Below, piece after piece: positions 1 to 64,000 of a stretch of 64,000 nucleotides of DNA. The stretch lies in NCBI RefSeq assembly GCF_005869935.1, contig NZ_SZQF01000001.1, positions 186,001 to 250,000 of the forward strand, in the 5' to 3' direction. A program made the translations under genes and the position numbers. The notes under the pieces were generated by a model, which saw only the letters and a program-made list of their open reading frames with translations, was not told where the DNA came from and did no database searches. This stretch comes from Winogradskyella algicola (GTDB lineage: Bacteria > Bacteroidota > Bacteroidia > Flavobacteriales > Flavobacteriaceae). Each line of letters starts with the position of its first letter. Position 1 is the first letter of the stretch.

Positions 1-252
1 ATAGTAACTTCAGCCATAATCAGTGCGATGACAGCGCGCTAAAAAAGGAAATCATATTGATTTTGTCTTTTAACTTTTAGTCATAACAGTAACTACTTTT
101 GAAATTACAAATCAGTAATTCAAAGTATATCTGAGATTGCTTATTGTTGAACACTAATAGTTACTATTAAAGCCAATCTACAATCTACTATTTCGTCATT
201 TTTGTTGAGTAGTGTTACGGACTACTTGTCTATCAGTTTTATAAGATGATAA

Positions 253-328
253 GCTTTGGTGGCCACCCTTTGCCCTAAAAGCTGCATTTACAGTGCAGTG
301 TCTACTCTTCCAATTGAGTTACAAAAGC
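253..328 (-). tRNA. aberrant tRNA-like gene, anticodon GTA
   Basis: Read on the minus strand, a perfect anticodon arm (CTGCA/TGCAG around CTGTAAA) and a perfect D stem (ACTC/GAGT) can be drawn. GCTTTTG and CCAAAGC form a 6-of-7 acceptor. The T-loop consensus TTCRA is missing and the T arm is only a weak GGC/GCC pair. The anticodon would be GTA (Tyr), but the long variable arm of bacterial tRNA-Tyr is absent. This is probably a decayed or highly divergent tRNA. A canonical-looking tRNA-Tyr lies at the other end of the array. Confidence 0.4.
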
Positions 329-331
329 CAA

Positions 332-345
332 CGAGGATTTCCTCG
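332..345. repeat. short perfect hairpin between tRNA-like genes
   Basis: CGAGG and CCTCG pair around the loop ATTT. The hairpin sits between two aberrant tRNA-like genes. It may be a processing signal or a small repeat. There is no T-tract, so it is not a convincing terminator. Confidence 0.4.
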
Positions 346-409
346 AGCTAATGACCGGACTCGAACCGGTAACAAGACAACCTATTGTTCTAACCTACTG
401 AACTATCTC
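345..409 (-). tRNA. compact tRNA-like gene, possible anticodon GTC
   Basis: The minus strand shows a strong T arm (ACCGG, TTCGAGT, CCGGT), a D arm (GTTC...GAAC) and an AACAA/TTGTT anticodon stem with a nine-base loop holding GTC. The acceptor pairs at about 5-6 of 7 positions. There is no room for a variable loop. It resembles a shortened tRNA-Asp. Whether it is functional is doubtful. Confidence 0.4.
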
Positions 410-414
410 ATATG

Positions 415-490
415 AACTGAGAGTGGGAATCGAACCCACGACCTATAGAATCGGAGACTATTTTTTGGTTAACAGTCAAAACCTTCAAGT
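415..490 (-). tRNA. tRNA-Arg(CCG)-like
   Basis: The T arm GTGGG-TTCGATT-CCCAC and variable loop AGGTC are canonical on the minus strand. The anticodon loop CTCCGAT reads CCG (Arg) on an ATAG/CTAT stem. The D arm is unusual: a TTTTG/CAAAA stem with the loop ACTGTTAAC. The acceptor ACTTGAA/TCTCAGT is poorly paired. Its 5' end overlaps the acceptor of the next upstream tRNA-like gene by about two bases. Confidence 0.45.
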
Positions 491-567
491 CTAGTTGAAC
501 ATAAAACGAGATACATCTCTGCATCGCATTATGCAATAGTGCTATACCGAAACACCCAACAAGACCA
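489..567 (-). tRNA. degenerate tRNA-like sequence with embedded hairpin repeat
   Basis: GTCTTGT and ACTAGAC would pair at 6 of 7 positions as an acceptor, about 77 bases apart on the minus strand, and a D-loop-like TTTCGGTATA is visible. The middle is occupied by AATGCGATGCA followed by the near-palindrome GAGATGTATCTC, a repeat type seen in neighbouring tRNAs. No normal anticodon or T arm can be drawn. I treat it as a tRNA destroyed or remodelled by a REP-like insertion. Confidence 0.3.
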
Positions 568-581
568 GCTTGATATTCTTT

Positions 582-606
582 GCCTCACTCAAAATTTGAA
601 TGAGGC
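582..606. terminator. hairpin downstream of the small ORF
   Basis: GCCTCACTCAAA and the following TTTGAATGAGGC form an almost perfect hairpin directly downstream of the minus-strand ORF at 615-926. No T-tract follows on the minus strand, so it may be a stabilising or processing hairpin rather than an intrinsic terminator. Confidence 0.45.
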
Positions 607-614
607 GGTTAAAC

Positions 615-926
615 TTATTTTCTTTGATGCAACGCATCTCTTCTATCAATTTCAGCTAACGGACTTCCCGTAAAAACTCCAATATTATTAAATCCGTTTT
701 CTTCTGTTATTAAGGATTCCTCTTCCTTAACAGCACCTATACGTTTATTACCATAATCGCCAGTCAGTTTTTTTGTTGCAGGATCAAAATCTCCCCATAA
801 CGCATTTGGCTTGCCATTATCTATTGGCTCAACGAAATAGATAATACCTGTAACTTGAGATTTAACAATAAATCGTCCACTATCTTCCGTTTTAAACAAA
901 AACCTTTTTAAAATGTCATTTCTCAT
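615..926 (-). CDS. hypothetical protein embedded in the tRNA array
   Basis: This 103-residue protein is encoded on the same strand as the flanking tRNAs, between the Arg(CCG)-like region and tRNA-Phe. I do not recognise the family. It is hydrophilic with no signal peptide or membrane segment. Motif-like stretches are GIIYFVEPIDNGKPNALWGDFD and a GDYGNKRIGA turn; the composition looks like a real globular protein rather than a frame shadow. The last residues (RRDALHQRK) are encoded by a short hairpin repeat, GATGC-GTT-GCATC, of the same style as the repeats that interrupt neighbouring tRNAs, so the C-terminus may have been altered by repeat insertion. The ATG start at 926 lies about 20 bases downstream of the tRNA-Phe 3' end, so it may be co-transcribed with the tRNAs. 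Confidence 0.6.
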   Translation of the reverse strand: MRNDILKRFLFKTEDSGRFIVKSQVTGIIYFVEPIDNGKPNALWGDFDPATKKLTGDYGNKRIGAVKEEESLITEENGFNNIGVFTGSPLAEIDRRDALHQRK

Positions 927-948
927 AATTGCTAAATTTAAACTTTAG

Positions 949-1021
949 TGGAACAGACAGGACTCGAACCTGTATCGCCAGATCTTCAAACTGGTGCATT
1001 GACCAACTTTGCTACTGTTCC
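949..1021 (-). tRNA. tRNA-Phe(GAA)
   Basis: Complete cloverleaf on the minus strand: acceptor GGAACAG/CTGTTCC with A as discriminator, anticodon loop TTGAAGA (GAA), variable loop CGATA, T arm ACAGG-TTCGAGT-CCTGT. CCA is not encoded. The anticodon stem has one T-T mismatch. It appears intact. Confidence 0.88.
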
Positions 1022-1029
1022 AAAACTTT

Positions 1030-1123
1030 AGTGTCTATCAAGATTCGAACTTGATCTAGGTGGATATACCTCCCGTCCGATGAACTTGTACTGAGCACAG
1101 TCGAAGTATTACACTATAGACAC
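1030..1123 (-). tRNA. tRNA-like gene with REP-like insertion in the D-loop
   Basis: The acceptor GTGTCTA/TAGACAC pairs perfectly and the T arm TCAAG-TTCGAAT-CTTGA is canonical. Between the D-stem halves lies an extra segment carrying CTTCGACTGTGCTCAG (1089-1104), the core of a repeat found at five places in this window. Total length is 94 instead of about 73 bases. The anticodon arm is also odd (AGGT/ACCT with the six-base loop ATATCC), so identity is unresolved; Gly is possible. It is probably a pseudo-tRNA unless the insert is tolerated or removed. Confidence 0.5.
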
Positions 1124-1131
1124 TTTTTTTG

Positions 1132-1202
1132 ATAACCTGAATGGATTTGAACCATTACTTCAAGAGTCAAAGTCTTGAATGCTGCCCTTACACCACAGGT
1201 TA
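1132..1202 (-). tRNA. tRNA-Gln(TTG)
   Basis: Minus strand: acceptor TAACCTG/CAGGTTA fully paired, anticodon stem CAAGA/TCTTG around CTTTGAC (anticodon TTG), T arm ATGG-TTCAAAT-CCAT. Length 71. It looks intact. Confidence 0.85.
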
Positions 1203-1208
1203 ATATTG

Positions 1209-1280
1209 TAAGCTCAATAGGATTCGAACCCATACCTCAAAGTCCGTAGCTTTGAATGCTATCCATTACACCATAAGCTT
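1209..1280 (-). tRNA. tRNA-Arg(ACG)
   Basis: Minus strand: acceptor AAGCTTA/TGAGCTT, anticodon stem CAAAG/CTTTG around CTACGGA (anticodon ACG), variable loop AGGTA, T arm ATGGG-TTCGAAT-CCTAT. It looks intact. An ACG anticodon normally needs the TadA deaminase for wobble reading. Confidence 0.85.
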
Positions 1281-1284
1281 ATTG

Positions 1285-1402
1285 TACTCCACCCAAGACT
1301 CGAACTTAGACTTAAAGTTGCTTAAAACCAGAGCTACGCTCGGTGCCTTCGTAAAAACTATAGTTTTTACTTGCCAATCTCTTCCATTTGGGCTAGTGGA
1401 GC
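1285..1402 (-). tRNA. tRNA interrupted in the anticodon stem by a repeat (Leu(TAA)-like)
   Basis: The acceptor GCTCCAC/GTGGAGT and T arm CTAAG-TTCGAGT-CTTGG pair well on the minus strand, and a GCC/GGC D stem is present. About 40 extra bases lie inside the 5' half of the anticodon stem. They hold the inverted repeat GTAAAAAC/GTTTTTAC and a segment ending CACCGAGCGTAGCTCTGG, which resembles a dispersed hairpin repeat. The loop TTTTAAG next to CAACT suggests anticodon TAA (Leu), but the short variable region is atypical. It is probably inactive. Confidence 0.5.
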
Positions 1403-1406
1403 TTCA

Positions 1407-1488
1407 GTACAGGAAGAGAGATTCCCTTCGACTATACTCAGGATAAACTTCTCATCTTCTTCCTTACTTTGTACAGGAAGAGAGATTC
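1407..1488. repeat. REP-like element flanked by an 18-bp duplication of the tRNA-Leu 3' end
   Basis: The 18-bp sequence GTACAGGAAGAGAGATTC occurs at 1407-1424 and again at 1471-1488. The second copy is the T-loop-to-acceptor end of the adjacent tRNA-Leu. Between them lies a short repeat containing CCCTTCGACTATACTCAGG (1424-1442), nearly the same core as at 1921-1939. The arrangement looks like a miniature element inserted in the T-loop that regenerated the tRNA 3' end. Confidence 0.75.
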
Positions 1489-1544
1489 GAACTCCCAATT
1501 TCTCGATTCTAAATCGAGTGCGTTTACCATTTCGCCATTCCTGC
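1472..1544 (-). tRNA. tRNA-Leu(TAG) with short variable loop
   Basis: Minus strand: acceptor GCAGGAA/TTCCTGT, anticodon stem CTCGA/TCGAG around TTTAGAA (anticodon TAG), T arm GGGAG-TTCGAAT-CTCTC. The D arm (GCGAAATGGTAAACGC) is of Leu type. The variable loop is only AAATT, whereas bacterial tRNA-Leu normally has a long arm. It may be a reduced tRNA-Leu or may be read differently by synthetases. Confidence 0.75.
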
Positions 1545-1550
1545 AAATTG

Positions 1551-1676
1551 TTGAGATATTAGGATTAGTTCGTTTTGTATCTATTTTTATAAATAGGTAC
1601 TTATGAATGCTATGCATTTCGAACCTAAACTTTTCGCCTTATGAGAGCGATGCTCTGCCAATTAAGCTATATCTCA
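1551..1676 (-). tRNA. tRNA(CAT) split by a 53-base insertion in the T-loop
   Basis: The two outer ends pair perfectly as an acceptor (TGAGATA/TATCTCA). The D arm and anticodon arm (TCGCT-CTCATAA-GGCGA, anticodon CAT: Met or Ile2) are normal. The T stem halves TTAGG and CCTAA are both present, but the loop between them is 60 rather than 7 bases. The insert begins with the hairpin AATGC-ATA-GCATT and has further AT-rich pairing. Nothing essential is deleted, so the gene is interrupted rather than truncated. Confidence 0.7.
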
Positions 1677-1681
1677 ATTTG

Positions 1682-1754
1682 TACTCCGTAAGGGAATTGA
1701 ACCCTTAATTCCACATAGAAAGTGTGGCGTCTTAAACCATTTGACCAACGGAGC
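1682..1754 (-). tRNA. tRNA-Glu(TTC)
   Basis: Minus strand: acceptor GCTCCGT/ACGGAGT, anticodon stem CCACA/TGTGG around CTTTCTA (anticodon TTC), T arm AAGGG-TTCAATT-CCCTT, discriminator A. Complete and apparently intact. Confidence 0.87.
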
Positions 1755-1758
1755 AAAG

Positions 1759-1898
1759 CGGAGAGCAAAGGAATTATTCATGGCATACTTATTTTAATAA
1801 TTATGTATTCATGAATGCATCGCATTTGAACCTTCATTACCAAAAAGGTAAACTTACTTAGCAGGTAAGCGCAACAAACCAATATTTGCCTACTCTCC
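1759..1898 (-). tRNA. tRNA-Ser(GCT) split by a 52-base insertion in the T-loop
   Basis: The acceptor GGAGAGT/GCTCTCC and anticodon stem CTTAC/GTAAG around CTGCTAA (anticodon GCT) are good, and a type II variable arm (TTACC-TTTTT-GGTAA) is present. T stem halves GAAGG and CCTTT are both present. The T-loop is expanded from 7 to 59 bases by an insert that starts with the hairpin AATGC-GAT-GCATT followed by CATGAATAC. The insert is related to that in the neighbouring tRNA(CAT), at the same position after TTCRA. Confidence 0.7.
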
Positions 1899-1902
1899 AA
1901 AC

Positions 1903-1985
1903 TGCAGTACCGACGAGATTCCCTTCGACTGCGCTCAGGGTAAACTTCTCATCTCTTGTTCTGCTTTGCAGTACCGACGAGATTC
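1903..1985. repeat. REP-like element flanked by a 19-bp duplication of the tRNA-Asp 3' end
   Basis: TGCAGTACCGACGAGATTC occurs at 1903-1921 and at 1967-1985. The second copy is the acceptor plus T-loop part of tRNA-Asp. The 45-bp centre contains CCCTTCGACTGCGCTCAGGG (1921-1940). The structure parallels the element beside tRNA-Leu(TAG). Confidence 0.78.
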
Positions 1986-2040
1986 GAACTCGCAACTTCT
2001 CGGGAGACAACCGAGTGCTCTACCATTGAACTACGATACT
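1969..2040 (-). tRNA. tRNA-Asp(GTC)
   Basis: Minus strand: acceptor AGTATCG/CGGTACT, D arm GTTC-AATGGTA-GAGC, anticodon stem CTCGG/CCGAG around TTGTCTC (anticodon GTC), variable loop AAGTT, T arm GCGAG-TTCGAAT-CTCGT. Intact; its 3' end is duplicated 64 bp downstream around a REP-like core. Confidence 0.85.
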
Positions 2041-2045
2041 AGTTG

Positions 2046-2127
2046 TGGGAATCATAGGATTCGAACCTATTAAGCCTATGCATCAGTTTTACAGACTGAC
2101 TCCACTCTCCTACTTGGACGCATTCCC
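2046..2127 (-). tRNA. tRNA-Tyr(GTA)
   Basis: Minus strand: acceptor GGGAATG/GATTCCC (one mismatch at the base), anticodon stem TCAGT/ACTGA around CTGTAAA (anticodon GTA), a long variable arm as expected for bacterial tRNA-Tyr, T arm ATAGG-TTCGAAT-CCTAT, discriminator A. It is the first tRNA of the array in the direction of transcription. Confidence 0.87.
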
Positions 2128-2130
2128 ATT

Positions 2131-2158
2131 AAATCGGCAAACCGAGATTTGCCGATTT
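2131..2158 (-). terminator. hairpin between TPR gene and tRNA array
   Basis: AAATCGGCAAA and TTTGCCGATTT form an 11-bp stem with a six-base loop between the TPR protein stop and tRNA-Tyr. It probably separates or attenuates transcription. The T-tract is short. Confidence 0.6.
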
Positions 2159-2181
2159 GTTTATTCTCCTTTCTTTTTTTA

Positions 2182-2763
2182 TTACAATAAATTATTCAAC
2201 CGATTCTGAAACCAACTTTTTGGTTGTGCTTCAGTCTCTTTTTTCACCTGATTTTCTAATATCCTGTTTTCGTTTGCCTGTGCTTTTCTTTTCTTTTTTA
2301 CACGAGACAACACGTTATCAACAAAACTTATAAAATCATCATTCAACGCTAATTGCTTTGCTTCTTTTAAAGCGCGTTCTGCGTCTTCAAACTGAGCCAT
2401 ACTCTCAAACAATTGACCTTGTGCCAGCGCTATACCAGCCTTATCTATACCTTTTACAGTCTTGGCAAAATCAATAACTTTTTGAGCTTCTTCAAAGTCC
2501 TCGTTATTGGTTAATAACCGTATGTAATCTGGATAAATATCTGTTAAATCCAATCTGCTCGCTAAGGCACTTTCGTAATATGTCTTAGCTGTTTCGTAAT
2601 CACCCAGTTGCTCTGCATATACTTTTGCCATTAAGTGCAAAGCTTTAGCATTTTCTGGGTCGTAAGACAACGCGTAGTGTAAGGCTTCTACTGCTTTTTC
2701 TAATTCCCAAGGGTATGCTTCAATGGCTCTAAACAAGTGTATGTTTTGTAATATATTTCCCAT
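2182..2763 (-). CDS. tetratricopeptide-repeat protein
   Basis: This 193-residue soluble protein has several degenerate TPR units: residues about 14-47 (WELEKAVEALHYALSYDPENAKAL), 50-85 (YGDYETAKTYYESAL-type unit), and units around 90-160 with NEDFEEAQKVIDFA and MAQFEDAERALKEA. The C-terminal 35 residues are charged and end in a W-x-Q-N-R-L-N-N-L-L segment. TPR proteins act as protein-interaction scaffolds; no catalytic motif is visible and no partner can be named. It has no signal peptide and is probably cytoplasmic. It lies upstream of and on the same strand as the tRNA array, separated by a hairpin. The ATG at 2763 is the natural start, as the first TPR begins soon after it. Confidence 0.8.
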   Translation of the reverse strand: MGNILQNIHLFRAIEAYPWELEKAVEALHYALSYDPENAKALHLMAKVYAEQLGDYETAKTYYESALASRLDLTDIYPDYIRLLTNNEDFEEAQKVIDFAKTVKGIDKAGIALAQGQLFESMAQFEDAERALKEAKQLALNDDFISFVDNVLSRVKKKRKAQANENRILENQVKKETEAQPKSWFQNRLNNLL

Positions 2764-2864
2764 TTTTCCTTTATTCAGTAGTTAATACTGTCTTAAATGC
2801 ATCGCCTTTAATGGATGCTTTTAAAACTGTTTGTTTTTGATTAAATATTAATATTGAGACATAA

Positions 2865-2899
2865 AAAAATCCGAAACAGTTTTATTGCTTCGGATTTTT
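2865..2899 (-). terminator. intrinsic terminator after the 39-residue micro-gene
   Basis: AAAAATCCGAA and TTCGGATTTTT form an 11-bp stem. On the minus strand a run of T follows directly. It lies 20 bp after the stop of the small ORF at 2918-3037 and could work in both directions. Confidence 0.8.
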
Positions 2900-2917
2900 C
2901 TCTGGAAGTTGATCTGC

Positions 2918-3037
2918 CTATTTATAAGCAGATATTTCAGAAATATACCGAAGCCATTTTTTATACGACTCGAGGCCACGTTCAACCATACTTGTTGGCT
3001 GATTAAAATTTTGAAATGCTATACAATGCTTTAGCAT
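2918..3037 (-). CDS. micro-protein, 39 residues, unknown function
   Basis: The reading frame starts MLKHCIAFQNFNQPTSMVER and ends KWLRYISEISAYK. It is aromatic and basic with an amphipathic C-terminal half and no signal peptide. I judge it a real gene because it has its own transcription unit: a perfect Bacteroidota -7 box (TATATTTG, 3106-3099) with a TTTG about 21 bp upstream, and a strong intrinsic terminator 20 bp after the stop. I have an impression that similar small proteins occur in other flavobacteria, but I cannot verify this. Longer plus-strand frames over the same region have a biased, low-complexity composition and no promoter. Confidence 0.6.
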   Translation of the reverse strand: MLKHCIAFQNFNQPTSMVERGLESYKKWLRYISEISAYK

Positions 3038-3098
3038 GGCTTCTTGTTTTTATTATTGTTTTTGTTTTATGCGAATCTGCTTGTTTGATTCTGCGGTG

Positions 3099-3106
3099 CA
3101 AATATA
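3099..3106 (-). promoter_or_regulatory. Bacteroidota-type -7 box for the 39-residue gene
   Basis: TATATTTG on the minus strand matches TAnnTTTG exactly. TTTG lies about 21 bp upstream as a -33 element. The start codon is about 60 bp downstream. Confidence 0.65.
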
Positions 3107-3357
3107 AAATTGATTTTTTGAAACTTCCAAATAAAATTGAATTTAATTTATTGATTATCAATTATTTAACTTCCTTTTTAAACAAAGAAAATCCTGTCCG
3201 CTTTATGCAGATACTTGAAGGTTTTTCGCAAAAGTTTGTCTCCCAATTGCTTAATCTTCAAAGCTTATATTTTAGTTGTTAAAATCTTGTTTCAATTCGT
3301 TTCGATATTTTTTTTCAGTTTTTATGTTTATTTCTATCAATCGCTTTGTTTTTACAT

Positions 3358-3386
3358 AAAAAAAGCGCCCAATTTCTTGGACGCTT
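3358..3386 (-). terminator. intrinsic terminator after the 40-residue micro-gene
   Basis: On the minus strand AAGCGTCCAA-GAAA-TTGGGCGCTT is followed by a run of T. It lies about 40 bp beyond the stop of the ORF at 3423-3545. Confidence 0.75.
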
Positions 3387-3422
3387 GTAATCTATTATAA
3401 TGGTTTAAGTCTAAATCATCTG

Positions 3423-3545
3423 TTAATAATGACTAAAATAGATACATAACGTCCTTTCTCGTTGAAATAATTCGATACTATTTCCACGATAATCCCACTG
3501 ACACATCAGTGATTTTGGTGCTCTATGTACTATTGATGTTTTCAT
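3423..3545 (-). CDS. micro-protein, 40 residues, unknown function
   Basis: The frame reads MKTSIVHRAPKSLMCQWDYR, then GNSIELFQRERTLCIYFSHY. It is followed by an intrinsic terminator and preceded at about 15 bp by CATATTTG, one base from the TAnnTTTG promoter consensus. The protein is basic and aromatic with no membrane segment. Function is unknown. It and the 39-residue gene form two consecutive, independent tiny transcription units between the TPR gene and ferritin. Confidence is moderate because of the short length. Confidence 0.5.
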   Translation of the reverse strand: MKTSIVHRAPKSLMCQWDYRGNSIELFQRERTLCIYFSHY

Positions 3546-3685
3546 TAGCATTACAAATATGAAATAATTGTGACGTAAAATCAAAAATCAAGTCCAAATT
3601 AGATTAAATCTGAATAAGTCCTAGAACAAACTATTAACTTAGTTTTTAGTTTTTAGTTACTATTTTTATAAAAAAGAAAGGAATT

Positions 3686-4210
3686 ATGTTATCAAAATCA
3701 ATAGAAACTGCTTTGAACAAGCAAATCCGTATAGAGGCTGAATCTTCTCAAGTATACTTAGCCATGGCAGTATGGGCCGAAGTAAAAGGCCTAGAAGGCA
3801 TTTCAAACTTCATGTACGATCAGTCTGATGAAGAGCGTGAGCACATGTTAAAGCTTGTGAAATTTATTAACGAGCGTGGTGGCCATGCACATGTTTCAGA
3901 ATTAAATGCACCTAATGTGACGTTTAATTCGTTTCAGGAAATGTTTCAAAAACTGTTGGATCACGAAATTTTTGTGTCAGAAAGCATTAATGAGCTTGTC
4001 CATATAGCCCTACAAGAAAAAGACTATGCGACACACAATTTCTTACAGTGGTATGTAGCTGAACAAATAGAAGAAGAAGCTGTAGCCAGAACCATTTTGG
4101 ATAAAATAAACATGATCGGAGATGATAAAGGAGGGCTTTATTTGTTTGACAGAGATATACAGCAATTAACTGTAAGCTCTGCGGCTCAGACACCTGGACC
4201 AGGTATATAA
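3686..4210 (+). CDS. ftnA: ferritin
   Basis: This 174-residue four-helix ferritin oxidises Fe(II) and stores iron in a 24-subunit shell in the cytoplasm. The ferroxidase ligands of bacterial non-haem ferritins are visible: Glu17 in the IRIEAESSQVY helix, Glu50 and His53 in the DEEREHM motif, Glu94 region (DHEIFVSESI), and Gln/Glu in the WYVAEQIEEEAVAR motif near 127-130. No haem-binding Met is apparent, so it is FtnA-like rather than bacterioferritin. The ATG is preceded by AAAGGAAT, unusually SD-like for this phylum. A short Lys/Cys-rich gene follows. No Fur-type palindrome was obvious upstream. Confidence 0.95.
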   Translation: MLSKSIETALNKQIRIEAESSQVYLAMAVWAEVKGLEGISNFMYDQSDEEREHMLKLVKFINERGGHAHVSELNAPNVTFNSFQEMFQKLLDHEIFVSESINELVHIALQEKDYATHNFLQWYVAEQIEEEAVARTILDKINMIGDDKGGLYLFDRDIQQLTVSSAAQTPGPGI

Positions 4211-4273
4211 TGTTAAAATTTATTTAGAATAAATTAAAATAATTATTTTTGCCCTGTTGATTTTTAAGTCAAT

Positions 4274-4450
4274 ATGGGCAAAAAGAAAAAAGATAAAAAA
4301 CTTAAAAAAGAACGCATTAAAGTTCTTGAAACTTCTGGTATAGAAACTTTAGGTAAAGTAAAGTCTAAATGCTGTAAGAAATATAAAAAGGCAGAGCATA
4401 AGCGATGTAAAAAGTGCCCTTGCTTTGATCTTATTAAAAAAGTTGCATAA
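4274..4450 (+). CDS. small Lys/Cys-rich protein, 58 residues
   Basis: The frame starts MGKKKKDKKLKKERIKVLET and contains KSKCCKKYKK and KRCKKCPCFDL. Five cysteines (CC, C, C-P-C) spaced among lysines suggest metal binding or a treble-clef-like fold; no known domain can be assigned with certainty. It starts 64 bp after the ferritin stop on the same strand, so it may be read through from ftnA. The charged N-terminus argues against secretion. It is too short for many ORF callers. The codon pattern resembles neighbouring genes. Confidence 0.65.
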   Translation: MGKKKKDKKLKKERIKVLETSGIETLGKVKSKCCKKYKKAEHKRCKKCPCFDLIKKVA

Positions 4451-4499
4451 AAACGTTTAACGGTGTAATGTTTTGTATTCTATGTAGACTTACTTACAC

Positions 4500-5342
4500 A
4501 TGAAATATACTTTTAGCGAATTTTCTACTGGTGCGATTTTTAGTATTGGTAATTCCGAAGATCTTACTCTATTAAAAAAAGCACAACAAGTTAATCTTTA
4601 CACTTTTATTTGGGCTAAGTCTCAACCTATAGAACTCATTGTTGATAGTATACCTATTACGCTTCCACCAAATCATATTTTAGCACTCACACCAATACAA
4701 TATGTACGATATATAAGTGGTTTAGACCTAATCGTATATCAATTCAATAGGGAGTTCTACTGCATAAAAGATCACGATCATGAAGTGAGTTGTGCTGGTA
4801 TGTTGTTTTTTGGCAATACCAATATCCCAATAATAAGCCTAGATGAAAGAGAACAACAAAAGTACAATACACTTCACGAAGTTTTTATTGACGAGCTAGA
4901 GACCAAAGACAATATACAAGCCGAAATGCTTAGAATGTTGATGGGTCGATTTATCATAAAAAGTACACGCTTACTAAAAGCAAAAGAAGGTATTATTGAA
5001 ACCCCAAAAAGTTCTAAGGTAGACTTACTAAGAGCTTTCAATGTATTAGTAGAGCAGCATTTTAAAGAAGAGCATAGTGTGTCTTTTTATGCTGAAAAAC
5101 TCTTCAAGTCACCAAAAACCCTTTCTAATAATTTTACAAAACTTAACCGTAGTCCGTTACAAATTATTCATCAAAGAATTGTTTTAGAAGCTAAACGCTT
5201 GTTGACCTATACCGATAAATCTGCAAAAGAAATCGCTTACGAAATTGGTTTTGACGATGCTTCGCATCTTAGTAGATTATTTAAAAAGTATACTTCTCAA
5301 TCACCTTCAGAATTCAAAAAAGCACTTCCTGCTTTTGTTTAG
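4500..5342 (+). CDS. AraC-family transcriptional regulator
   Basis: The 280-residue protein has an N-terminal cupin-like sensing half (about 1-150) and a C-terminal AraC HTH pair (about 180-278). The second helix-turn-helix shows the family signature: AKEIAYEIGFDDASHLSRLFKKYTSQSPSEFKK. The sensing half is of the type common in flavobacterial AraC regulators with no identified ligand. It is followed by a small ORF and an AhpD-like peroxidase, and a repeated DNA element sits in front of each of these (5341-5382 and 5588-5629), spaced identically. This makes the two downstream units its likely targets. The stop codon itself overlaps the first copy. Confidence 0.88.
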   Translation: MKYTFSEFSTGAIFSIGNSEDLTLLKKAQQVNLYTFIWAKSQPIELIVDSIPITLPPNHILALTPIQYVRYISGLDLIVYQFNREFYCIKDHDHEVSCAGMLFFGNTNIPIISLDEREQQKYNTLHEVFIDELETKDNIQAEMLRMLMGRFIIKSTRLLKAKEGIIETPKSSKVDLLRAFNVLVEQHFKEEHSVSFYAEKLFKSPKTLSNNFTKLNRSPLQIIHQRIVLEAKRLLTYTDKSAKEIAYEIGFDDASHLSRLFKKYTSQSPSEFKKALPAFV

Positions 5343-5416
5343 GAAATATTGACAAGACTAAGGGTAAATTCTTCATTCTATTCTCTTACTGCTTACTTCA
5401 TCTTTGTAGTGTAATT
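5341..5416 (+). promoter_or_regulatory. repeated promoter element, copy 1
   Basis: AGGAAATATTGACA at 5341-5354 and TTCATTCTATT at 5372-5382 recur at 5588-5601 and 5619-5629 with exactly the same spacing (31 bp start to start). AAGGG lies between them in both copies and CTTTGTA lies downstream in both. It is a likely activator site plus promoter for the small ORF at 5433. Confidence 0.65.
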
Positions 5417-5432
5417 TTTAAAACTATAAAAG

Positions 5433-5588
5433 ATGAAACATTCCATTAAATCAATATTCAATCTCATTGAAATATTTGCAAAAAGCCCTAAACGTATTGT
5501 AACAAGCACATTATCTAATACGCATTGTGAACACGAGCAATTGCATGATTATTACTGTGACGCCGAAAAACCACACATTAACCCTTAA
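5433..5588 (+). CDS. small His/Cys-containing protein, 51 residues
   Basis: The frame starts MKHSIKSIFNLIEIFAKSPK and ends HDYYCDAEKPHINP. The N-terminal half could form an amphipathic helix. The C-terminal half holds a cluster CEHEQLHDYYC that could bind a metal. It has no signal peptide and no recognised family. It is preceded by copy 1 of the repeated promoter element and followed, overlapping its stop, by copy 2. It therefore looks like a separately transcribed gene in the same regulon as the AhpD-like peroxidase. Confidence 0.55.
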   Translation: MKHSIKSIFNLIEIFAKSPKRIVTSTLSNTHCEHEQLHDYYCDAEKPHINP

Positions 5589-5660
5589 GGAAATATTGAC
5601 ATGTGCAAGGGAAGTATTTTCATTCTATTACTTCCCTTTCTACTGCAACTTTGTACTATC
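5588..5660 (+). promoter_or_regulatory. repeated promoter element, copy 2
   Basis: Second copy of the AGGAAATATTGACA / TTCATTCTATT arrangement, ahead of the AhpD-like gene. CTTTGTA at about 5651-5657 resembles the tail of a -7 box. Confidence 0.65.
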
Positions 5661-5711
5661 AAAAAAATCAAATAATAATCGCTGATTTATTCAGCATAAA
5701 AAATTAAAATT

Positions 5712-6260
5712 ATGAGCACATTTAATGTACCTACAAGAGAAAACGTTAGTGAAAACAACCAAGCAATTTTTGACAACCTAAAAAAAGCTTTAGGATTTGT
5801 ACCAAACTTATACGCAACTTATGCACACAGCGATACTGCTTTAGAGAACTACTTAAACTTTGCCAATGCAAAAACATCTTTATCGGCTAAAGAAAAAGAG
5901 GTCGTAAACTTAGCAGTAAGCCAAGTAAACGACTGTATCTATTGTTTATCTGCACACACTGCAATTGGTAAAATGAATGGTTTTACAGACGAACAAATTT
6001 TAGAATTAAGAGCTGGCTTTTCTTCTGTAAATACCAAATTAGATGCACTTGCAAAATTGGCAAAAAACATTACAGAAAATAGAGGTCGTACAGACGCTGA
6101 GGTTTTAGAAAACTTCTTTAACGCTGGTTACACCAAAGCTAATTTAATAGACACTATTTCTTTAGTGGGAGACAAAACCATCTCTAATTATGTGCACAGT
6201 ACTACACAAGTACCAGTTGATTTTCCTGAGGCACAGCCATTAGAAACTGAAACTGTATAA
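5712..6260 (+). CDS. carboxymuconolactone decarboxylase / AhpD-like peroxidase family protein
   Basis: The 182-residue protein belongs to the AhpD-like alkylhydroperoxidase superfamily. The redox motif Cys-x-x-Cys with a following His is present (NDCIYCLSAHTAIG, about residues 75-88), preceded by a conserved Glu region (SAKEKEVVNLAVSQVN). Members reduce peroxides or act as disulfide oxidoreductases in the cytoplasm; the exact substrate cannot be set from sequence. It is the last gene of a small AraC-controlled group and has the repeated promoter element upstream and an intrinsic terminator 24 bp downstream. The start is supported by the usual family N-terminus (FNVPTRENVSENNQAIFDNL). Confidence 0.88.
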   Translation: MSTFNVPTRENVSENNQAIFDNLKKALGFVPNLYATYAHSDTALENYLNFANAKTSLSAKEKEVVNLAVSQVNDCIYCLSAHTAIGKMNGFTDEQILELRAGFSSVNTKLDALAKLAKNITENRGRTDAEVLENFFNAGYTKANLIDTISLVGDKTISNYVHSTTQVPVDFPEAQPLETETV

Positions 6261-6283
6261 AAAGAATTTTAAAAGTGTTTTTT

Positions 6284-6318
6284 ATAGCGCAACTTCAATT
6301 AAGTTGCGCTATTTTTTA
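6284..6318 (+). terminator. intrinsic terminator
   Basis: ATAGCGCAACTT-CAATT-AAGTTGCGCTAT, a 12-bp perfect stem, followed by TTTTTT. It ends the AhpD-like transcript. Confidence 0.92.
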
Positions 6319-6412
6319 ATAGTCACACCTTATTTAATATTAAATTTTATTAATGTTTATTTTAAAAATATTCATATATAATTAATAGTCATACTATATT
6401 TACACTAAAACA

Positions 6413-6433
6413 AAATCTATTAGTTATAGATTT
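6413..6433. promoter_or_regulatory. palindrome upstream of the symporter gene
   Basis: AAATCTAT and ATAGATTT form a perfect 8-bp inverted repeat with a five-base spacer, 36 bp before the symporter start and about 20 bp after a TATATTTA -7-like box. It is a plausible operator for the catabolic cluster. Confidence 0.5.
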
Positions 6434-6468
6434 ATTTTTTATTTGTTAGTAAGATACGTTAATAAATT

Positions 6469-7977
6469 ATGGTAGCATCAGACCAATGGGTAACCTACAT
6501 GTATATTTTACTAGCAGTTTATGCTTTAGTTATACTCTATTTTGTAATACGAGGAGCTCGAAAAAACACCAATATTAAAGATTATGCAGTTGGGAATTTA
6601 GGTTTTCCTGCTTGGGTCGTTGGTTTGTCTTTAGCTGCGTCTATGACAAGTGCAGCTACATTTATAATCAATCCTGGTTTTATTGCACTTTATGGTTTTT
6701 CTGGAATTATTTCATTCGCTATTGTACTGCCTATTGCGGCATTTATTTCACTCATAGTATTTACTAAAGGTTTTGTAAAGCAAGGAAATGCGGTAAAAGC
6801 CACGACCATGGCACAGTGGATTGGCAAACGCTATAAGAGTAAAAATTATGCCTTTTTCTTCGGAATTATTGCCTTGCTTTTAATCACTTTTATTGTGCTT
6901 ATTAATGTTGGTTTAACACAAGTCATCTCAAAAGCACTAAATGCAGACCCATTCTATATTTTGCTCTCTATAACTACTTTTGTGTTTGGCTACATGATGT
7001 TTGGAGGTGCAAATTCTATGGTTTATACCAATACTATTCAGGCAGTAATTATGTTTATTGTCGCTTTAATTTTAATAGGCTCTGGTTGGGAGTTCTTTTC
7101 AGAAGGTATAGGTGGTATAGTAAAAAAACTAAATGTAATTGATCCTAACCTTACAAAGCCTACTAACGAGAGTAGTTTTCTTTTTAGAGACTATTTTGAA
7201 ATTATTGCCACACAAATAGTCATTGGCGTTGCTATTGTTTGTCAACCTCATATTATCACCAAATCGCTTTTACTCAAAGATTCTAGCAAAATAAACACCT
7301 ATTTAGCTAGTGGAATCATCTTTATGATCGTATTCTTTTTGGTAGTAATTGTAGGCCTTTATGCCAGAATTAGTTTTCCAGATTTTATGGTAAACGGCAA
7401 TAAATTAAAAATGGATGAAATCATTCCAACCTACGTAGTTACCAAGTTTTCTGTTGGTGTTGGGCTAATTATTGTTGTTGGCTTAATTTCAGCAGGACTT
7501 TCAACACTAGAAAGTTTAATTCAATCATTGTCGATCACCATTACTTCAGATATCATAGATCCTATTTCAAAAAACAAGCTAGGAAGCAAAACCATCATGG
7601 TAAATAAAATGGTTATTATCGGTTTAGCCATCGTCAGCTTTGTTTTGAGCTGGCAACAAATTAAGTCGCCCGACGTAAGCGTAGCTATTTTTGCTCAGAA
7701 TGGTGTATATGCCTATTTCGCCGCAGCTTTTGTTCCTGTTCTATTTGGTACATTCTTAAAAAACGTAAGTACACGTTCTGTACTTATTGCTAGTATTACA
7801 GCTATTGTAGTGCACTTTGGCATATATTACGGAAGATTAACACCATACATGCAAGAACCTGTAAATAATCCTGGAGTATCAGCCGCTATCGGAATTGTTT
7901 CTTCGTTAATTATAGGATTCGTATTTTACAAACTAGATTTAAATAAACAACGTGAATACGCTAGACTGGACCGCTAA
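6469..7977 (+). CDS. sodium:solute symporter (SSS family)
   Basis: The 502-residue membrane protein has about 13 predicted hydrophobic helices, as usual for the SSS/SLC5 fold. Typical SSS motifs are seen in the first helices (NLGFPAWVVGLSLAASMTSAATFI, about 42-65) and the GLISAGLSTLESLIQSLS stretch around 345-362. The family imports organic acids, sugars, amino acids or similar molecules with Na+; the substrate cannot be read directly. It is the first gene of a run in which the next reading frame overlaps its end by 26 bp. The context with an acyl-CoA ligase and a 3-hydroxybutyrate dehydrogenase-like enzyme suggests a short-chain hydroxy or carboxylic acid. An inverted-repeat operator candidate lies upstream. 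Confidence 0.92.
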   Translation: MVASDQWVTYMYILLAVYALVILYFVIRGARKNTNIKDYAVGNLGFPAWVVGLSLAASMTSAATFIINPGFIALYGFSGIISFAIVLPIAAFISLIVFTKGFVKQGNAVKATTMAQWIGKRYKSKNYAFFFGIIALLLITFIVLINVGLTQVISKALNADPFYILLSITTFVFGYMMFGGANSMVYTNTIQAVIMFIVALILIGSGWEFFSEGIGGIVKKLNVIDPNLTKPTNESSFLFRDYFEIIATQIVIGVAIVCQPHIITKSLLLKDSSKINTYLASGIIFMIVFFLVVIVGLYARISFPDFMVNGNKLKMDEIIPTYVVTKFSVGVGLIIVVGLISAGLSTLESLIQSLSITITSDIIDPISKNKLGSKTIMVNKMVIIGLAIVSFVLSWQQIKSPDVSVAIFAQNGVYAYFAAAFVPVLFGTFLKNVSTRSVLIASITAIVVHFGIYYGRLTPYMQEPVNNPGVSAAIGIVSSLIIGFVFYKLDLNKQREYARLDR

Positions 7978-9454
7978 ATGGGCTGATTACACGCCAAACA
8001 AAATTGCACTTACCTCTTACGATAGTGGTGAGCAATACTCATATAGCGATCTTAATACCTACGCTAATCGTTTAGTAGCAAAATTCAAAAAAAATGGATT
8101 ACAAGAAGGTGACAGAGTAGCTGTTTTAGCAGAGCATGGCCTAGAATACATTGTTCTATTTGTAGCTTGCCAACGCCTGGGAATTATCTTGGTGCCATTA
8201 AACTATAGGTTCTCTGTTAACGAAATCCAAAAGCTGATTTTAGACTGTACACCTAGTCTATTTATTTATAGTAATAATCACTCTGAAAAGTACGAAGCGC
8301 TAAATATTACAAGTAAACATAGCTTTAACATTAAAGATGTTAGACATTTTTATTTAGATGATACTGTAAATAATGAATCTACAACTTATAAAATAAAGGA
8401 AAACAGTCCACTATTTATATTCTATACTTCTGGTACAACAGGACGACCGAAAGGTGTCATTTACACTAATAAAATGTTGTTTTGGAATAGTTTAAATACA
8501 TCCATGCAGCTAGGGATAACATTTAGAGACTCTACTATAAATACACTTCCACCCTATCATACTTCGGGTTGGAATGTGTTTTTAACACCTTTGTTACACA
8601 AAGGAGCACATATTGGTATGCTAGAGAAGTTTAACCCCAGAAAAGTGCTTCAACTTTTAGAGGCTAACAGGACGACTCTTTTTATGGCTTTGCCAACCAT
8701 GTTGTTAATGATGCAAAAAGAACCATGCTTTAAAACTATTAGCTTAAAAAAATTAAGATATATAATCTCAGGAGGGGAAAAAGTACCACCAGAATTAGTC
8801 TCGCATTGGAAAAACGAAAAGAACATCTACATAAGGCCAGGTTATGGCCTTACAGAAGCAGGTCCAAGTATTACTTCGCTTCATCATAAAATGGCACAAT
8901 TAAAACCTAACTCTATAGGAAAACCCAACTTCTATCTCGAAACTAAAATTGTGGATAAGAACGGAAAAATTGTAAAAAACAACACCATTGGAGAACTTTG
9001 TATTAAGGGCAATATCGTAACTCCAGGGTATTGGAACAACTCTGTAGCCACGAGTAATAGCATTAAAAGAGGCTGGCTCTTTACAGGTGATTTTGCTTAT
9101 AAAGATCGTGAAGGCTACCTATATGTAAAAGGGCGTAAAAACGACATGTATATTTCGGGTGGAGAAAATATTTATCCTCAGGAAATAGAAACCCACCTAG
9201 AAGCATTAGCTGGCATTAAAAAAGCTGTGGTTTTAAGTATAAAAGATGAAAAATGGGGAGAATGTGGCATTGCTTTTGTTACAGCAACAAATAAAGCATT
9301 AACAGCACAAGATATAAGAGAACTTTTAAAGGAAAGATTAGTGGCTTACAAACATCCTAAGTACATTTTCTTCTTAGACGATATACCATTAACGAGTATC
9401 GGAAAAGTATCTAGAATAAAATTATTGAAGTATTTCAATTCGATAAAAACTTAA
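7952..9454 (+). CDS. AMP-dependent acyl-CoA synthetase/ligase
   Basis: The 500-residue ANL-family enzyme activates a carboxylic acid as acyl-AMP and then acyl-CoA. Motifs are clear: P-loop-like YTSGTTGRPKGV (about 157-168), GYGLTEAGP (about 298-306), the hinge and C-terminal GRKNDMYISGGENIYPQEIE (about 396-415), and the catalytic Lys near the end in TSIGKVSRIKL. The start is a GTG inside the end of the symporter gene; NTLDWTAKWADYTPNKIAL matches the usual family N-terminus and no in-frame ATG lies nearby. Translational coupling with the symporter is likely. Acid specificity (acetoacetate, a hydroxyacid or fatty acid) is inferred only from neighbours. Confidence 0.92.
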   Translation: MNTLDWTAKWADYTPNKIALTSYDSGEQYSYSDLNTYANRLVAKFKKNGLQEGDRVAVLAEHGLEYIVLFVACQRLGIILVPLNYRFSVNEIQKLILDCTPSLFIYSNNHSEKYEALNITSKHSFNIKDVRHFYLDDTVNNESTTYKIKENSPLFIFYTSGTTGRPKGVIYTNKMLFWNSLNTSMQLGITFRDSTINTLPPYHTSGWNVFLTPLLHKGAHIGMLEKFNPRKVLQLLEANRTTLFMALPTMLLMMQKEPCFKTISLKKLRYIISGGEKVPPELVSHWKNEKNIYIRPGYGLTEAGPSITSLHHKMAQLKPNSIGKPNFYLETKIVDKNGKIVKNNTIGELCIKGNIVTPGYWNNSVATSNSIKRGWLFTGDFAYKDREGYLYVKGRKNDMYISGGENIYPQEIETHLEALAGIKKAVVLSIKDEKWGECGIAFVTATNKALTAQDIRELLKERLVAYKHPKYIFFLDDIPLTSIGKVSRIKLLKYFNSIKT

Positions 9455-9459
9455 TAAAG

Positions 9460-10407
9460 ATGAAACAACTAAAATTAGTTCTATTATTAACACTAATTAG
9501 CACTCCAATTTTCTCACAACAAGAATCAAAACCTATGAAAGAAGTCCTTTCAGAATATAAATTCGAAACAAAATCACTCACTTTAGACAGCTTAGACATT
9601 AGCTATGTAAAGGAAGGTAACGGCAACAAAACCCTCTTGTTCTTACATGGTTTAAGCAGTAATTCTGACGCATGGTCTAAAAATATTGAGACATTAAGTA
9701 AAAACTACACCTGCATTGCTTTAGATCTACCTGGCTATGGTAAATCTTCAAAACCAAAAGTGGATTATACTCCTACTTTTTTTGCAGATGTTGTTTACCA
9801 ATTTCTTCAAAAATTAAAACTGAAAAATGTTGTTTTAGTAGGCCACTCAATGGGCGGGCAAGCTAGCATAAAAATAGCTGTACAATATCCTGAAGTCATT
9901 GACAAACTCATTTTAGTAGCGCCTGCAGGTTTAGAACAGTTTACAAAAACCGAAGGTGATATGATTAGAAATATCTATACTTCAGAAATGGTGAAGTATA
10001 CCACAGATGAGCAAATAAGAAAAAACTATGCGTTAAACTTTTACAAGCAACCAGAAGATGTCTCTAAAATGATTGAAGACAGAATTAACATAAAATCCTC
10101 TTCTGATTTTGATGCACATTGCGAAGCCATTGTAAAGAGTGTGTCTGGTATGATTGACGATCCTGTTTTTGAGAATTTAAAAGATATTAACCAAAAGACA
10201 TTAGTCATTTTTGGAAAAAACGACATGCTTATTCCAAATCGTTATTTTCACCCAACATTATCAGTAGAAAAAATTGGTGAAATCGCAAAAGAGCAAATCA
10301 AATCGGTAATCGTAGAGTATATTGATGAATCTGGGCATTTTGTTCAATTTGAAAAACCTGAAGGGATCAACACTCTAATTAATACATTTGTAAACAAGAC
10401 TGATTAA
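9460..10407 (+). CDS. secreted alpha/beta hydrolase
   Basis: The 315-residue hydrolase has an N-terminal signal peptide (MKQLKLVLLLTLISTPIFSQ), so it acts in the periplasm or outside. The fold is shown by the oxyanion motif LFLHGLSSNSDAW (about 61-73), the nucleophile elbow GHSMGGQ (Ser about 130), the acid in FGKNDMLIPN (Asp about 251) and the base in DESGHFVQFE (His about 291). The likely reaction is ester or oligoester hydrolysis. It begins 5 bp after the ligase stop, so it is in the same operon. Together with the TonB receptor and symporter it could release an acid in the periplasm for uptake. Confidence 0.9.
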   Translation: MKQLKLVLLLTLISTPIFSQQESKPMKEVLSEYKFETKSLTLDSLDISYVKEGNGNKTLLFLHGLSSNSDAWSKNIETLSKNYTCIALDLPGYGKSSKPKVDYTPTFFADVVYQFLQKLKLKNVVLVGHSMGGQASIKIAVQYPEVIDKLILVAPAGLEQFTKTEGDMIRNIYTSEMVKYTTDEQIRKNYALNFYKQPEDVSKMIEDRINIKSSSDFDAHCEAIVKSVSGMIDDPVFENLKDINQKTLVIFGKNDMLIPNRYFHPTLSVEKIGEIAKEQIKSVIVEYIDESGHFVQFEKPEGINTLINTFVNKTD

Positions 10408-10422
10408 TGAAATGTTCCTTAC

Positions 10423-10447
10423 CTGTGCTGAGCGCCGTCGAAGTATG
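10423..10447. repeat. REP-like repeat core in an intergenic gap
   Basis: GTGCTGAGCGCCGTCGAAG is the same core (CTGAGyrcrGTCGAAG) as the repeats in the tRNA array at 1089, 1426 and 1922. Here it lies between two genes of the cluster and might affect mRNA stability. Confidence 0.6.
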
Positions 10448-10471
10448 ACCATAAAAAATAAATATTAACGT

Positions 10472-11887
10472 TTGAAACAGAAGCTCAAGAAATTTACAGA
10501 GTTTAGCAAAACCATACTCCCACATGAAGCCAATTATTTAAAAAGAATAATTCAATTTACTGATGGAGAAAAGCTTCAAATCATAAATCTGTTAATTTCT
10601 AATGCACTATCTAAACTAGAATTTAAGGAATATGACACTACAATTAACAAAAGAAAGTATTCCTATATCAAAGATTGGATTGAAAAAAAGTTGCTTTATA
10701 TAGATGTAGATGCCACTATAGATTGGCTCATTTCTCTCAAAAAGAAAATTCTAACAGATGCCATTACTTCAGCTGAGGAGTTAGAGTTCCTTCAGTACAT
10801 TATTCAATATAAAGCTATCGAATACAACTTTCAAAGCCTTTATGAGCTTGCAAAAGAGTACAAGTCGTATTTATTGGTTAGAATGCGCTATAAAGACCAC
10901 GAGATCATTGCGCGCTTTTTAAACAATTACGAATCAGCTTACAAAAAGTCGATCTCTATTCACGAAAAACTTTATGCAGCAACAACAGAAATCACCAACC
11001 AATATACACTAAATAATAACGAAACAAAGCATTTAGAATCTTGGCTGTCTGAAGTCTTTAACAATCAAGACCTTGATGGTAAAAACAGGTATCAAGCCTT
11101 TGTTTTATTGGCATTTATGTACACCAATTATAACGAAAACGAAAAGTTAAAGTCTCTTTTTGACCAAATTGACGTTCATTTTAGTAAGGGCGAAATGTAC
11201 TCGAGACGTTTGCTCTCTAATTACTATGCCAGCAGAGTATTACTACATTCTAAGCAAAACGAATTTAAGGAAGCTGAGTATTACGGATACCTCTCCATTC
11301 GCCAAAACAATAATGATACATTAATGTACGTAAATAATTTGGCAGCTATCTTACTTAGAAACGGTAATTTTAAGCGGGCTTTTGAGCTCTTTGAAAACTA
11401 CAAGGAGTTATACAGGGATGTAAATAATTACCATCAAAAAATAGGATTTTGTTCGTACTTAATCCGAATATATGCTGAATTGGACAAAGTAGAACTTGCA
11501 GAGGCCACTGCTAAAACATTTTTAAAAAAATATAAAAACGAAGTTCTTCAGCACCGTTGGCATCACTTTTTTACCTCATATATTAATATTTTAATTTCGA
11601 GAGAAAAATATGATGAAGTTTTAAAGCTGTCCTCAAAATTCAATCTTATCAAAAAAGAAAAGGAACATCAAAAGAAAAAGAATTATGTCCCTAATATATC
11701 TTGGAGCATATCACTCTCTAGGTATATGGAGGGCAAAATAAATTCTGAAAAATTATTTAACGAAATAAAGGAACCTCTAAAATGTATTGAGCCTACCTTA
11801 AACCAAAAACAGTTAATATTAAAGGTTATAGATCAGCTTTCTAAAAATCTACCTGAGGCATTTTTAAAGCTAAAGTCACACATCTAA
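10472..11887 (+). CDS. helical-repeat (TPR-like) protein, unknown function
   Basis: The 471-residue soluble protein is almost entirely alpha-helical with degenerate TPR-like units in the second half (for example EYYGYLSIRQNNNDTLMYVNNLAAILLRNGNFKRAFELFENY and YAELDKVELAEATAKTFLKKY). The N-terminal third is highly charged, with no signal peptide or membrane segment. I see no HTH domain. Its position inside the catabolic run, just before the TonB receptor, suggests a regulatory or sensing role, but this is inference. A TTG start at 10472 gives MKQKLKKFTEFSK; no in-frame ATG lies close by. A REP-like repeat precedes it. Confidence 0.7.
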   Translation: MKQKLKKFTEFSKTILPHEANYLKRIIQFTDGEKLQIINLLISNALSKLEFKEYDTTINKRKYSYIKDWIEKKLLYIDVDATIDWLISLKKKILTDAITSAEELEFLQYIIQYKAIEYNFQSLYELAKEYKSYLLVRMRYKDHEIIARFLNNYESAYKKSISIHEKLYAATTEITNQYTLNNNETKHLESWLSEVFNNQDLDGKNRYQAFVLLAFMYTNYNENEKLKSLFDQIDVHFSKGEMYSRRLLSNYYASRVLLHSKQNEFKEAEYYGYLSIRQNNNDTLMYVNNLAAILLRNGNFKRAFELFENYKELYRDVNNYHQKIGFCSYLIRIYAELDKVELAEATAKTFLKKYKNEVLQHRWHHFFTSYINILISREKYDEVLKLSSKFNLIKKEKEHQKKKNYVPNISWSISLSRYMEGKINSEKLFNEIKEPLKCIEPTLNQKQLILKVIDQLSKNLPEAFLKLKSHI

Positions 11888-12044
11888 AAAAACGTTTAAA
11901 AAACTACAAAAATAGAAGCTAAACCTCTTTTCTGATCTCATAACTATAAAAAGTCACATTTTGATACTTTCTTTTTTAAACGTGTATGTTTTCTTTTTCA
12001 TAATAGATTGCAATAAAATGTAATCAAACAACTAATCTATAATT

Positions 12045-14522
12045 ATGAAACAATTATTACTATTACTAACCCTTATTGGCTCTCTATTTGCTAGTGCTCA
12101 AAACACAGGAAAAATAGAAGGGAAAATAACTCTTGGAGATGGTATGCCATTATCAGGAGCAACTGTTTATATTGAAGCGTTAGACAAAGGTGCTGTTACA
12201 GATTTTGACGGTAATTTTACTATTAACGATGTTGCCGAAGGCACTCATAGTGTTTCAATTTCATACGTAGGTTTTGAAACTGTAACACAAGATATTTCTG
12301 TTACAGCAGGACAAACAACAATGCTAAATACAATATTAAAAGAGTCTGACAGTTTGCTAAACGAAGTTATTATCACTTCGAGCAAGCAGCCTCAAAAAAT
12401 TACAGACGTGCCAGCTTCTGTTAGTGTTATTAGAGCACAAGACATCCAACAGTTCCCAAGTTTTAATATCGGAGAACTTGCCGCAAGACAAAAGGGTGTG
12501 GACTTTGTTCGTACAGGTGTTTTAGGAACAGGTATTAATATTAGAGGTTTTAACTCAGCTTTTAATTCAAAAAACCTTCAGGTTACAGATGACAGGGTTT
12601 CAATGCTCATAGCCACAGGACTACCATTCGGAACATTCTCAACAGTTACTAAAGATGATATAAAACGTGTTGAAATTCTTTTAGGACCTAACGGAACACT
12701 CTACGGACCTAACGCTCACAATGGTTTAGTGAGTACAATTACAAAAAACCCGAGAACATCTGAAGGAACTACTCTCGTTTTTGGTGGTGGTAACCAAAAC
12801 GTTATCACAGGTCGTTTACGCCATGCTCAGGTTATCAATGATAGATTATCATACAAAGTTCATTTTGAAAGAACAGCTGGTAGGGAGTTTCAGTATGTGG
12901 ACTCAGTCTACGTTGGTAATACAGCATATACAGAAGAGAGATTAGATCGTGATTTTGATATATTAAGATATGGTGGTGCAGTACACTACAAGACTGGTAA
13001 GCAGTCTGAACTTATCGGATACTATGGTCACAGCAATAATACCAATTTAGGGGTAACTAATGCAGGTAGAAACCAAATTAAAGATTGGACTATAGACCTT
13101 GCACAGTTAAAATTTGTTTCTAAAAACTTCTTCGCCAATGCATATTACACATGGAGTAGAACAGATGAGACTTACGCCATCAATCAGCGTACACAAAACT
13201 ATGTTTCTTTTATTGAAAATGGTTTCTCTGAAGAAGAAGCTTGGGATCGTGCGCTTTTTGAGCAATGGGTACCTGCTTTTGGTATAGCTATACCAAGAGG
13301 GGCTTTATTTAGGGACGCATCCGAACGTTTTAACGCAGAAGCACAGTACAATAATAATTGGGGTAACTTTCACCTAACGGTTGGTGCGCAATACCAGTTA
13401 GACATGGCAGATTCTAAAGGTACTTATCTATTAGACCAAGATGGACCGATAGAAATAGGACAAACAGGTGTTTACGGACAATTTGAATATAAATTAGACT
13501 CTGGCTGGAATTTCTTAGCAGGTATACGAGCAGATAATCATGATTTGTACGGCACCAATATACTACCAAAAGCCGCTATTACAAAAGCAATAGATGCAGG
13601 AACGTTTAGACTTACCTACGGAAGAGGTATGGCGGTACCGTCGATACTTAACCTTAGTGGTAATCTATTTGGTGGTCTAGTTTTAGGAAATGGCGAAGGA
13701 TTTACACGAAGTGATGGTTCTGTAATTGATCCGTTAGAAGTTGAAACAATTAACACGTTCGAACTTGGCTTTAAAGGACAATTAGCTGATAAACTATTTA
13801 TTGATACAAGTGTTTATTACAACATGTCAGAAAATTTCATAAGTCCATTACGTAATATTGCTGATGCAGAGAATGGTATTTTTGTTACCGAAATAGGTGG
13901 TCAGCCAATTGATGATGTAGTACCTGGTGCAAGTGCTTCACCATTTTTACTTACATATAGCAATTTTGGACAAGTTGATACTTACGGCTTTGATATCGGG
14001 TTAAACTATTATTTCTCTGATGCAGTAAGAGCAACGCTTAATTATTCTTATTTTGGAAGTGCAATAGACACAGACGACCTCAACAACGATGGTAACCTAG
14101 ATGGTGTGGTTTTAGAAAGCGAGTTACCAATAAACACACCTGCCAATAAAGTAAATCTTGGATTGCATTACACAAAAAATAAATTCTACGGTGCCGTTTT
14201 TGGCCGTTGGATAGAAGATTATGATTTCTTCTCTGGTATCAATGTAGCTGCGAAAACTCAAGATTTAGATGGTGATGGTGTTAATGAAATCGTAGAAAAT
14301 GCCCAAGTAGGAAGAACATGGAACTATGGTCCACTAGGTGGCTTTGTAATTGATGCCAACGTAGGATACACCTTAAATGACAACGTTTCGTTTGGTTTAA
14401 ATGTTACCAATTTGTTTGACACAGAAATGAGAGAGTTTGTGGCTTCTCCAGCAATTGGTAGGCTAATTTCTTTTGAATTAAAATACAATCTCAATTTTAC
14501 AAAAAACAAAAAGAACCAGTAA
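12045..14522 (+). CDS. TonB-dependent receptor with carboxypeptidase-like N-domain
   Basis: The 825-residue outer-membrane receptor has a signal peptide (MKQLLLLLTLIGSLFASAQ), a CarboxypepD_reg-like beta-sandwich (about 22-108: GKIEGKITLGDGMPLSGATVYI to the ITSS boundary), a plug domain (about 115-230, with VEILLGPNGTLYGPNAHNGLVS) and a C-terminal barrel ending in FELKYNLNF. Such receptors import large or scarce substrates using TonB energy. There is no SusD partner, so it is not a classic polysaccharide utilisation pair. Its place between a secreted hydrolase and 3-hydroxybutyrate dehydrogenase-like enzyme suggests import of an ester or oligomer, but metal-chelate import is not excluded. Confidence 0.93.
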   Translation: MKQLLLLLTLIGSLFASAQNTGKIEGKITLGDGMPLSGATVYIEALDKGAVTDFDGNFTINDVAEGTHSVSISYVGFETVTQDISVTAGQTTMLNTILKESDSLLNEVIITSSKQPQKITDVPASVSVIRAQDIQQFPSFNIGELAARQKGVDFVRTGVLGTGINIRGFNSAFNSKNLQVTDDRVSMLIATGLPFGTFSTVTKDDIKRVEILLGPNGTLYGPNAHNGLVSTITKNPRTSEGTTLVFGGGNQNVITGRLRHAQVINDRLSYKVHFERTAGREFQYVDSVYVGNTAYTEERLDRDFDILRYGGAVHYKTGKQSELIGYYGHSNNTNLGVTNAGRNQIKDWTIDLAQLKFVSKNFFANAYYTWSRTDETYAINQRTQNYVSFIENGFSEEEAWDRALFEQWVPAFGIAIPRGALFRDASERFNAEAQYNNNWGNFHLTVGAQYQLDMADSKGTYLLDQDGPIEIGQTGVYGQFEYKLDSGWNFLAGIRADNHDLYGTNILPKAAITKAIDAGTFRLTYGRGMAVPSILNLSGNLFGGLVLGNGEGFTRSDGSVIDPLEVETINTFELGFKGQLADKLFIDTSVYYNMSENFISPLRNIADAENGIFVTEIGGQPIDDVVPGASASPFLLTYSNFGQVDTYGFDIGLNYYFSDAVRATLNYSYFGSAIDTDDLNNDGNLDGVVLESELPINTPANKVNLGLHYTKNKFYGAVFGRWIEDYDFFSGINVAAKTQDLDGDGVNEIVENAQVGRTWNYGPLGGFVIDANVGYTLNDNVSFGLNVTNLFDTEMREFVASPAIGRLISFELKYNLNFTKNKKNQ

Positions 14523-14540
14523 CAACTAAACGTTTTTCTA

Positions 14541-15323
14541 ATGCCACAAATTAGAGTTAATAATATTGACCTAGATTATGAAAATGTAGGCTCTGGCAAT
14601 GTTTTGCTAATGCTTCATGGTTTGGGCTCTACAAAAAAAGATTGGGACGCTCAAGTCCCATTCTTCTCTAAGTACTTTAGAGTTATAACTTTAGATTTAC
14701 GAGGTCATGGCAAATCAACGATACCGAAAACGGATTACGGTGTACATTTAATGACTGAAGATGTTAAATGTTTTTTAGAAGCCCTAGACATAAAAAAAGC
14801 AACTTTAATAGGTTTCTCGATGGGTGGCGCAGTGGCTTTTGACTTTGCAGCAAAACATCCGGAATATCTTGATAAGCTTGTAATTGTTAATAGTGGCCCA
14901 GATTTTAATAATATGGGACAAATTGGTGAAGATCTACTCCATAGTCGTACTAAGTTTTTGGAAACTAAAGGGCTTGAAGCATTAGCTAAAGAGATTTCAT
15001 TTAACATGTTTCCCGAAGATCACCAAATAGGTTTAAGAAACGAGTTTGAAGAGCGTTGCAAACTAAACGATTATAATGCGTATTACAAATCCTTCACCAC
15101 ACTTATGAATTGGGGACTGGGCGAAAAACTAAAAGATATAAAAACCAAAACTCTAGTCGTAGCTTCAGACATGGATTACACACCTGTTTCTTTCAAAGAA
15201 GAGTACGTATCAAGACTACCAAATGCTAAACTAGTAGTAATAGAAAACTCTAGACACGGAGCTGTTTTAGATCAACCAGAGGCTTTTAATCATGCTTTGT
15301 TAAATTTTTTAAATAATGAATAA
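14541..15323 (+). CDS. cytoplasmic alpha/beta hydrolase
   Basis: The 260-residue hydrolase resembles the 3-oxoadipate enol-lactonase / esterase branch. It has the oxyanion loop MLHGLGSTKKDW (about 27-38), nucleophile elbow GFSMGGA (Ser about 96), acid in ASDMDYTPV (about 212) and His in NSRHGAVLDQPE (about 238). It lacks a signal peptide, unlike the hydrolase at 9460. It starts 18 bp after the TonB receptor and overlaps the next gene by 8 bp, so it is translationally coupled to the dehydrogenase. A role in cleaving an imported hydroxyacid ester is inferred from context. Confidence 0.9.
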   Translation: MPQIRVNNIDLDYENVGSGNVLLMLHGLGSTKKDWDAQVPFFSKYFRVITLDLRGHGKSTIPKTDYGVHLMTEDVKCFLEALDIKKATLIGFSMGGAVAFDFAAKHPEYLDKLVIVNSGPDFNNMGQIGEDLLHSRTKFLETKGLEALAKEISFNMFPEDHQIGLRNEFEERCKLNDYNAYYKSFTTLMNWGLGEKLKDIKTKTLVVASDMDYTPVSFKEEYVSRLPNAKLVVIENSRHGAVLDQPEAFNHALLNFLNNE

Positions 15324-16086
15324 AGTAGCTCTCATTACAGGAAGCACAAGCGGTATAGGTCTTGGTATAGCCAAACATTTTGCTAAGGAAGGTTATAATA
15401 TTATGTTTCACGGCTTAGAAGATAATGGTGAAGAGATTGCCAAATCTATAGGTGAAGAATACAAGATTACAACTTCATTTTCTAATGCCAATATGTTACA
15501 GTCTGAAGCCATAGAGAATCTTGTTCAACAAACCATTGAAACACTTGGAACAATCCATGTTTTAATCAACAATGCAGGTATTCAATTTGTATCACCTATT
15601 GAGGAATTTCCAAATACAAAATATGAAAACATCATAGCTGTGAATATGAATGCGGCTTTCTACGCATCAAAAGCTGCTTGGCCATACATGAAATCTCAAA
15701 AATTCGGTAGGATTATTAATATTTCTTCGGTTCATGGGTTAAGAGCCTCAGAATATAAAACAGCATATGTCGCAGCAAAGCATGGTGTTATTGGCATGAC
15801 CAAAGTATTGGCATTAGAAGGAGCAAACCATAATATCACATGTAATGCCATTTGCCCTGGGTATGTAAAAACACCGTTAGTAGAAGGTCAAATAAAAGAC
15901 CAAGCAAAAGCGCACCAAATGTCTAAAGAAGAAGTCGTTGAAAAAGTAATGCTAAAAAAACAAGCTGTTAAAGAGTTTGTACCATTAAAAGCTATTGCCG
16001 ATATGGCTTTATTATTGGCTAAGGATAGCTCTGCAACGATAACAGGCACTTCTTTTGCCTTAGATGGAGGTTGGAGTGCACAATAA
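15316..16086 (+). CDS. 3-hydroxybutyrate dehydrogenase-like SDR
   Basis: The 256-residue short-chain dehydrogenase has the Rossmann motif TGSTSGIGLGIA (about 8-19), NNAG (about 87-90), the catalytic Ser of INISSVHG, and Tyr-x-x-x-Lys in AYVAAKHGV. The segment ICPGYVKTPLVEGQIKDQA and the C-terminal ITGTSFALDGGWSAQ match D-3-hydroxybutyrate dehydrogenases closely, so oxidation of 3-hydroxybutyrate to acetoacetate with NAD+ is the best call. Its start codon lies within the end of the hydrolase gene. As the last gene it gives the strongest clue to the pathway of the cluster. A strong terminator follows about 105 bp downstream. Confidence 0.87.
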   Translation: MNKVALITGSTSGIGLGIAKHFAKEGYNIMFHGLEDNGEEIAKSIGEEYKITTSFSNANMLQSEAIENLVQQTIETLGTIHVLINNAGIQFVSPIEEFPNTKYENIIAVNMNAAFYASKAAWPYMKSQKFGRIINISSVHGLRASEYKTAYVAAKHGVIGMTKVLALEGANHNITCNAICPGYVKTPLVEGQIKDQAKAHQMSKEEVVEKVMLKKQAVKEFVPLKAIADMALLLAKDSSATITGTSFALDGGWSAQ

Positions 16087-16191
16087 ACAAGGAATAGTAT
16101 TATATAATTTGATAAGAGTTAGTTAATTGGTAAAGAGTATTTTTTCAAATTATTAAATACAATTTGTAGACCTATAATCTGCAATACATAA

Positions 16192-16246
16192 AGACATCAG
16201 AAGAATCTTTTAAGTTTTTATTTATCTTCTGATGTCTATTTTTTTA
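16192..16246 (+). terminator. intrinsic terminator of the catabolic cluster
   Basis: AGACATCAGAAGA and TCTTCTGATGTCT form a 13-bp perfect stem with a 20-base loop, followed by ATTTTTTTA. Confidence 0.88.
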
Positions 16247-16259
16247 TGTAATTACACTT

Positions 16260-16592
16260 TTACTTTCCTAACATTAACAACTCATTACAAACCACTTCTG
16301 TGGTGTAACGTTTCATACCGTCTTTGTCTTCCCAAGAGCGTGTTGTCAACTTACCTTCTATAGCTACTTCTTTACCTTTGGTTACAAATTTTTCAATAAT
16401 CTGAGCTGTTTTTCCCCAAGCCACAATATTGTGCCATTGTGTGTCTGTTACTTTTTCACCATTGGCATTTTTGTAACTTTCATTAGTAGCGATGGAAAAC
16501 TTTGCCAACATTTTACCAGACTCAAGGTTAATGATTTCTGGGTCTTTTCCTAAATTACCAATCAACTGTACTTTGTTTTTTAATGTGTTCAT
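16260..16592 (-). CDS. ssb: short single-stranded DNA-binding protein
   Basis: The 110-residue protein is a single OB fold of SSB type (NKVQLIGNLGKDPEI at the N-terminus; TQWHNIVAWGKTAQIIEKFVTKGKEVAIEGKLTTRSWED in the middle). Normal SSB continues with a flexible tail ending in an acidic DDDIPF-like tip that recruits repair proteins. Here the protein stops right after the OB fold, so it cannot make those contacts. It is probably a second, specialised SSB, as found with mobile elements or competence. It lies beside an IS1595-derived element. Two copies of a CGTTTGyAAAyG motif are in its upstream region. Confidence 0.9.
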   Translation of the reverse strand: MNTLKNKVQLIGNLGKDPEIINLESGKMLAKFSIATNESYKNANGEKVTDTQWHNIVAWGKTAQIIEKFVTKGKEVAIEGKLTTRSWEDKDGMKRYTTEVVCNELLMLGK

Positions 16593-16703
16593 GTGTTCTA
16601 AATTTTATATGTTAAACAGTTAATACAATTGAACCTTCAATGATTCAACACTGCAAAGATGAGATGACTAGCAAACTTTAGTCGGTAGTTACCTATTTAA
16701 TTT

Positions 16704-16735
16704 CGTTTGTAAATGTTTGTAGTCGTTTGCAAACG
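16704..16735. promoter_or_regulatory. CGTTTGyAAAyG palindromic sites upstream of ssb
   Basis: CGTTTGTAAATG (about 16704-16715) and the perfect palindrome CGTTTGCAAACG (16724-16735) lie upstream of ssb. A third copy, CGTTTGTAAACG, lies at 18386-18397. They are candidate regulator sites; the sequence type resembles LacI-family operators. Confidence 0.45.
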
Positions 16736-16971
16736 TATAATGCTTTGTTATTATAGGCATCTATATACAATTTACCACAAACATTATAAGTAATTTTACG
16801 TTAGCGAGATTTCGCTTTTTTGAGAAGTACGCAATTCATTTAACCGTCTTACCCTTGCCACTAATTCAGCAATTCGAGATTGAGCACCTTGCCGACCATT
16901 CAAGGTCTAATTAAACTATTGCAGTCAATGAACGTGACGATCTTATCTATAATTCTACTAACATTATAGAA

Positions 16972-17103
16972 TTAATCATCCTTTTTATCTTTATTGTCCT
17001 CTTTAGGTTGAAGAACTGACACCTTTAGAACGTCGTCCAAAGTGCCTTTAATTTTTAAACTACCGTTTTTGTTGGTAGGTTTTTTGTCGTGATTTTTAGT
17101 CAT
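16972..17103 (-). CDS. small accessory protein of the IS1595-type element, 43 residues
   Basis: The frame starts MTKNHDKKPTNKNGSLKIKG and continues TLDDVLKVSVLQPKEDNKDK. It is very charged, with a short central beta/alpha-like segment (LKIKGTLDDVLKVSV). A homologous but start-less remnant occurs at 46970-47104 in the second element copy, with LKINGALDDVLKVSI. Conservation of this stretch between copies that otherwise diverge argues for a coding sequence. Function is unknown; it may help transposition or regulate the element. Confidence 0.6.
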   Translation of the reverse strand: MTKNHDKKPTNKNGSLKIKGTLDDVLKVSVLQPKEDNKDKKDD

Positions 17104-17183
17104 AAAACAAAGATAGTCAATGTATTTTAAAAAAAATTATATATTAGCGATTCTATCCCTTAAGTAGAAATAAAAGTTAACGT

Positions 17184-17789
17184 ATGAGTATTTTATATCT
17201 AAACATCGCATTAGATGTGTGCCTGACTTTGTTCTATGGTATTATATCTGGAGTAGTAGCGGCTGTTGTTTACTATTACATAATGAAGAGTATTAAGCCA
17301 AAAATTGAAATTAGTGATCACATAGCTAAAGAAAAAAAACTAGATGAAAATGGTAATCATATTAAAGATGAGCATGGCAACCTTCAATATGAATATGTTT
17401 TAAAAATTATAAATAGAACCAAATCTAACATTGAAGATGTGTCATATCAAATGTTTATAATGGAGGATTGGTTTGAAGGTCCAACTGTCGGAAATAAAAA
17501 TTATGAAGCTAGAGATATTGCTTTTAAAAAAAGAAATTCAGTAAAATTTATAGTTGGTACAAAAGAAAAGAATACAACTTATTTTGATAATTGTCGACAA
17601 ATTGCTTTAAATGGAAATTTAGAGAAAGAATGGGACAAAAACAATGAATGGGTAGAGTTTCAGATAGTATCATACCATTCTAAGTCTGGTAGTAGAAAAG
17701 TTCATAAAATGAAATATACTGATAGAAAGTCACATATAGTTTGTGGCAAGTTCAATTCTGGTGAAACAATGGAAATAATTCCAGATTAA
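17184..17789 (+). CDS. membrane-anchored hypothetical protein (element cargo)
   Basis: The 201-residue protein has one N-terminal membrane helix (about 9-33, LDVCLTLFYGIISGVVAAVVYYYI) and a cytoplasmic, charged beta-rich domain (about 40-201) with no family I recognise. The fold suggestion comes only from alternating hydrophobic strands such as YEYVLKIINRTK and WVEFQIVSYHSK. It occupies the cargo position of the IS1595-derived element that in the second copy holds an Abi_2 gene, so a defence-related role is possible but unproven. It is more AT-rich than its neighbours. The ATG start fits the short helix-proximal N-terminus. Confidence 0.75.
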   Translation: MSILYLNIALDVCLTLFYGIISGVVAAVVYYYIMKSIKPKIEISDHIAKEKKLDENGNHIKDEHGNLQYEYVLKIINRTKSNIEDVSYQMFIMEDWFEGPTVGNKNYEARDIAFKKRNSVKFIVGTKEKNTTYFDNCRQIALNGNLEKEWDKNNEWVEFQIVSYHSKSGSRKVHKMKYTDRKSHIVCGKFNSGETMEIIPD

Positions 17790-17823
17790 CACAACATTGG
17801 CACAATATTTACATTATTTATTA

Positions 17824-17964
17824 TATATTTGTTTAACTTCAAAATTCTAAAATTATGAAATTCAATCATTTAAACGACATTAGACATTAATGTGTTAAGT
17901 GTCAAAAATTAGAAAATTAATTAATTCAAAATATAAAAGAGACCGCTATTGTAGCGGTCTCTTT
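17824..17964 (+). ncRNA. short orphan transcription unit with 11-codon ORF
   Basis: A perfect -7 box TATATTTG (17824-17831) is followed by an 11-codon frame (17855-17890, MKFNHLNDIRH) and then a 13-bp hairpin (AAAGAGACCGCTA/TAGCGGTCTCTTT, 17936-17964). No gene follows on the plus strand within the unit, since the next feature is the antisense transposase remnant. It could be a small RNA, or a leader peptide with attenuator that lost its operon. Confidence 0.45.
17936..17964. terminator. strong 13-bp hairpin
   Basis: Perfect stem with the three-base loop TTG. The T-tract is weak (TTTGTATTTT). It also lies just beyond the stop of the minus-strand transposase remnant. Confidence 0.7.
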
Positions 17965-17969
17965 GTATT

Positions 17970-18197
17970 TTATATATTAGTTAATCTCTTATAACTCAAA
18001 GTACTTTCACTATCTTGTAAAAACTTTTCAAAACGCTCTTGACTATCTAAAGAACGAGTATTAAATCTAGCCGAATACTCATCTAAATAACGTTCTAAAT
18101 GCTTATCACTTACTTGGTGGTAAATACCATAAAGACCACGCTTTAAAACAGACCAAAAGTTCTCAATTGTATTGGTATGTACTTTAGATCCTCTACA
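17970..18197 (-). pseudogene. IS1595-family (ISXO2-like) transposase, 3' remnant
   Basis: The minus strand encodes about 75 residues with the family's C-terminal signature: KVHTNTIENFWSVLKRGLYG, then YHQVSDKHLERYLDEYSARFNTR, ending in LSYKRLTNI and a stop. The catalytic N-terminal and central parts are absent; upstream sequence has no further coding similarity. A more decayed copy of the same stretch is at 48227-48443. Both break at nearly the same point, so they derive from one already deleted ancestor. Confidence 0.85.
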
Positions 18198-18223
18198 TAG
18201 ATGTTAAATATCTGGAAATAAAA

Positions 18224-18249
18224 AAAGCACCTCCTAGCAGAGGTGCTTT
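18224..18249. terminator. hairpin terminator
   Basis: AAAGCACCTC-CTAGCA-GAGGTGCTTT, a 10-bp stem with A-tract before it, giving a T-tract on the minus strand. Confidence 0.75.
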
Positions 18250-18385
18250 GTGTTAGCTATTAATTTAAGAGTTCAATGGATTATATTAAGATTCCCCTTA
18301 AAAATCTTAACACGTCAAAAATAAAGAATAATAACCAGATACATGGTAAAATTTTATAAGAAAAATCTTTCAGTTTAATTACAAG

Positions 18386-18397
18386 CGTTTGTAAACG
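18386..18397. promoter_or_regulatory. CGTTTGTAAACG site upstream of zinc-finger gene
   Basis: Third copy of the CGTTTGyAAACG motif also found twice upstream of ssb. It lies 36 bp before the zinc-finger gene start. Confidence 0.4.
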
Positions 18398-18433
18398 AAT
18401 ATTTTGTAATTTGTAGTATTCAAAAATTAGCTT

Positions 18434-18784
18434 ATGCATAAAACGTGTCCTGAGTGCGGAGATCGAATTATTGGTCGGATTGACAAAAAGTTTTGTAGCG
18501 ACAGTTGCAGAAACGCACATAATAATCGTATTAACAAAGACTCTAAAAATCTAATACGAAACACAAATAATAGGCTAAGAAAAAACTACAGAATTTTAGA
18601 AGCGTTAAACCCTAACAAAAAAACAAAATGCTCTAGAGCCAAACTCATAGAAAAGGGGTTTGACTTTAACTATTTTACAAGTATATACACCACAAAGGCA
18701 GGTGCTATATACTATTTTGTATATGACCAAGGCTACCTTCCTCTGGAAGGAGATTATTATGCTTTAGTAAAACGAAATGATTAA
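18434..18784 (+). CDS. zinc-finger protein, unknown function
   Basis: The 116-residue protein begins with a zinc ribbon-like knuckle, CPECGDRIIGRIDKKFCSDSC (Cys at about 5, 8, 21, 25), of the kind seen in small DUF2116-like proteins. The rest is basic and helical (about 30-75), then a short hydrophobic beta-rich end (AIYYFVYDQGYLPL). It probably binds nucleic acid or protein. Its stop overlaps the stop of the convergent CBS-domain gene by 4 bp. It carries the CGTTTGTAAACG motif upstream. Confidence 0.78.
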   Translation: MHKTCPECGDRIIGRIDKKFCSDSCRNAHNNRINKDSKNLIRNTNNRLRKNYRILEALNPNKKTKCSRAKLIEKGFDFNYFTSIYTTKAGAIYYFVYDQGYLPLEGDYYALVKRND

Positions 18785-19263
18785 CCTTTTGTGCTGCTAT
18801 TCCAATTCTCTCCTTTAAGTTGTAAAGCGGCCTTAAGAATATCTTTCTGACTAATCTGACCTACCAACTTACCATTTTCTACAATAGGAAAACGTCTGCG
18901 TTTAGAGTTTAAAAACTTATTGGCTGCGTCAAAAACATCCATATTACCATCTATAGTTTCTACATCTCTTGCCATACGTTTTTCTACATTATCGTGTTCC
19001 AATGGCATATTATAATAACGACTTTCGCTAAGTTGCTTTAGACAATCACCTTCTGATATAATACCAACCAATTCTTGCCTCTCATTAACCACTGGTCCAC
19101 CAGAAATTTTATACTTTATAAGAGATTCTACCACTTCTTGCACTGTTTGGTCTGGTTTAAACGTTATAAGATTAGTGGTCATGTAATCTCTTACTTTTAG
19201 TGCTGTTGCTGGTGCAGTATTCTGTTGCTGCTTGCGTGCTCCTTGAAAACTTTTTATTCCCAT
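18781..19263 (-). CDS. CBS-domain protein
   Basis: The 160-residue protein consists of two CBS repeats. The first (about 27-85) has the typical VRDYMTTNLITFKPDQTVQEVVESLIKYKISGGPVV; the second (about 95-150) has MARDVETIDGNMDVFDAANKFLNSKRRRFPIVENGKLVGQIS. CBS pairs bind adenosine nucleotides and act as energy or ion-strength sensors. No attached enzyme domain is present, so it probably regulates a partner. It overlaps its convergent neighbour by 4 bp at the 3' end. The charged first 20 residues may be disordered. Confidence 0.9.
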   Translation of the reverse strand: MGIKSFQGARKQQQNTAPATALKVRDYMTTNLITFKPDQTVQEVVESLIKYKISGGPVVNERQELVGIISEGDCLKQLSESRYYNMPLEHDNVEKRMARDVETIDGNMDVFDAANKFLNSKRRRFPIVENGKLVGQISQKDILKAALQLKGENWNSSTKG

Positions 19264-19375
19264 AACATTTAGTTTTTAGTGTTTAATTTAAAGTTACTGA
19301 AAATTAATCGGTTAGCAAAATCAAAAAATTCTTAAGTAATTGTTACGTACATTTATCATAAAACATAATTACATC

Positions 19376-20185
19376 TTGAAAAAGCAAATTAGTATAATAG
19401 GTTGTGGCTGGCTCGGTTTTGATTTAGCCCAAAACCTTATTAAAGAAGGTTACCACATTAAAGGCTCAACTACCACAGAAGATAAACTAAAAAAATTAGA
19501 AGATGCCAACATTGAAGCCTATCATATTCAACTAAATGAAGATGGTATAAGTGGAAATTACATCGATTTTTTAAAAGGAAGCGAATCGGTTATCGTTAAT
19601 ATTCCGCCTGGTTTAAGACGAAATCCTAATAAAAATCATGTGGCTGAAATACAGCATTTGATGGATGTAATAGCATATGAAAACATCAAAAACATTATAT
19701 ACATAAGCACTACTTCTGTTTTTAAAGACGATGTTGATTTTTCAACTTACAACGCTGATTCTGTTCCAAATGCAACATCCAACAGTAGTGAACAACTTAT
19801 TACTGTTGAAAAGATGCTTAAAGAAAACACCAACTTTAATACTACAATCATTCGTTTTGGTGGTTTATTCGATGCGCAGAGACATCCTGCCATGTACTTA
19901 GCTGGTAGAACAGACATTTCTAACCCAGATGCACCTGTTAATCTTATTCATAAAGAAGATTGTATTAATATTATTTCTTTAATCCTAAAAAAAGATATTT
20001 GGAATCATGTTTTTAACGCAGTATTTCTTGAGCATCCTACCAAAAAAGAATACTATACTGCCTTTTGCAAACAACATCGGTTAGATCTACCGCAGTTCAA
20101 CACTTCAGAAAAAAGTAAAGGAAAAATTATTGCAAGCACCAAAGTGGAACAACTTTTGAACTACAGTTTTAAACAGGCACTATAG
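19376..20185 (+). CDS. NAD(P)-binding epimerase/dehydratase-like protein (YeeZ-type)
   Basis: The protein is an extended SDR-like Rossmann enzyme with the nucleotide motif ISIIGCGWLGFDLAQNL right at the N-terminus. The open frame extends to a TTG at 19340, but the TTG at 19376 (LKKQISIIG) puts the first strand at the proper distance from the start, so I prefer it; the protein is then 269 residues. IYISTTSVF and FGGLFDAQRHPAMYLAGR follow at the usual places for substrate binding. The canonical YxxxK pair is not evident, so catalysis is uncertain. The family is common in bacteria and its function is not well defined. Confidence 0.8.
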   Translation: MKKQISIIGCGWLGFDLAQNLIKEGYHIKGSTTTEDKLKKLEDANIEAYHIQLNEDGISGNYIDFLKGSESVIVNIPPGLRRNPNKNHVAEIQHLMDVIAYENIKNIIYISTTSVFKDDVDFSTYNADSVPNATSNSSEQLITVEKMLKENTNFNTTIIRFGGLFDAQRHPAMYLAGRTDISNPDAPVNLIHKEDCINIISLILKKDIWNHVFNAVFLEHPTKKEYYTAFCKQHRLDLPQFNTSEKSKGKIIASTKVEQLLNYSFKQAL

Positions 20186-20254
20186 AAATTAATAGTTTAT
20201 TAAGAGCTATATTGACAAAATTTTATAGTTTTAGCCCTCAAAATTTTATTTATA

Positions 20255-20959
20255 ATGAAACAGATTACAATTGCAGTTGTTATGCTTTTCTCGGTAAGTG
20301 TTTTTGCCCAGACTAACGCAGATTTAAAAGCACATTACGAGACTTTTTACAAAGAGATGAAAAAGCAAGGTGATGTACAAGGTATTATTAATGCATTAAC
20401 GCATCTTAATATACTTGAGCCTTCAGTAGCAAGAAAAGATACTTTAGCTTATTTATACCTTTCAGAAGGTAAATATATGCAAGCTCTAAACACTATTGGT
20501 GTAGAAAAAAATGCTTCAGATTCTGATATGAATGTTGAAGTAAAAGCTTTAGCTCTTAAAAATCTTAATCAACCAAAACTAGCTTTAGAGCATTATGAGG
20601 TTTTATTTAAAAGAGATCCGAATGTGTATTTAGCTTATGAAATGGCTGATATGAAAATTCAAGTGAATGATTTAGCTGGTGCTAAAACTAATATTGAATA
20701 TGGTTTGGCTAATGTAAAAGACGATATGAAACGTGCGTTTTACGAAACTCAGCAACCCTATGAAACGTCTATGAAAGCTGCGCTTCTTTGTTTAAAAGGC
20801 TTACTAATGTTTACTGAAAATAAATCAGCTAACATTGATGCTGCTATTAAACTTATGAATGATGCACTTGCCATTGATCCTAATTTTAATTTGGCAAAAG
20901 TTAGCAGACAAGCATTAGAAAGCCAAAAAGCACAACAAGCCGCTGCTAACAAGAACTAA
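20255..20959 (+). CDS. secreted TPR-type protein
   Basis: The 234-residue protein has a signal peptide (MKQITIAVVMLFSVSVFAQ, cleavage near residue 19) and helical repeats resembling TPR units (about 60-130: LYLSEGKYMQALNTIGV, LNQPKLALEHYEVLFKRDPN, and 160-225 with IDAAIKLMNDALAIDPNF). It is probably periplasmic and mediates protein contacts. The Ala/Gln-rich C-terminus (QKAQQAAANKN) is probably flexible. It forms a single-gene unit with an intrinsic terminator 22 bp downstream. Confidence 0.83.
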   Translation: MKQITIAVVMLFSVSVFAQTNADLKAHYETFYKEMKKQGDVQGIINALTHLNILEPSVARKDTLAYLYLSEGKYMQALNTIGVEKNASDSDMNVEVKALALKNLNQPKLALEHYEVLFKRDPNVYLAYEMADMKIQVNDLAGAKTNIEYGLANVKDDMKRAFYETQQPYETSMKAALLCLKGLLMFTENKSANIDAAIKLMNDALAIDPNFNLAKVSRQALESQKAQQAAANKN

Positions 20960-20980
20960 ATTCTTAAAAATATTGAACAA

Positions 20981-21007
20981 AAAAGCTGCCCAATGGGCAG
21001 CTTTTTT
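20981..21007. terminator. bidirectional intrinsic terminator
   Basis: AAAAGCTGCCC-AAT-GGGCAGCTTTT followed by TT, between the convergent secreted TPR gene and the M13 peptidase gene. Confidence 0.92.
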
Positions 21008-21027
21008 AGTTTTAATTCACCTTTAGT

Positions 21028-23094
21028 TTACCATATTCTTACACGCTCTTCTGGCGGTAAGTACATAGCGTCACCTTCTTTAATATCAAATGCTTCATAA
21101 AAAGCATCAACATTCTTTAAAGGCTGTGTAGCTCTAATATGACCTGGAGAGTGCGGATCTGTATTAATTTGTGTTCTTAAAGCTTCATCTCTAATAAGTG
21201 TTCTCCATACTGTTGCCCAAGACATAAAGAAACGTTGCTCTGGTGTAAATCCATCAATATCATCAGGTCTTCCGTTTTCTTTAAAGTATAATTGTAATCC
21301 GTCATAAGCACCTAGTACTCCACCTAAATCACCTATATTTTCACCTAAAGTAAAAGGGCCATTAACATAAACACTATCCAATACTTCTATCGCAGAGTAC
21401 TGATCTGCTAATGCTTTTCCTCGCTTTTCAAACTCAGCTAAATCTTCAGGTGTCCACCAATTATTTACATTACCATCACCATCAAAACGCGCACCAGAAT
21501 CATCAAAGGCATGTGAGATTTCATGGCCAATGACAGCGCCTATTCCACCGTAGTTAACAGCTTCATCTGCTGTGTAGTTGTAGAAAGGAGGTTGCAAAAT
21601 TGCTGCTGGAAAAACAATCTCGTTGTTTAATGGATTGTGGTAAGCATTTACCATTTGTGGTGGCATTCCCCATTTTGTTTTGTCCACAGGCTCGTTGATT
21701 TCACTTAAGTTTTTGTTTTGAGACCATGCACTAACAGCCAACATGTTTTCTGCATAAGAATTTCCTTCTTTTACTTGTAGATCTGAGTAGCCTTCCCACT
21801 CATCTGGATAAGCAATTTTCACAGTAAACTTGTCCAGCTTTTCAATAGCTTTCTTTTTAGTTTCATCACTCATCCAATCTAAATTGGTAATTCTGTTTTG
21901 AAATGCTGTTATAACATTTTCTATCATTTTCTCAGCTTTCTCTTTTGCTTCTGGTGGAAATTTTGCCTGCACGTAAAGTTGGCCCACAGCTTCACCAACA
22001 CTTCCATCTACAGTGCCAAGAGCTCGCTCATCTGCAGGACGCATAGCTTTAGAACCGTTTAAAGTTTTTCCATAAAACTCCCAATTGGCTTTTTCAATTT
22101 CTGTAGTTAAATAACCTGCGGCTCCGTTTAAAGTACTCCAGTCCATTAACGTCTTAATATCTTCTATTGAAGTTGATCTTAAAAACGCATCCATAACCTT
22201 CATATACTTTGGCTGCATTACCAAAAGCGTATCTACTTTCTTTTCAATTCCCATATCGTCCATAAACTTTTGCCAATTGATAGATGGTGCCATTTTTTGT
22301 AAATCAGCAACTGATGTTGGATTGTTGAAATTTCTAATATCTCTACTAGCAACTTTATCTAAACGTGGTTCAGCAAGTTGTGTTTCCATAGCAAGGATTT
22401 TCTCAGCTGCAACTTTAGCATCAGTTTCAGAGTAATTTATGTATTGAAGCATTCTTGCTATATGATCTACATATTGTCCTCTTATTTCTTTAGTTTTTTC
22501 GTCTTGATCTAAATAATAATCGCGCTGTAATCCTAAACCTGCTGGGAACAACCAGGCCATGTTCATACTACTATCATTAAGCCCAGGATTAGAGCCTATT
22601 CCTGCAAATGGCGCTCCTACTCCTAGTGTTGAAGCATAAACTGTCTGCATGTCGTTTAAGTTCTTAATCCCATCTATTTTATCTAATAATGGCTGTATTG
22701 GTTTTATACCAGCTTCATCTCGCGCAACTGTATCTAACTCAGATTCAAAAATCAACAATGCTTTTTGCTGGTCTGAGCCTTCTTTGTATGTTCCTAATTC
22801 TTTAGATGTATTTAAGATATTTAATACATCTTTTCTCGTAGATTTACGCAATACACCAAATCCGCCCCAACGTGTTTCATCGTCTGGAATGGTGTTTGTT
22901 TCTAGCCATTTTCCGTTAACATACTTGTAAAAATCTTCTTTAGGACTTACACTTGTGTCCATATTTTCCAAAATAATACCTGGAATTTTCTCTTCTGCCA
23001 TGGCAGTGTCTTTCTTGGCTTCTTCCTTACATCCCAATACAGTAAAGAAAGCCAAACCTGATATCGCTAGAACGCGACTAAGATTGGTTTTCAT
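21028..23094 (-). CDS. pepO: M13-family zinc metallopeptidase, lipoprotein
   Basis: The 688-residue neprilysin/PepO-type endopeptidase cleaves peptides in the periplasm or at the outer membrane surface. A lipoprotein signal is clear (AISGLAFFTVLGC, Cys about 22). The N-terminal M13 domain (about 45-430) is followed by the catalytic domain with VIGHEISHAFDD (HExxH, about 517-525) and ENIGDLGG (the ExxxD zinc/active-site motif, about 574-581). The usual C-terminal Cys-x-x-W of M13 enzymes is replaced by RVRIW, as common in Bacteroidota. Length is normal. It is transcribed as a single gene towards a shared terminator. Confidence 0.95.
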   Translation of the reverse strand: MKTNLSRVLAISGLAFFTVLGCKEEAKKDTAMAEEKIPGIILENMDTSVSPKEDFYKYVNGKWLETNTIPDDETRWGGFGVLRKSTRKDVLNILNTSKELGTYKEGSDQQKALLIFESELDTVARDEAGIKPIQPLLDKIDGIKNLNDMQTVYASTLGVGAPFAGIGSNPGLNDSSMNMAWLFPAGLGLQRDYYLDQDEKTKEIRGQYVDHIARMLQYINYSETDAKVAAEKILAMETQLAEPRLDKVASRDIRNFNNPTSVADLQKMAPSINWQKFMDDMGIEKKVDTLLVMQPKYMKVMDAFLRSTSIEDIKTLMDWSTLNGAAGYLTTEIEKANWEFYGKTLNGSKAMRPADERALGTVDGSVGEAVGQLYVQAKFPPEAKEKAEKMIENVITAFQNRITNLDWMSDETKKKAIEKLDKFTVKIAYPDEWEGYSDLQVKEGNSYAENMLAVSAWSQNKNLSEINEPVDKTKWGMPPQMVNAYHNPLNNEIVFPAAILQPPFYNYTADEAVNYGGIGAVIGHEISHAFDDSGARFDGDGNVNNWWTPEDLAEFEKRGKALADQYSAIEVLDSVYVNGPFTLGENIGDLGGVLGAYDGLQLYFKENGRPDDIDGFTPEQRFFMSWATVWRTLIRDEALRTQINTDPHSPGHIRATQPLKNVDAFYEAFDIKEGDAMYLPPEERVRIW

Positions 23095-23284
23095 GTGTTT
23101 TTAATTGTTTGATTAATTATGGTCACATGCAATTCGCTATTGATCATTCTAGAAAACGATTGTATTAAGAATGTGCTCGTGTCATAATTTGGTTTTAGTT
23201 AATTCGAATTAAACGTAATTAGTGATAAGACCTGTAGAACAGATAAATGTTACAACTTTAAAAAACTTTAACACAAATAAAGCG

Positions 23285-23812
23285 CTAGAATTCAGACTTT
23301 ATTTTCTCATATAAATCGCGCTCTAACTTCTTATTTATTTGATAATTAAGATTAGAAAATGCGACTAACACTTCTTTTACACTTTGTAGTTTTAGTTGGT
23401 TGTCTATGTTATCTAGTATTAAATTTTCATTTAATCGTAAAAGTGTAGTTTCAATAATTGCGGTTCTCGATATGATAGGATTTGTTTTAAGTAAACTCGG
23501 AGTTTGTTTTTTAAATTCATCAATAAACTTTGTGAGTAGCTCCTTATCGCCATTAAAAAATGACAAATCTGCTTTTTTGAGATAATTAATCTGTATGGCC
23601 AATTCTTGATATTTTTCCCAATCTGCTACAGCTTTTTCACCTCTTGGGCTTAATACATAATCCGTGTATTTAAAACCCTCTATTGCTTTAGCTGTAATAA
23701 CTGGTTGTTGAGTCGTATTTTCTTCAGTATTATCTTCAGAAGACAACTTATCATCTCCACAATTTATGAAGAGGAGAAAACATACATTTAGAAGGAAAAA
23801 TCCAATTCTCAT
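23285..23812 (-). CDS. hypothetical lipoprotein
   Basis: The 175-residue protein starts with a lipoprotein signal (FLLNVCFLLFINCGDD, Cys about 19) followed by an acidic, Thr/Gln-rich linker. The remaining 130 residues are helical (ADWEKYQELAIQINYLKKADLSFFNGD and similar). No family is recognised. It is probably anchored in the inner leaflet of the outer membrane. It is monocistronic, with AT-rich gaps on both sides. Confidence 0.72.
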   Translation of the reverse strand: MRIGFFLLNVCFLLFINCGDDKLSSEDNTEENTTQQPVITAKAIEGFKYTDYVLSPRGEKAVADWEKYQELAIQINYLKKADLSFFNGDKELLTKFIDEFKKQTPSLLKTNPIISRTAIIETTLLRLNENLILDNIDNQLKLQSVKEVLVAFSNLNYQINKKLERDLYEKIKSEF

Positions 23813-23978
23813 AACCGTTTTTATTTGATGTAAATATACTTAAACTATTATTTTCAATTTATAGTATATTCTTAAAATATAGATTATCAACTTTTTACTT
23901 AAACATCGTTTTTTTTGAAAATTTTAATTTTTGAACATATAAATTCTTCATATTTTTGAGAATACTTTAATTACACTT

Positions 23979-24935
23979 ATGCCTTCTAAAATATTAATCA
24001 TTGGAGCCTGTGGACAAATAGGCACAGAACTAACCACCAAGTTAAGGGAAATACATGGCGTTGAGAATGTTATTGCCAGCGATATTAATACCCGAAAATT
24101 AGATTTAGTAAACTCTGGCCCTTTTGAAATTATTGATGCCAAAAATTTTAATGCCATCAAAGATTGTTGTATTAACTACAATATCGATACAGTCTATCTG
24201 ATGGCTGCGCTTTTAAGTGCAACAGGTGAAAAATATCCTATGGAAGCTTGGGATCTTAACATGAATTCGCTTTTTCATGTTTTGAACTTAGCAAAAGGTG
24301 GTACCATTAAAAAAGTATATTGGCCGAGTAGTATTGCTGTCTTTGGACCATCAACTCCAAGAGACCATACACCTCAGCACACAATTTGCGAACCAACCAC
24401 AGTATACGGCATTACTAAACAAGTTGGTGAGCGTTGGTGCGAGTATTACCATAAAAAATATGGTGTTGATGTTAGGAGCATTCGTTATCCTGGTATTATT
24501 AGTCACAAAGCTATGCCTGGAGGTGGTACAACAGATTATGCTGTTGAGATTTATCATGAAGCCATCAAATCTGGTAGATACGAATGTTTTCTTTCTGAAA
24601 ACACAAGTTTACCCATGATGTTTATGGATGATGCGATAAAAGCAACGGTAGATTTAATGGAAGCAACTGCTGAAAATTTAAGCATTAGATCTTCTTATAA
24701 CCTTTCGGCGATTTCATTTACACCAAAAGAAATTTTTGAAAGCATAAAACATCACATTCCAGACTTTGAAATTACTTACAAACCAGATTTTAGGCAAGCC
24801 ATTGCTGATAGTTGGCCATCAACAATTGATGATTCTGTAGCTAGAAATGATTGGAACTGGCAACACAGTTTTGATTTGGATGCAATGACAGAAGTGATGT
24901 TAAAAGAATTAAACAAAAGATATGCTAATGACTAG
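23979..24935 (+). CDS. L-threonine 3-dehydrogenase, GalE-like (extended SDR)
   Basis: The 318-residue enzyme oxidises L-threonine to 2-amino-3-oxobutyrate with NAD+. It belongs to the UDP-galactose epimerase-like threonine dehydrogenases known from flavobacteria, not the zinc-dependent Tdh. Evidence: N-terminal GACGQIGTEL (about 8-17), YWPSSIAVFGP with the catalytic Ser/Thr, YGITKQVGE with the YxxxK pair (about 144-148), and RYPGIISHKAMPGGGTTDYAVEIYHEA, which is characteristic of this branch. The family size fits. No 2-amino-3-ketobutyrate CoA ligase gene is adjacent. Confidence 0.92.
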   Translation: MPSKILIIGACGQIGTELTTKLREIHGVENVIASDINTRKLDLVNSGPFEIIDAKNFNAIKDCCINYNIDTVYLMAALLSATGEKYPMEAWDLNMNSLFHVLNLAKGGTIKKVYWPSSIAVFGPSTPRDHTPQHTICEPTTVYGITKQVGERWCEYYHKKYGVDVRSIRYPGIISHKAMPGGGTTDYAVEIYHEAIKSGRYECFLSENTSLPMMFMDDAIKATVDLMEATAENLSIRSSYNLSAISFTPKEIFESIKHHIPDFEITYKPDFRQAIADSWPSTIDDSVARNDWNWQHSFDLDAMTEVMLKELNKRYAND

Positions 24936-24989
24936 CCTTAACTGTCTAGTTTACATAATTTTATTATATTTAGCACTTTAAAGCCTCAA

Positions 24990-27044
24990 ATGTTTTCAAA
25001 AGTTAAAAAAAGAGAGGTATTAATCCCTTTTTTTTCCTTTTTACTCCTCAATCTACTCGTTCTATTTCTATGGGACCAATCTGTTACTGCTCAAAAATTA
25101 GCATTACAGAAACGGGTGCACAACTCTGGCGAACTTCTTTCTAAAAAATTTCTTTCCATAATTAAAAGAGATATACAAAGTCTTGAGAACTTAAAATATA
25201 GGTTTGAGATTACCAATGGCGACTATTTTTACTACTGGGAAAATGATGCAGAATTAATATTGCAACAAAATGCTTCCTTTAAGTTTATAGAATGGATTGA
25301 TAATCAAATGATAATTCGTAAAATAAACCCAACAAAAGGTAATGAAGCTGCAATTGGGTTAGATATATCTAAAATAAATTATCGTCGCGAGGAGTGGATT
25401 AGGCATAGTAAAGATGGCTCAACAAATATTACACCTTGGTCTAAAATGACTCAGGGTGGACATGCCTTTTTAGTAGATGTGCCTGTTTATTTTGATAATA
25501 AATTTAAAGGTACAATAACTGCTGGTATGGATTTTAAAAACAATCTTGATGCATTTGCAGAAAATCTCCCAGATTATAGTATTGAAATGCGAGACGAGAA
25601 CAACAGCGTCTTTTACACAAAAAATGAACCTAATGAACAGGTTGTTAACCAAGATTTTGTGTATACCAACGTTTTTAAAGTAGATACTTTAGATAATCAA
25701 AATTGGGCTATTAAAGTTACTCCAGCCTCTGCAAGTTTCTTAAGTGATAAAAGCTCCTCTATAAACTATATGTTGCTTTTTGGTTTGATACTGTCTACCT
25801 TAATGAGTTTACTTATTTATTTCTATTTAAGGGCAAAACGAGAAGCATTAAGAGCTCTTAAAGCTAATAAAAGATTAAAAATAACAAACGAAAAACTCAG
25901 TGAACAGAGAAATAGAGCTGAAAAGGCCTCTAGAGCTAAAACAGAGTTTTTGTCTAATATGAGTCATGAAATAAGAACTCCGCTAAATGGTATTTTAGGG
26001 TTAATACAATTAGTAAAAAACTCAAATAAACGTGATAATCATGATCACTATATAGATTTAATGGATCAATCTTCTAAAAACCTTCTAGCCTTAGTGAACG
26101 ATGTTTTGGAGATAGATAAAATTGAGTCTGGAAAAGCCAGTTTAAACGAGGTTACCTTTAAACCAAGTGAAGCGGTATCTAACTTAGTAAGTCAGTTTAA
26201 AGATGAGTTTGAAGCTAAAAATCTTTACCTAAATCTTAGCCCTGTTTCTGACTCTAATCTCTCTGTAATTGGAGACCAAGGTAAGTTCAATCAAATCATT
26301 ATAAACCTTATAAAAAACGCTTTAAAATTTACAAGTACTGGTGGCACCATAGTAATTTACGAAGAGACTGTAAAAAATGATGGTGTAGTTATAAATATTA
26401 AAGTATCTGATACAGGCATTGGAATTCCTCAACACACACTTTCTAAAATTTTTAAAAGATTTACACAAGTAGATCAAGGTATTAAGAAAAAGCATGAAGG
26501 TAGTGGTCTTGGTCTAGCGATTAGTCAGAATTTAGTTGAGTTAATGGGTGGTGAAATTTCAGTAGAAAGTCAACTTGGAGAAGGTAGTACATTTCAGATT
26601 AACATCCCTTTTAAAGTATCAGATTTGGAGGCTAGTGAGATTAATTATGATAAAAGTTCAGATCTCAATTCTTCTGAATTAAAAGTTTTAGTTGTAGATG
26701 ATAATAACATAAATATACTTGTCTTAACCAAGCTTTTGGAAAACCTTGGTATTAAATCAGAACAAACCAATGATGGTATTTCAGCAGTTAAGATGGCAAA
26801 AAATAATAATTATCAACTAATTTTTATGGATATACACATGCCTCAAATGGATGGTTATGAAGCTACAAAACTCATAAAAGAGAATAATCCTGAAACACTA
26901 ATTATAGGGCTTTCTGCAGACGTTACGACACAAACAATCAATAAATCCTTATTTTATGGCATGCAGGATTATTTGGCAAAGCCACTATCTCAAGAAAAAT
27001 TACATGAATTATTAATTAAGTACTTCGCAAGCAATAATAAGTAA
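24990..27044 (+). CDS. hybrid sensor histidine kinase/response regulator
   Basis: The 684-residue protein has two membrane helices (about 11-31 and 257-280) flanking a periplasmic sensing region of about 225 residues, then a coiled linker (about 285-325), a HisKA domain with FLSNMSHEIRTPLNG (phospho-His about 330), an HATPase domain (N box NLIKNALKF; G boxes DTGIGI and GSGLGLAIS) and a C-terminal receiver (VLVVDDNNIN, phospho-Asp in IFMDIHMPQMDG, Lys in YLAKPLS). No output domain is attached, so signalling must pass through another protein. It lies immediately left of the integrated island; its ligand is unknown. Confidence 0.93.
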   Translation: MFSKVKKREVLIPFFSFLLLNLLVLFLWDQSVTAQKLALQKRVHNSGELLSKKFLSIIKRDIQSLENLKYRFEITNGDYFYYWENDAELILQQNASFKFIEWIDNQMIIRKINPTKGNEAAIGLDISKINYRREEWIRHSKDGSTNITPWSKMTQGGHAFLVDVPVYFDNKFKGTITAGMDFKNNLDAFAENLPDYSIEMRDENNSVFYTKNEPNEQVVNQDFVYTNVFKVDTLDNQNWAIKVTPASASFLSDKSSSINYMLLFGLILSTLMSLLIYFYLRAKREALRALKANKRLKITNEKLSEQRNRAEKASRAKTEFLSNMSHEIRTPLNGILGLIQLVKNSNKRDNHDHYIDLMDQSSKNLLALVNDVLEIDKIESGKASLNEVTFKPSEAVSNLVSQFKDEFEAKNLYLNLSPVSDSNLSVIGDQGKFNQIIINLIKNALKFTSTGGTIVIYEETVKNDGVVINIKVSDTGIGIPQHTLSKIFKRFTQVDQGIKKKHEGSGLGLAISQNLVELMGGEISVESQLGEGSTFQINIPFKVSDLEASEINYDKSSDLNSSELKVLVVDDNNINILVLTKLLENLGIKSEQTNDGISAVKMAKNNNYQLIFMDIHMPQMDGYEATKLIKENNPETLIIGLSADVTTQTINKSLFYGMQDYLAKPLSQEKLHELLIKYFASNNK

Positions 27045-27067
27045 CTTACAGTATTTTTTAGTTTTAG

Positions 27068-27126
27068 TTTAATTACCAATAAGTGGTAGGAAACTTAATT
27101 TTTAATATTGGTTATTGGTAATTAAA
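27068..27126. repeat. 15-bp inverted repeat left of the island
   Basis: TTTAATTACCAATAA (27068-27082) and its exact reverse complement (27112-27126) flank a 29-base AT-rich loop. It lies between the histidine kinase stop and the attachment site. It may be a long hairpin in the transcript or the relic of a small element. Confidence 0.6.
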
Positions 27127-27138
27127 ACTTATGCAAAC

Positions 27139-27170
27139 AAAAAAGCCTGATAAAATTATCAGGCTTTTTT
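27139..27170. terminator. bidirectional terminator, original downstream terminator of tRNA-Asn
   Basis: AAAAAAGCCTGATA and TATCAGGCTTTTTT pair over 14 bp. Its right arm merges with the att repeat. It most likely terminated the tRNA-Asn transcript before the island inserted, and now also ends the kinase transcript. Confidence 0.85.
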
Positions 27171-27200
27171 TGCTCCTCAGGTTGGGCTCGAACCAACGAC
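27159..27200. repeat. attachment site, distal copy (42-bp direct repeat)
   Basis: Identical over 42 bp to 50344-50385. It contains the last 28 bases of tRNA-Asn (27173-27200, including the T arm GTTGGGCTCGAACCAAC) but no 5' part of the tRNA. This marks the left end of the integrated element. Confidence 0.9.
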
Positions 27201-27673
27201 TGTAAACATCACTATATCTTTTATTTATATACTCTAAACTTCAAAGGGTATCCGAATTGTATACCTTTTTTATGTTTATTATCTATTTCGTATAGCTAAG
27301 TTATGAATTTTTAATCATGTGGAAAACAAGCTTCTTATTGATATGAATTGCAATTATTTAAAGTGAATTCAAGTACAAATGCAAGCACCAGACTCCGATT
27401 CTTTTTATTAAAGGTCTATAGTATTTTATAGAATATTCCTAGTTAACCCAAATTCACATCTAATTCCTAGGGTATTTAACCTACCTCACGCAAATTCTAA
27501 CTGATTTACAAATCGAAGTGATAACATAAAATATATCTACCTGCAGGAATGCCAACCATCTTTAGAAAGGCTTCTGTAAATAATATAATATTCTAAAAAA
27601 TTAGAATCTGTATTTCATTGTAGTCAATAATGCGTTCTATTGTATTTACCACTTTTGAATTACTCATACGCTA
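27201..27673. other. AT-rich left end of the island without a clear gene
   Basis: This 470-base stretch holds a hairpin with a plus-strand T-tract (27243-27270, AAAGGGTAT/ATACCTTT) and a 24-codon minus-strand frame (start 27667, MSNSKVVNTIERIIDYNEIQ) that overlaps nothing known. I see no longer reading frame with convincing composition. It may be decayed coding sequence. Confidence 0.5.
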
Positions 27674-28402
27674 CTAATATCCCCAGTCATTATGAACCAC
27701 AGGCAGGCTATTCAGCTGATTACGGTAGAGTCTCCACTTTGGCATAAATGTATCCATATATTGAATAAAACGGTCATTGTGATGCCTTTCTAGTAAGTGA
27801 ACAAGCTCATGAACTACAATGTATTCTAGACATATCGTTGGCTTTTTGGAAAGCTCTAGATTTAACCATATCCTTTTCTCCTCTATGTTACAAGCACCCC
27901 ACTTGGTTTTCATCTGACGTACACCCCAATCGCTGGCTTTAACCCCTATTTCTTTCTCCCATTTGGAAATTATATCTGGAAGTTGCTTCTTCAGTTTTCT
28001 TCTATACCACTCTTTTAAAACCTTAGCTTTATCTTCTCTAGTTGATCCTCTCCTAACATAAAGGTCTAAGCACTTCGTTCCCCTTATGCTTACCTTACTT
28101 TTACCTTGATGCTCTATCACATTTAGAATATAACGCTTACCTTGAAAATAATGACTCTCACCAGAAACATAGGTTCTAATAGACTCTCTTGGCTGAGCTT
28201 GAAAGTTCTTAACATGCTTTTTTATCCACCCCAATTTTGAAATAGCAAACAGCCTAAGGACCTCCTCGTCTGTTTTGGAAGGCACTGATAGACGTATTTT
28301 ACCATTGGGTGGATAAACGGCTAAATGCATATTCTTTATGTCTTTGCGGACAATATCTATTTCTACGTTAGCTATCTTCAAAGATTCCTGTTTAGTATTC
28401 AC
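27674..28402 (-). CDS. SprT/YgjP-type (DUF45) metallopeptidase of the RM operon
   Basis: The 242-residue protein has the DUF45/YgjP architecture: an N-terminal beta domain (about 10-120, with RGTKCLDLYVRRGSTREDKAKVLKEWYRRKLKKQLP) and a C-terminal gluzincin core with VVHELVHLLERHHNDRF (HExxH at about 199-203 and a downstream His). WGVRQMKTKWGACN is the family's conserved segment. Such proteins often follow hsdR in type I RM operons, where their role is not established; a protease that processes or controls HsdR is one possibility. Its start overlaps hsdR by 11 bp, so it is translationally coupled. Confidence 0.9.
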   Translation of the reverse strand: MNTKQESLKIANVEIDIVRKDIKNMHLAVYPPNGKIRLSVPSKTDEEVLRLFAISKLGWIKKHVKNFQAQPRESIRTYVSGESHYFQGKRYILNVIEHQGKSKVSIRGTKCLDLYVRRGSTREDKAKVLKEWYRRKLKKQLPDIISKWEKEIGVKASDWGVRQMKTKWGACNIEEKRIWLNLELSKKPTICLEYIVVHELVHLLERHHNDRFIQYMDTFMPKWRLYRNQLNSLPVVHNDWGY

Positions 28403-31400
28403 GTTGTGCTTTAATAATATCCATAACTTCTAAAGTTTTATCTGGATCATCCAGAACTTTATTTACCGCTAACATTAGCTTTTTCTCTTTTATGCCGCCA
28501 TCACGCCATCCATCTAATTTTGAAGATTGAATGACTTCATGAAGTCTTAATGCCAGATACTCATCTTGGTCTAAGTTGTCGTAAAGTGATCGTTTGGCAG
28601 GGCTATCTAAAGTACTTGGATAGGATCCGCTATCTTTTGGGTTAGAAACTTTTTTTGCTAGTTCTTTGATGTGATCCAAGTACTCAACGTAATTTAAGAC
28701 CTGTTCTTTTCGCTGCTTAATGATTTCATCTAAAAGCTTGGACATTTGCTCGTAGTACTTGGGATTGGTCTGGGATTCTTCAATAATTACCCTACGTACA
28801 TTATTTTCTATAGTTTCTGCTACTGCTTCTTGTTTTTTTGAATTTGAGTATTCCTCTTCAGGTTCCCCCACCTTAACAATAAGTTCAACTAAGCTTTGAT
28901 TTTCAAAATCAGATATTTTCTTGGAAGCTTTAGCGTCTAGATACATATCCATAAGCTGTCGCATACCTGGTTCAAATCGCTTAAAATCCAAATAGTCTCC
29001 ACTTGCCCGTTTTATGGTTTCTCGAAGATCTGAGTAATATTTTACTTCTTCCTTAATACTACTAGCCTCCTTTAACGAATAGCCTAATTTATGCATTTCG
29101 TTTGCTACGTTGGCATAAGCTCTTATCAATTTGACGACAGCTTTGTATAGTGCGACACGTTTTTCTTCAGTAGCCTTAATAGCCATTGGATCTTCCGCAT
29201 TACCACAAAAGAATTTGATAAATGTCGGTTCGTCTTTTGGCAATACTGGCTCGCACATAGCTCTAACCGATTCTAAAGCGGTTTCTAAGCGCTCTTTACT
29301 TTCTTCGTATCTATCCTTTAAAAGCCCCTTAACATCGTCTTCATCATAGTTATCAAAAACCTCAGAAGTGTAATCTGAGATGGATTTCTGAAGGCTCTTA
29401 AACAAATCTTTATAGTCTATTATATACCCATAGTCTTTACTGTCGTCATCCACTCTATTTACACGGCATATCGCTTGAAAAAGCCCATGATCCTGCATTG
29501 ACTTATCAATGTATAAATAAGTAGCTGAAGGCGCATCAAAACCTGTTAAAAGTTTATCCACGACTATCAGTAACTTCATTTTTGAGGGCTCGTTTATAAA
29601 TTTAGATTTGGCTAGTGCTTCAAAATCCTCTGTGGATTTTCCATTCAACATCTTTTTATAAACTTCATACTTTAGAAGTTTATCTGTTAGTCCTTCTCCT
29701 GTTTCCTCCCCTTTAATATCACCATGATGTGGCTGGTATGAGGTGATAATGGCACATTCTTTAAAACCTACCTTCTGAAATAGTTCGTAATATTTACATG
29801 CCTGATAAACAGAACCAGAGACTAACATTGCATTTCCATCTCCAGACGATAGACGCGGCTTTATCTTGAAATCTTTAACTATATCAATAACTATCTTATT
29901 TAGCCTAGACTCAGATCCCAATACCTTTTGCATAGTTCCCCAACGTTTTTTAAGCTCGGTTTTAGCAACATCTGTTAATCCTTTCGTTTCTGCTTCAAAC
30001 CACTCATCGACACTTCTCTGATCTGTTACAAACTGTTCTACATCTCTCGCTTCATACAGTAAATCTAATACTACACCATCCTCTACAGCTTCATCAAACT
30101 TGTATGGTTCACCTATGTACGGTCCGAAAACCTCTATACTCTTTTGTTTATCCTTTTTGAGCAATGGGGTTCCGGTATAACCAATGAAGAGCGCATCAGG
30201 TAAAATCATTTTCATTGCCTCATGTAATTTACCTGATTGGGTTCGGTGGCATTCATCTACAAATACATAAATATTACCTTTAGCCTTAAAATCAGAGGGC
30301 AAATTTGCCCTTACTTCTTCGATATAGGAATCATAGTCCCCTTCTTCTGAATTACGACCAAACTTATGTACCAAACTACAAACTAGCATTTCAGTCTTAT
30401 GATTGAGTACACTTATTAGGTCTCTCCCACTCTTGGTACGGTAGATACTTTCGTTGACTCCTTTGAACAGTTTTTCTATCTGGTCGTCTAGTTCATCTCG
30501 GTCTGTGATAATGAGTACCCTACTATCTTTTATGTTTTCGCGAATCCATTTTGTTAGCCAAATCATTGTAAGGCTTTTGCCAGATCCTTGTGTGTGCCAA
30601 AGTATCCCACCTGTATTAGTTAGGACATTGGTTTGTGCAGCCTTAACACCAAAGTACTGGTTTGGTCTTGCCAGTTTTTTAGTCCCCTTATCAAATACGA
30701 CGAAATCATGTATAAACTCAATTAAGCGCTCTTTTTGAAAAAGCTGACTCAAATGTTTATCTAAGATATAATCATATTCTATGGACTCTTCCTCTTTCCA
30801 TTTTAAATAATATTTTTCTGGTGTTTCTATAGTACCATAACGTGCTCCTTGGGTATCATTACCTGCAATTACCAATTGCATAGTTGTAAAAAACTTTTCA
30901 ATAAAGTCTTTTTTCTGGTTGTCTAGATTTTGACGGATGCCTTCGCTAACACTTACCTTACTTCGCTTAAGCTCAATTACTCCTACGGCTATTCCGTTGA
31001 TGTAAATCACTAAATCCGGACGTTTTGTATGTTTGCCTATAACTGTCACCTCTTCTGTTATGGAAAATTGGTTGTTATTAGGATTCTTCCAATCAATTAA
31101 CCAAACTGTTTCCTTTAATTCTCCAATATCCTCTCTTACAGTTACACCGTAACGCAAAAGCCCATAAACCTTTTTATTAGCTTCGTATAATCCCTCAGAT
31201 AAGTTTGTAGCTGTTGTAGTAAGTTTGCTAATTGCTTTTTGTGCGAGAACTTTTGAGTATCCTTTCTTTTGGGTTAAATAGGCAAAGAGTTCAGCCTCTT
31301 CTATGGGCTGGGTGCGTGATTGGTCTTCCCAATTACCCAAATAGGTGTATTTTAACTCTTCTTGGAATAGCTTTATTACTCGTTCTTGAGTCGTTAATTC

Positions 31401-31424
31401 TGATTTACCTATACTATTATTCAT
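28392..31424 (-). CDS. hsdR: type I restriction endonuclease subunit R
   Basis: The 1010-residue motor-nuclease subunit translocates DNA and cuts it away from the unmethylated site. The N-terminal nuclease motif is PDLVIYINGIAVGVIELKRSKV (PD...ExK, about 135-156). The SF2 helicase core has Walker A QGSGKSLTM (about 280-288), DECH box VDECHRTQSG (about 390), YTGTPLL, and motif VI VNRVDDDSKDYG. The C-terminal region (about 800-1010) is helical and joins the MTase. Length is normal and no break is seen. The start overlaps the upstream DUF262 gene (ATGA-type). It needs HsdM and HsdS encoded upstream in the same operon. Confidence 0.96.
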   Translation of the reverse strand: MNNSIGKSELTTQERVIKLFQEELKYTYLGNWEDQSRTQPIEEAELFAYLTQKKGYSKVLAQKAISKLTTTATNLSEGLYEANKKVYGLLRYGVTVREDIGELKETVWLIDWKNPNNNQFSITEEVTVIGKHTKRPDLVIYINGIAVGVIELKRSKVSVSEGIRQNLDNQKKDFIEKFFTTMQLVIAGNDTQGARYGTIETPEKYYLKWKEEESIEYDYILDKHLSQLFQKERLIEFIHDFVVFDKGTKKLARPNQYFGVKAAQTNVLTNTGGILWHTQGSGKSLTMIWLTKWIRENIKDSRVLIITDRDELDDQIEKLFKGVNESIYRTKSGRDLISVLNHKTEMLVCSLVHKFGRNSEEGDYDSYIEEVRANLPSDFKAKGNIYVFVDECHRTQSGKLHEAMKMILPDALFIGYTGTPLLKKDKQKSIEVFGPYIGEPYKFDEAVEDGVVLDLLYEARDVEQFVTDQRSVDEWFEAETKGLTDVAKTELKKRWGTMQKVLGSESRLNKIVIDIVKDFKIKPRLSSGDGNAMLVSGSVYQACKYYELFQKVGFKECAIITSYQPHHGDIKGEETGEGLTDKLLKYEVYKKMLNGKSTEDFEALAKSKFINEPSKMKLLIVVDKLLTGFDAPSATYLYIDKSMQDHGLFQAICRVNRVDDDSKDYGYIIDYKDLFKSLQKSISDYTSEVFDNYDEDDVKGLLKDRYEESKERLETALESVRAMCEPVLPKDEPTFIKFFCGNAEDPMAIKATEEKRVALYKAVVKLIRAYANVANEMHKLGYSLKEASSIKEEVKYYSDLRETIKRASGDYLDFKRFEPGMRQLMDMYLDAKASKKISDFENQSLVELIVKVGEPEEEYSNSKKQEAVAETIENNVRRVIIEESQTNPKYYEQMSKLLDEIIKQRKEQVLNYVEYLDHIKELAKKVSNPKDSGSYPSTLDSPAKRSLYDNLDQDEYLALRLHEVIQSSKLDGWRDGGIKEKKLMLAVNKVLDDPDKTLEVMDIIKAQREY

Positions 31425-33895
31425 CGTACTTTGGATAAGGTTTGTAGTGTGTCTGACAATCTGGTTTTGATTTCTGTTTCATCATTGAAAGTTAGATATA
31501 CTTTCTTTTCAGAATTGTCTATCTGCCATTCGTGCAGGCTTAATTTCTCTATTATATCTGAATTGATAATCGTATTCTCTTTGCTCACCAATTGCATTAA
31601 GAATTCCTTTTTGGTAGTGTAGGTAAGCTCTAAATTGTATAAATGGTCTCGATACTTCCAACCTTCAAAAATGATACACGAGAATGTATGTCTGGACATT
31701 GGGTTTTCCCAAAAGAAAATCTTTTTAAAAGGTTTGGGGTCCATCGCCTGCACCTCTTGAGTACAATAGTTCACATAAGATCTCAATTCTGCATGGCTTC
31801 CATAAATCCTAGTGGTTCGCAAGAGATAGATTTCATCTTCAGAGTTATACCTTATGAATCCTTTTTTACAAAAATCTATTGCGTGACGACTTGATATAAA
31901 GTACCACTTCCAATCCTTGGTACTATAATCACTTATTATTGCATTAAGATAGGTCTTTAAATCCCCTAAACTGTTTTCGATAGCGATAAAGAAGTTTTTA
32001 AGAATGTTTAACCCATTTTCACTATTGAATACTTTCTGCCAATTATCTCTTCTCGCTCTAAGTGAATCACCATTAGATAAAGGGATTAAATGATTTACCC
32101 GAACACTAGGTAAATAATCCCCAAAGGTTAACAGACTTCTCTGAAGAATACTCTCTTCATGACTTCTGATCTTTTCGCCAAACACTTCTCTTGCACAGTT
32201 ACTAAAGGAAACGAAATTTTTATAGTTATAAACATTGTCTTCTAAAGATAGCTTTAATATGAAACCTATATCTCCTTTAAAGTACTTATGGTTTTCAGTC
32301 TCATTTATCTTAATTTCCCAATCGTTATCCGTATCTCTTTTTAGATTAAATTTGATTAATTCCTGCTTTACAGTATCACCAAAGAAAGAAACACTACCTC
32401 CTTCTTCCAACAAGTAATTGTCTATCGTATCTATATGTTCCCTAAGACTATACAAGGCAATTACAGCGTCAATGTAGTTGGAAGGGTTTTGGATATAGGT
32501 ATTGAAAATAATATTTCTCGTAAACCGCATCCATTTTTTGAATTTGTCTTCTGAGTCTTTTTCTTGTGAGTAATTGAGGAATAGTAGCAATACATAATAA
32601 AAAACAGATTCTGGTCTGTCTATAGCTTGGTCATTGTTAAGGTAAAACTTTGTAAGATGAAGGTCTTCACCAAAGAATACCTCTCCCGTGATTTCCTGTA
32701 GCCAGTTTTCGTACTTAGCTATCAATTCCCGATTTGAAACTGCGTTTAGAGAGCTAAACAGAAAGTTGAGTGTTTCAATATTAAAAAAGTCCTTTTCTTC
32801 AAAAAGCGAAAATGGGATGTAGGCACTTTCTCTTACTATACGTGTAAATTCTTCATCAACCTTTTTACCCTCAGTTGCTATATAATGATATAGTGTTATT
32901 TGCTTAAAGGCATGGTACATAATATCATCTACATAAAATATGCTAGGACTCTTATTTTTCCAAAATACGTCTAGCCACTCCTTATCTAATTTCCTTTTCC
33001 AATCCTTTTCTTTAATATTATCGCTGTACTCATTTTTAAAAACATAATTTTGAAGCCAAGCCTTGAAATGCTCAAATTCTGACAACTGTTTTCCCCTTGC
33101 ATTCATTTTAACATAAAGCTCATCTGTTTGGTTTAGCTTATCTAAATCCAAAAAATCAAAGGCAATACTTGGGTTTTCTATGTCAATCAATCTCTCTAGC
33201 AAGCGCTCTTTTTCCTCTGCACTACTTAACTGGCTGTCGAGTTCGTCTAGCATTACTAACATACCTCTGACAGTTGCATCTTTTAGCCATATATGCCTGA
33301 ACCATACTTTATTTTTAATGTTTTCTGATACAGAAGATTTTCTACTTTTTATATCCTCTACATTCTCAAAATCACAGATAGCATTAGTAAATTCCATAGA
33401 ACTCTTACGTGTTTTGTAAGTAAATCGTCTAAGGGTTTTTAAATGGTTTTTTAGGTCTGAATTTGCCGAATGTACCGCCAAGTACCAGTGCAGTAAAAAC
33501 AACGTCGTAAGCCTTTGCTGACCATCTAAGGGTATAAATATAGGAAGGTTTACATCGTCGTTTCTTTCATTACTTAACGATTCTATTTTGGTAATAATCC
33601 CCATATCCAATTGCTTGGCATATCCTTCTACTGCGTTTAGTATATTCTCAATGGCTCTTTTGTTTCGTTGACGTTCTTCAACCTTTTCCTTACCATCTAT
33701 CTTACCATAAACAAAGCCTAAGTGAAGGGGAACATCTTGTTTATCGGTTAGAGAAACTATAAGGTCTTTTACAAATTTTTGTCGAATAGTCTTAACCCTA
33801 TCATCTTCTCTACCCTGAGCGTACTCACGCTGTATCACAGGTACTACGATCCTATTATCTTGTATTAACCTCCAAAACGTTTCGCTTCGTCTCAT
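31421..33895 (-). CDS. DUF262 protein (second, GmrS-like)
   Basis: The 824-residue protein has an N-terminal DUF262 domain (about 1-300): VPVIQREYAQGRED (about 18-31) and the nucleotide-hydrolysis motif FIPLDGQQRLTTLFLLHW (about 120-137). DUF262 proteins such as GmrS, BrxU and SspE use NTP to control DNA cleavage of modified phage DNA or to sense invasion. The long C-terminal half (about 330-824) is helical with RVNHLIPLSNGDSLRARRDN near 605, a position and sequence that could be a degenerate HNH/DUF1524 core lacking the usual spacing. It overlaps both neighbours by 4 bp, so it is tightly coupled with the DUF262 gene before it and hsdR after it. Confidence 0.85.
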   Translation of the reverse strand: MRRSETFWRLIQDNRIVVPVIQREYAQGREDDRVKTIRQKFVKDLIVSLTDKQDVPLHLGFVYGKIDGKEKVEERQRNKRAIENILNAVEGYAKQLDMGIITKIESLSNERNDDVNLPIFIPLDGQQRLTTLFLLHWYLAVHSANSDLKNHLKTLRRFTYKTRKSSMEFTNAICDFENVEDIKSRKSSVSENIKNKVWFRHIWLKDATVRGMLVMLDELDSQLSSAEEKERLLERLIDIENPSIAFDFLDLDKLNQTDELYVKMNARGKQLSEFEHFKAWLQNYVFKNEYSDNIKEKDWKRKLDKEWLDVFWKNKSPSIFYVDDIMYHAFKQITLYHYIATEGKKVDEEFTRIVRESAYIPFSLFEEKDFFNIETLNFLFSSLNAVSNRELIAKYENWLQEITGEVFFGEDLHLTKFYLNNDQAIDRPESVFYYVLLLFLNYSQEKDSEDKFKKWMRFTRNIIFNTYIQNPSNYIDAVIALYSLREHIDTIDNYLLEEGGSVSFFGDTVKQELIKFNLKRDTDNDWEIKINETENHKYFKGDIGFILKLSLEDNVYNYKNFVSFSNCAREVFGEKIRSHEESILQRSLLTFGDYLPSVRVNHLIPLSNGDSLRARRDNWQKVFNSENGLNILKNFFIAIENSLGDLKTYLNAIISDYSTKDWKWYFISSRHAIDFCKKGFIRYNSEDEIYLLRTTRIYGSHAELRSYVNYCTQEVQAMDPKPFKKIFFWENPMSRHTFSCIIFEGWKYRDHLYNLELTYTTKKEFLMQLVSKENTIINSDIIEKLSLHEWQIDNSEKKVYLTFNDETEIKTRLSDTLQTLSKVR

Positions 33896-35769
33896 ACTAT
33901 AGCTTCTGTTTTTAGGAATTTTTCGATACTTGATTGGATATTCTGAAGATAGTCATCCCTGTCAATCGATCCCCAAAATGTCATGTTCACATCTCCTTGA
34001 CTTGTAAAGTATTTTAAAAATACATGTTTTGTACTTATAGGAATGTAAGGTTTGATTTTTTCGCTTTTCTCATATTCCTTATTGTACTCTTCTAAGGTCA
34101 TCTTATCTATGTTTAGTATCTTTTCCCTCTTTTCATTGAAAAACAAATTACCTACACTACTATTTGTGCGTCTGTCTAAAAGACAAAGATTGCTAAGACT
34201 GTCTTTGTTAAAATAACTAGAAACCGATTCATCTAGACTTCTTACAAGCCTTTTTAACTCTCTGTCGTTACCTGAAACACCTTCTTCCTTAGTTTTACTT
34301 CGTACTATCGCAATCCGGCTTTGAAGCACTTCTAGATTGTCTTTATTAAGTTCTTTTTCTCGACTAAAGTTATCCGCTAAAGCTTCAATATCCCTTAACC
34401 AAGATTCTATTTGTGATATACTTTCAAACAAGTCAGTATTCTGAGCATGTATATGTTCTAAACTCCAACCTTGTTCCTTTTTAAGCCTATCGAAAGGGAA
34501 TCTGTAGTAGTTATCTGTATAGTAGTAGTTAATAATATTGTGCAGTACCAGTATGGTTTCTATTTGTTTGTTGCTTCCGCCATAGGTCACTGTTTCTAAA
34601 TTGAATTTATCCTTTGCTTTGTCACCATACAAATAACTATAAATAGCTCGTTTTAAGCCTTCTACAAATTCAGACTTTATTAAAGTCTCTTCGTAATCTT
34701 TCTTAAGTTGCGATATTGTTGTTATACCTTCAAATACAATAAATCCTATGAGGTGATATAAATGTCTATCGTGATACCACTCGTATAGTTGATTGAAAAG
34801 CTCATTGATTTCTTGCCAATTAAGCCTTTCTTGGTCGTTATTTATTCTATGATCCTTGAATTCCTGCAAGTATTTATGGTAACTGTAGAGTTCGTCATTG
34901 TTACTCGCAGGTTTTTCTCTGATTAAATCGAATAGCAGGTCTATTCTGTTGGACTTTTTATTATCTGAAGTGTCATTACTAACAAAAAGCCAGAACGTAT
35001 CGTCTTGCAGTTGATTTTCAATAAAATTCCACTCTTCGGCGAACTGGTTTAATTTAAAACTCCGTAGTTCTACGTTTTTTTCCTCGTTAAGCTGTAGAAC
35101 GAATAATGCTTTAATAAGCTCTGCCTGTGCGAGCTCTATTTTTCCTTGATTAAATTTAATAAAAACCTCCTCGGGATTTTCCTCTCCTTTATGCTGATAC
35201 CAGATGATCTTAACATACTCTAATAGGTTAGTTTTAAAGTATTGACGTGACTCTTGCATATAATCTAACCATGCTTTAATGTACTGATACGCACAGTAAA
35301 AATGGTAATTATCTACATTATCTATATCGTCTTCTTCAAAATCCTTAGCATACGCTGTCCATGCTTTTTGTAGCATTGGTGTAATTTGAGTATCCAAGTC
35401 AGCTTGTACATCTATACCTGCTACTCCATTTATTTGGGTTATCTCATTTAAAAATGCTTCACTGCTTTCCCTAGTTCTATAGGTTATACTGTAGATATTT
35501 TCTTTTAAGCACTTAAGTATAATAAAAATGGTTGTGAGCCTTTGCTGACCGTCTATAAGCTCATAAGTGTTTTCTTTGATGGGCTTTACCACCAAAGGTT
35601 GTAAACAATAAAAGGATTCATTTCCTCCCCTTTCAAACTCTAAGATATCTGTCAGTAGCTCATGAACCTGCTGTAAACCCCATTTGTAACCTCTTTGGTA
35701 ATCCTCTACCAGAAAGTGATAGTCTTTTAAAGCCTCTATTGATACTATGTCTTCGTTACTTTTATCCAA
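33892..35769 (-). CDS. DUF262-DUF1524 protein (GmrSD-like)
   Basis: The 625-residue protein has an N-terminal DUF262 domain with YQRGYKW (about 19-25) and ELIDGQQRLTTIFIIL (about 70-85), and a C-terminal DUF1524-type HNH nuclease: SLEHIHAQN (about 430) with the partner stretch LSNLCLLDRRTNSSVGNLFFNEKRE about 110 residues later. This is the domain order of type IV GmrSD nucleases that cut modified phage DNA in an NTP-stimulated manner. It is the first of two consecutive DUF262 genes inside a type I RM operon. Start by ATG 3 bp after the membrane protein gene. Target specificity is unknown. Confidence 0.88.
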   Translation of the reverse strand: MDKSNEDIVSIEALKDYHFLVEDYQRGYKWGLQQVHELLTDILEFERGGNESFYCLQPLVVKPIKENTYELIDGQQRLTTIFIILKCLKENIYSITYRTRESSEAFLNEITQINGVAGIDVQADLDTQITPMLQKAWTAYAKDFEEDDIDNVDNYHFYCAYQYIKAWLDYMQESRQYFKTNLLEYVKIIWYQHKGEENPEEVFIKFNQGKIELAQAELIKALFVLQLNEEKNVELRSFKLNQFAEEWNFIENQLQDDTFWLFVSNDTSDNKKSNRIDLLFDLIREKPASNNDELYSYHKYLQEFKDHRINNDQERLNWQEINELFNQLYEWYHDRHLYHLIGFIVFEGITTISQLKKDYEETLIKSEFVEGLKRAIYSYLYGDKAKDKFNLETVTYGGSNKQIETILVLHNIINYYYTDNYYRFPFDRLKKEQGWSLEHIHAQNTDLFESISQIESWLRDIEALADNFSREKELNKDNLEVLQSRIAIVRSKTKEEGVSGNDRELKRLVRSLDESVSSYFNKDSLSNLCLLDRRTNSSVGNLFFNEKREKILNIDKMTLEEYNKEYEKSEKIKPYIPISTKHVFLKYFTSQGDVNMTFWGSIDRDDYLQNIQSSIEKFLKTEAIV

Positions 35770-35772
35770 CCT

Positions 35773-36282
35773 CTATTTCTTTGTATTATATCCTAAGAAG
35801 AACTGCTCACCTTCTTTTAAATAAAAAGCTTCTTGTCCAAATCTGTTATACTCTTCTTGCCATGCCTCTCTAATAATCCGATGATTATTGTACCAGGAAT
35901 TCATACCTGCTTCCCAGGATTTCCATAAATCTAGATCTATTCTCTCGTTTTTATACCAGTAATATTCTTCTGCACAGAGATTGAAATAGTCGTTAAGTTT
36001 ATATCTTAAAAGCTTGTATTCATCTGGCTTTTGATCCATTAACATCTCCATAGACTCAAACTGGGTAATGGCTTCTAGATCGTCATTTAGCTTATCGTAT
36101 CTTTTATTGAACTCACTAAAGAGCTCTTTTTGTAGCCTGTGCTTTGCAATATTGTTTTGTGTTCTGTTATAAATAATGGTTGCACCAAGAACACTGAAGC
36201 CTAAAATACTAGTGATAACGATTTCACTTAATTTAATTGCTGTATCAGAGTTTGTAGAGATTATGTCTAAGATAAAAGTCAT
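35773..36282 (-). CDS. small membrane protein of the RM operon
   Basis: The 169-residue protein has an N-terminal membrane helix (about 17-40, LSEIVITSILGFSVLGATIIYN) followed by a cytoplasmic helical domain rich in Trp, Tyr and acidic residues (EEYYWYKNERIDLDLWKSWEAGMNSWYNNH). Proteins of this plan are frequent hypothetical neighbours of defence genes and resemble DUF4760-like membrane proteins; I cannot assign a function. It lies 3 bp before the DUF262-DUF1524 gene, so it is probably made together with it and could act as an effector or anchor. Confidence 0.75.
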   Translation of the reverse strand: MTFILDIISTNSDTAIKLSEIVITSILGFSVLGATIIYNRTQNNIAKHRLQKELFSEFNKRYDKLNDDLEAITQFESMEMLMDQKPDEYKLLRYKLNDYFNLCAEEYYWYKNERIDLDLWKSWEAGMNSWYNNHRIIREAWQEEYNRFGQEAFYLKEGEQFFLGYNTKK

Positions 36283-36302
36283 TGAATACGCTTATTATAT
36301 GA

Positions 36303-36794
36303 TTAAAAGTTGTCATCTATAAAACCTATCTCTTCTAAGCTAAGATTAGGCATATAGTCAGAGTCCTTCATTTTAAAAATGGCTGAAAAGAACTTTCCTA
36401 TCGTTTTTGAATCCCTGAAACACAGTTTAAGATCTTCGCTTATTTGTTTACGATACTGAAGCTTTAACAACCATACTTTAGTGTATATAGTTTCTAAATC
36501 CTCTGGATCTTGTGATATGCCTTTTGCCGCTTTTGTTATCTCTTGTTCGTGAGATTTAAAATTCATAAGGTTAACAAGCTCATTAAAATCATCGTAAGGA
36601 TATTGATCTATTGTTACCTCTAGATAATCATGGCAGATGTATGTAAACGCTATGGCATATAATTTACCTTCTAAACTTTCTATCTCATTTTCTGAAATAC
36701 TAGGGTAACCAAAAAGTGATTGCACAACCGCATAAAGGTTAGTACATTCTTTGCTATAGGCATCTAGCGTATTAAAGGGTAGGCTCGTTTTCAT
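36303..36794 (-). CDS. hypothetical protein of the RM operon
   Basis: The 163-residue protein is soluble, acidic and helical, with no motif that I recognise. Notable are the N-terminal DAYSKECTNLYAVVQSLFGYP and central YDDFNELVNLMNFKSHEQEI. It lies 10 bp after hsdS and 20 bp before the membrane protein gene, on the same strand, so it belongs to the operon. Possibilities include an immunity-like or adaptor protein for the embedded DUF262 module. Confidence 0.7.
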   Translation of the reverse strand: MKTSLPFNTLDAYSKECTNLYAVVQSLFGYPSISENEIESLEGKLYAIAFTYICHDYLEVTIDQYPYDDFNELVNLMNFKSHEQEITKAAKGISQDPEDLETIYTKVWLLKLQYRKQISEDLKLCFRDSKTIGKFFSAIFKMKDSDYMPNLSLEEIGFIDDNF

Positions 36795-36804
36795 ATACAG
36801 TATG

Positions 36805-38064
36805 TTAATTAACTAATCTAGTTTTACCGGTTAAAAGCTCTTGCATCATGCCCTGCTTAAGAGTTTGGTATTTTGCTTTTTTGATTTCAAGTAGTTCTAT
36901 CTCGGTATCCATATCAGATAAGATCTCAGCGATAGCTTTTTGTTCTTTTACATCAATCGGGTAAGAACAATGAAACAATACTAATCTGCCTTTTTGAATA
37001 TTAGGCAATCCACTACCTACCCTAAGAGACATTATTGAATTTTCCATGTATTTCAAAAAAAGATACAGATATTGTTGATTAACCTCTGGCGTTTTCAGTT
37101 GCAAAGTATAACAATGCCCTCCGCTCCAAAATTTTGTTTTTAATAAATTTACATATCCACAAGAATTTCCTCCCTCACTTATAGTTATGGTATTTTCTCT
37201 TCTATTCCATTTTTCACAATATCCAGATGGTTCTACACCTCCATTAATGACAGGATAAGCCCCACTTGAAGAAAGTCTATCCCTATTAAGTTGCTCTCCT
37301 TTATCAAGCTTTATTATTTCTCCCAAAGTCTTCTCTGTCCACTCCTCATTAAATCCAGGTAAGCGTTTACCTCCTTTTTGGGGTGGTGTGAGCAACTGTT
37401 GCATGGCTCCTTGCTTAATGGCTTTCTTTTTTGTGATTAGCTCTTCTAGGTTGCTTATAAGGGCATCTACATCGCTTAGGGCTGTCGCTATGGCTTTTTG
37501 TTCTTTTAGGGTTGGGGGAAGATTTATAGGCAAAATTTTGGCTATTTTCCCAGTATAACTTTGCTGTTTGGTACCTTGACAAAATTTAAATGCAAGTAAA
37601 TTTCCATATTGAACATAGAAATGATAAAGGTATTCTGTCAAGATTTTACCTGCTAAAGGAAATAAAGCCATGCAGGACTGATTTGTAGTTGCCTCTATAC
37701 CGGTAACTCCACAACTACCTCTGGTACCCGCAGCTTCAAGTCCCGTGATAGCCATCAGAAATGTACCTACTGGAAGAAGTTTTAAATTTGTTTTTACAAC
37801 CGCTTCATTTGTGATTTTTTCTTCAGTATCACGGATAATGTTATACTTAAGTTCACCACTAGTTATCCAAGGAATTTTACCTTTATAAAACTCTGGGTTT
37901 CCTCTATACGGCGTCATTCCACTGCTGAAACCCGTTAGAACATCTTGAAATTCGCAAGAAACCCAATCAGAAGGAATAACCCCCAACTCAGTTTGTTTAT
38001 AGCCTACAGGTGCGGATTTACTATGGTTTGTACTTTGCTCTTTATTTATTTGCTGTTCTAACAT
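36805..38064 (-). CDS. hsdS: type I RM specificity subunit S
   Basis: The 419-residue subunit binds the bipartite DNA target. Two target-recognition domains are seen, about 35-175 and 240-380, each followed by a helical spacer: LPPTLKEQKAIATALSDVDALISNLEELITKKKAIKQGAMQQLL (about 183-226) and YPIDVKEQKAIAEILSDMDTEIELLEIKKAKYQTLKQGMMQELLTGKTRL at the end. This internal symmetry is typical. The recognition sequence cannot be read from the protein. Length is normal. It lies between a small unknown protein gene and the embedded accessory genes. Confidence 0.95.
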   Translation of the reverse strand: MLEQQINKEQSTNHSKSAPVGYKQTELGVIPSDWVSCEFQDVLTGFSSGMTPYRGNPEFYKGKIPWITSGELKYNIIRDTEEKITNEAVVKTNLKLLPVGTFLMAITGLEAAGTRGSCGVTGIEATTNQSCMALFPLAGKILTEYLYHFYVQYGNLLAFKFCQGTKQQSYTGKIAKILPINLPPTLKEQKAIATALSDVDALISNLEELITKKKAIKQGAMQQLLTPPQKGGKRLPGFNEEWTEKTLGEIIKLDKGEQLNRDRLSSSGAYPVINGGVEPSGYCEKWNRRENTITISEGGNSCGYVNLLKTKFWSGGHCYTLQLKTPEVNQQYLYLFLKYMENSIMSLRVGSGLPNIQKGRLVLFHCSYPIDVKEQKAIAEILSDMDTEIELLEIKKAKYQTLKQGMMQELLTGKTRLVN

Positions 38065-38068
38065 TTTA

Positions 38069-38503
38069 CTACTCGTCTTCTATACTTATCGATAGCTCTA
38101 TTTTAGAGTGCTCTTCCTCATTTTCGAGGCGATTTAATATTAAAATGGCATCTTCCTTAAGTTTATAGATGTCTCCATATTCCTCTGCAGCAAGATCGCT
38201 TAAAACATATTCGTACAGGCAGGTTCTATGACCTCCAAACTTAGCATCATAACTATACGTTGTTTCTTCTATTACAAAATTTTCGCCTTCCATTGAAATT
38301 GTTATATCCATGGATTCGTTATTATTTCTATACACTATGGAAAAGGAAAACTCAAGTTGTGATTCATCATGGTCAAACCAGTGCAATACTTTCTCTAAGG
38401 CGATTAATTCACTTTTTGTAAAACGCTCAAGGTCTGCAGCGCGAGCGATAATCTCTCTACTTATTTCTCTCTGTTTTTTCTCTATTGGTACTTCTGAAAT
38501 CAA
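38069..38503 (-). CDS. hypothetical protein between hsdM and hsdS
   Basis: The 144-residue acidic protein has a helical N-terminal third (KKQREISREIIARAADLERFTKSELIALEKVLHWF) and a beta-rich middle (QLEFSFSIVYRNNNESMDITISMEGENFVIEETTYSYDAKFGG) with an acidic C-terminus. There is no catalytic motif and no known family. It lies 18 bp after hsdM and 4 bp before hsdS, so it will be co-expressed with the methyltransferase. It may be an RM regulator or a DNA-mimic type inhibitor, judging only by the acidic composition. Confidence 0.7.
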   Translation of the reverse strand: MISEVPIEKKQREISREIIARAADLERFTKSELIALEKVLHWFDHDESQLEFSFSIVYRNNNESMDITISMEGENFVIEETTYSYDAKFGGHRTCLYEYVLSDLAAEEYGDIYKLKEDAILILNRLENEEEHSKIELSISIEDE

Positions 38504-38520
38504 TTTATGTTTTTTTTAGG

Positions 38521-40953
38521 TTACACTTGAGGCACTGTTAGCCCCATTTTTTTTAGATGTTCTTCTACCTTATTTTCTAAGGATTTGGTTTGGGCATCGA
38601 TTTCAGCCAGGGTATGCTGGTAACGCTCTGCCAGTTCTTTTATACGTCCTGTTAAGCGTTGTGAAATACCATCTATTTCGGTCTGTACCGAAGTTTTAAT
38701 GCTAGATAACCACTTGTCATCTACCACGAGGGTTCTTACCTCTGGTTCTGTAAGCTTTCCGTACTGCTCTAAGGTGAGTTTGTCGAGCTCTTGCTCTTTG
38801 GCTTTAATTTCCTTTTTGAGTTTTGTTTCCTTGTTGAACTCTTTTAAAACTTTAGACCCAAGTTGGTAGGCTTCCTTCTCATCTTTGTCTTCCTTAATTT
38901 GTTTTAGGTACTTGGTTAATGTAGCTTTAGTAATAGTTCCCTTATCTGTAGTAGCTTCGTTTAACAGCCCTTCTTCGCCTGAGTGTTCTTCCTGGTATCC
39001 ACTTATTGTAGCTTGGGTATTTTCAAGGTCTGTCTGTAAATCTTGAAGTTGCTGAAACTCGTCTTTAAGGTACTTTTGTATTACTAAATCCTTAGGGATA
39101 AGATCGCAGGTCCACCCTTTATCTATCTCGTTTCCTTTTTTATTTTTCTCTATAATGCGTTTTACCTTAGCTTCCCAACCATCTTCTACGATCAGATAGG
39201 TATCATCTTTCATAATCTCCTTCCAGTAATCTAGTAACAATTGGTAAATATCGTAATGGTTTATCAATGCTTTGTTACGGTACTGGTCTAAAAACACTTC
39301 TGAGATGTGATGGATAAACTCCTTAGGTGCTGTAGTTTCATCTATGCCCTGAAGATGGTCGTAAACTTTTGTTTTCCATGATTTAAACACCCGTTCTAGT
39401 TCTTGACTGTACACTTCAAACTCTTCATGGTTATATATGGTATCCTTAATTTTAGGCACTTGAACCATAAGCTTAGAATAGCCTTCTCTTAAAGGCTGAA
39501 AAAGTGTTTTCTTGAGGCTTGGATACACTTGCCAGAATTGATTTAGACTCTCGATATCTTCATTAGGAATGCCGCCATTGAGATGTGCATTAAGGTCTTG
39601 TTTGTCCTCCTCTTCTTGCGTATCTATATACCTTGGGATATTGAGGTTGTACTCGTTTTTTTCAATCTCGTCGTACGGAACCAATCTCGAGTACTTGTCC
39701 AAGGGCTTTTGGAATTTGAAGATGTCTACTATTTTGTGTAGATCTTGTTCGCGAAGCCTATTTTTATTGCCGTCTTTTATGAAGCCCTTACTAGCGTCTA
39801 TCATAAAGATGCCCTTACTATCCTCTGCATTCTCCTTATCCACTACAATTATACACGCAGGAATACCTGTACCATAAAAAAGATTAGCTGGCAGCCCTAT
39901 GATACCTTTAATCCACTTGCGCTTGATTATGTTTTCTCGGATTTCTGCCTCTGCATTACCTCTAAATAGCACACCATGAGGAAGAATGACCGCACCTTTA
40001 CCAGAACTTTTTAGAGACGCCAGAATATGCAACAGAAAGGCGTAGTCTCCATTTTTTTCAGGTGGAACACCGTAGCCTTTAAATCGATTATACTTGTCAT
40101 CCAAAGGCGAAATTCCACTCGTCCAATTCTTAACCGAGAACGGTGGGTTGGCAACTGCAAAATCGAAACGCTTAAGTTGCCCATCATCTTCTTTGTACTC
40201 TGGTTTTGCAATAGTATTACCGCCAGCAATTGAAGCTTCCGGGTACCCATGCAACCACATATTCATAATTGCCAATCCTTTTGTAGCAATGTCCTTTTCT
40301 TGACCATAAAGTGTTAAGCCATGAGGGGCTTCGTCAGCAACTTTTAAGAGAAGCGATCCAGAGCCGCAGGTTGGATCATAAGCTGTATAAGAAGGCTTGT
40401 CAGCCTTTTCCACTCCGATAACCTTAGCGAGTATCCTAGAGACTTCTGCAGGCGTGTAAAACTGTCCTTTACTCTTCCCTGACTCGGTTGCAAAGTGACG
40501 CATTAAAAACTCATAAGCATCACCTAGTATGTCGTCATCTTCTGCCCGGTTGTTCTTAAAGTTAAGAGCTGGGTTTTCGAATATAGCGATGAGTTTTGAT
40601 AAGCGATCTACCTTCTCTTTATCAGTTCCAAGTTTATCGTCATCGTTGAAGTCTGCCAGTTCCATAGCTCCTTCCAAGCCATTAGCAGCAAAAAGAGGTC
40701 TGAGTATTTCTTTATTGATACGGTCTCCTATATCAGGTTGTCCCTTGAGAGCCACCATATCATCGAAGGAAGCACCTTCAGGCACCTCTATAAGACTCAT
40801 TACATTTGTAGTTCCTGCGTACTTGTCGCTTACGTACTTTACAAAAAGCATAGTAAGCACATAGTCCTTGTATTGTGAGGCGTCCATGCCGCCTCGTAAT
40901 TCGTCACAACTAGCCCACAGAGAGCTGTAGAGTTCGGATTTTTTTATTGCCAT
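38521..40953 (-). CDS. hsdM: type I RM methyltransferase subunit M
   Basis: The 810-residue subunit makes N6-methyladenine at the target. The N-terminal bundle (MAIKKSELYSSLWASCDELR) is typical, then motif I DPTCGSGSLLLKV (about 193-205) and motif IV NPPF (about 270-273). Type I HsdM proteins are usually about 500-550 residues; here an extra C-terminal section of about 270 residues is predicted helical and coiled-coil (LQDLQTDLENTQATISGYQEEH, KELAERYQHTLAEIDAQTKSLENKVEEHLKKM). This extended form is known from some Bacteroidota and related RM systems. It is the first gene of the nine-gene operon. Upstream is a 140-base gap with the promoter. Confidence 0.95.
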   Translation of the reverse strand: MAIKKSELYSSLWASCDELRGGMDASQYKDYVLTMLFVKYVSDKYAGTTNVMSLIEVPEGASFDDMVALKGQPDIGDRINKEILRPLFAANGLEGAMELADFNDDDKLGTDKEKVDRLSKLIAIFENPALNFKNNRAEDDDILGDAYEFLMRHFATESGKSKGQFYTPAEVSRILAKVIGVEKADKPSYTAYDPTCGSGSLLLKVADEAPHGLTLYGQEKDIATKGLAIMNMWLHGYPEASIAGGNTIAKPEYKEDDGQLKRFDFAVANPPFSVKNWTSGISPLDDKYNRFKGYGVPPEKNGDYAFLLHILASLKSSGKGAVILPHGVLFRGNAEAEIRENIIKRKWIKGIIGLPANLFYGTGIPACIIVVDKENAEDSKGIFMIDASKGFIKDGNKNRLREQDLHKIVDIFKFQKPLDKYSRLVPYDEIEKNEYNLNIPRYIDTQEEEDKQDLNAHLNGGIPNEDIESLNQFWQVYPSLKKTLFQPLREGYSKLMVQVPKIKDTIYNHEEFEVYSQELERVFKSWKTKVYDHLQGIDETTAPKEFIHHISEVFLDQYRNKALINHYDIYQLLLDYWKEIMKDDTYLIVEDGWEAKVKRIIEKNKKGNEIDKGWTCDLIPKDLVIQKYLKDEFQQLQDLQTDLENTQATISGYQEEHSGEEGLLNEATTDKGTITKATLTKYLKQIKEDKDEKEAYQLGSKVLKEFNKETKLKKEIKAKEQELDKLTLEQYGKLTEPEVRTLVVDDKWLSSIKTSVQTEIDGISQRLTGRIKELAERYQHTLAEIDAQTKSLENKVEEHLKKMGLTVPQV

Positions 40954-41095
40954 TGATTATTTTAGATTGATCTGTAAGTTTAGAATGTGAAAATAGGAAA
41001 ATGTCTGTTTTTATGAAAGGTTTTTTGTCAGGTACCGGAGATAATGAATTGAAAAATTAATTTGGATATGTGGTATTATTCTTTACTTTTAAAAT

Positions 41096-41305
41096 ATGCA
41101 AAATTTGAATCCCAAAGAAACTCAAGAAGAAATACTCGAAAGACTTAAAAAAGAACACAAGCCAAAAGGTATCTCAACATCTACAATAATAATTGGCTTA
41201 GCTTTAGTTATAGGAGTTATCACAAAACAACAAATAGTTCTTCCTGCAATAATAATCGTGGGGTTAATCTTTTTAGGTAAGCGAGTGCTTAAAAAGAAAA
41301 GGTAG
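41096..41305 (+). CDS. small membrane protein
   Basis: The 69-residue protein has a charged N-terminus (NPKETQEEILERLKKEHKPKG) and two closely spaced hydrophobic stretches (about 29-42 and 47-61, IVLPAIIIVGLIFLG) ending in basic KRVLKKKR. It could be one hairpin-like membrane anchor. It is divergent from hsdM and lies alone. Function unknown. Confidence 0.6.
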   Translation: MQNLNPKETQEEILERLKKEHKPKGISTSTIIIGLALVIGVITKQQIVLPAIIIVGLIFLGKRVLKKKR

Positions 41306-41430
41306 ATATCGAACATTTGTGGATCAGTCCTATTAATTTTTCATCTAATTCTCAGAATAAAAAAACAGTATTAAATTATATTTATATAATACGAATACTT
41401 TTTTTAATAAGTTACTGATTATATTATATT

Positions 41431-41494
41431 TAATGTAACTTAATTTGCAATATTACATTAATAATAACCGTTTTTTAAGTAAAAAATTACATTA
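41431..41494. promoter_or_regulatory. repeated TTACATTA motifs upstream of the RepL-like gene
   Basis: TAATGTAA (41431-41438, inverted), TTACATTA (41453-41460) and TTACATTA (41487-41494) lie just before the RepL-like gene; the two direct copies are 34 bp apart. The arrangement could be an autoregulatory operator or iteron-like replication site. Confidence 0.5.
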
Positions 41495-41500
41495 TTTTGC

Positions 41501-41508
41501 TATTTTTG
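41501..41508 (+). promoter_or_regulatory. -7 box of the RepL-like gene
   Basis: TATTTTTG matches TAnnTTTG, 22 bp before the start codon and 6 bp after the last TTACATTA motif, so a protein bound there would block transcription. Confidence 0.55.
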
Positions 41509-41529
41509 TTTCTTTAAAACCACAATATT

Positions 41530-42024
41530 ATGCCCAAATCAGAAGATATCAATCCCTTTGTATTAGCTAAAAAAATACTAGCTATTAAACTACACAAAAA
41601 CAGCAGATTAAAGTCTAAAGATAAAGAAGAGGAACACTCTTTTTCGAACTCTTACATTGTTGATAGAGACTACTCGACAAAACTTTATCGTAGTAGAGAC
41701 ACTGAAGATATAATATTTGCTTTATCAAACTCTGGTCAAAAGCTTTTTTTATACCTCTTACTCCATATCCAAAGAAAATCCGATTCCATACAATTAATAC
41801 CTTCTAAGATTGAAAAGAAAACTGGAATGAAGGAGACTAGCTTTAATAAAGCCCGTAGTGAACTTAAAAAGAAGGGAATAATCAAGAAAAAAACGGGAAG
41901 AGACAGAATGTATTGGGTAAACCCTCATATATTTTTTAACGGTAACAGACCCAAATTCTATTCTAACCATATACTAATGGCAACTGACAACTCCACAAAC
42001 ATGAAAAAGATGATTCAAGATTAA
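41530..42024 (+). CDS. RepL-like winged-helix protein
   Basis: The 164-residue protein resembles the RepL family of replication initiators. The core (about 65-145) has SGQKLFLYLLLHIQRKSDSIQL, then IEKKTGMKETSFNKARSELKKKGIIKKKTGRDRMYWVNPHIFFNGNR, a winged-helix followed by the family's typical NP-x-x-x-F-x-GNR ending. RepL proteins start plasmid replication; on integrative elements they may support replication after excision. The short C-terminal tail is Asn-rich. Three TTACATTA-type motifs upstream could be its own binding sites. It ends about 70 bp before a bidirectional hairpin. Confidence 0.75.
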   Translation: MPKSEDINPFVLAKKILAIKLHKNSRLKSKDKEEEHSFSNSYIVDRDYSTKLYRSRDTEDIIFALSNSGQKLFLYLLLHIQRKSDSIQLIPSKIEKKTGMKETSFNKARSELKKKGIIKKKTGRDRMYWVNPHIFFNGNRPKFYSNHILMATDNSTNMKKMIQD

Positions 42025-42093
42025 CCTTGTTCAATAACAATGTAATACTTATCTTTTTTTGACTTCTTACAGAAAAATAGCTCATTATTAAAA

Positions 42094-42117
42094 AAAGGAC
42101 AGCCTAAGCTGTCCTTT
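42094..42117. terminator. bidirectional hairpin terminator
   Basis: AAAGGACAGC-CTAA-GCTGTCCTTT with flanking A- and T-rich sequence, between the convergent RepL-like and Lrp-type genes. Confidence 0.85.
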
Positions 42118-42125
42118 ACACCATA

Positions 42126-42623
42126 TTACACCCTATTTAACGGAACAGGAAGAACCGACTGTCTCTTCTCAAGTACTGAGAACACCTTAAAATCTAACAC
42201 CACCTCTTTTGAAAGGATACAAGACTCACACGATCTCTCCCACTCCTCTTTGCTTTTAAATACACCAAAAAGGACATAATGAGCTTGTTTTAGGTCTATA
42301 CCGAATAAACTTTCACATTCTAACTGGTAGTATTCTCGTACCCGAGAATATGCTCTTAGAAGCTTTAAAAATGCTTCCTTTTTGGATGAGTCTACTACAC
42401 AGTAAACCGTTACGTAATAATAGTATCCTAACAACCTCCAGTTTACCTGGTATCTGGAATCTAATAGGTGTTTTGAAGCCTTTAAATGGTTTGTTCTAAC
42501 TAAAGTTGCAGGTGGACTTAAGCCTACTCTTCTCGCAAGTTCTTTGTTAGTAATAGCTCCTTCTTGCTGCAGGATCTCTAAGATTGCATAGTCGTAATTG
42601 TCTAAATTCTTTTTTCTTGACAT
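42126..42623 (-). CDS. Lrp/AsnC-family transcriptional regulator
   Basis: The 165-residue protein has an N-terminal winged HTH (about 7-60: LDNYDYAILEILQQEGAITNKELARRVGLSPPATLVRTNHL) and a divergent C-terminal RAM-like half (about 70-150). Lrp-family proteins bind DNA as octamers and often repress their own gene. A perfect 9-1-9 inverted repeat (42763-42781) lies in the gap between it and the divergent gene at 42855 and is a good candidate operator. It may control excision or other island genes. Length is typical. Confidence 0.85.
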   Translation of the reverse strand: MSRKKNLDNYDYAILEILQQEGAITNKELARRVGLSPPATLVRTNHLKASKHLLDSRYQVNWRLLGYYYYVTVYCVVDSSKKEAFLKLLRAYSRVREYYQLECESLFGIDLKQAHYVLFGVFKSKEEWERSCESCILSKEVVLDFKVFSVLEKRQSVLPVPLNRV

Positions 42624-42762
42624 GTCTTTGGTTTTAATATTAAACTTGGTACGGGGACTTCTTCCCCAGATTTAGGAGGGGGAGTGATTCATGGGCATGT
42701 CTGCGTTTACAAAAAGGGGAGGTTAAAATTTTTTTTGGGATTTTTTTTAAAGTATTTAGTGT

Positions 42763-42781
42763 AGATACCAAGTTGGTATCT
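42763..42781. promoter_or_regulatory. perfect inverted repeat in the Lrp divergent region
   Basis: AGATACCAA-G-TTGGTATCT, fully symmetric 9-bp arms. It lies 140 bp from the Lrp start and 74 bp before the divergent gene. TTGGTA also occurs nearer the Lrp gene (about 42645). Confidence 0.6.
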
Positions 42782-42854
42782 TAAAGGTTATTTTTTTATC
42801 ACCTTAGAAGACTGCAATATTTTTAACTATATTTATGGTTGTCAACCAATTACA

Positions 42855-43172
42855 ATGAGCAAAACAACTCGAGAGGCTATATATCTATATAATGGCTTTA
42901 GACCATACGTACCAAAGAAAAAGCTTAACGACTATGACACCACTTTCCTGAATAGAAAGGTGTACACCGTGAAGTTTATGACGAAATTCATCCGTGACTT
43001 TGTAAATCTTAGGTACTATAGAAAGAAGCTTAAAGACCCTAATGATGCTCCCTTGTTCAATTTCTTTCTATTAGAATTTTCAGAACGATATTCTAAATCT
43101 ACCAAAGCTATAAAAGACTTTAGAGATACCCCTAGAACACTTGACAGGTCTTTTATGTACAAGAATAAGTAG
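42855..43172 (+). CDS. hypothetical island protein, 105 residues
   Basis: A basic and aromatic protein (for example IYLYNGFRPYVPKKKLNDYDTTFLN and FMTKFIRDFVNLRYYRKKLKDP) with no recognised domain. The charge and short length would fit a DNA-binding or excisionase-like role on an integrative element, but I see no HTH. It is divergent from the Lrp-type gene with a shared regulatory region, and precedes the nuclease-helicase gene by 95 bp. Confidence 0.6.
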   Translation: MSKTTREAIYLYNGFRPYVPKKKLNDYDTTFLNRKVYTVKFMTKFIRDFVNLRYYRKKLKDPNDAPLFNFFLLEFSERYSKSTKAIKDFRDTPRTLDRSFMYKNK

Positions 43173-43179
43173 ATTAAAA

Positions 43180-43197
43180 TACGTAACGTTACGTATT
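43180..43197. promoter_or_regulatory. 18-bp perfect palindrome upstream of the nuclease-helicase
   Basis: ATACGTAACGTTACGTAT is fully self-complementary. It lies 70 bp before the nuclease-helicase start and 8 bp after the stop of the preceding gene. It is a strong candidate operator. Confidence 0.65.
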
Positions 43198-43267
43198 GAC
43201 ACACATTGAGAATTACGGTATGTTTGATTGATTGTAATAACCCTGTAAAACGGTTCTTCATTATCTC

Positions 43268-46200
43268 ATGAAACTCAAAAAAAATCAACTTATTTATTCT
43301 CCATCAGATCTTTCTGCTCACGCTAGCTGTAAGCACCTTACTCAACTCAACAAACAACATGCAAAAGGCGAAATTCCTGACCCACAACCATATACCAATC
43401 GCGTATTACAATTACTAAAAGAGAAGGGTATTGAATTTGAAACACGTCACCTTCAAGACATTAAAGATTGTGGTAAGAATGTAATAGAAATAAGCAATGA
43501 AGATCCTCATGCTGAGAAACACACCATTGATGCTATGAAAGCCGGTGTTGATATTATTTACCAGGCAAGTTTAAGGGAGGACGGTAAATGGAGTGGATGG
43601 GCAGATTTTTTGAAAAAGGTTGATAAACCTAGTAATCTTGGAGATTGGTCCTATGAAGTTTGGGACACGAAGCTGTCCAATGAGACTAAGGCAGGAACGA
43701 TTTTACAAATTGGACTATACTCAGAACGTGTTGCACAAATACAAGGCTGTACACCAGAGTTTATGGGCGTAATAAAGCCTGAAGGTGAAGAACTCTATCG
43801 TTATGACGAACATGCAGCCTATGTAAGACTCGTGAAGCATAATCTGGAAAGCGCAATACAACATGATGAACAAACGTACCCAGAGCCTGTAAACCATTGT
43901 GACATCTGTAAATGGTGGGGGACTTGTAATTCCATAAGACGAAAAGATGACCACCTCACGTTTGTAGCCGGAATGAGTACATCTCAGATGAAAGAACTAA
44001 GAGCGCACGACATCGATACATTAGAGCAATTAGCACAGCTTCCGATACCAGTACCTTTTGATCCTAGCAAAGGTCATAAAGAGACTTATAACAATCTTCG
44101 TGAACAAGCCCATCTACAGTACAAGAGCAGAAACAGAAATTTTGAACCCATCTATGAAACATTAGACGTCGAATCAGGGAAAGGACTCAATAAGTTACCT
44201 AAACCCTCCGAAAACGACATCTATCTTGACTTTGAAGGTGATCGGTTAGTTGAACCCGATGGTCTAGAATATATGATTGGCTTCGTACATAAAGGCATAT
44301 ATCACGCGTATTGGGCTAAAAACGAAAAGGAAGAACTAGAGGTTTTTGAAAAATTCGTAGACTTTGCTTTTGCTTTAAAACAAAAAGACCCCTATCTGCA
44401 TATTTATCACTACGCACCCTATGAAGTTACAGCTTTAAAGCGTTTAATGAGTAAGTATGCCTCCCGAGAAAACGAAATAGACACCTTTTTAAGGTCTGAT
44501 ACTTTTGTGGATCTGTATAGCGTTGTTCGGCAATCTTTACGAGCGAGTGTAGAGAAATATTCAATAAAAGATTTAGAAGTCTTTTTTGAGTACGAGCGGA
44601 AAATGGATTTACGAGAGCTTTCTAGTCATAAGTCGCAACTAGAATTACTACTTCAAACAGGAAACATTGACCAATTAACCAAAGAAACTAAAGATGCCGT
44701 TCAACTCTACAACCAAGATGACTGCGAATCCCTGATAAAACTTCAAGACTGGTTAGAAGGAATTAGAGCAAAACTCATTGCGGATGGCAAAACCATTCAG
44801 CGTCCTGTGGATGATGATGGTGAGGCGAGCGAAAACATTACAGCACATCAAGAACGTATTCAACCGATAATGGACCGTTTGCTTGATGGCATACCCACTA
44901 TTAAAGCAGAAAGAAGTAAACCTGAACAAGCGCAATATCTCTTAGCTCACATGTTAGATTGGTATCGTAGAGAGAAAAAGTCATTTTGGTGGGAATACTT
45001 TAGGTTAAGAGACCTTCCTGTAGACGAGCTTCTGGATGAGAGAAAGGCACTTTCTTATCTTACATATACTGGTATTCGAGAACCAGAAAAGAGAAGTGTA
45101 GTTGACACCTATAACTTTCCCGTTCAAGAGTGCGATTTACGTGTAGATCAGAGTTTAAAAGATCAAGAAGGTAACAAGATTGGTTCCGTTTATGAGATTG
45201 ATATTGATAAAGGTATCCTAAGAATAAAAAAGGGTCCTTCTATTGTTGATTTACCACACCCAGCTTCCGTGTTTAGTTTGGAACATATTTCTACAAGTAC
45301 TAAAGAAGAAGCTATAATCAGGTTGGCAGAATGGGTTGTAGAAAATGGAATAGATAGTAAGGATACAACCTATAAAGCTGCAAGAAACATGCTTATGAGC
45401 GCCCCACCTGACCTTAAATCAGAATTAGGGAATTACAGTAATGTTTTAGAAAGAGCATTTGACTTTGCAAATCTGCTAAACCACAGTTACCTTCCTATTC
45501 AGGGTCCTCCTGGTTCAGGTAAAAGTTATACAGGCAGCCATCTTATCTTCAAATTGATTCAACAAGGAAAGAAAATTGGCATTACCGCTCTCAGTCACAA
45601 GGTAATCACCAACCTACTCTCCAATGTTTGGAACGTATCTCAAGACTTTGGCACCTCACTCGAAATAATTCAAAAAACAGAGCCAGATGAAGACAACCCA
45701 GCTCCTTGGATAGTTAAAAATGATGAGAAAACTATTCAATCTTACATAGGCAAAGCGGATATCATTGCCGGAACTTCTTTTATGTGGAGCAAACCACCTT
45801 ATGAAAACAGTGTGGATTACCTGTTCATAGATGAAGCCGGTCAATTGTCATTGATAGACACACTTTCTGTAGCTCATGCCTGTTCTAACCTAGTACTCCT
45901 CGGTGACCCACAACAATTAAAACAACCACAACAAGGAGTACATCCAGACGGTACAGAAGTCTCAGCCTTAGAACACATTCTACAAGGCGAAAAGACTATT
46001 TCTGATGAACAAGGGGTATTCTTAAGTGAAACATGGCGAATGCATCCTAAAGTTAACCGATTCGTTTCAGAACTGTTCTATGAAAATAGACTAAAATCAA
46101 AAGCTCACTTAAATGTTCAGAAAATATTAGGCTCTAAGTATCCTGGTGCTGGATTATACCTAGAAAATGTTGAACACTCTGGAAACACCAGTTCTTCCAA

Positions 46201-46624
46201 TGAAGAAGTTGATAAAGTGGAAGAAATTATGACACAACTAACAAATGGTAATGTCTCCTTCATAAATGAAAAAGGTGAAGAAAATGTCCTAACTAAAGAT
46301 CATATAAAAATAATAACACCTTACAATGCTCAAGTACAAGCTATAAAACAACGTTTACCGCATTTAGAGGTTGGTACAGTAGATAAATTTCAAGGTCAAG
46401 AAGCCCCAATAATCATCTATTCCGTAGCCACATCTAGCACAGAAGAAGCTCCAAGAGGCATGAGCTTTTTATTTAGCCCGAACAGACTCAATGTAGCTGT
46501 ATCTAGAGCTCGTACTTGTTTTATAATGGTATCCAATCCAGCTATCTTTGAATCGGAATGCAAAAGTCCACAACAAATAAAACTCGCTAACGCTTTTTGT
46601 AGGTATAAAGAGCTTTCTGAGTGA
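43268..46624 (+). CDS. RecB-like nuclease / SF1 helicase (TM0106-type)
   Basis: The 1118-residue protein combines an N-terminal RecB-like (Cas4/DNA2-type) nuclease with a probable Fe-S cluster (Cys about 18 in HASCKHL and CDICKWWGTC about 210-219), a central RNase H-like exonuclease-type region (DIYLDFEGDRL about 318-328; YHYAPYE) and a C-terminal SF1 DNA helicase with Walker A QGPPGSGKSYTG (about 746-757), DEAGQ (about 853-857), GDPQQLKQP, and motifs VDKFQGQE and LNVAVSRART near the end. This plan matches the TM0106 family of RecB-like putative nucleases. Such proteins process DNA ends and occur in defence islands. It is the only gene on its strand in this part. Confidence 0.9.
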   Translation: MKLKKNQLIYSPSDLSAHASCKHLTQLNKQHAKGEIPDPQPYTNRVLQLLKEKGIEFETRHLQDIKDCGKNVIEISNEDPHAEKHTIDAMKAGVDIIYQASLREDGKWSGWADFLKKVDKPSNLGDWSYEVWDTKLSNETKAGTILQIGLYSERVAQIQGCTPEFMGVIKPEGEELYRYDEHAAYVRLVKHNLESAIQHDEQTYPEPVNHCDICKWWGTCNSIRRKDDHLTFVAGMSTSQMKELRAHDIDTLEQLAQLPIPVPFDPSKGHKETYNNLREQAHLQYKSRNRNFEPIYETLDVESGKGLNKLPKPSENDIYLDFEGDRLVEPDGLEYMIGFVHKGIYHAYWAKNEKEELEVFEKFVDFAFALKQKDPYLHIYHYAPYEVTALKRLMSKYASRENEIDTFLRSDTFVDLYSVVRQSLRASVEKYSIKDLEVFFEYERKMDLRELSSHKSQLELLLQTGNIDQLTKETKDAVQLYNQDDCESLIKLQDWLEGIRAKLIADGKTIQRPVDDDGEASENITAHQERIQPIMDRLLDGIPTIKAERSKPEQAQYLLAHMLDWYRREKKSFWWEYFRLRDLPVDELLDERKALSYLTYTGIREPEKRSVVDTYNFPVQECDLRVDQSLKDQEGNKIGSVYEIDIDKGILRIKKGPSIVDLPHPASVFSLEHISTSTKEEAIIRLAEWVVENGIDSKDTTYKAARNMLMSAPPDLKSELGNYSNVLERAFDFANLLNHSYLPIQGPPGSGKSYTGSHLIFKLIQQGKKIGITALSHKVITNLLSNVWNVSQDFGTSLEIIQKTEPDEDNPAPWIVKNDEKTIQSYIGKADIIAGTSFMWSKPPYENSVDYLFIDEAGQLSLIDTLSVAHACSNLVLLGDPQQLKQPQQGVHPDGTEVSALEHILQGEKTISDEQGVFLSETWRMHPKVNRFVSELFYENRLKSKAHLNVQKILGSKYPGAGLYLENVEHSGNTSSSNEEVDKVEEIMTQLTNGNVSFINEKGEENVLTKDHIKIITPYNAQVQAIKQRLPHLEVGTVDKFQGQEAPIIIYSVATSSTEEAPRGMSFLFSPNRLNVAVSRARTCFIMVSNPAIFESECKSPQQIKLANAFCRYKELSE

Positions 46625-46969
46625 GAGAATGATGGAAAACACCAGAAAACTTAAAATTGTTGGTTAAAACTAATAGACAAAAGGATCTAAGTTCGATAAA
46701 AAATGGTATCTATATACAATTTACCACAAACTAAGAGAGAGATTCTATGTTAGCGTGAAATATATTTATTGAGAAGTACACAATCCATTCTATCACCTTT
46801 CATTCACAATTGATTCAGCGAAATTAGATTCGCTATTTCTGACTATCCAAAGCCTACTCGAACTATTGCAGTCAATGAACGTTATCATCCTTTCCATTGC
46901 TTTTGGAACTCCGTTTCCTCTGCACCTAATGGAAAAAGGACATGATTCCATAGGCAGTTAAGGTAGTAT

Positions 46970-47104
46970 CTAATTATCCTTATCGTCCTTGGTAGTTTTC
47001 TTTTCATCTTTTGGTATAGACACTTTTAGAACGTCGTCTAACGCACCATTTATCTTTAATCTGTCTTTTTCTTCTTTAACAGGTAATTCCTTTTCAAAGT
47101 CTTT
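46970..47104 (-). pseudogene. remnant of the small accessory ORF of the IS1595-type element
   Basis: In frame on the minus strand it reads DRLKINGALDDVLKVSI, then a Lys/Asp-rich end and a stop at 46970. It is homologous to the 43-residue ORF at 16972-17103. The frame has no start codon: it opens directly after the stop codon of the Abi gene, so the 5' end was replaced when the Abi gene arrived. Confidence 0.7.
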
Positions 47105-48031
47105 TTACAAGCTGCTTGTATTTAAAAAACCATTATCCCATAGAGGTTGTTTTATCCAATTTTCTGGAAAAGACATACCTTTATAAATATCAATATTATC
47201 ATATTTACTAAACAAATCCAACAATCTTTCCCTTAATGTGTTTTTTGGATTTACTCTATCTAATAAATACTTTATTATACAAATATAAACATAAGATGAG
47301 TTTTTTGGAACTCCTGTTAAGTCAACCCAATTATAAGTAAGTTCTTTCTTAAATTTTGCAGCTTTATGGGATAAATTTCTGTTCCAAAACCTTGAATGAT
47401 GAGCACAAATATTCCTAGTGTAAGTTAAAATCATCAACCAATTTTCTAAAATAGGTGTATGCAAACCATAAAATGATGCTATTTCACTTTTAGCTGAAGA
47501 ATCCTTTAAGTTACTATAAAGTTTAGATAAATGCGTAAATGTAACAATCTCTAGAGCCATCCAACTGGGTAAGTATGTGTTTAGATAGTTTTTTCTGTAT
47601 TCAAGTGCAAAATCTTCAGCACTATCGATTGACATATCATAAGTACTCTTTAAACTATTGTTGTGAAGACTTGTGTCTTTAAACAATCGTTTATGAGTGT
47701 ACCAAAAAGAATCATACTTATGTGATAACACATATGTTAATTTTGCTCTGAAAGAAATTTCTATTTTCTCAATATCACTAGAAAGTAGCTGTTTTAATTC
47801 CCTGTCAAAGCAATAAATTTTAAATGCATTTTCAAAGGTACTCCCTTCCTTAAATTTATGTTCGCTTTTTGGTTCCTTTAGCATAGGATATAAATATCCG
47901 CTAATTCTATAATAACTTAAATTTTCTAGCAAGTGAAGTGCTTTTTCCTTATTTTTAACCTCTAAACCTCTAGAAATAAGTCTTTCTAGCTGTTCTTCGT
48001 AAGTAAGAGCTGTTTTTTTATAAACTTTCAA
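47105..48031 (-). CDS. Abi_2-family abortive infection protein (HEPN)
   Basis: The 308-residue protein belongs to the AbiD/AbiF (Abi_2) family. The start (TYEEQLERLISRGLEVKNKEKALHLLENLSYYRISGYLYPML) is characteristic, and the HEPN RNase motif R-x4-6-H is seen in RNICAHHSRFWNR (about 214-226). Family members stop phage growth by an RNA-directed toxic activity. The gene is the cargo of an IS1595-derived element inside the island. Its stop codon abuts the decapitated small ORF. It is AT-rich relative to the RM genes, which suggests separate arrival. Confidence 0.9.
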   Translation of the reverse strand: MKVYKKTALTYEEQLERLISRGLEVKNKEKALHLLENLSYYRISGYLYPMLKEPKSEHKFKEGSTFENAFKIYCFDRELKQLLSSDIEKIEISFRAKLTYVLSHKYDSFWYTHKRLFKDTSLHNNSLKSTYDMSIDSAEDFALEYRKNYLNTYLPSWMALEIVTFTHLSKLYSNLKDSSAKSEIASFYGLHTPILENWLMILTYTRNICAHHSRFWNRNLSHKAAKFKKELTYNWVDLTGVPKNSSYVYICIIKYLLDRVNPKNTLRERLLDLFSKYDNIDIYKGMSFPENWIKQPLWDNGFLNTSSL

Positions 48032-48226
48032 GACTTCTTAAAAATAAAATACCACCCCTAATGCGCTTCAGATGACGAATCATGTGCTAGGCGGGAGTGG
48101 TTTGTTGTATGCGAAGATAACTTAATTTGTTGTTGTTGTTGGCAACAAACAATACTTTTTATCTATAATCAACAGGTCTGTAATAGCTAATAATTATATT
48201 ATTAGCAAATTAGTATCAAATTATTA
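48032..48226. other. non-coding gap upstream of the Abi gene
   Basis: It holds a partly paired region (ACCACCCC ... GGGAGTGGT, about 48051-48099), GTTGTTGTTGTTGGCAACAAAC near 48140, and AT-rich sequence that may contain the Abi promoter. No reading frame of note. Confidence 0.4.
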
Positions 48227-48443
48227 TTACCTTTTTATTAGTCGCTCATAACTCAAAGTACTTTCACTATCTACTAAGAACTTTTCAAAACGCTTTTGGC
48301 TATACAAACTAGGAGTATTAAATCTAGCTGAATATTCATCTCTAAATTACGCTTCAAATGGTTATCGCTAACTTGGTATAACGTGTAGACCACACTTTAA
48401 AACAGACCAAAAGTTCTCAATATGATTAGTATGTACTTGCCCC
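48227..48443 (-). pseudogene. IS1595-family transposase remnant, frameshifted
   Basis: The minus strand encodes VHTNHIENFWSVLKCGL, then shifts frame, and later reads KRFEKFLVDSESTLSYERL before a stop. It matches the remnant at 17970-18197 over its whole length but has several small indels. It is therefore an older or less constrained copy. Confidence 0.8.
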
Positions 48444-48560
48444 TTTATATAGATATTCTATATTGCATATAAGTTTTAGGTATATTTATAAGCATTGCCA
48501 GCAAGACTTTTTATATGTCTAAGAAGATTACTTAGTGACAACTTTTTATCTCTGTTGACA

Positions 48561-48917
48561 TTACAAGATGTTCAGAACAAATTCTGAGCTCTCATAGTTA
48601 CCCTTAGCATAAAGCCTATACTTTATATCCTCAATGCTAGTACAGAGACAACACATGTAAACATCAACGAAGAGGTTGTTTCTTTCATAATAATCGTACT
48701 CCCATTGTCTTGGCAATATCTCCTTACAGTACTCCTCCAGCTCTCCAATTGTATAATGAACAGTAAATGACACCTTATTAAACACGTGTTTCTTTTCTTC
48801 ACTATAAAAAGCGTGTACCAGGAAGAACATTCCCTCTATTCTATCTATTTTGTAATGTGTCGTTATGAACGTTAAGTATGCTTTTAACTGCTGATCAAAG
48901 TTTAGTCTTTTTGCCAT
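48561..48917 (-). CDS. hypothetical protein downstream of the integrase
   Basis: The 118-residue protein has a helical N-terminus (LNFDQQLKAYLTFITTHYKIDRIEGMFFLVHAFY) and a mixed second half with C-x-x-C-x-C-like MCCLCTS. Its start is adjacent to the integrase stop, so both form one transcript. Small genes in this place often encode excision or directionality factors, but no HTH is visible. Function not recognised. Confidence 0.65.
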   Translation of the reverse strand: MAKRLNFDQQLKAYLTFITTHYKIDRIEGMFFLVHAFYSEEKKHVFNKVSFTVHYTIGELEEYCKEILPRQWEYDYYERNNLFVDVYMCCLCTSIEDIKYRLYAKGNYESSEFVLNIL

Positions 48918-50141
48918 TTATTTATGTTTAGTTTGTTTTAGTTTCTCGATTTGCTCGCTAACCTTTAGCTGAACTACTTTACCATAACTATCTTGTGTAA
49001 TTTTCATACTAGAATGCCCTAACAGCTCGCTTACAATTTCCATAGGAACATCGTTATATAATAGCACAGTACTGGCAAATGTACGCCTAGCCATGTGCGT
49101 TGTCATTCGTTTGTCAATACCTATGATATGGGCTATTTCCTTTAGGTAAGAATTATACCTCTGGTTACTAATTTGAGGAAGTACTTTAGATTCTGAATTA
49201 GAATACCGCTCTATGATCTCTAATGCCTCTGGAAGCAGAGGAACTGAAATTTGCTTACTTGTTTTCTGCCTTTTCATTTGGATCCATGGGTTTCCATCAA
49301 AACCTTTCACTATATGATCCTTGGATAGACTCATAGCTTCTATATACCCTAGCCCAGTGTAGCAGGAGAACACAAATAAATCTCTTATAACACCTAGTCT
49401 AGACTGAACAAAAGAAAATTCCTTGACTTTTTCCAGCTCTTCTTGACTGAGGAATATTACCTCTCGATTCACTCTTTTTGCCTTATGCAATAGAAATGGA
49501 TTTTCGCTTAGTACTTTCTTGCCAATAGCAGCTTTAATCACCTTTTTAAATCTCTGAAGTTTCTTATTAATTGTGACCTGCTTCAGCTTACGGGTTACTT
49601 TGTAATAGTACTCAAGGTCATCTATGAATTGGATATCTAGTGATGTAATGGGCACATCTTTCTTCTTGTACCTTATATATATAAACCTTTCTATGTCCTG
49701 ATAGATGTACAGAAACTTATTCCAGGTTACTTCCTTTAAATCGACTCCTACAAGGGCTTTATTTCGCTTTAGATAACCTCTATAGAATTCTAATAAGCCT
49801 ATCTGATTTACTGCCTTTTCACCTTTAACAAGCCTAACTATGTCTACTACGTCATACTGTCCTTTACGCACTTCTAATTCCAACTGAGCAGTTAGAATTT
49901 TAGATCGAATTAATTGTAATTTTCTAGTGTGTAGAACCTGATCTTGGCAGGTACCTAAAATTGACTGTTTTTTTGCATTCCAATGCTCAGGGTTAACAAA
50001 AATTCCGGTAGAAAAGGGCTTCCTTTTTCCATTAAATGTGATTCTACATGATAAAGGACATTTACCCTGTTTATTCTCTTTAGACCGCATTAACACGAAT
50101 CTTATGCTAACTGGTTTGCCTAGTGATTCCATAGTTACCAT
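48918..50141 (-). CDS. int: tyrosine recombinase / integrase of the island
   Basis: The 407-residue recombinase has an N-terminal arm-binding domain (VSIRFVLMRSKENKQGKCPLSCRITFNGKRKPFSTG), a SAM-like core-binding domain (about 110-210) and the catalytic domain with HMARRTFAS (H-x-x-R), LGHSS and the nucleophile Tyr in ITQDSYGKV (about 390). The position of the first catalytic Arg reads CYTGLGYIEA, so Gly replaces Arg; loss of this residue is known from Bacteroidota integrases such as IntDOT. It lies 200 bp from the intact tRNA-Asn, facing away from it, as expected for a tRNA-targeting island. Two direct repeats lie in its promoter region. Confidence 0.94.
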   Translation of the reverse strand: MVTMESLGKPVSIRFVLMRSKENKQGKCPLSCRITFNGKRKPFSTGIFVNPEHWNAKKQSILGTCQDQVLHTRKLQLIRSKILTAQLELEVRKGQYDVVDIVRLVKGEKAVNQIGLLEFYRGYLKRNKALVGVDLKEVTWNKFLYIYQDIERFIYIRYKKKDVPITSLDIQFIDDLEYYYKVTRKLKQVTINKKLQRFKKVIKAAIGKKVLSENPFLLHKAKRVNREVIFLSQEELEKVKEFSFVQSRLGVIRDLFVFSCYTGLGYIEAMSLSKDHIVKGFDGNPWIQMKRQKTSKQISVPLLPEALEIIERYSNSESKVLPQISNQRYNSYLKEIAHIIGIDKRMTTHMARRTFASTVLLYNDVPMEIVSELLGHSSMKITQDSYGKVVQLKVSEQIEKLKQTKHK

Positions 50142-50173
50142 GGTGTTTTACTAGGTATGTTTTTCGGATTCAA

Positions 50174-50206
50174 TTTTGGGTACCTCCAGATTTTTTTTTG
50201 GGTACC
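50174..50206. promoter_or_regulatory. two TTTTGGGTACC direct repeats upstream of int
   Basis: TTTTGGGTACC occurs at 50174-50184 and 50196-50206, 22 bp apart (about two helical turns), just before the integrase start. They are candidate sites for a regulator or for integrase arm binding. Confidence 0.55.
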
Positions 50207-50312
50207 CGAATTCTCTACCTTTTTTAAGACAAAAAGCCTATTTTTCTAAAAAAGGTTATTTAGTGTAGATTATAAAGATATTCGTGTTATCGTACTACAG
50301 GTAAGGCTTTAA

Positions 50313-50345
50313 CAAAAAAAAGACGCCACTTTTGAAAGTGACGTC
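50313..50345 (-). terminator. terminator of tRNA-Asn supplied by the island
   Basis: On the minus strand GACGTCACTTT-CA-AAAGTGGCGTC is followed by TTTTTTTT. It differs in stem sequence from the original terminator now at 27139-27170, which shows that the element brought its own. Confidence 0.85.
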
Positions 50346-50385
50346 AGGCTTTTTTTGCTCCTCAGGTTGGGCTCGAACCAACGAC
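50344..50385. repeat. attachment site, tRNA-proximal copy (42-bp direct repeat)
   Basis: Identical to 27159-27200. It covers the 3' end and T arm of tRNA-Asn plus the TCAGGCTTTTTTT terminator part. Confidence 0.9.
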
Positions 50386-50431
50386 CCTCTGATTAACAGT
50401 CAGATGCTCTAACCAACTGAGCTACTGAGGA
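50358..50431 (-). tRNA. tRNA-Asn(GTT)
   Basis: Complete canonical tRNA on the minus strand: acceptor TCCTCAG/CTGAGGA, D arm GCTC-AGTTGGTTA-GAGC, anticodon stem TCTGA/TCAGA around CTGTTAA (anticodon GTT), T arm GTTGG-TTCGAGC-CCAAC. It serves as the integration target of the island, which has reconstituted its 3' end. Confidence 0.96.
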
Positions 50432-50503
50432 AGGTGTTTTTTCGCTTTAGCGAGCGCAAATATAAATTATTTTTTAATCTCTGCAATATGAAAACTTATT
50501 TTT

Positions 50504-51847
50504 TTATTGTGTAATTGCTTTAAATATATCGTTACCGTTTGCAAACAATACTAACGCTATTAAAATAAAGAACCCAACAATTTGCGCACGCTCTAAGAAT
50601 TTTTCGCTTGGTTTACGACCAGACACCATTTCATAAAGTAAAAACATCACATGCCCGCCATCTAATGCTGGTATCGGTAATAGATTAAGTATCGCTAACA
50701 TTATTGACAAAAAAGCTGTTAATCCCCAAAAATAAGGCCAACTCCAAACTGGTGAAAATTGATCGTAAATTGCTTTAAAACCTCCCAATCCTTTGTAAGC
50801 TCCTGTACTTGGATTAAAAATTGCCATTAATTGGTCTCCATAGTTACTAATGGTTTTAGTAAACTTTCGCCATCCTGCACCAAAACTTTCACCAAAGCTA
50901 TACTCTTTTCTAAAGATATCATAGTAACCTAATTCTTCAAAACGTTTAGGATTGTTGTAAGGTATAATCCCAAACTTCCCTCTTTCATTAAGTTGAAGTT
51001 TCATTGTTGAACGTGTATTGTCCTCATGCAATACCTCAACAGAAATACTCGTATCTTTTAAGTCTCCTTTAACTTCATCTAGTTGATCGTAATACTTTAA
51101 TGGTTTTCCGTTAATACTCGTTATAACATCTCCTTGCTTTAAGCCTTTATCTTTGTTTAAAGAAGAGTCGGCAACTTTACCAACCATAAAAGGTATGCGA
51201 TATTCGAAATTAGTTTTTACACCACTAGCAGAATATTGTCCTAAAAAATCTTCAGGTAAATCAATGGTTTGTTCTTTACCATCTCTACTTATTGTAATAG
51301 ACTGTGCTTTAATGAGATTAAAACCAATGTCAGAATCGTTAATAATTGGCTCATCGTTTATAGCTAAAACCTTGTCTCCTGTCTTAAAACCTAAATCACT
51401 TAACAACGGATTTTCTATTGAATAACCATCTTTTAAGCTTTCAACTTTAACATCAGAATCACCGTAAACAAAGGATATAGCTACGTAGATAACATAAGCT
51501 AAAATAAAGTTTACCGTTACACCACCAAGCATAATAATTAAACGTTGCCAAGCAGGTTTAGATCTAAACTCCCAAGGCTTTGGTGGTTGTGCCATTTGCT
51601 CTTTATCCATGCTCTCATCTATCATTCCGGCAATTTTCACATAACCACCTAAAGGCAACCAACCAATACCATAAACGGTATCACCGATTTTCTTTTTGAA
51701 TAGTGAATACTTTACATCAAAAAAGAGGTAAAATTTTTCAACCTTAGTTTTAAAAAGTTTTGCTGGTATAAAGTGACCCAACTCGTGCAATACGATAAGA
51801 AGGGATAAACTTAGTAAGAATTGGGATATCTTAATTACAAATTCCAT
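50504..51847 (-). CDS. rseP: RIP metalloprotease RseP (site-2 protease)
   Basis: The 447-residue intramembrane zinc protease has the catalytic motif VLHELGHF in the first membrane helix (about 19-26), NPIPALDGGHV-type third motif (LLPIPALDGGHVMF near 392-405), and two periplasmic PDZ-like regions (about 135-300). It cuts membrane-bound anti-sigma factors or remnant signal peptides. The length and the order of the four membrane segments are normal. It is monocistronic and divergent from the SCO gene. Confidence 0.95.
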   Translation of the reverse strand: MEFVIKISQFLLSLSLLIVLHELGHFIPAKLFKTKVEKFYLFFDVKYSLFKKKIGDTVYGIGWLPLGGYVKIAGMIDESMDKEQMAQPPKPWEFRSKPAWQRLIIMLGGVTVNFILAYVIYVAISFVYGDSDVKVESLKDGYSIENPLLSDLGFKTGDKVLAINDEPIINDSDIGFNLIKAQSITISRDGKEQTIDLPEDFLGQYSASGVKTNFEYRIPFMVGKVADSSLNKDKGLKQGDVITSINGKPLKYYDQLDEVKGDLKDTSISVEVLHEDNTRSTMKLQLNERGKFGIIPYNNPKRFEELGYYDIFRKEYSFGESFGAGWRKFTKTISNYGDQLMAIFNPSTGAYKGLGGFKAIYDQFSPVWSWPYFWGLTAFLSIMLAILNLLPIPALDGGHVMFLLYEMVSGRKPSEKFLERAQIVGFFILIALVLFANGNDIFKAITQ

Positions 51848-52041
51848 GTAGTCATTTTCAAATTTCGATTGACAAAAGTAACGTTTTCAAGGCATTTAGA
51901 AAACAATTGTATTTCCAAACAGAATATTTTTTACAATGAATTATAAATCACTGTCTTACAGCATTATATTTCTGTTAAAAATATTTAAGAAAATTTACCT
52001 TAATCGTATCTTTGCAATTCATAATTTTTGAAGCTTAATCT

Positions 52042-52716
52042 ATGTCTTTCCTCTCTTTTTTTAAAGAATATAAAAAATTTGGAATTTTCTTTACCGTATT
52101 GTCTCTTATCATACTAGCAATCATCTACAATGTACTCAATGTTCCTACACCTCTACCTATCTATCAACCTGCTATGGTAAGTGAAGAGTTGGTAGATAGT
52201 ACTATACAACATCAGGCAAAATATCATAAGATTGCAGATTTTAGTCTAATTAATCAAAATGGCGAAACCATTACTCAAGACACCTACAAAGATAAAATTT
52301 ATGTTGCTGATTTCTTCTTTACAACGTGCCAAACCATATGTCCGATAATGACAGACCATATGTACCAAATACAAAAAGAAATTATTAGTGATGATGAAGT
52401 GATGCTACTTTCGCACTCTGTAACACCAAAAATTGATAGCGTTGCACAGCTTAAAAAATATGCCAAGAAAAAGGGTGTCATTGACCGTAAATGGAATTTA
52501 GTAACAGGTGATAAAAAACAGATTTATGAATTGGCAAGAAAAAGTTACTTGGCTGTAAAAACAGATGGCAATGGAGATGAGTATGATATGATCCATACCG
52601 AAAACTTTATGCTTATAGATAAAAAGCGCCAAATCAGAGGTTTCTACGATGGCACCAATCCTGAAGACATCAAAAAAATCCTTGAAGACATCAAAATCTT
52701 AAAGCAAGAAGACTAA
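52042..52716 (+). CDS. SCO1/SenC-family copper chaperone
   Basis: The 224-residue protein has one N-terminal membrane helix (about 13-32) and a thioredoxin-like periplasmic domain. Copper ligands are present: TTCQTICPIMTDHM (CxxxC, about 95-99) and the His in YDMIHTENFML (about 188). The family delivers copper to the CuA site of cytochrome oxidase or acts as a thiol-disulfide protein. It is followed by feoA after 78 bp. Confidence 0.93.
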   Translation: MSFLSFFKEYKKFGIFFTVLSLIILAIIYNVLNVPTPLPIYQPAMVSEELVDSTIQHQAKYHKIADFSLINQNGETITQDTYKDKIYVADFFFTTCQTICPIMTDHMYQIQKEIISDDEVMLLSHSVTPKIDSVAQLKKYAKKKGVIDRKWNLVTGDKKQIYELARKSYLAVKTDGNGDEYDMIHTENFMLIDKKRQIRGFYDGTNPEDIKKILEDIKILKQED

Positions 52717-52794
52717 ATTCTTCTAAAAGCACTTTAAACACTTGAATATTTAGCTTATTTTTGCTTCTTTAAATTCAATCTAAATAAGGATAGC

Positions 52795-53022
52795 TTGACA
52801 CTTGCAGATTTAAAACGCGGAGAACAAGGCATCATAAAAGATGTATCATCAATACATATTCCATTAAAATTATTAGAAATGGGATGTTTGCCTGGTAACA
52901 CAGTTGAATTGGTTCAAGTTGCGCCATTTGCAGATCCTATGTACCTCAACATTAATGGTACACACCTCGCCTTAAGAAAAGAGACTGCAATACACATAAC
53001 AATAGAAATCGTCAATGGGTAA
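52795..53022 (+). CDS. feoA: ferrous iron transport protein FeoA
   Basis: The 75-residue SH3-like protein has the FeoA pattern LADLKRGEQGIIKDVSS, LLEMGCLPGNTVELVQVAPFADPMYLNINGTHLALRKE. It assists FeoB in Fe(II) import. The start is TTG at 52795, which gives MTLADLKRG as in other FeoA proteins. It overlaps feoB by 8 bp, so translation is coupled. Confidence 0.93.
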   Translation: MTLADLKRGEQGIIKDVSSIHIPLKLLEMGCLPGNTVELVQVAPFADPMYLNINGTHLALRKETAIHITIEIVNG

Positions 53023-55114
53023 GCAGATCAACGTTGCGTTAATAGGAAATCCTAATACTGGTAAAACTTCGGTATTTAATGCTTTAACAGGTTTAAACCA
53101 AAAAGTTGGTAATTATCCTGGTATTACTGTTGAAAAAAAAGAAGGGATTTGCAAACTTCCGCGTGGTGTTAAAGCACACATCATAGATTTACCCGGAACA
53201 TACAGTCTTAATGCTTCTTCTTTAGATGAAAACGTAGTTATTGAGTTATTGCTTAACAAAAACGATAAAGATTTCCCAGATGTTGCTGTAGTAGTTAGCG
53301 ATGTAGAACATCTTAAACGTAACCTTTTGCTCTTTACACAGATTAAAGACCTGGAAATCCCGTGCATATTAGTTATTAATATGTCTGATAGAATGGCTTA
53401 CAAAGGTATCACTCTCGATATTCCTTATTTAGAAAAGCAACTAAACACTAAGATTGCACTTGTAAGCACAAGAAAAAACAACGGAATATCTGAACTAAAA
53501 GAACTAATCACCAATTTTAAAGAGCTTTCTACAGAGCCTTGTATGAATGCCTCTTCCATAGACGAAACTTACTTTAATAACCTAAGAAAGGCATTTCCTA
53601 ATCAGTTACTATATAAACTGTGGTTAGTAATAACGCAAGATGTCAACTTTGGTAAAACAGATAGAAAGACTATTGAATACGTTACCAATTTTAAAACAAA
53701 AACCAAAGCCGATTTAAAACGTCTTCAGCAAAAAGAAACCATTAAGCGCTATCAGTTTATAAACGACACCCTTAAAGAAGGGCAAACAATTGACTTAAAA
53801 TCTGCTAAGGATTTAAGAATTAAACTCGATAGAATTTTAACACACAAAGTTTGGGGTTATTTAATATTTGGAATAATCTTACTTACCATTTTTCAGGCAA
53901 TTTACGATTGGTCTAGTGTACCAATGGATTTTATAGACGAATCTTTTGCCTCTCTAAGCGAGTGGACTAAGAGCATTTTACCACAAGGAGCTTTTACAAG
54001 TTTGCTAGCTGAAGGTATCATTCCTGGTTTGGGTGGTATTGTCATTTTTATACCTCAAATAGCCTTTTTGTTTCTCTTTATTTCAATCTTAGAAGAAAGT
54101 GGGTATATGAGTCGTGTTGTTTTCCTAATGGATCGTATTATGCGTCGTTTTGGGCTTAGCGGAAAAAGTGTTGTGCCTCTAATTTCTGGTACAGCTTGTG
54201 CCATCCCAGCAATTATGGCTACTCGTAATATTGAAAGTTGGAAAGAACGTCTCATTACCATTTTAGTAACACCTTTTACAACATGTTCTGCTAGGTTACC
54301 TGTATATCTTATAATCATTGCATTAGTAATTCCTGAAGGCAGAATTTTAGGCCTCAGTTATCAGGCATTGACTTTAATGCTCTTGTATTTAATTGGTTTT
54401 GGTGCTGCAGTTGGATCTGCTTGGGTACTTAACAAAGTATTAAAAATTAGAAGCAAAACCTTCTTTGTGGTAGAAATGCCTAATTACAAAGTACCATTAA
54501 TAAAAAACGTTGCGCTTACAGTTTTAGAAAAAACAAAAGCCTTTGTATTTGGTGCTGGTAAAATCATCTTAGCTATTTCGATAATTCTATGGTTTTTAGC
54601 CTCTTATGGACCAGGAAACGATTTTAATAATGCTGAAGAAATTGTAACAGAGCAATATGCTTCTAATAATCTTTCAGATGAAGAATTACAACAAAAAATA
54701 GCATCTCATAAATTAGAGCATTCGTTTATTGGTATCACAGGAAGAGCCATAGAGCCTGCTATTAGACCACTAGGTTACGATTGGAAAATAGGCATTGCAA
54801 TAGTATCTTCATTTGCTGCTCGCGAAGTATTTGTTGGTACTCTTGCAACCATTTACAGTGTAGGTAGTGATGAAGAAGAGACTATAAAAAACCGAATGGC
54901 TGGCGAAGTAAACCCTATTCTTGGTGGACCACTATTTAATTTTGCATCTGGGATTTCCTTGCTACTGTTTTACGCCTTTGCAATGCAATGTATGAGTACG
55001 CTCGCTATTGTAAAACGTGAAACTAATTCGTGGAAATGGCCATTATATCAATTAGTAGTAATGAGTTCTTTTGCTTATATTGTAGCATTGATTGCATTCC
55101 AGATCTTAAAATAG
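53015..55114 (+). CDS. feoB: ferrous iron transporter FeoB
   Basis: The 699-residue membrane transporter for Fe(II) has an N-terminal G domain: G1 GNPNTGKTS (about 10-18), G3 DLPGTYSL (about 55-62) and NMSD (G4, about 126-129). A regulatory helical domain follows (about 170-260) and then a polytopic domain with two Gate motifs (for example SGTACAIPAIMATRNIESWKERLITILVTPFTTCSARLPVY, with the conserved Cys). FeoA precedes it and a small Cys-rich membrane protein follows directly. Confidence 0.96.
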   Translation: MGKQINVALIGNPNTGKTSVFNALTGLNQKVGNYPGITVEKKEGICKLPRGVKAHIIDLPGTYSLNASSLDENVVIELLLNKNDKDFPDVAVVVSDVEHLKRNLLLFTQIKDLEIPCILVINMSDRMAYKGITLDIPYLEKQLNTKIALVSTRKNNGISELKELITNFKELSTEPCMNASSIDETYFNNLRKAFPNQLLYKLWLVITQDVNFGKTDRKTIEYVTNFKTKTKADLKRLQQKETIKRYQFINDTLKEGQTIDLKSAKDLRIKLDRILTHKVWGYLIFGIILLTIFQAIYDWSSVPMDFIDESFASLSEWTKSILPQGAFTSLLAEGIIPGLGGIVIFIPQIAFLFLFISILEESGYMSRVVFLMDRIMRRFGLSGKSVVPLISGTACAIPAIMATRNIESWKERLITILVTPFTTCSARLPVYLIIIALVIPEGRILGLSYQALTLMLLYLIGFGAAVGSAWVLNKVLKIRSKTFFVVEMPNYKVPLIKNVALTVLEKTKAFVFGAGKIILAISIILWFLASYGPGNDFNNAEEIVTEQYASNNLSDEELQQKIASHKLEHSFIGITGRAIEPAIRPLGYDWKIGIAIVSSFAAREVFVGTLATIYSVGSDEEETIKNRMAGEVNPILGGPLFNFASGISLLLFYAFAMQCMSTLAIVKRETNSWKWPLYQLVVMSSFAYIVALIAFQILK

Positions 55115-55252
55115 ATGAACGATATTATTCAAAATATACTAGTTTTTTCGGCACTGCTGGTTTCTTTAGGGTTTCTAATCAAAAAATTCATCTGGAAACC
55201 TAAAAAAGTATCAAACAAATCTTGTGACTCTGATGGTTGTGGGTGTAACTAA
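55115..55252 (+). CDS. FeoB-associated Cys-rich membrane protein
   Basis: The 45-residue protein starts immediately after the feoB stop codon. It has one membrane helix (about 5-24, IQNILVFSALLVSLGFLIKK) and a C-terminal cysteine cluster (SCDSDGCGCN). This layout is that of the small FeoB-associated Cys-rich membrane proteins, which take the place of FeoC in many phyla. The cluster may bind iron or an Fe-S centre. Confidence 0.85.
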   Translation: MNDIIQNILVFSALLVSLGFLIKKFIWKPKKVSNKSCDSDGCGCN

Positions 55253-55310
55253 TCTACCATAACTGATATATATCAAATTTTCTTTTTAAAAATTCACTAA
55301 CTTTGTTTTC

Positions 55311-55709
55311 GTGAATAAACTGATTGCCATACTATTATCGGGTTTTATACTTACACAGAGTTTTCAGATAAGTATAGATGATATCATGCAATTAGATGAA
55401 CTCATTGAGCATGCTCAGTTTCACAAACAAGAGTATGGTGATAATTTCTTTGTGTTCCTTTCTAAACATTATGGCGAATTAAAGGTCGAGCATACCGAGC
55501 ACAACCATAAAGAGCAAAATGACCACGAACAATTACCGTTTCAATGCCAAGGACATTATGTCTCGCTTTTGGCTATTGTTCAATCGCCTTTTCAACCTTC
55601 ATCAGATACTTTTGAAATAACTTCAACTAATGAAGCTAACTTTCATTATTTAAACCTATACGCTTCCATAAGCGACACTCAACTTTTACAGCCACCTCGG
55701 CAAGCATAA
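55311..55709 (+). CDS. His-rich exported hypothetical protein upstream of the metal pump
   Basis: The 132-residue protein starts at GTG with a short hydrophobic signal-like segment (LIAILLSGFILTQSFQ). The mature part has a His/Glu-rich stretch (VEHTEHNHKEQNDHEQ, about 63-78) that could bind metal ions, and one Cys. It lies 70 bp before the RND pump gene on the same strand, so it probably belongs to the metal efflux operon as a periplasmic metal sensor or carrier. No defined family is recognised. Confidence 0.72.
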   Translation: MNKLIAILLSGFILTQSFQISIDDIMQLDELIEHAQFHKQEYGDNFFVFLSKHYGELKVEHTEHNHKEQNDHEQLPFQCQGHYVSLLAIVQSPFQPSSDTFEITSTNEANFHYLNLYASISDTQLLQPPRQA

Positions 55710-55778
55710 TTCATTTTAAAATTTTTCACTGTTTATGAACCATAAACAGGCAATTTTTCAATTTTAGTATTATGAATT

Positions 55779-58700
55779 ATGTTAGAAAAGATTATCAAGT
55801 TAAGCTTAAAAAATAAGCTTATCATTTTCATATTTACCACATTTATTATTGGTTTCGGAATTTTCTCTTTAACCCAAATTCCTATTGGTGCTGTACCAGA
55901 TATTACCAATAACCAAGTTCAAGTAATTACTACGTCACGCAATCTATCCACCCAAGATATTGAACAATTTATTACCTATCCCGTAGAGCTAGAAATGGCT
56001 AATTTACCAGGTGTAGAAGAGATTAGGTCAGTTTCAAAATTTGGTCTTTCAGTAGTGACTATTGTGTTTGAGGATGACATGGGTACGTATCTGCCTAGAC
56101 AACTCATTTCCGAAAAAATAAAATCTGCTTCAGAGAAAATACCTGATGGTTTTGGCTCACCAGAAATGGGACCAATTACTACAGGTTTGGGTGAAATCTA
56201 TCAATACATTTTGGATGTAAAGCCTGAATATAAAGATCAATATTCTATTACCGATTTACGTACCATTCAAGATTGGATTGTAAGACGCCAATTATCTGGT
56301 ATTCCTGGTGTTGTTGAAGTAAATACTTGGGGTGGTTTTTTAAAGCAATACGAAGTTGCCATTAACCCAAACAAGCTAAATGCGATGAACATTTCGGTTT
56401 CCGAAATTTATCAAGCTTTAGAAAAGAACAACAGTGTTGCTGGTGGTGGTTATATTGAAAAGACTAACGAAGCGTATTTTATTCGTGGAGAAGGTTTGGT
56501 TAAAAACCTTGAAGACATAGAACAAATCGTAGTCAAAAATGAAGGTACACCAATTTACATTAGAGATGTTGCTAAAGTTGGTTTTGGTAGTGCTACACGC
56601 TTTGGTGCCATAACTGGTAATGGCGAAGGCGAAAAAGTCCTTGGGCAAATTATGATGCTAAAAGACGGAAACTCTAAAGCCATTATCGACGCAGTGAAAG
56701 AACGTGTAAAAAGCATTCAAAAAAGCTTACCTGAAGGTGTTTACATCAACGGATTTTTAGAACGTAGCGAACTGATAGGGAAAACCACTTTTACCGTATC
56801 TGAAAACCTAATTTTAGGATCATTAATCGTCATTTTTGTTGTGGTTTTATTACTTGGTAATTTACGTTCTGGTTTAGTGGTCGCTTCTGTCATTCCTTTG
56901 AGTTTATTATTTGCTATTTCAATGATGAATATTTTTGGCGTAGATGCCAATTTAATGAGTCTTGGCGCAATAGATTTTGGGATTATTATTGATGGTGCTG
57001 TCATCATTGTAGAGTTTATTGCTTTTAGAATTATTACCGAAAGTGAAAAACTAAAATCACTAAAAAAAGAGGCAAAACAATCCGAAATTGATCAAATCAC
57101 ACTAAAAAGTGCCTCAAAAATGATGAATTCTGCCATTTTTGGACAATTAATCATCTTAATTGTATTTATTCCTATTTTATCATTAAGTGGTGTAGAAGGT
57201 AAAATGTTTAAGCCAATGGCGTTGACATTCAGTTTTGCGTTAGTTGGTGCAATGTTACTTTGTCTAACATACGTTCCCGTAGTATCATCTTTATTTTTGA
57301 AACCTAAATCACCAAGTAAAAAAAATATTTCTGTTAGGTTAATGAAAGTGCTTAACTCTTGGTACAAACCATCTATACACTGGGCTTTAAACCATAAAAA
57401 AATAGTGATTGGTTTAGCAGGAATTTTACTAGCTTTTAGCGTCTTTTTATTTAGCAGAATGGGTGGTGAATTTGTGCCAACTTTAGATGAAGGCGACTTC
57501 GTAATTCAACCTGTTTTAAAAACAGGAACATCGCTTGGAAAAACCATCGAAATTACCACCAAAATCGAAAAAACACTGTTAGAAAATTTTCCTGAAGTAG
57601 ATCAGGTAGTGAGTCGCATTGGCGCTGCAGAAGTGCCAACAGACCCAATGTCTATGGAAGAAAGCGATGTGATTATAAAACTAAAACCAAAAAAAGAATG
57701 GGTAAGCGCAAAAAGTAAAGACGAACTAGCCGATAAATTTAAAGAAGCACTAAGCATAATACCTGGTATGGAAGTCGAATTTACGCAACCTATTGAAATG
57801 CGTTTCAACGAGCTAATTACTGGTGTTAGAGCCGATGTAGCTATTAAAATTTTTGGTGAAGATTTATCTGTTTTAGCAAATAAAGCTGATGAAGTTAAAG
57901 AACTCATTAAAGACGTTGAAGGTGCTTCAGATATCATCATTGAAAAGGTAGAAGGTTTGCCACAAATGAGTGTGTCTTTCAACCGAAGTAAAATTGCACG
58001 TTACGGACTTAATATTTCAGATGTTAATCAGTTGATTTCCATGGGATTTGCAGGTGAAGCTATTGGACAAGTATTTGAAGGCGAAAAGCGCTTTGATCTG
58101 GTTATGCGCTTAGACCAAAACAATAGAAAAAATCTAGCCAGTCTTCAAAATTTATATGTTGATACACCAAGTGGAATAAAAATCCCACTTAGCGAATTAG
58201 CAGAGATTACTTACACTACTGGTCCTGCAAAAATTTCAAGAGATGATACAAAACGTCGTATTGTGGTTGGGATCAATGTTCGTAATAGAGATTTACAATC
58301 CGTTGTAGACGATGTAAAAAGCATAATTGACAATCAACTCAAAATACCTGTTGGCTACAACATAACGTATGGCGGACAGTTTGAAAACTTACAAAGCGCC
58401 AAAGCGCGACTCTCTGTAGCTGTACCAATTGCTTTAGTTTTAATTTTTGTCTTACTCTATTTTGCGTTTGGCTCTGCTAAAGAAGCCTTATTAGTTTATA
58501 CAGCAATTCCGCTAGCTGCAGTTGGTGGTGTACTATTATTATGGTTACGAGATTTGCCATTTAGCATCTCTGCTGGTGTTGGTTTTATTGCGCTTTTTGG
58601 TATTGCAGTACTTAATGGTATTGTCCTTATTGAGCATTTTAAAGAACTAAAAGCACAAGGCATCACCAACATAGAAGAGCGCATTAAACGTGGTGCTACA

Positions 58701-60098
58701 GACCGTTTAAGACCAGTACTGCTTACCGCGTCTGCTGCTGCTTTAGGCTTTTTGCCTATGGCCATTTCTACAAGTGCTGGTGCCGAAGTACAACGTCCGT
58801 TAGCAACTGTAGTCATTGGCGGATTAATCACTGCAACCGTACTTACCCTACTTGTTTTACCAGTGTTATACGCCTGGTTTGAAACTAAAAAAGACATAAA
58901 AATGAATAAAACAGCAATCATTAGCATAATTGGTTTCTTTTTTATGCTGAATGCTAATGCTCAGCACTCATTAACTATTGAAGAAACTTTGGCGTTAGCC
59001 ATAGAGAACAATGCCAGCTTAAAAGCGTCGAATCTTAAGGTAGACGAAAGTAATGCTTTGATAGGAAGTGCTTTTAGTTTTGATAAAACGTCTATTTACT
59101 ACAGTTATGACGAAAATAATCTAGCTATAAATAATGAGCCTATTAGGGTTTTTGGAATTTCGCAAGATTTCAAGTTTCCAACAGTGTATTTTGCAGATAA
59201 GAAGACCAATAAAGCAAAAGCGAGTTTAGAAGAAACACATTACAATCTTCGTTTTAAGCAATTACAACAAGCTATTTATGCTAACTATTATCAGTTAAGT
59301 TACGCTAAAAACAAAGCGAAAACCTACAGATATTTAGATAGTTTATATCAAGATTTTGCTAGTAAATCAAAACGTCGTTTTGAACTTGGTGAAACGAATT
59401 ATTTAGAAATGATTACCGCTAAATCCAAACAAAAACAGTTGGAAACCTTGTACAAACAAGCTTTAAAAGAAGTTTCGTTTTCTAAAGAACAACTCAAAAG
59501 TGTTGTGCAAGTAGATAGTTTAGATATCCTTGATCAACCGCTTGAACAGTTACAAATTGAAACTATTTCAACACAAAACAATATTGGTTTACAATACTTT
59601 GAACAAGCAAAAAACTATCAAAACGCTATCTATCAACAGGAAAAGCAAAACCTGTTGCCAGATATTAGTATTGAGTATTTTCAAGGTACAAACGACCAAT
59701 TAAATACCAATTTAAAAGGATATCAAATAGGTTTAAAAATACCATTTTTGTTCTCTGGCAATACTTCAAAAATAAAAGCTTCAAAAATTGCTAAAGACAT
59801 TATTAAAGAGCAGCAACAAGATTACAAAACCAAGTTAAATACTAAGTACAATGCACTTTTAGCGACGTTAGCGCAATACGAAGAAGCTGTAAATTATTAT
59901 GACAATGAAGGTGAAGATCTAAAAAATCAAATTATAAAAACAGCAAATCGCACTTTTAAAGAAGGTGAAATTGACTTTTTTCAATACATACAAAGTCTTG
60001 AAACCGCTAGCGAAATTGAATTATCGTACCTAGAAAATTTAAACGCTTACAATCAAACCGTAATACAAATTAACCACCTTACCTTAAACATTTTTTAA
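55779..60098 (+). CDS. heavy-metal RND efflux pump fused to a TolC-type outer-membrane channel (CzcA-CusC fusion)
   Basis: The 1439-residue product joins two complete proteins. Residues about 1-1040 form an HME-RND pump of CusA/CzcA type: LTQIPIGAVPDITNNQVQV near the N-terminus, 12 membrane segments, and GGEFVPTLDEGDF after the second half begins. At about residue 1046 a new MNKTAIISIIGFFFMLNANA-type signal sequence begins, followed by an outer membrane factor domain (about 1065-1439) with two TolC-like helical repeats. No stop codon separates them. How the membrane-embedded pump and the outer-membrane channel are separated or accommodated is unclear; cleavage at the internal signal peptide is likely. 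Confidence 0.93.
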   Translation: MLEKIIKLSLKNKLIIFIFTTFIIGFGIFSLTQIPIGAVPDITNNQVQVITTSRNLSTQDIEQFITYPVELEMANLPGVEEIRSVSKFGLSVVTIVFEDDMGTYLPRQLISEKIKSASEKIPDGFGSPEMGPITTGLGEIYQYILDVKPEYKDQYSITDLRTIQDWIVRRQLSGIPGVVEVNTWGGFLKQYEVAINPNKLNAMNISVSEIYQALEKNNSVAGGGYIEKTNEAYFIRGEGLVKNLEDIEQIVVKNEGTPIYIRDVAKVGFGSATRFGAITGNGEGEKVLGQIMMLKDGNSKAIIDAVKERVKSIQKSLPEGVYINGFLERSELIGKTTFTVSENLILGSLIVIFVVVLLLGNLRSGLVVASVIPLSLLFAISMMNIFGVDANLMSLGAIDFGIIIDGAVIIVEFIAFRIITESEKLKSLKKEAKQSEIDQITLKSASKMMNSAIFGQLIILIVFIPILSLSGVEGKMFKPMALTFSFALVGAMLLCLTYVPVVSSLFLKPKSPSKKNISVRLMKVLNSWYKPSIHWALNHKKIVIGLAGILLAFSVFLFSRMGGEFVPTLDEGDFVIQPVLKTGTSLGKTIEITTKIEKTLLENFPEVDQVVSRIGAAEVPTDPMSMEESDVIIKLKPKKEWVSAKSKDELADKFKEALSIIPGMEVEFTQPIEMRFNELITGVRADVAIKIFGEDLSVLANKADEVKELIKDVEGASDIIIEKVEGLPQMSVSFNRSKIARYGLNISDVNQLISMGFAGEAIGQVFEGEKRFDLVMRLDQNNRKNLASLQNLYVDTPSGIKIPLSELAEITYTTGPAKISRDDTKRRIVVGINVRNRDLQSVVDDVKSIIDNQLKIPVGYNITYGGQFENLQSAKARLSVAVPIALVLIFVLLYFAFGSAKEALLVYTAIPLAAVGGVLLLWLRDLPFSISAGVGFIALFGIAVLNGIVLIEHFKELKAQGITNIEERIKRGATDRLRPVLLTASAAALGFLPMAISTSAGAEVQRPLATVVIGGLITATVLTLLVLPVLYAWFETKKDIKMNKTAIISIIGFFFMLNANAQHSLTIEETLALAIENNASLKASNLKVDESNALIGSAFSFDKTSIYYSYDENNLAINNEPIRVFGISQDFKFPTVYFADKKTNKAKASLEETHYNLRFKQLQQAIYANYYQLSYAKNKAKTYRYLDSLYQDFASKSKRRFELGETNYLEMITAKSKQKQLETLYKQALKEVSFSKEQLKSVVQVDSLDILDQPLEQLQIETISTQNNIGLQYFEQAKNYQNAIYQQEKQNLLPDISIEYFQGTNDQLNTNLKGYQIGLKIPFLFSGNTSKIKASKIAKDIIKEQQQDYKTKLNTKYNALLATLAQYEEAVNYYDNEGEDLKNQIIKTANRTFKEGEIDFFQYIQSLETASEIELSYLENLNAYNQTVIQINHLTLNIF

Positions 60099-60099
60099 G

Positions 60100-61236
60100 A
60101 TGAAATATATATTTATACTTCTTTTTTCGCTTTTACTTTTAGCCTGTGGAAATAAAGAAAATAACACAGGAACCGTTGATAACACTACAACCAAAAGCAA
60201 TATTATAACCGTAACTAAAACTCAATTTGAAAGTGAAAACATGGTTTTAGATACTTTAAAAACATTTGATTTTTCAACAGGAATTGCTGTTACCGGAATG
60301 ATAGACGTACCACCAAAAAACAAATCGAGCATCAGTACTTTTGTTGGTGGATATATTTCTAACACACCGCTTTTAATTGGCGACCAAGTTAAAAAAGGAC
60401 AACTTTTAGTGAGCTTAAAAAATCCTGAATATGTCGAAATTCAGCAAAACTATTTAGAAGTCGCTGAACAACTTAATTACCTAAAAGCTGAATTTGACAG
60501 GCAAAAAACATTATTTGATGAGGAAATTACTTCAGAAAAAAACTATCTAAAAGCGCAAAGCACTTACAAAAGTAGCCTTGCCACTTATAACGGACTAAAG
60601 AAAAAACTACAAATGATGAATATAAGTCCTACAGCTGTAGAGCAAGGACGTATAACCTCAACTATAAATTTATATGCACCGATTAACGGAAACGTAACGA
60701 AGGTAAACGTTAGTAATGGTGCTTATGTTGCACCAAACGATGTGATATTAGAAATTGTGGATATTGACCATATTCATTTAGAATTATCTGCTTTTGAAAA
60801 AGACATTATGCGCATCAAAAAAGGTCAAAAAATACGGTTTAAAATTCCTGAAGCTTCAGAAAAAACCTTTGAGGCAGATGTACATTTAGTCGGTACAACC
60901 ATTGATGAAACTACTAGACGCGTTAAGGTTCACGGACACGTAAATAAAGATCTAGCTAATTTCATTGTAGGTATGTTTGTAGAAGCTAACATTATTACGA
61001 ACAGTAAAAAAGGGATTGGTTTGCCAAACGACGCGATTATAGAAGAAGGCAAAAGCAAATACGTACTAGTTTTAGACCAAGCAACTACTGACAATTACCA
61101 ATTTAAAAAACTAAAAGTCAGCATAGGACAACAAGACGAGAACGTAACAGAAATTTTAAATCCTGAAACTTTACAAAACAAGCAAATGTTAGTTAATGGG
61201 ATTGGGATGTTGCTAGAAACACCAACTGAAGAGTGA
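60100..61236 (+). CDS. RND periplasmic adaptor (CusB/CzcB-like), lipoprotein
   Basis: The 378-residue membrane fusion protein has a lipoprotein signal (ILLFSLLLLACGN, Cys about 16), a barrel-sandwich/lipoyl region with VGGYISNTPLLIGDQVKKGQLLVSL (about 80-105), a long helical hairpin (about 110-170), and beta-barrel and membrane-proximal parts. It links the inner membrane pump to the outer channel. It begins 1 bp after the pump-channel gene. No His-rich metal-binding N-terminus is seen. The order channel-pump fusion then adaptor is one operon. Confidence 0.93.
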   Translation: MKYIFILLFSLLLLACGNKENNTGTVDNTTTKSNIITVTKTQFESENMVLDTLKTFDFSTGIAVTGMIDVPPKNKSSISTFVGGYISNTPLLIGDQVKKGQLLVSLKNPEYVEIQQNYLEVAEQLNYLKAEFDRQKTLFDEEITSEKNYLKAQSTYKSSLATYNGLKKKLQMMNISPTAVEQGRITSTINLYAPINGNVTKVNVSNGAYVAPNDVILEIVDIDHIHLELSAFEKDIMRIKKGQKIRFKIPEASEKTFEADVHLVGTTIDETTRRVKVHGHVNKDLANFIVGMFVEANIITNSKKGIGLPNDAIIEEGKSKYVLVLDQATTDNYQFKKLKVSIGQQDENVTEILNPETLQNKQMLVNGIGMLLETPTEE

Positions 61237-61242
61237 GTCTCT

Positions 61243-62064
61243 TTAGCCAAGACCTACGTCTAAAGTCATCATAATAATAAAGCCACCAATAAAGCCAAGT
61301 GTGGCTAAATCAGTATACTTATCGCGTTGGGTTTCGGGTATGACTTCCTCAACGACAACAAAAATCATAGCACCTGCAGCAAAAGCTAAAGCATATGGTA
61401 AAATAGGTTGAAAGAATGTAACCGCAACTGCACCACAAACTGCAGCGATAGGTTCTACAATGGCTGAAAGTTGCCCATACCAAAAACTTTTAAATTTGCT
61501 AACTCCGTGACGGCGTAATGGCATAGATACCGCTAATCCTTCAGGGAAATTTTGAATACCAATACCCAATGCTAAAGCTACAGCACCACCAATAGTGGCT
61601 TCTGGTATACCTGCAGCAACACCACCAAACAGTACACCTACTGCCAAACCTTCAGGAATATTATGCAAGGCTATTGCCAAAACCAAAAGTGTTGTTCGTC
61701 TCCAAGGTGTCTTTACACCTTCTTTTTCTTCTTCTTTAAAATTAATGTGTAAATGAGGTAGTAACTTATCTAATCCAAAAATAAAGAGTGCTCCTAACGA
61801 AAAACCTACAACAGCGGGAATAACCTTTACAAAGCCTTCGCCTTCGCTCATTTCTATTCCTGGAGCTAATAAACTCCAAAAACTTGCAGCTACCATAACA
61901 CCACCTGTAAATCCTAACATTGCATCCAAGAGTGCTCTATTCATTCCTCTAAAAAAGAATACCAATGATGCTCCTGCAGCAGTAACAATCCATGTAAAAA
62001 GTGAAGCGTATAATGCACCTAATACTGGATCTATAGTTTCAAAATATTGTATAATACTTTCCAT
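61243..62064 (-). CDS. ZIP-family metal transporter
   Basis: The 273-residue protein has about eight membrane helices. The signature HNIPEGLAVGV (about 139-149) and the second motif QNFPEGLAVSM (about 172-182) mark the metal path of GufA/ZIP-type transporters. The loop about 108-122 is charged (FKEEEKEGVKTPWRR). It probably moves Zn, Mn or Fe. It follows the DtxR/MntR-type regulator gene on the same strand with a gap of about 50 bp, so both may be co-regulated by metals. Confidence 0.92.
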   Translation of the reverse strand: MESIIQYFETIDPVLGALYASLFTWIVTAAGASLVFFFRGMNRALLDAMLGFTGGVMVAASFWSLLAPGIEMSEGEGFVKVIPAVVGFSLGALFIFGLDKLLPHLHINFKEEEKEGVKTPWRRTTLLVLAIALHNIPEGLAVGVLFGGVAAGIPEATIGGAVALALGIGIQNFPEGLAVSMPLRRHGVSKFKSFWYGQLSAIVEPIAAVCGAVAVTFFQPILPYALAFAAGAMIFVVVEEVIPETQRDKYTDLATLGFIGGFIIMMTLDVGLG

Positions 62065-62113
62065 TTATTATTTGGTCAATTAATTGGTTTAATTAGTAGT
62101 TACTATTATGGGC

Positions 62114-62779
62114 TTAATGCTCATTATGAGCTTTTACATAAATATTGTTTGTAATGGACTTAGACATTACCATTTCTTTCTTGTTAATTTTTAAAGTCAT
62201 AGACTGATCGAATTCTTCTTTATCCTTAACTTCTATCTCTGTACCAATACCTATTTTATGCTTATCAAGATACTTTAAAAATTCACTCGAAGAGTCTAGC
62301 ACACCAACACAAGTATAGGTTTTGTCAATTTGCGCCATAGACAAAACAATCTTTGCGGTACGCTGTATTTGTCCATTTTTATCTGGAATAGGATCTCCGT
62401 GAGGATCGTGGCTAGGGAATTTTAAAAAAGCATCTAACTCATTAATCAGTTTTTGTGACTTAATGTGCTCTAATTGCTCTGCCACATCATGGACTTCATC
62501 CCAAGAAAAATTCAATTTATCTACCAAAAAAACTTCCCAAAGTCTATGCTTACGAATAATATCTACTGCAGTTAATTTTCCTTCTTTAGTAAGATTAACT
62601 CCTTTATATTTTATATAAGTAATGAGATTCTTTTCAGCTAATTTCTTGAGCATATCTGTTACTGAAGAAGCTTTTGTCTCAATCTTTTCAGCAATAGCAT
62701 TTGTGCTTACTGCGTTTCCTTCTCTACTTTCTAGATGATAAATTGTTTTGAGATAATTCTCTTCTGATAATGTAATCAT
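62114..62779 (-). CDS. DtxR/MntR-family metal-dependent repressor
   Basis: The protein has an N-terminal winged HTH (YLKTIYHLESREGNAVSTNAIAEKIETKASSVTDMLKKLAEKNLI), a dimerisation and metal-binding domain (ILRKHRLWE-like region with HDVAEQLEHIKS and FPSHDPHGDPIP) and a C-terminal FeoA/SH3-like domain (about 150-221). An upstream ATG at 62800 exists, but the -7 box at 62805-62798 overlaps it, so the start is the ATG at 62779 (MITLSEENYL), which matches the family; length is then 221. With Mn or Fe bound it should repress metal import genes, including the neighbouring ZIP or TonB genes. Confidence 0.92.
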   Translation of the reverse strand: MITLSEENYLKTIYHLESREGNAVSTNAIAEKIETKASSVTDMLKKLAEKNLITYIKYKGVNLTKEGKLTAVDIIRKHRLWEVFLVDKLNFSWDEVHDVAEQLEHIKSQKLINELDAFLKFPSHDPHGDPIPDKNGQIQRTAKIVLSMAQIDKTYTCVGVLDSSSEFLKYLDKHKIGIGTEIEVKDKEEFDQSMTLKINKKEMVMSKSITNNIYVKAHNEH

Positions 62780-62797
62780 AAGCTTTAAAACTTTATA

Positions 62798-62805
62798 CAA
62801 ATATA
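62798..62805 (-). promoter_or_regulatory. -7 box of the DtxR-type gene
   Basis: TATATTTG on the minus strand, exact match to TAnnTTTG, 19 bp before the ATG at 62779. It settles the start choice of the repressor gene. Confidence 0.65.
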
Positions 62806-62832
62806 CTTTAATTTTATTTAAGTAAATATTTT

Positions 62833-62848
62833 TTTAGTCTTGTCTAAA
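62833..62848. promoter_or_regulatory. candidate DtxR-type operator
   Basis: TTTAG-TCTTGT-CTAAA is a perfect 5-bp inverted repeat with a 6-base spacer in the gap between the repressor and the divergent TonB receptor gene. The form resembles DtxR-family operators. It lies just upstream of the TonB gene -7 box. Confidence 0.5.
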
Positions 62849-62856
62849 TTTTATTT

Positions 62857-62864
62857 TACCTTTG
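62857..62864 (+). promoter_or_regulatory. -7 box of the TonB receptor gene
   Basis: TACCTTTG matches TAnnTTTG and lies 17 bp before the start codon at 62882. Confidence 0.6.
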
Positions 62865-62881
62865 CTTCAAATTTTGTTGTG

Positions 62882-64000
62882 ATGTATCGAATACTATTTG
62901 TTTTTCTTATTGCTTTTCAACTCGTAAATGGTCAAACTACATTTACGATAAAAGGAAAAGTAACCTCTGGTAACGAACCTATTACCTATGCTAATGTGTA
63001 TTTAGAAACTACATCTTATGGAACCAATACTGATGCTAACGGATATTATGAAATTATGAATATTCCATCAGACAATTATACAATTGTGGTTTCAATGGCT
63101 GGTTATATTACCCAACGTAAAACAATTAAAATTGAAGAAAACTTAACAATTAATTTTGATCTTGAAACAGAGTCATTAGATGAAGTTGTTATAACAGGTA
63201 CCAGAACCTTTAAACGAAAAACAAACTCTGCAGTAATAGTTAATATTTTAAATAGCGAAAGTCTAAACACACTACAAGCTTGCAACCTTTCTGAAGGCTT
63301 AAAATTTCAGCCTGGATTGCGTGTAGAAACCGATTGCCAGACCTGTAATTACACCCAATTAAGAATTAATGGACTTGGTGGTGGATATTCACAGATTTTA
63401 ATTAACGGAAGGCCTATTTTTAGCCCTTTAACAGGTCTTTATGGATTAGAGCAAATTCCTGTAAATATGATAGAGAGTATAGAAACCATAAGAGGTGGAG
63501 GCTCATCGCTTTACGGTTCTAGTGCTATTGGTGGTGTGGTTAATGTAATTACCAAAGTGCCTAAAACTAATAATTTTGATGTAAGCTATACCTACCAGAA
63601 CATAAATGGAAAAACGGATGACCATATGGTGTCTGGCAATGCAACTGTTGTATCAGATTCTAAAAACGCTGGTGTATCATTGTTTATAAACAACCGTAAT
63701 AGGGATTTTTACGACCATAATGATGATAATTTTTCGGAATTAACCAAATTAAAAAACACTGCTCTAGGTGCCAACTTTTTCTTCTTACCATCAGAAAATC
63801 AAAAACTAGAAGCCAGTTTTAGCAAACTCAACGAATATCGTTATGGAGGTGAAATGGTAGACCAACCTGCTTTTTTAGCCCAACAAGCAGAAGAAAGAAC
63901 ACACGATGTACTTATGGGAAGCCTAGACTACCAAATAAATTTCAACAATGACGATAGTTCTTTTATATCTTATTTTGGCGCTCAGCAAACAGATAGAGAC
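62882..64000 (+). CDS. TonB-dependent receptor, cut by the window end
   Basis: The frame is open from the ATG at 62882 to the window edge (373 codons seen). It has a signal peptide (MYRILFVFLIAFQLVNGQ), a CarboxypepD_reg-like domain (about 20-100, TFTIKGKVTSGNEPITYANV) and a plug domain (about 110-225) with ETIRGGGSSLYGSSAIGG. The plug contains ETDCQTCNYTQLRINGLGGG, a Cys-x-x-Cys-bearing segment common in one flavobacterial receptor group. The barrel follows. Divergence from a DtxR-type repressor and the ZIP gene suggests metal or metal-chelate import. The 3' end is outside the window. Confidence 0.9.
   Translation, partial: MYRILFVFLIAFQLVNGQTTFTIKGKVTSGNEPITYANVYLETTSYGTNTDANGYYEIMNIPSDNYTIVVSMAGYITQRKTIKIEENLTINFDLETESLDEVVITGTRTFKRKTNSAVIVNILNSESLNTLQACNLSEGLKFQPGLRVETDCQTCNYTQLRINGLGGGYSQILINGRPIFSPLTGLYGLEQIPVNMIESIETIRGGGSSLYGSSAIGGVVNVITKVPKTNNFDVSYTYQNINGKTDDHMVSGNATVVSDSKNAGVSLFINNRNRDFYDHNDDNFSELTKLKNTALGANFFFLPSENQKLEASFSKLNEYRYGGEMVDQPAFLAQQAEERTHDVLMGSLDYQINFNNDDSSFISYFGAQQTDRD

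Follow-up and report, generated by a model that had tools for sequence, protein, structure and literature searches.

Hairpin insertions in the T-loops of spare tRNA genes of Winogradskyella algicola and its relatives as probable copies of a miniature mobile DNA element

Two interrupted tRNA genes in a spare tRNA array

The DNA analysed here (the window, 64,000 nucleotides of contig C10 in the 3.36-Mb genome of Winogradskyella algicola) carries a supernumerary and partly damaged tRNA array on the reverse strand (about 240..2130), comprising the Phe, Gln, Arg, Leu, Glu, Asp and Tyr tRNAs detected by ARAGORN together with two interrupted genes. The array encloses a 103-residue open reading frame (615..926, reverse strand) that has no Pfam match at E ≤ 0.001 and is adjoined by the gene of a TPR protein (2182..2763, reverse strand); by eye, ORFs like the 103-residue one adjoin the arrays in loci L070 and L075. 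Two further array tRNAs (window 1025-1126 and 1281-1400) show, on visual inspection, apparent repeat insertions in the D-arm region. Because the genome encodes tRNAs for all 20 amino acids outside the array, including Ser(GCT), three CAT tRNAs, Leu(TAG), Glu and Arg(ACG), the array is redundant; other copies of both interrupted tRNAs, which an earlier note on this DNA had proposed to look for, are thus present elsewhere in the genome.

The interrupted tRNA-Ser(GCT) (1759..1898, reverse strand) contains a 52-nt hairpin element (ATGC...ATAA; 1774..1825, reverse strand) at the site TTCAA^TT, and the interrupted CAT-anticodon tRNA, called Met by ARAGORN (1551..1676, reverse strand), contains a 53-nt hairpin element (ATGC...CTAA; 1565..1617, reverse strand) at TTCGAA^T. 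Both elements are supported by comparison of empty and filled sites, by a covariance model and by excision. Left uncut in the window, neither tRNA appears in the output of ARAGORN or Rfam (gathering cut-offs). In-silico excision yields tRNA-Ser(GCT) and tRNA-Met(CAT), each with a 7-nt T-loop and without a mismatch among its 12 acceptor and T-stem pairs. The earlier note had described T-loops of 59 (Ser) and 60 (CAT) bases, interrupted at TTCRA, with all stems still complementary; the loop lengths and the acceptor and T stems found here agree with this description.

The array loci of the relatives G031 and G034 hold 21 and 22 ARAGORN tRNAs, respectively. A tRNA array unit is a compact cluster that covers most amino acids in a genome whose housekeeping set is complete; these loci fit that pattern, and W. 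algicola has a reduced array together with its complete set elsewhere. GOLLD-like RNAs occur at both loci (121 and 149.9 bits, respectively; cut-off 150), and RtcB genes lie within about 6 kb of both arrays. Other neighbours are probable PrfH, SPFH and metallophosphatase genes. The W. algicola genome retains an SPFH-like gene, the 103-residue ORF and the TPR protein; no RtcB match was found in this genome, and 27 of the 68 genomes of the genus have one. GOLLD-like RNAs scoring 75-150 bits, below the cut-off of 150, were also seen near Flavobacterial tRNA arrays at loci L070, L073, L074, L075 and L079. The simplest view of the W. algicola array is that of a decaying spare tRNA island that tolerates insertions.

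Empty and filled sites in related genomes

The search for the same tRNAs without insert in relatives, likewise proposed in the earlier note, returned array orthologues of tRNA-Ser(GCT) that were insert-free in all seven other genomes whose array loci were compared, and orthologues of the CAT tRNA that were insert-free in five of six; the sixth, in G045, is filled at the same place. These empty orthologues rule out that the 3' acceptor match of either tRNA is chance pairing and that the real tRNA ends elsewhere, one of the outcomes that the note had named as fatal to its reading. Since empty orthologues exist and the family model described below matches the W. algicola genome exactly at these two sites, the observation is not a matter of chance; tRNA genes occupy about 0.1% of that genome, and both matches sit in tRNA T-loops. 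By eye, the body of the W. algicola CAT tRNA is closest to the empty gene of G044, and that of G045 to another empty gene, that of G031, a relationship suggesting either that the two genes were hit separately or that arrays have exchanged material.

Inserts were also found in Lys(TTT) of W. flava (G012) and in a tRNA called Tyr(ATA) by ARAGORN in W. echinorum (G007). Outside the genus, a query consisting of one interrupted Leu(TAA) gene of Aquimarina matched 26 of 66 Aquimarina genomes. The Leu(TAA) site is filled in five genomes, one of which has a truncated element and a damaged tRNA, and 12 empty copies were read alongside. One Aquimarina subfamily of the element, whose members are alike by eye, occupies Leu, Gln and Arg T-loops, the close orthologues of which are empty. 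Judged from these alignments, the Aquimarina pattern would be better accounted for by repeated insertion than by long-term maintenance. Two targets outside tRNA genes, GCAA^TTTCC and GGCAA^AATGAAC, likewise occur both empty and filled among copies of one repeat.

Spread of the element family

A covariance model built from 26 copies, both window copies included, matched 55 of 68 Winogradskyella genomes (E ≤ 0.01) and, in the wider family Flavobacteriaceae, 89 of 397 genomes (E ≤ 1e-4), with stricter filters in both searches that lose weak matches. The W. algicola genome contains exactly two matches (E ≤ 0.01), namely the two inserts of the window. Searching for the exact T-loop pattern across 84,980 species genomes returned at least 119 stretches, and IMG/VR contributed 22 loci. 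Among the at least 147 pattern matches from both sources together, excision restored a tRNA in at least 18, all with Bacteroidota titles, and in none of the 22 IMG/VR loci; several of the rest look like family members by eye, and the remainder like chance matches.

A geometric scan of the collected loci, allowing one mismatch at most in a stem of five and demanding a 7-nt loop after excision, gave 47 candidates, at least two of which (L077 and L196) are false positives by eye. ARAGORN restored a tRNA in 34 of the 47 after excision: 32 are sense insertions in the T-arm, distributed over 12 ARAGORN isotypes (Tyr(ATA) being doubtful), and two are antisense insertions in the anticodon arm of Arg(TCG). 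Two more antisense insertions in anticodon arms were read by eye, one in G045 (probably Trp, with no clear ARAGORN isotype) and one in G418 (probably Arg(TCT), with no restored tRNA seen). The restored cases span Winogradskyella, Aquimarina, Psychroserpens, Cellulophaga, Maribacter, Lacinutrix, Bizionia and other genera. For 33 of the 34, two or more additional tRNAs are found no farther than 700 bases away, the exception being Pro in W. psychrotolerans, where ARAGORN detects no other tRNA in the 8-kb locus.

A phage or plasmid origin was rejected, as a search of 50,697 phage records and 72,556 plasmid records gave no match to the CAT-tRNA locus at E ≤ 0.001. A gene-carrying copy was sought in the 68 genomes with the pattern AATGC..GCATTCAYGA, and the one match outside the collected loci proved to be an ordinary short copy. 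Loci L090, L146 and L088 contain intergenic arrays of repeat units of ~250-500 bp that hold one or two element copies; the L090 array adjoins a gene whose 3' end is repeated, and this gene resembles those of NYN-domain nucleases.

Target sites

Every one of the 34 restored insertions has C/G-AA at the end of its left flank, and its right flank supplies the rest of the loop. Most of these targets read TTCGAA^T or TTCGAA^C and the others TTCAA^TT, TTCAA^AT or TTCGAA^A, with one changed base in a few. Copies outside tRNA genes mostly follow C/G-AA, and some follow TAA. One such target, TTCAA^TCCCTAACGC, was seen where a large repeat ends; in one locus its neighbour is a match to Flavo-1 RNA (RF01705) whose 31.7 bits fall short of the cut-off of 42. 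Several of the non-tRNA targets are palindromic by eye. The element inserts precisely, without target-site duplication or with a duplication of at most 2 bp (AA).

The earlier note had suggested, as one of two alternatives, that a mobile hairpin repeat targets the conserved T-loop. This alternative is strongly supported by the empty sites, by the many tRNAs and genera affected and by the copies at other loci. As the element is also present in antisense anticodon loops and in intergenic repeats, it seems to recognise hairpin loops that contain C/G-AA, and not just the T-loop.

Anatomy and pairing of the element

The element is 47-55 nt long and has the structure NAA^[hairpin 1]-TCA-Y-GA-R-N-W-C-[arm 2]-N-Y-GA-R-(C)TAA^. 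Hairpin 1 is mostly AATGC-NNN-GCATT, and at the foot of the second arm a tandem G·A motif is framed by covarying Watson-Crick pairs. Of 73 non-redundant copies, 66, 62 and 64 show strict Watson-Crick pairing at the three positions surrounding this motif, compared with means of 34.6, 39.2 and 37.2 and maxima of 51, 51 and 50 for the same pairs in 5000 shuffles of the 3' letters, a control that leaves relatedness in place and a set that includes a few doubtful members. Control pairings slid to the wrong partner gave Watson-Crick pairs in 2 and 2 of the 73 copies. The pairs themselves vary between C-G and T-A, between A-T, G-C and C-G, and between T-A and C-G, respectively.

The inner stem of hairpin 1 was required when its 87 copies were collected, so that its variety alone is informative: ATGC/GCAT occurs 59 times, ATAC/GTAT five times, ATGT/ACAT and AATC/GATT four times each and ATCC/GGAT twice. 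The loop of hairpin 1 has 3 nt in 71 of the 87 copies; GNA accounts for 24 of these 71, compared with ~6% expected from composition. RNAalifold, applied to the first 26 copies, predicted hairpin 1 alone and no compensatory pair, and DNA folding of five single copies was moderately better than that of shuffles (z −0.9 to −3.9). The alignments indicate that pairing within the element is constrained. GNA loops of three bases and G·A pairs in tandem have especially high stability in DNA, and these features, together with the antisense insertions, favour single-stranded DNA over RNA as the moving form.

Mobile DNA or T-loop introns

In our reading, to which we give a probability of roughly 0.74, the inserts belong to a family of non-autonomous mobile DNA, about 47-55 nt long, whose members would travel as folded single strands and land in hairpin loops. 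The target, folded in turn, would expose its cleavage site within the loop. Some transposase or recombinase would have to act in trans, and none was found. Insertions would persist in spare tRNA clusters because the tRNAs there are dispensable, and the interrupted tRNAs are probably non-functional. In W. algicola the hit genes look dispensable, because tRNAs for all 20 amino acids are encoded elsewhere and no RtcB was detected. Some points count against this reading. Copy number is low, at 1-13 per element-bearing genome with filters that lose weak matches, so that the element may or may not still be moving, and some of the non-tRNA copies may have spread inside larger repeats. In addition, no excess of decay was measurable in the interrupted tRNAs relative to their neighbours, which speaks against dead genes: stems are perfect in 18 of 22 interrupted tRNAs (rows in the correct cutting frame, chosen by eye) and in 226 of 266 uninserted neighbours (p=0.76), and TTC is kept in 33 of 37 and 404 of 421, respectively (p=0.08), or in 22 of 25 interrupted genes when loci from the TTC-bearing pattern are left out (p=0.09), although the comparison is weak either way, ARAGORN detection favouring intact genes.

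The main alternative to mobile DNA is that the inserts are T-loop introns, which would fold as RNA and be removed by an endonuclease or by the RNA itself, with an RtcB-type ligase joining the halves into functional tRNAs. The flanking stems that are intact in 18 of 22 restored cases, the covarying pairs within the insert and the RtcB genes near the array in several insert-bearing relatives (G020, G025, G031, G041 and G045) would all suit introns. However, RtcB went undetected not only in W. algicola but also in G007, G012 and G044, all of which have inserts, and across the genus RtcB is not tied to the element, being present in 24 of 55 element-bearing and 3 of 13 element-free genomes (p=0.22). 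Moreover, 33 of the 34 restored insertions are in tRNA clusters rather than lone genes (redundancy was checked in W. algicola), and the same element also lies between genes. An intron would always be in sense within its host gene, whereas two of the restored insertions, and two more read by eye, are antisense; the two restored ones lie in anticodon arms and cannot be introns of the tRNA concerned. Two inserted Leu(TAA) genes of Aquimarina differ by compensatory changes in the T stem, which were considered as a sign of function and discarded: both stem versions also occur in empty genes across the genus, and the changes can predate insertion. For group I or II introns, Rfam gave no match in the window (gathering cut-offs) nor, among the matches listed, over sets of 16 and 10 loci (E-value thresholds). 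The suggestion in the earlier note that these tRNAs are spliced or tolerate the insert thus finds no support in the redundant hit genes and missing RtcB of W. algicola or in the antisense insertions elsewhere, and we regard introns as very improbable.

The mobilising enzyme

One way of filling in the mobilising step would be a Y1 transposase of the IS200/IS605 or TnpA-REP type, with the element as its REP-like sequence or MITE. The style is the same, with hairpins and insertion 3' of a fixed short motif (mostly C/G-AA^) without duplication, a 2-bp AA repeat being possible; in addition, the target TTCR pairs with YGAA in four of five DNA folds, inside the element in two and at its end in two. 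The TnpA-REP subclass 2.6 of Bacteroidetes is described in PMC6006769 with flanking atypical structures and with copies elsewhere. Against this, a PF01797 search over the 68 genomes gave 31 with a match, and at none of the 30 Y1 loci taken for the element search did an element match (E ≤ 1) lie within about 1.5 kb, where copies flanking the Y1 gene would be expected. Y1 matches occur in 26 of 55 element-bearing and 5 of 13 element-free genomes (p=0.76); for a Y1 domain fused to HemF the corresponding counts are 23 and 3 (p=0.34). The four Y1 genes inspected are surrounded by other repeats, and the element alignments show by eye no GT[AG]G foot, the mark of canonical REPs; subclass 2.6 REPs are likewise reported to have no such foot (PMC6006769). 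On this evidence we hold Y1 mobilisation to be rather unlikely.

More doubtful still is a minimal recombination site comparable to a gene-less integron attC, whose folded strand would be inserted by a tyrosine recombinase at (C/G/T)AA^. The joint of a circularised copy, TAA^ATGC, would match the target (C/G)AA^, and in a Cytophagaceae genome tRNA-Thr is followed by four tandem units, each with a terminal element-like hairpin and a repeat of the tRNA 3' end. The core motif of attC is GTTRRRY/RYYYAAC; no such motif was noticed in the element. Tentatively, and at somewhat less than even odds, we propose that the mobile element belongs to an undescribed class of miniature single-stranded DNA elements that land in folded hairpin loops (T-arm in sense, anticodon arm in antisense, palindromic repeats), carry hairpins of DNA type and depend on an enzyme other than Y1.

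As a separate observation, the W. algicola genome (L222 1474-2970; C10 about 280296) contains a Y1 domain of REP type fused in frame to coproporphyrinogen III oxidase (HemF). This gene has inverted repeats of its own before the start and in the linker, and its Y1 part has matches in 26 of the 68 genomes of the genus.

Relation to known systems

Like REPs, REPINs and IS200/IS605-type MITEs, the element is short, non-autonomous and hairpin-forming, and it lies 3' of a short motif without duplication, insertion of the IS200/IS605 type producing no target duplication. Unlike them, it has neither a linked Y1 gene nor a GT[AG]G foot, and it often lands in hairpin loops, repeatedly those of tRNA genes. 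Rickettsia palindromic elements are also short palindromic elements inside genes; compared by description rather than by sequence, the present element differs in having one exact target, the T-loop after TTCRA. Archaeal tRNA introns occur at non-canonical positions and resemble the inserts in lying within a tRNA arm, but the element also has antisense and intergenic copies, which speak against its being an intron. For IS608, insertion 3' of TTAC and pairing of the cleavage sites with guide sequences in the element are described in PMC5934647. The Mycobacterium tRNA array units contain extra tRNAs for most amino acids, with GOLLD RNA in or near some clusters, according to PMC12803027 and PMC6582537; in contrast, the arrays described here belong to Flavobacteriaceae, lie near RtcB in several relatives and carry T-loop insertions.

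Literature searches covering tRNA introns, insertions into T-loops and palindromic elements within tRNA genes found nothing describing such inserts. As far as these searches go, a miniature mobile hairpin is a known kind of element, and its recurrent, exact and strand-flexible use of tRNA loops is apparently undescribed. The same tRNA loop is hit across many isotypes and several genera with matched empty sites, which makes the target rule directly testable and supplies a natural test of which chromosomal hairpins in bacteria can be reached as single strands, and a view on how small DNA parasites pick hairpin-shaped targets. More than 30 tRNA genes have a T-loop enlarged from 7 to about 54-60 nt, raising the question of whether any can still be processed, and in several relatives the arrays lie close to the gene of the RNA ligase RtcB.

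Repeat units behind intact tRNA genes

A different kind of repeat was seen behind uninterrupted tRNA genes. In the window, tRNA-Leu and tRNA-Asp (1407-1544 and 1903-2040) are each followed by a 64-bp unit that contains a CCTGAG..GTCGAAGG repeat and, starting at the T-loop, the tRNA 3' end for a second time. Elsewhere in the W. algicola genome (L423 1850-2450; C43 about 7850-8450), the housekeeping tRNA-Thr(TGT) is followed by approximately four tandem units of roughly 113 bp, each closing with the final 17 nt of the tRNA in plain or degenerate form. These units behind tRNA-Leu, tRNA-Asp and tRNA-Thr are similar to the tyrT 3'-end repeats (rtT) of E. coli, which begin in the T-loop of the tRNA gene; they repeat the tRNA 3' end behind an intact tRNA, unlike the 52-nt element, which interrupts it. 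Element-like hairpins with G+C-rich second arms also lie behind intact tRNAs in the Cytophagaceae locus L378 (3964-4700; tRNA-Thr) and in L370 of Ekhidna lutea; in both, the tRNA 3' end is repeated and the T-arm recurs in inverted orientation.
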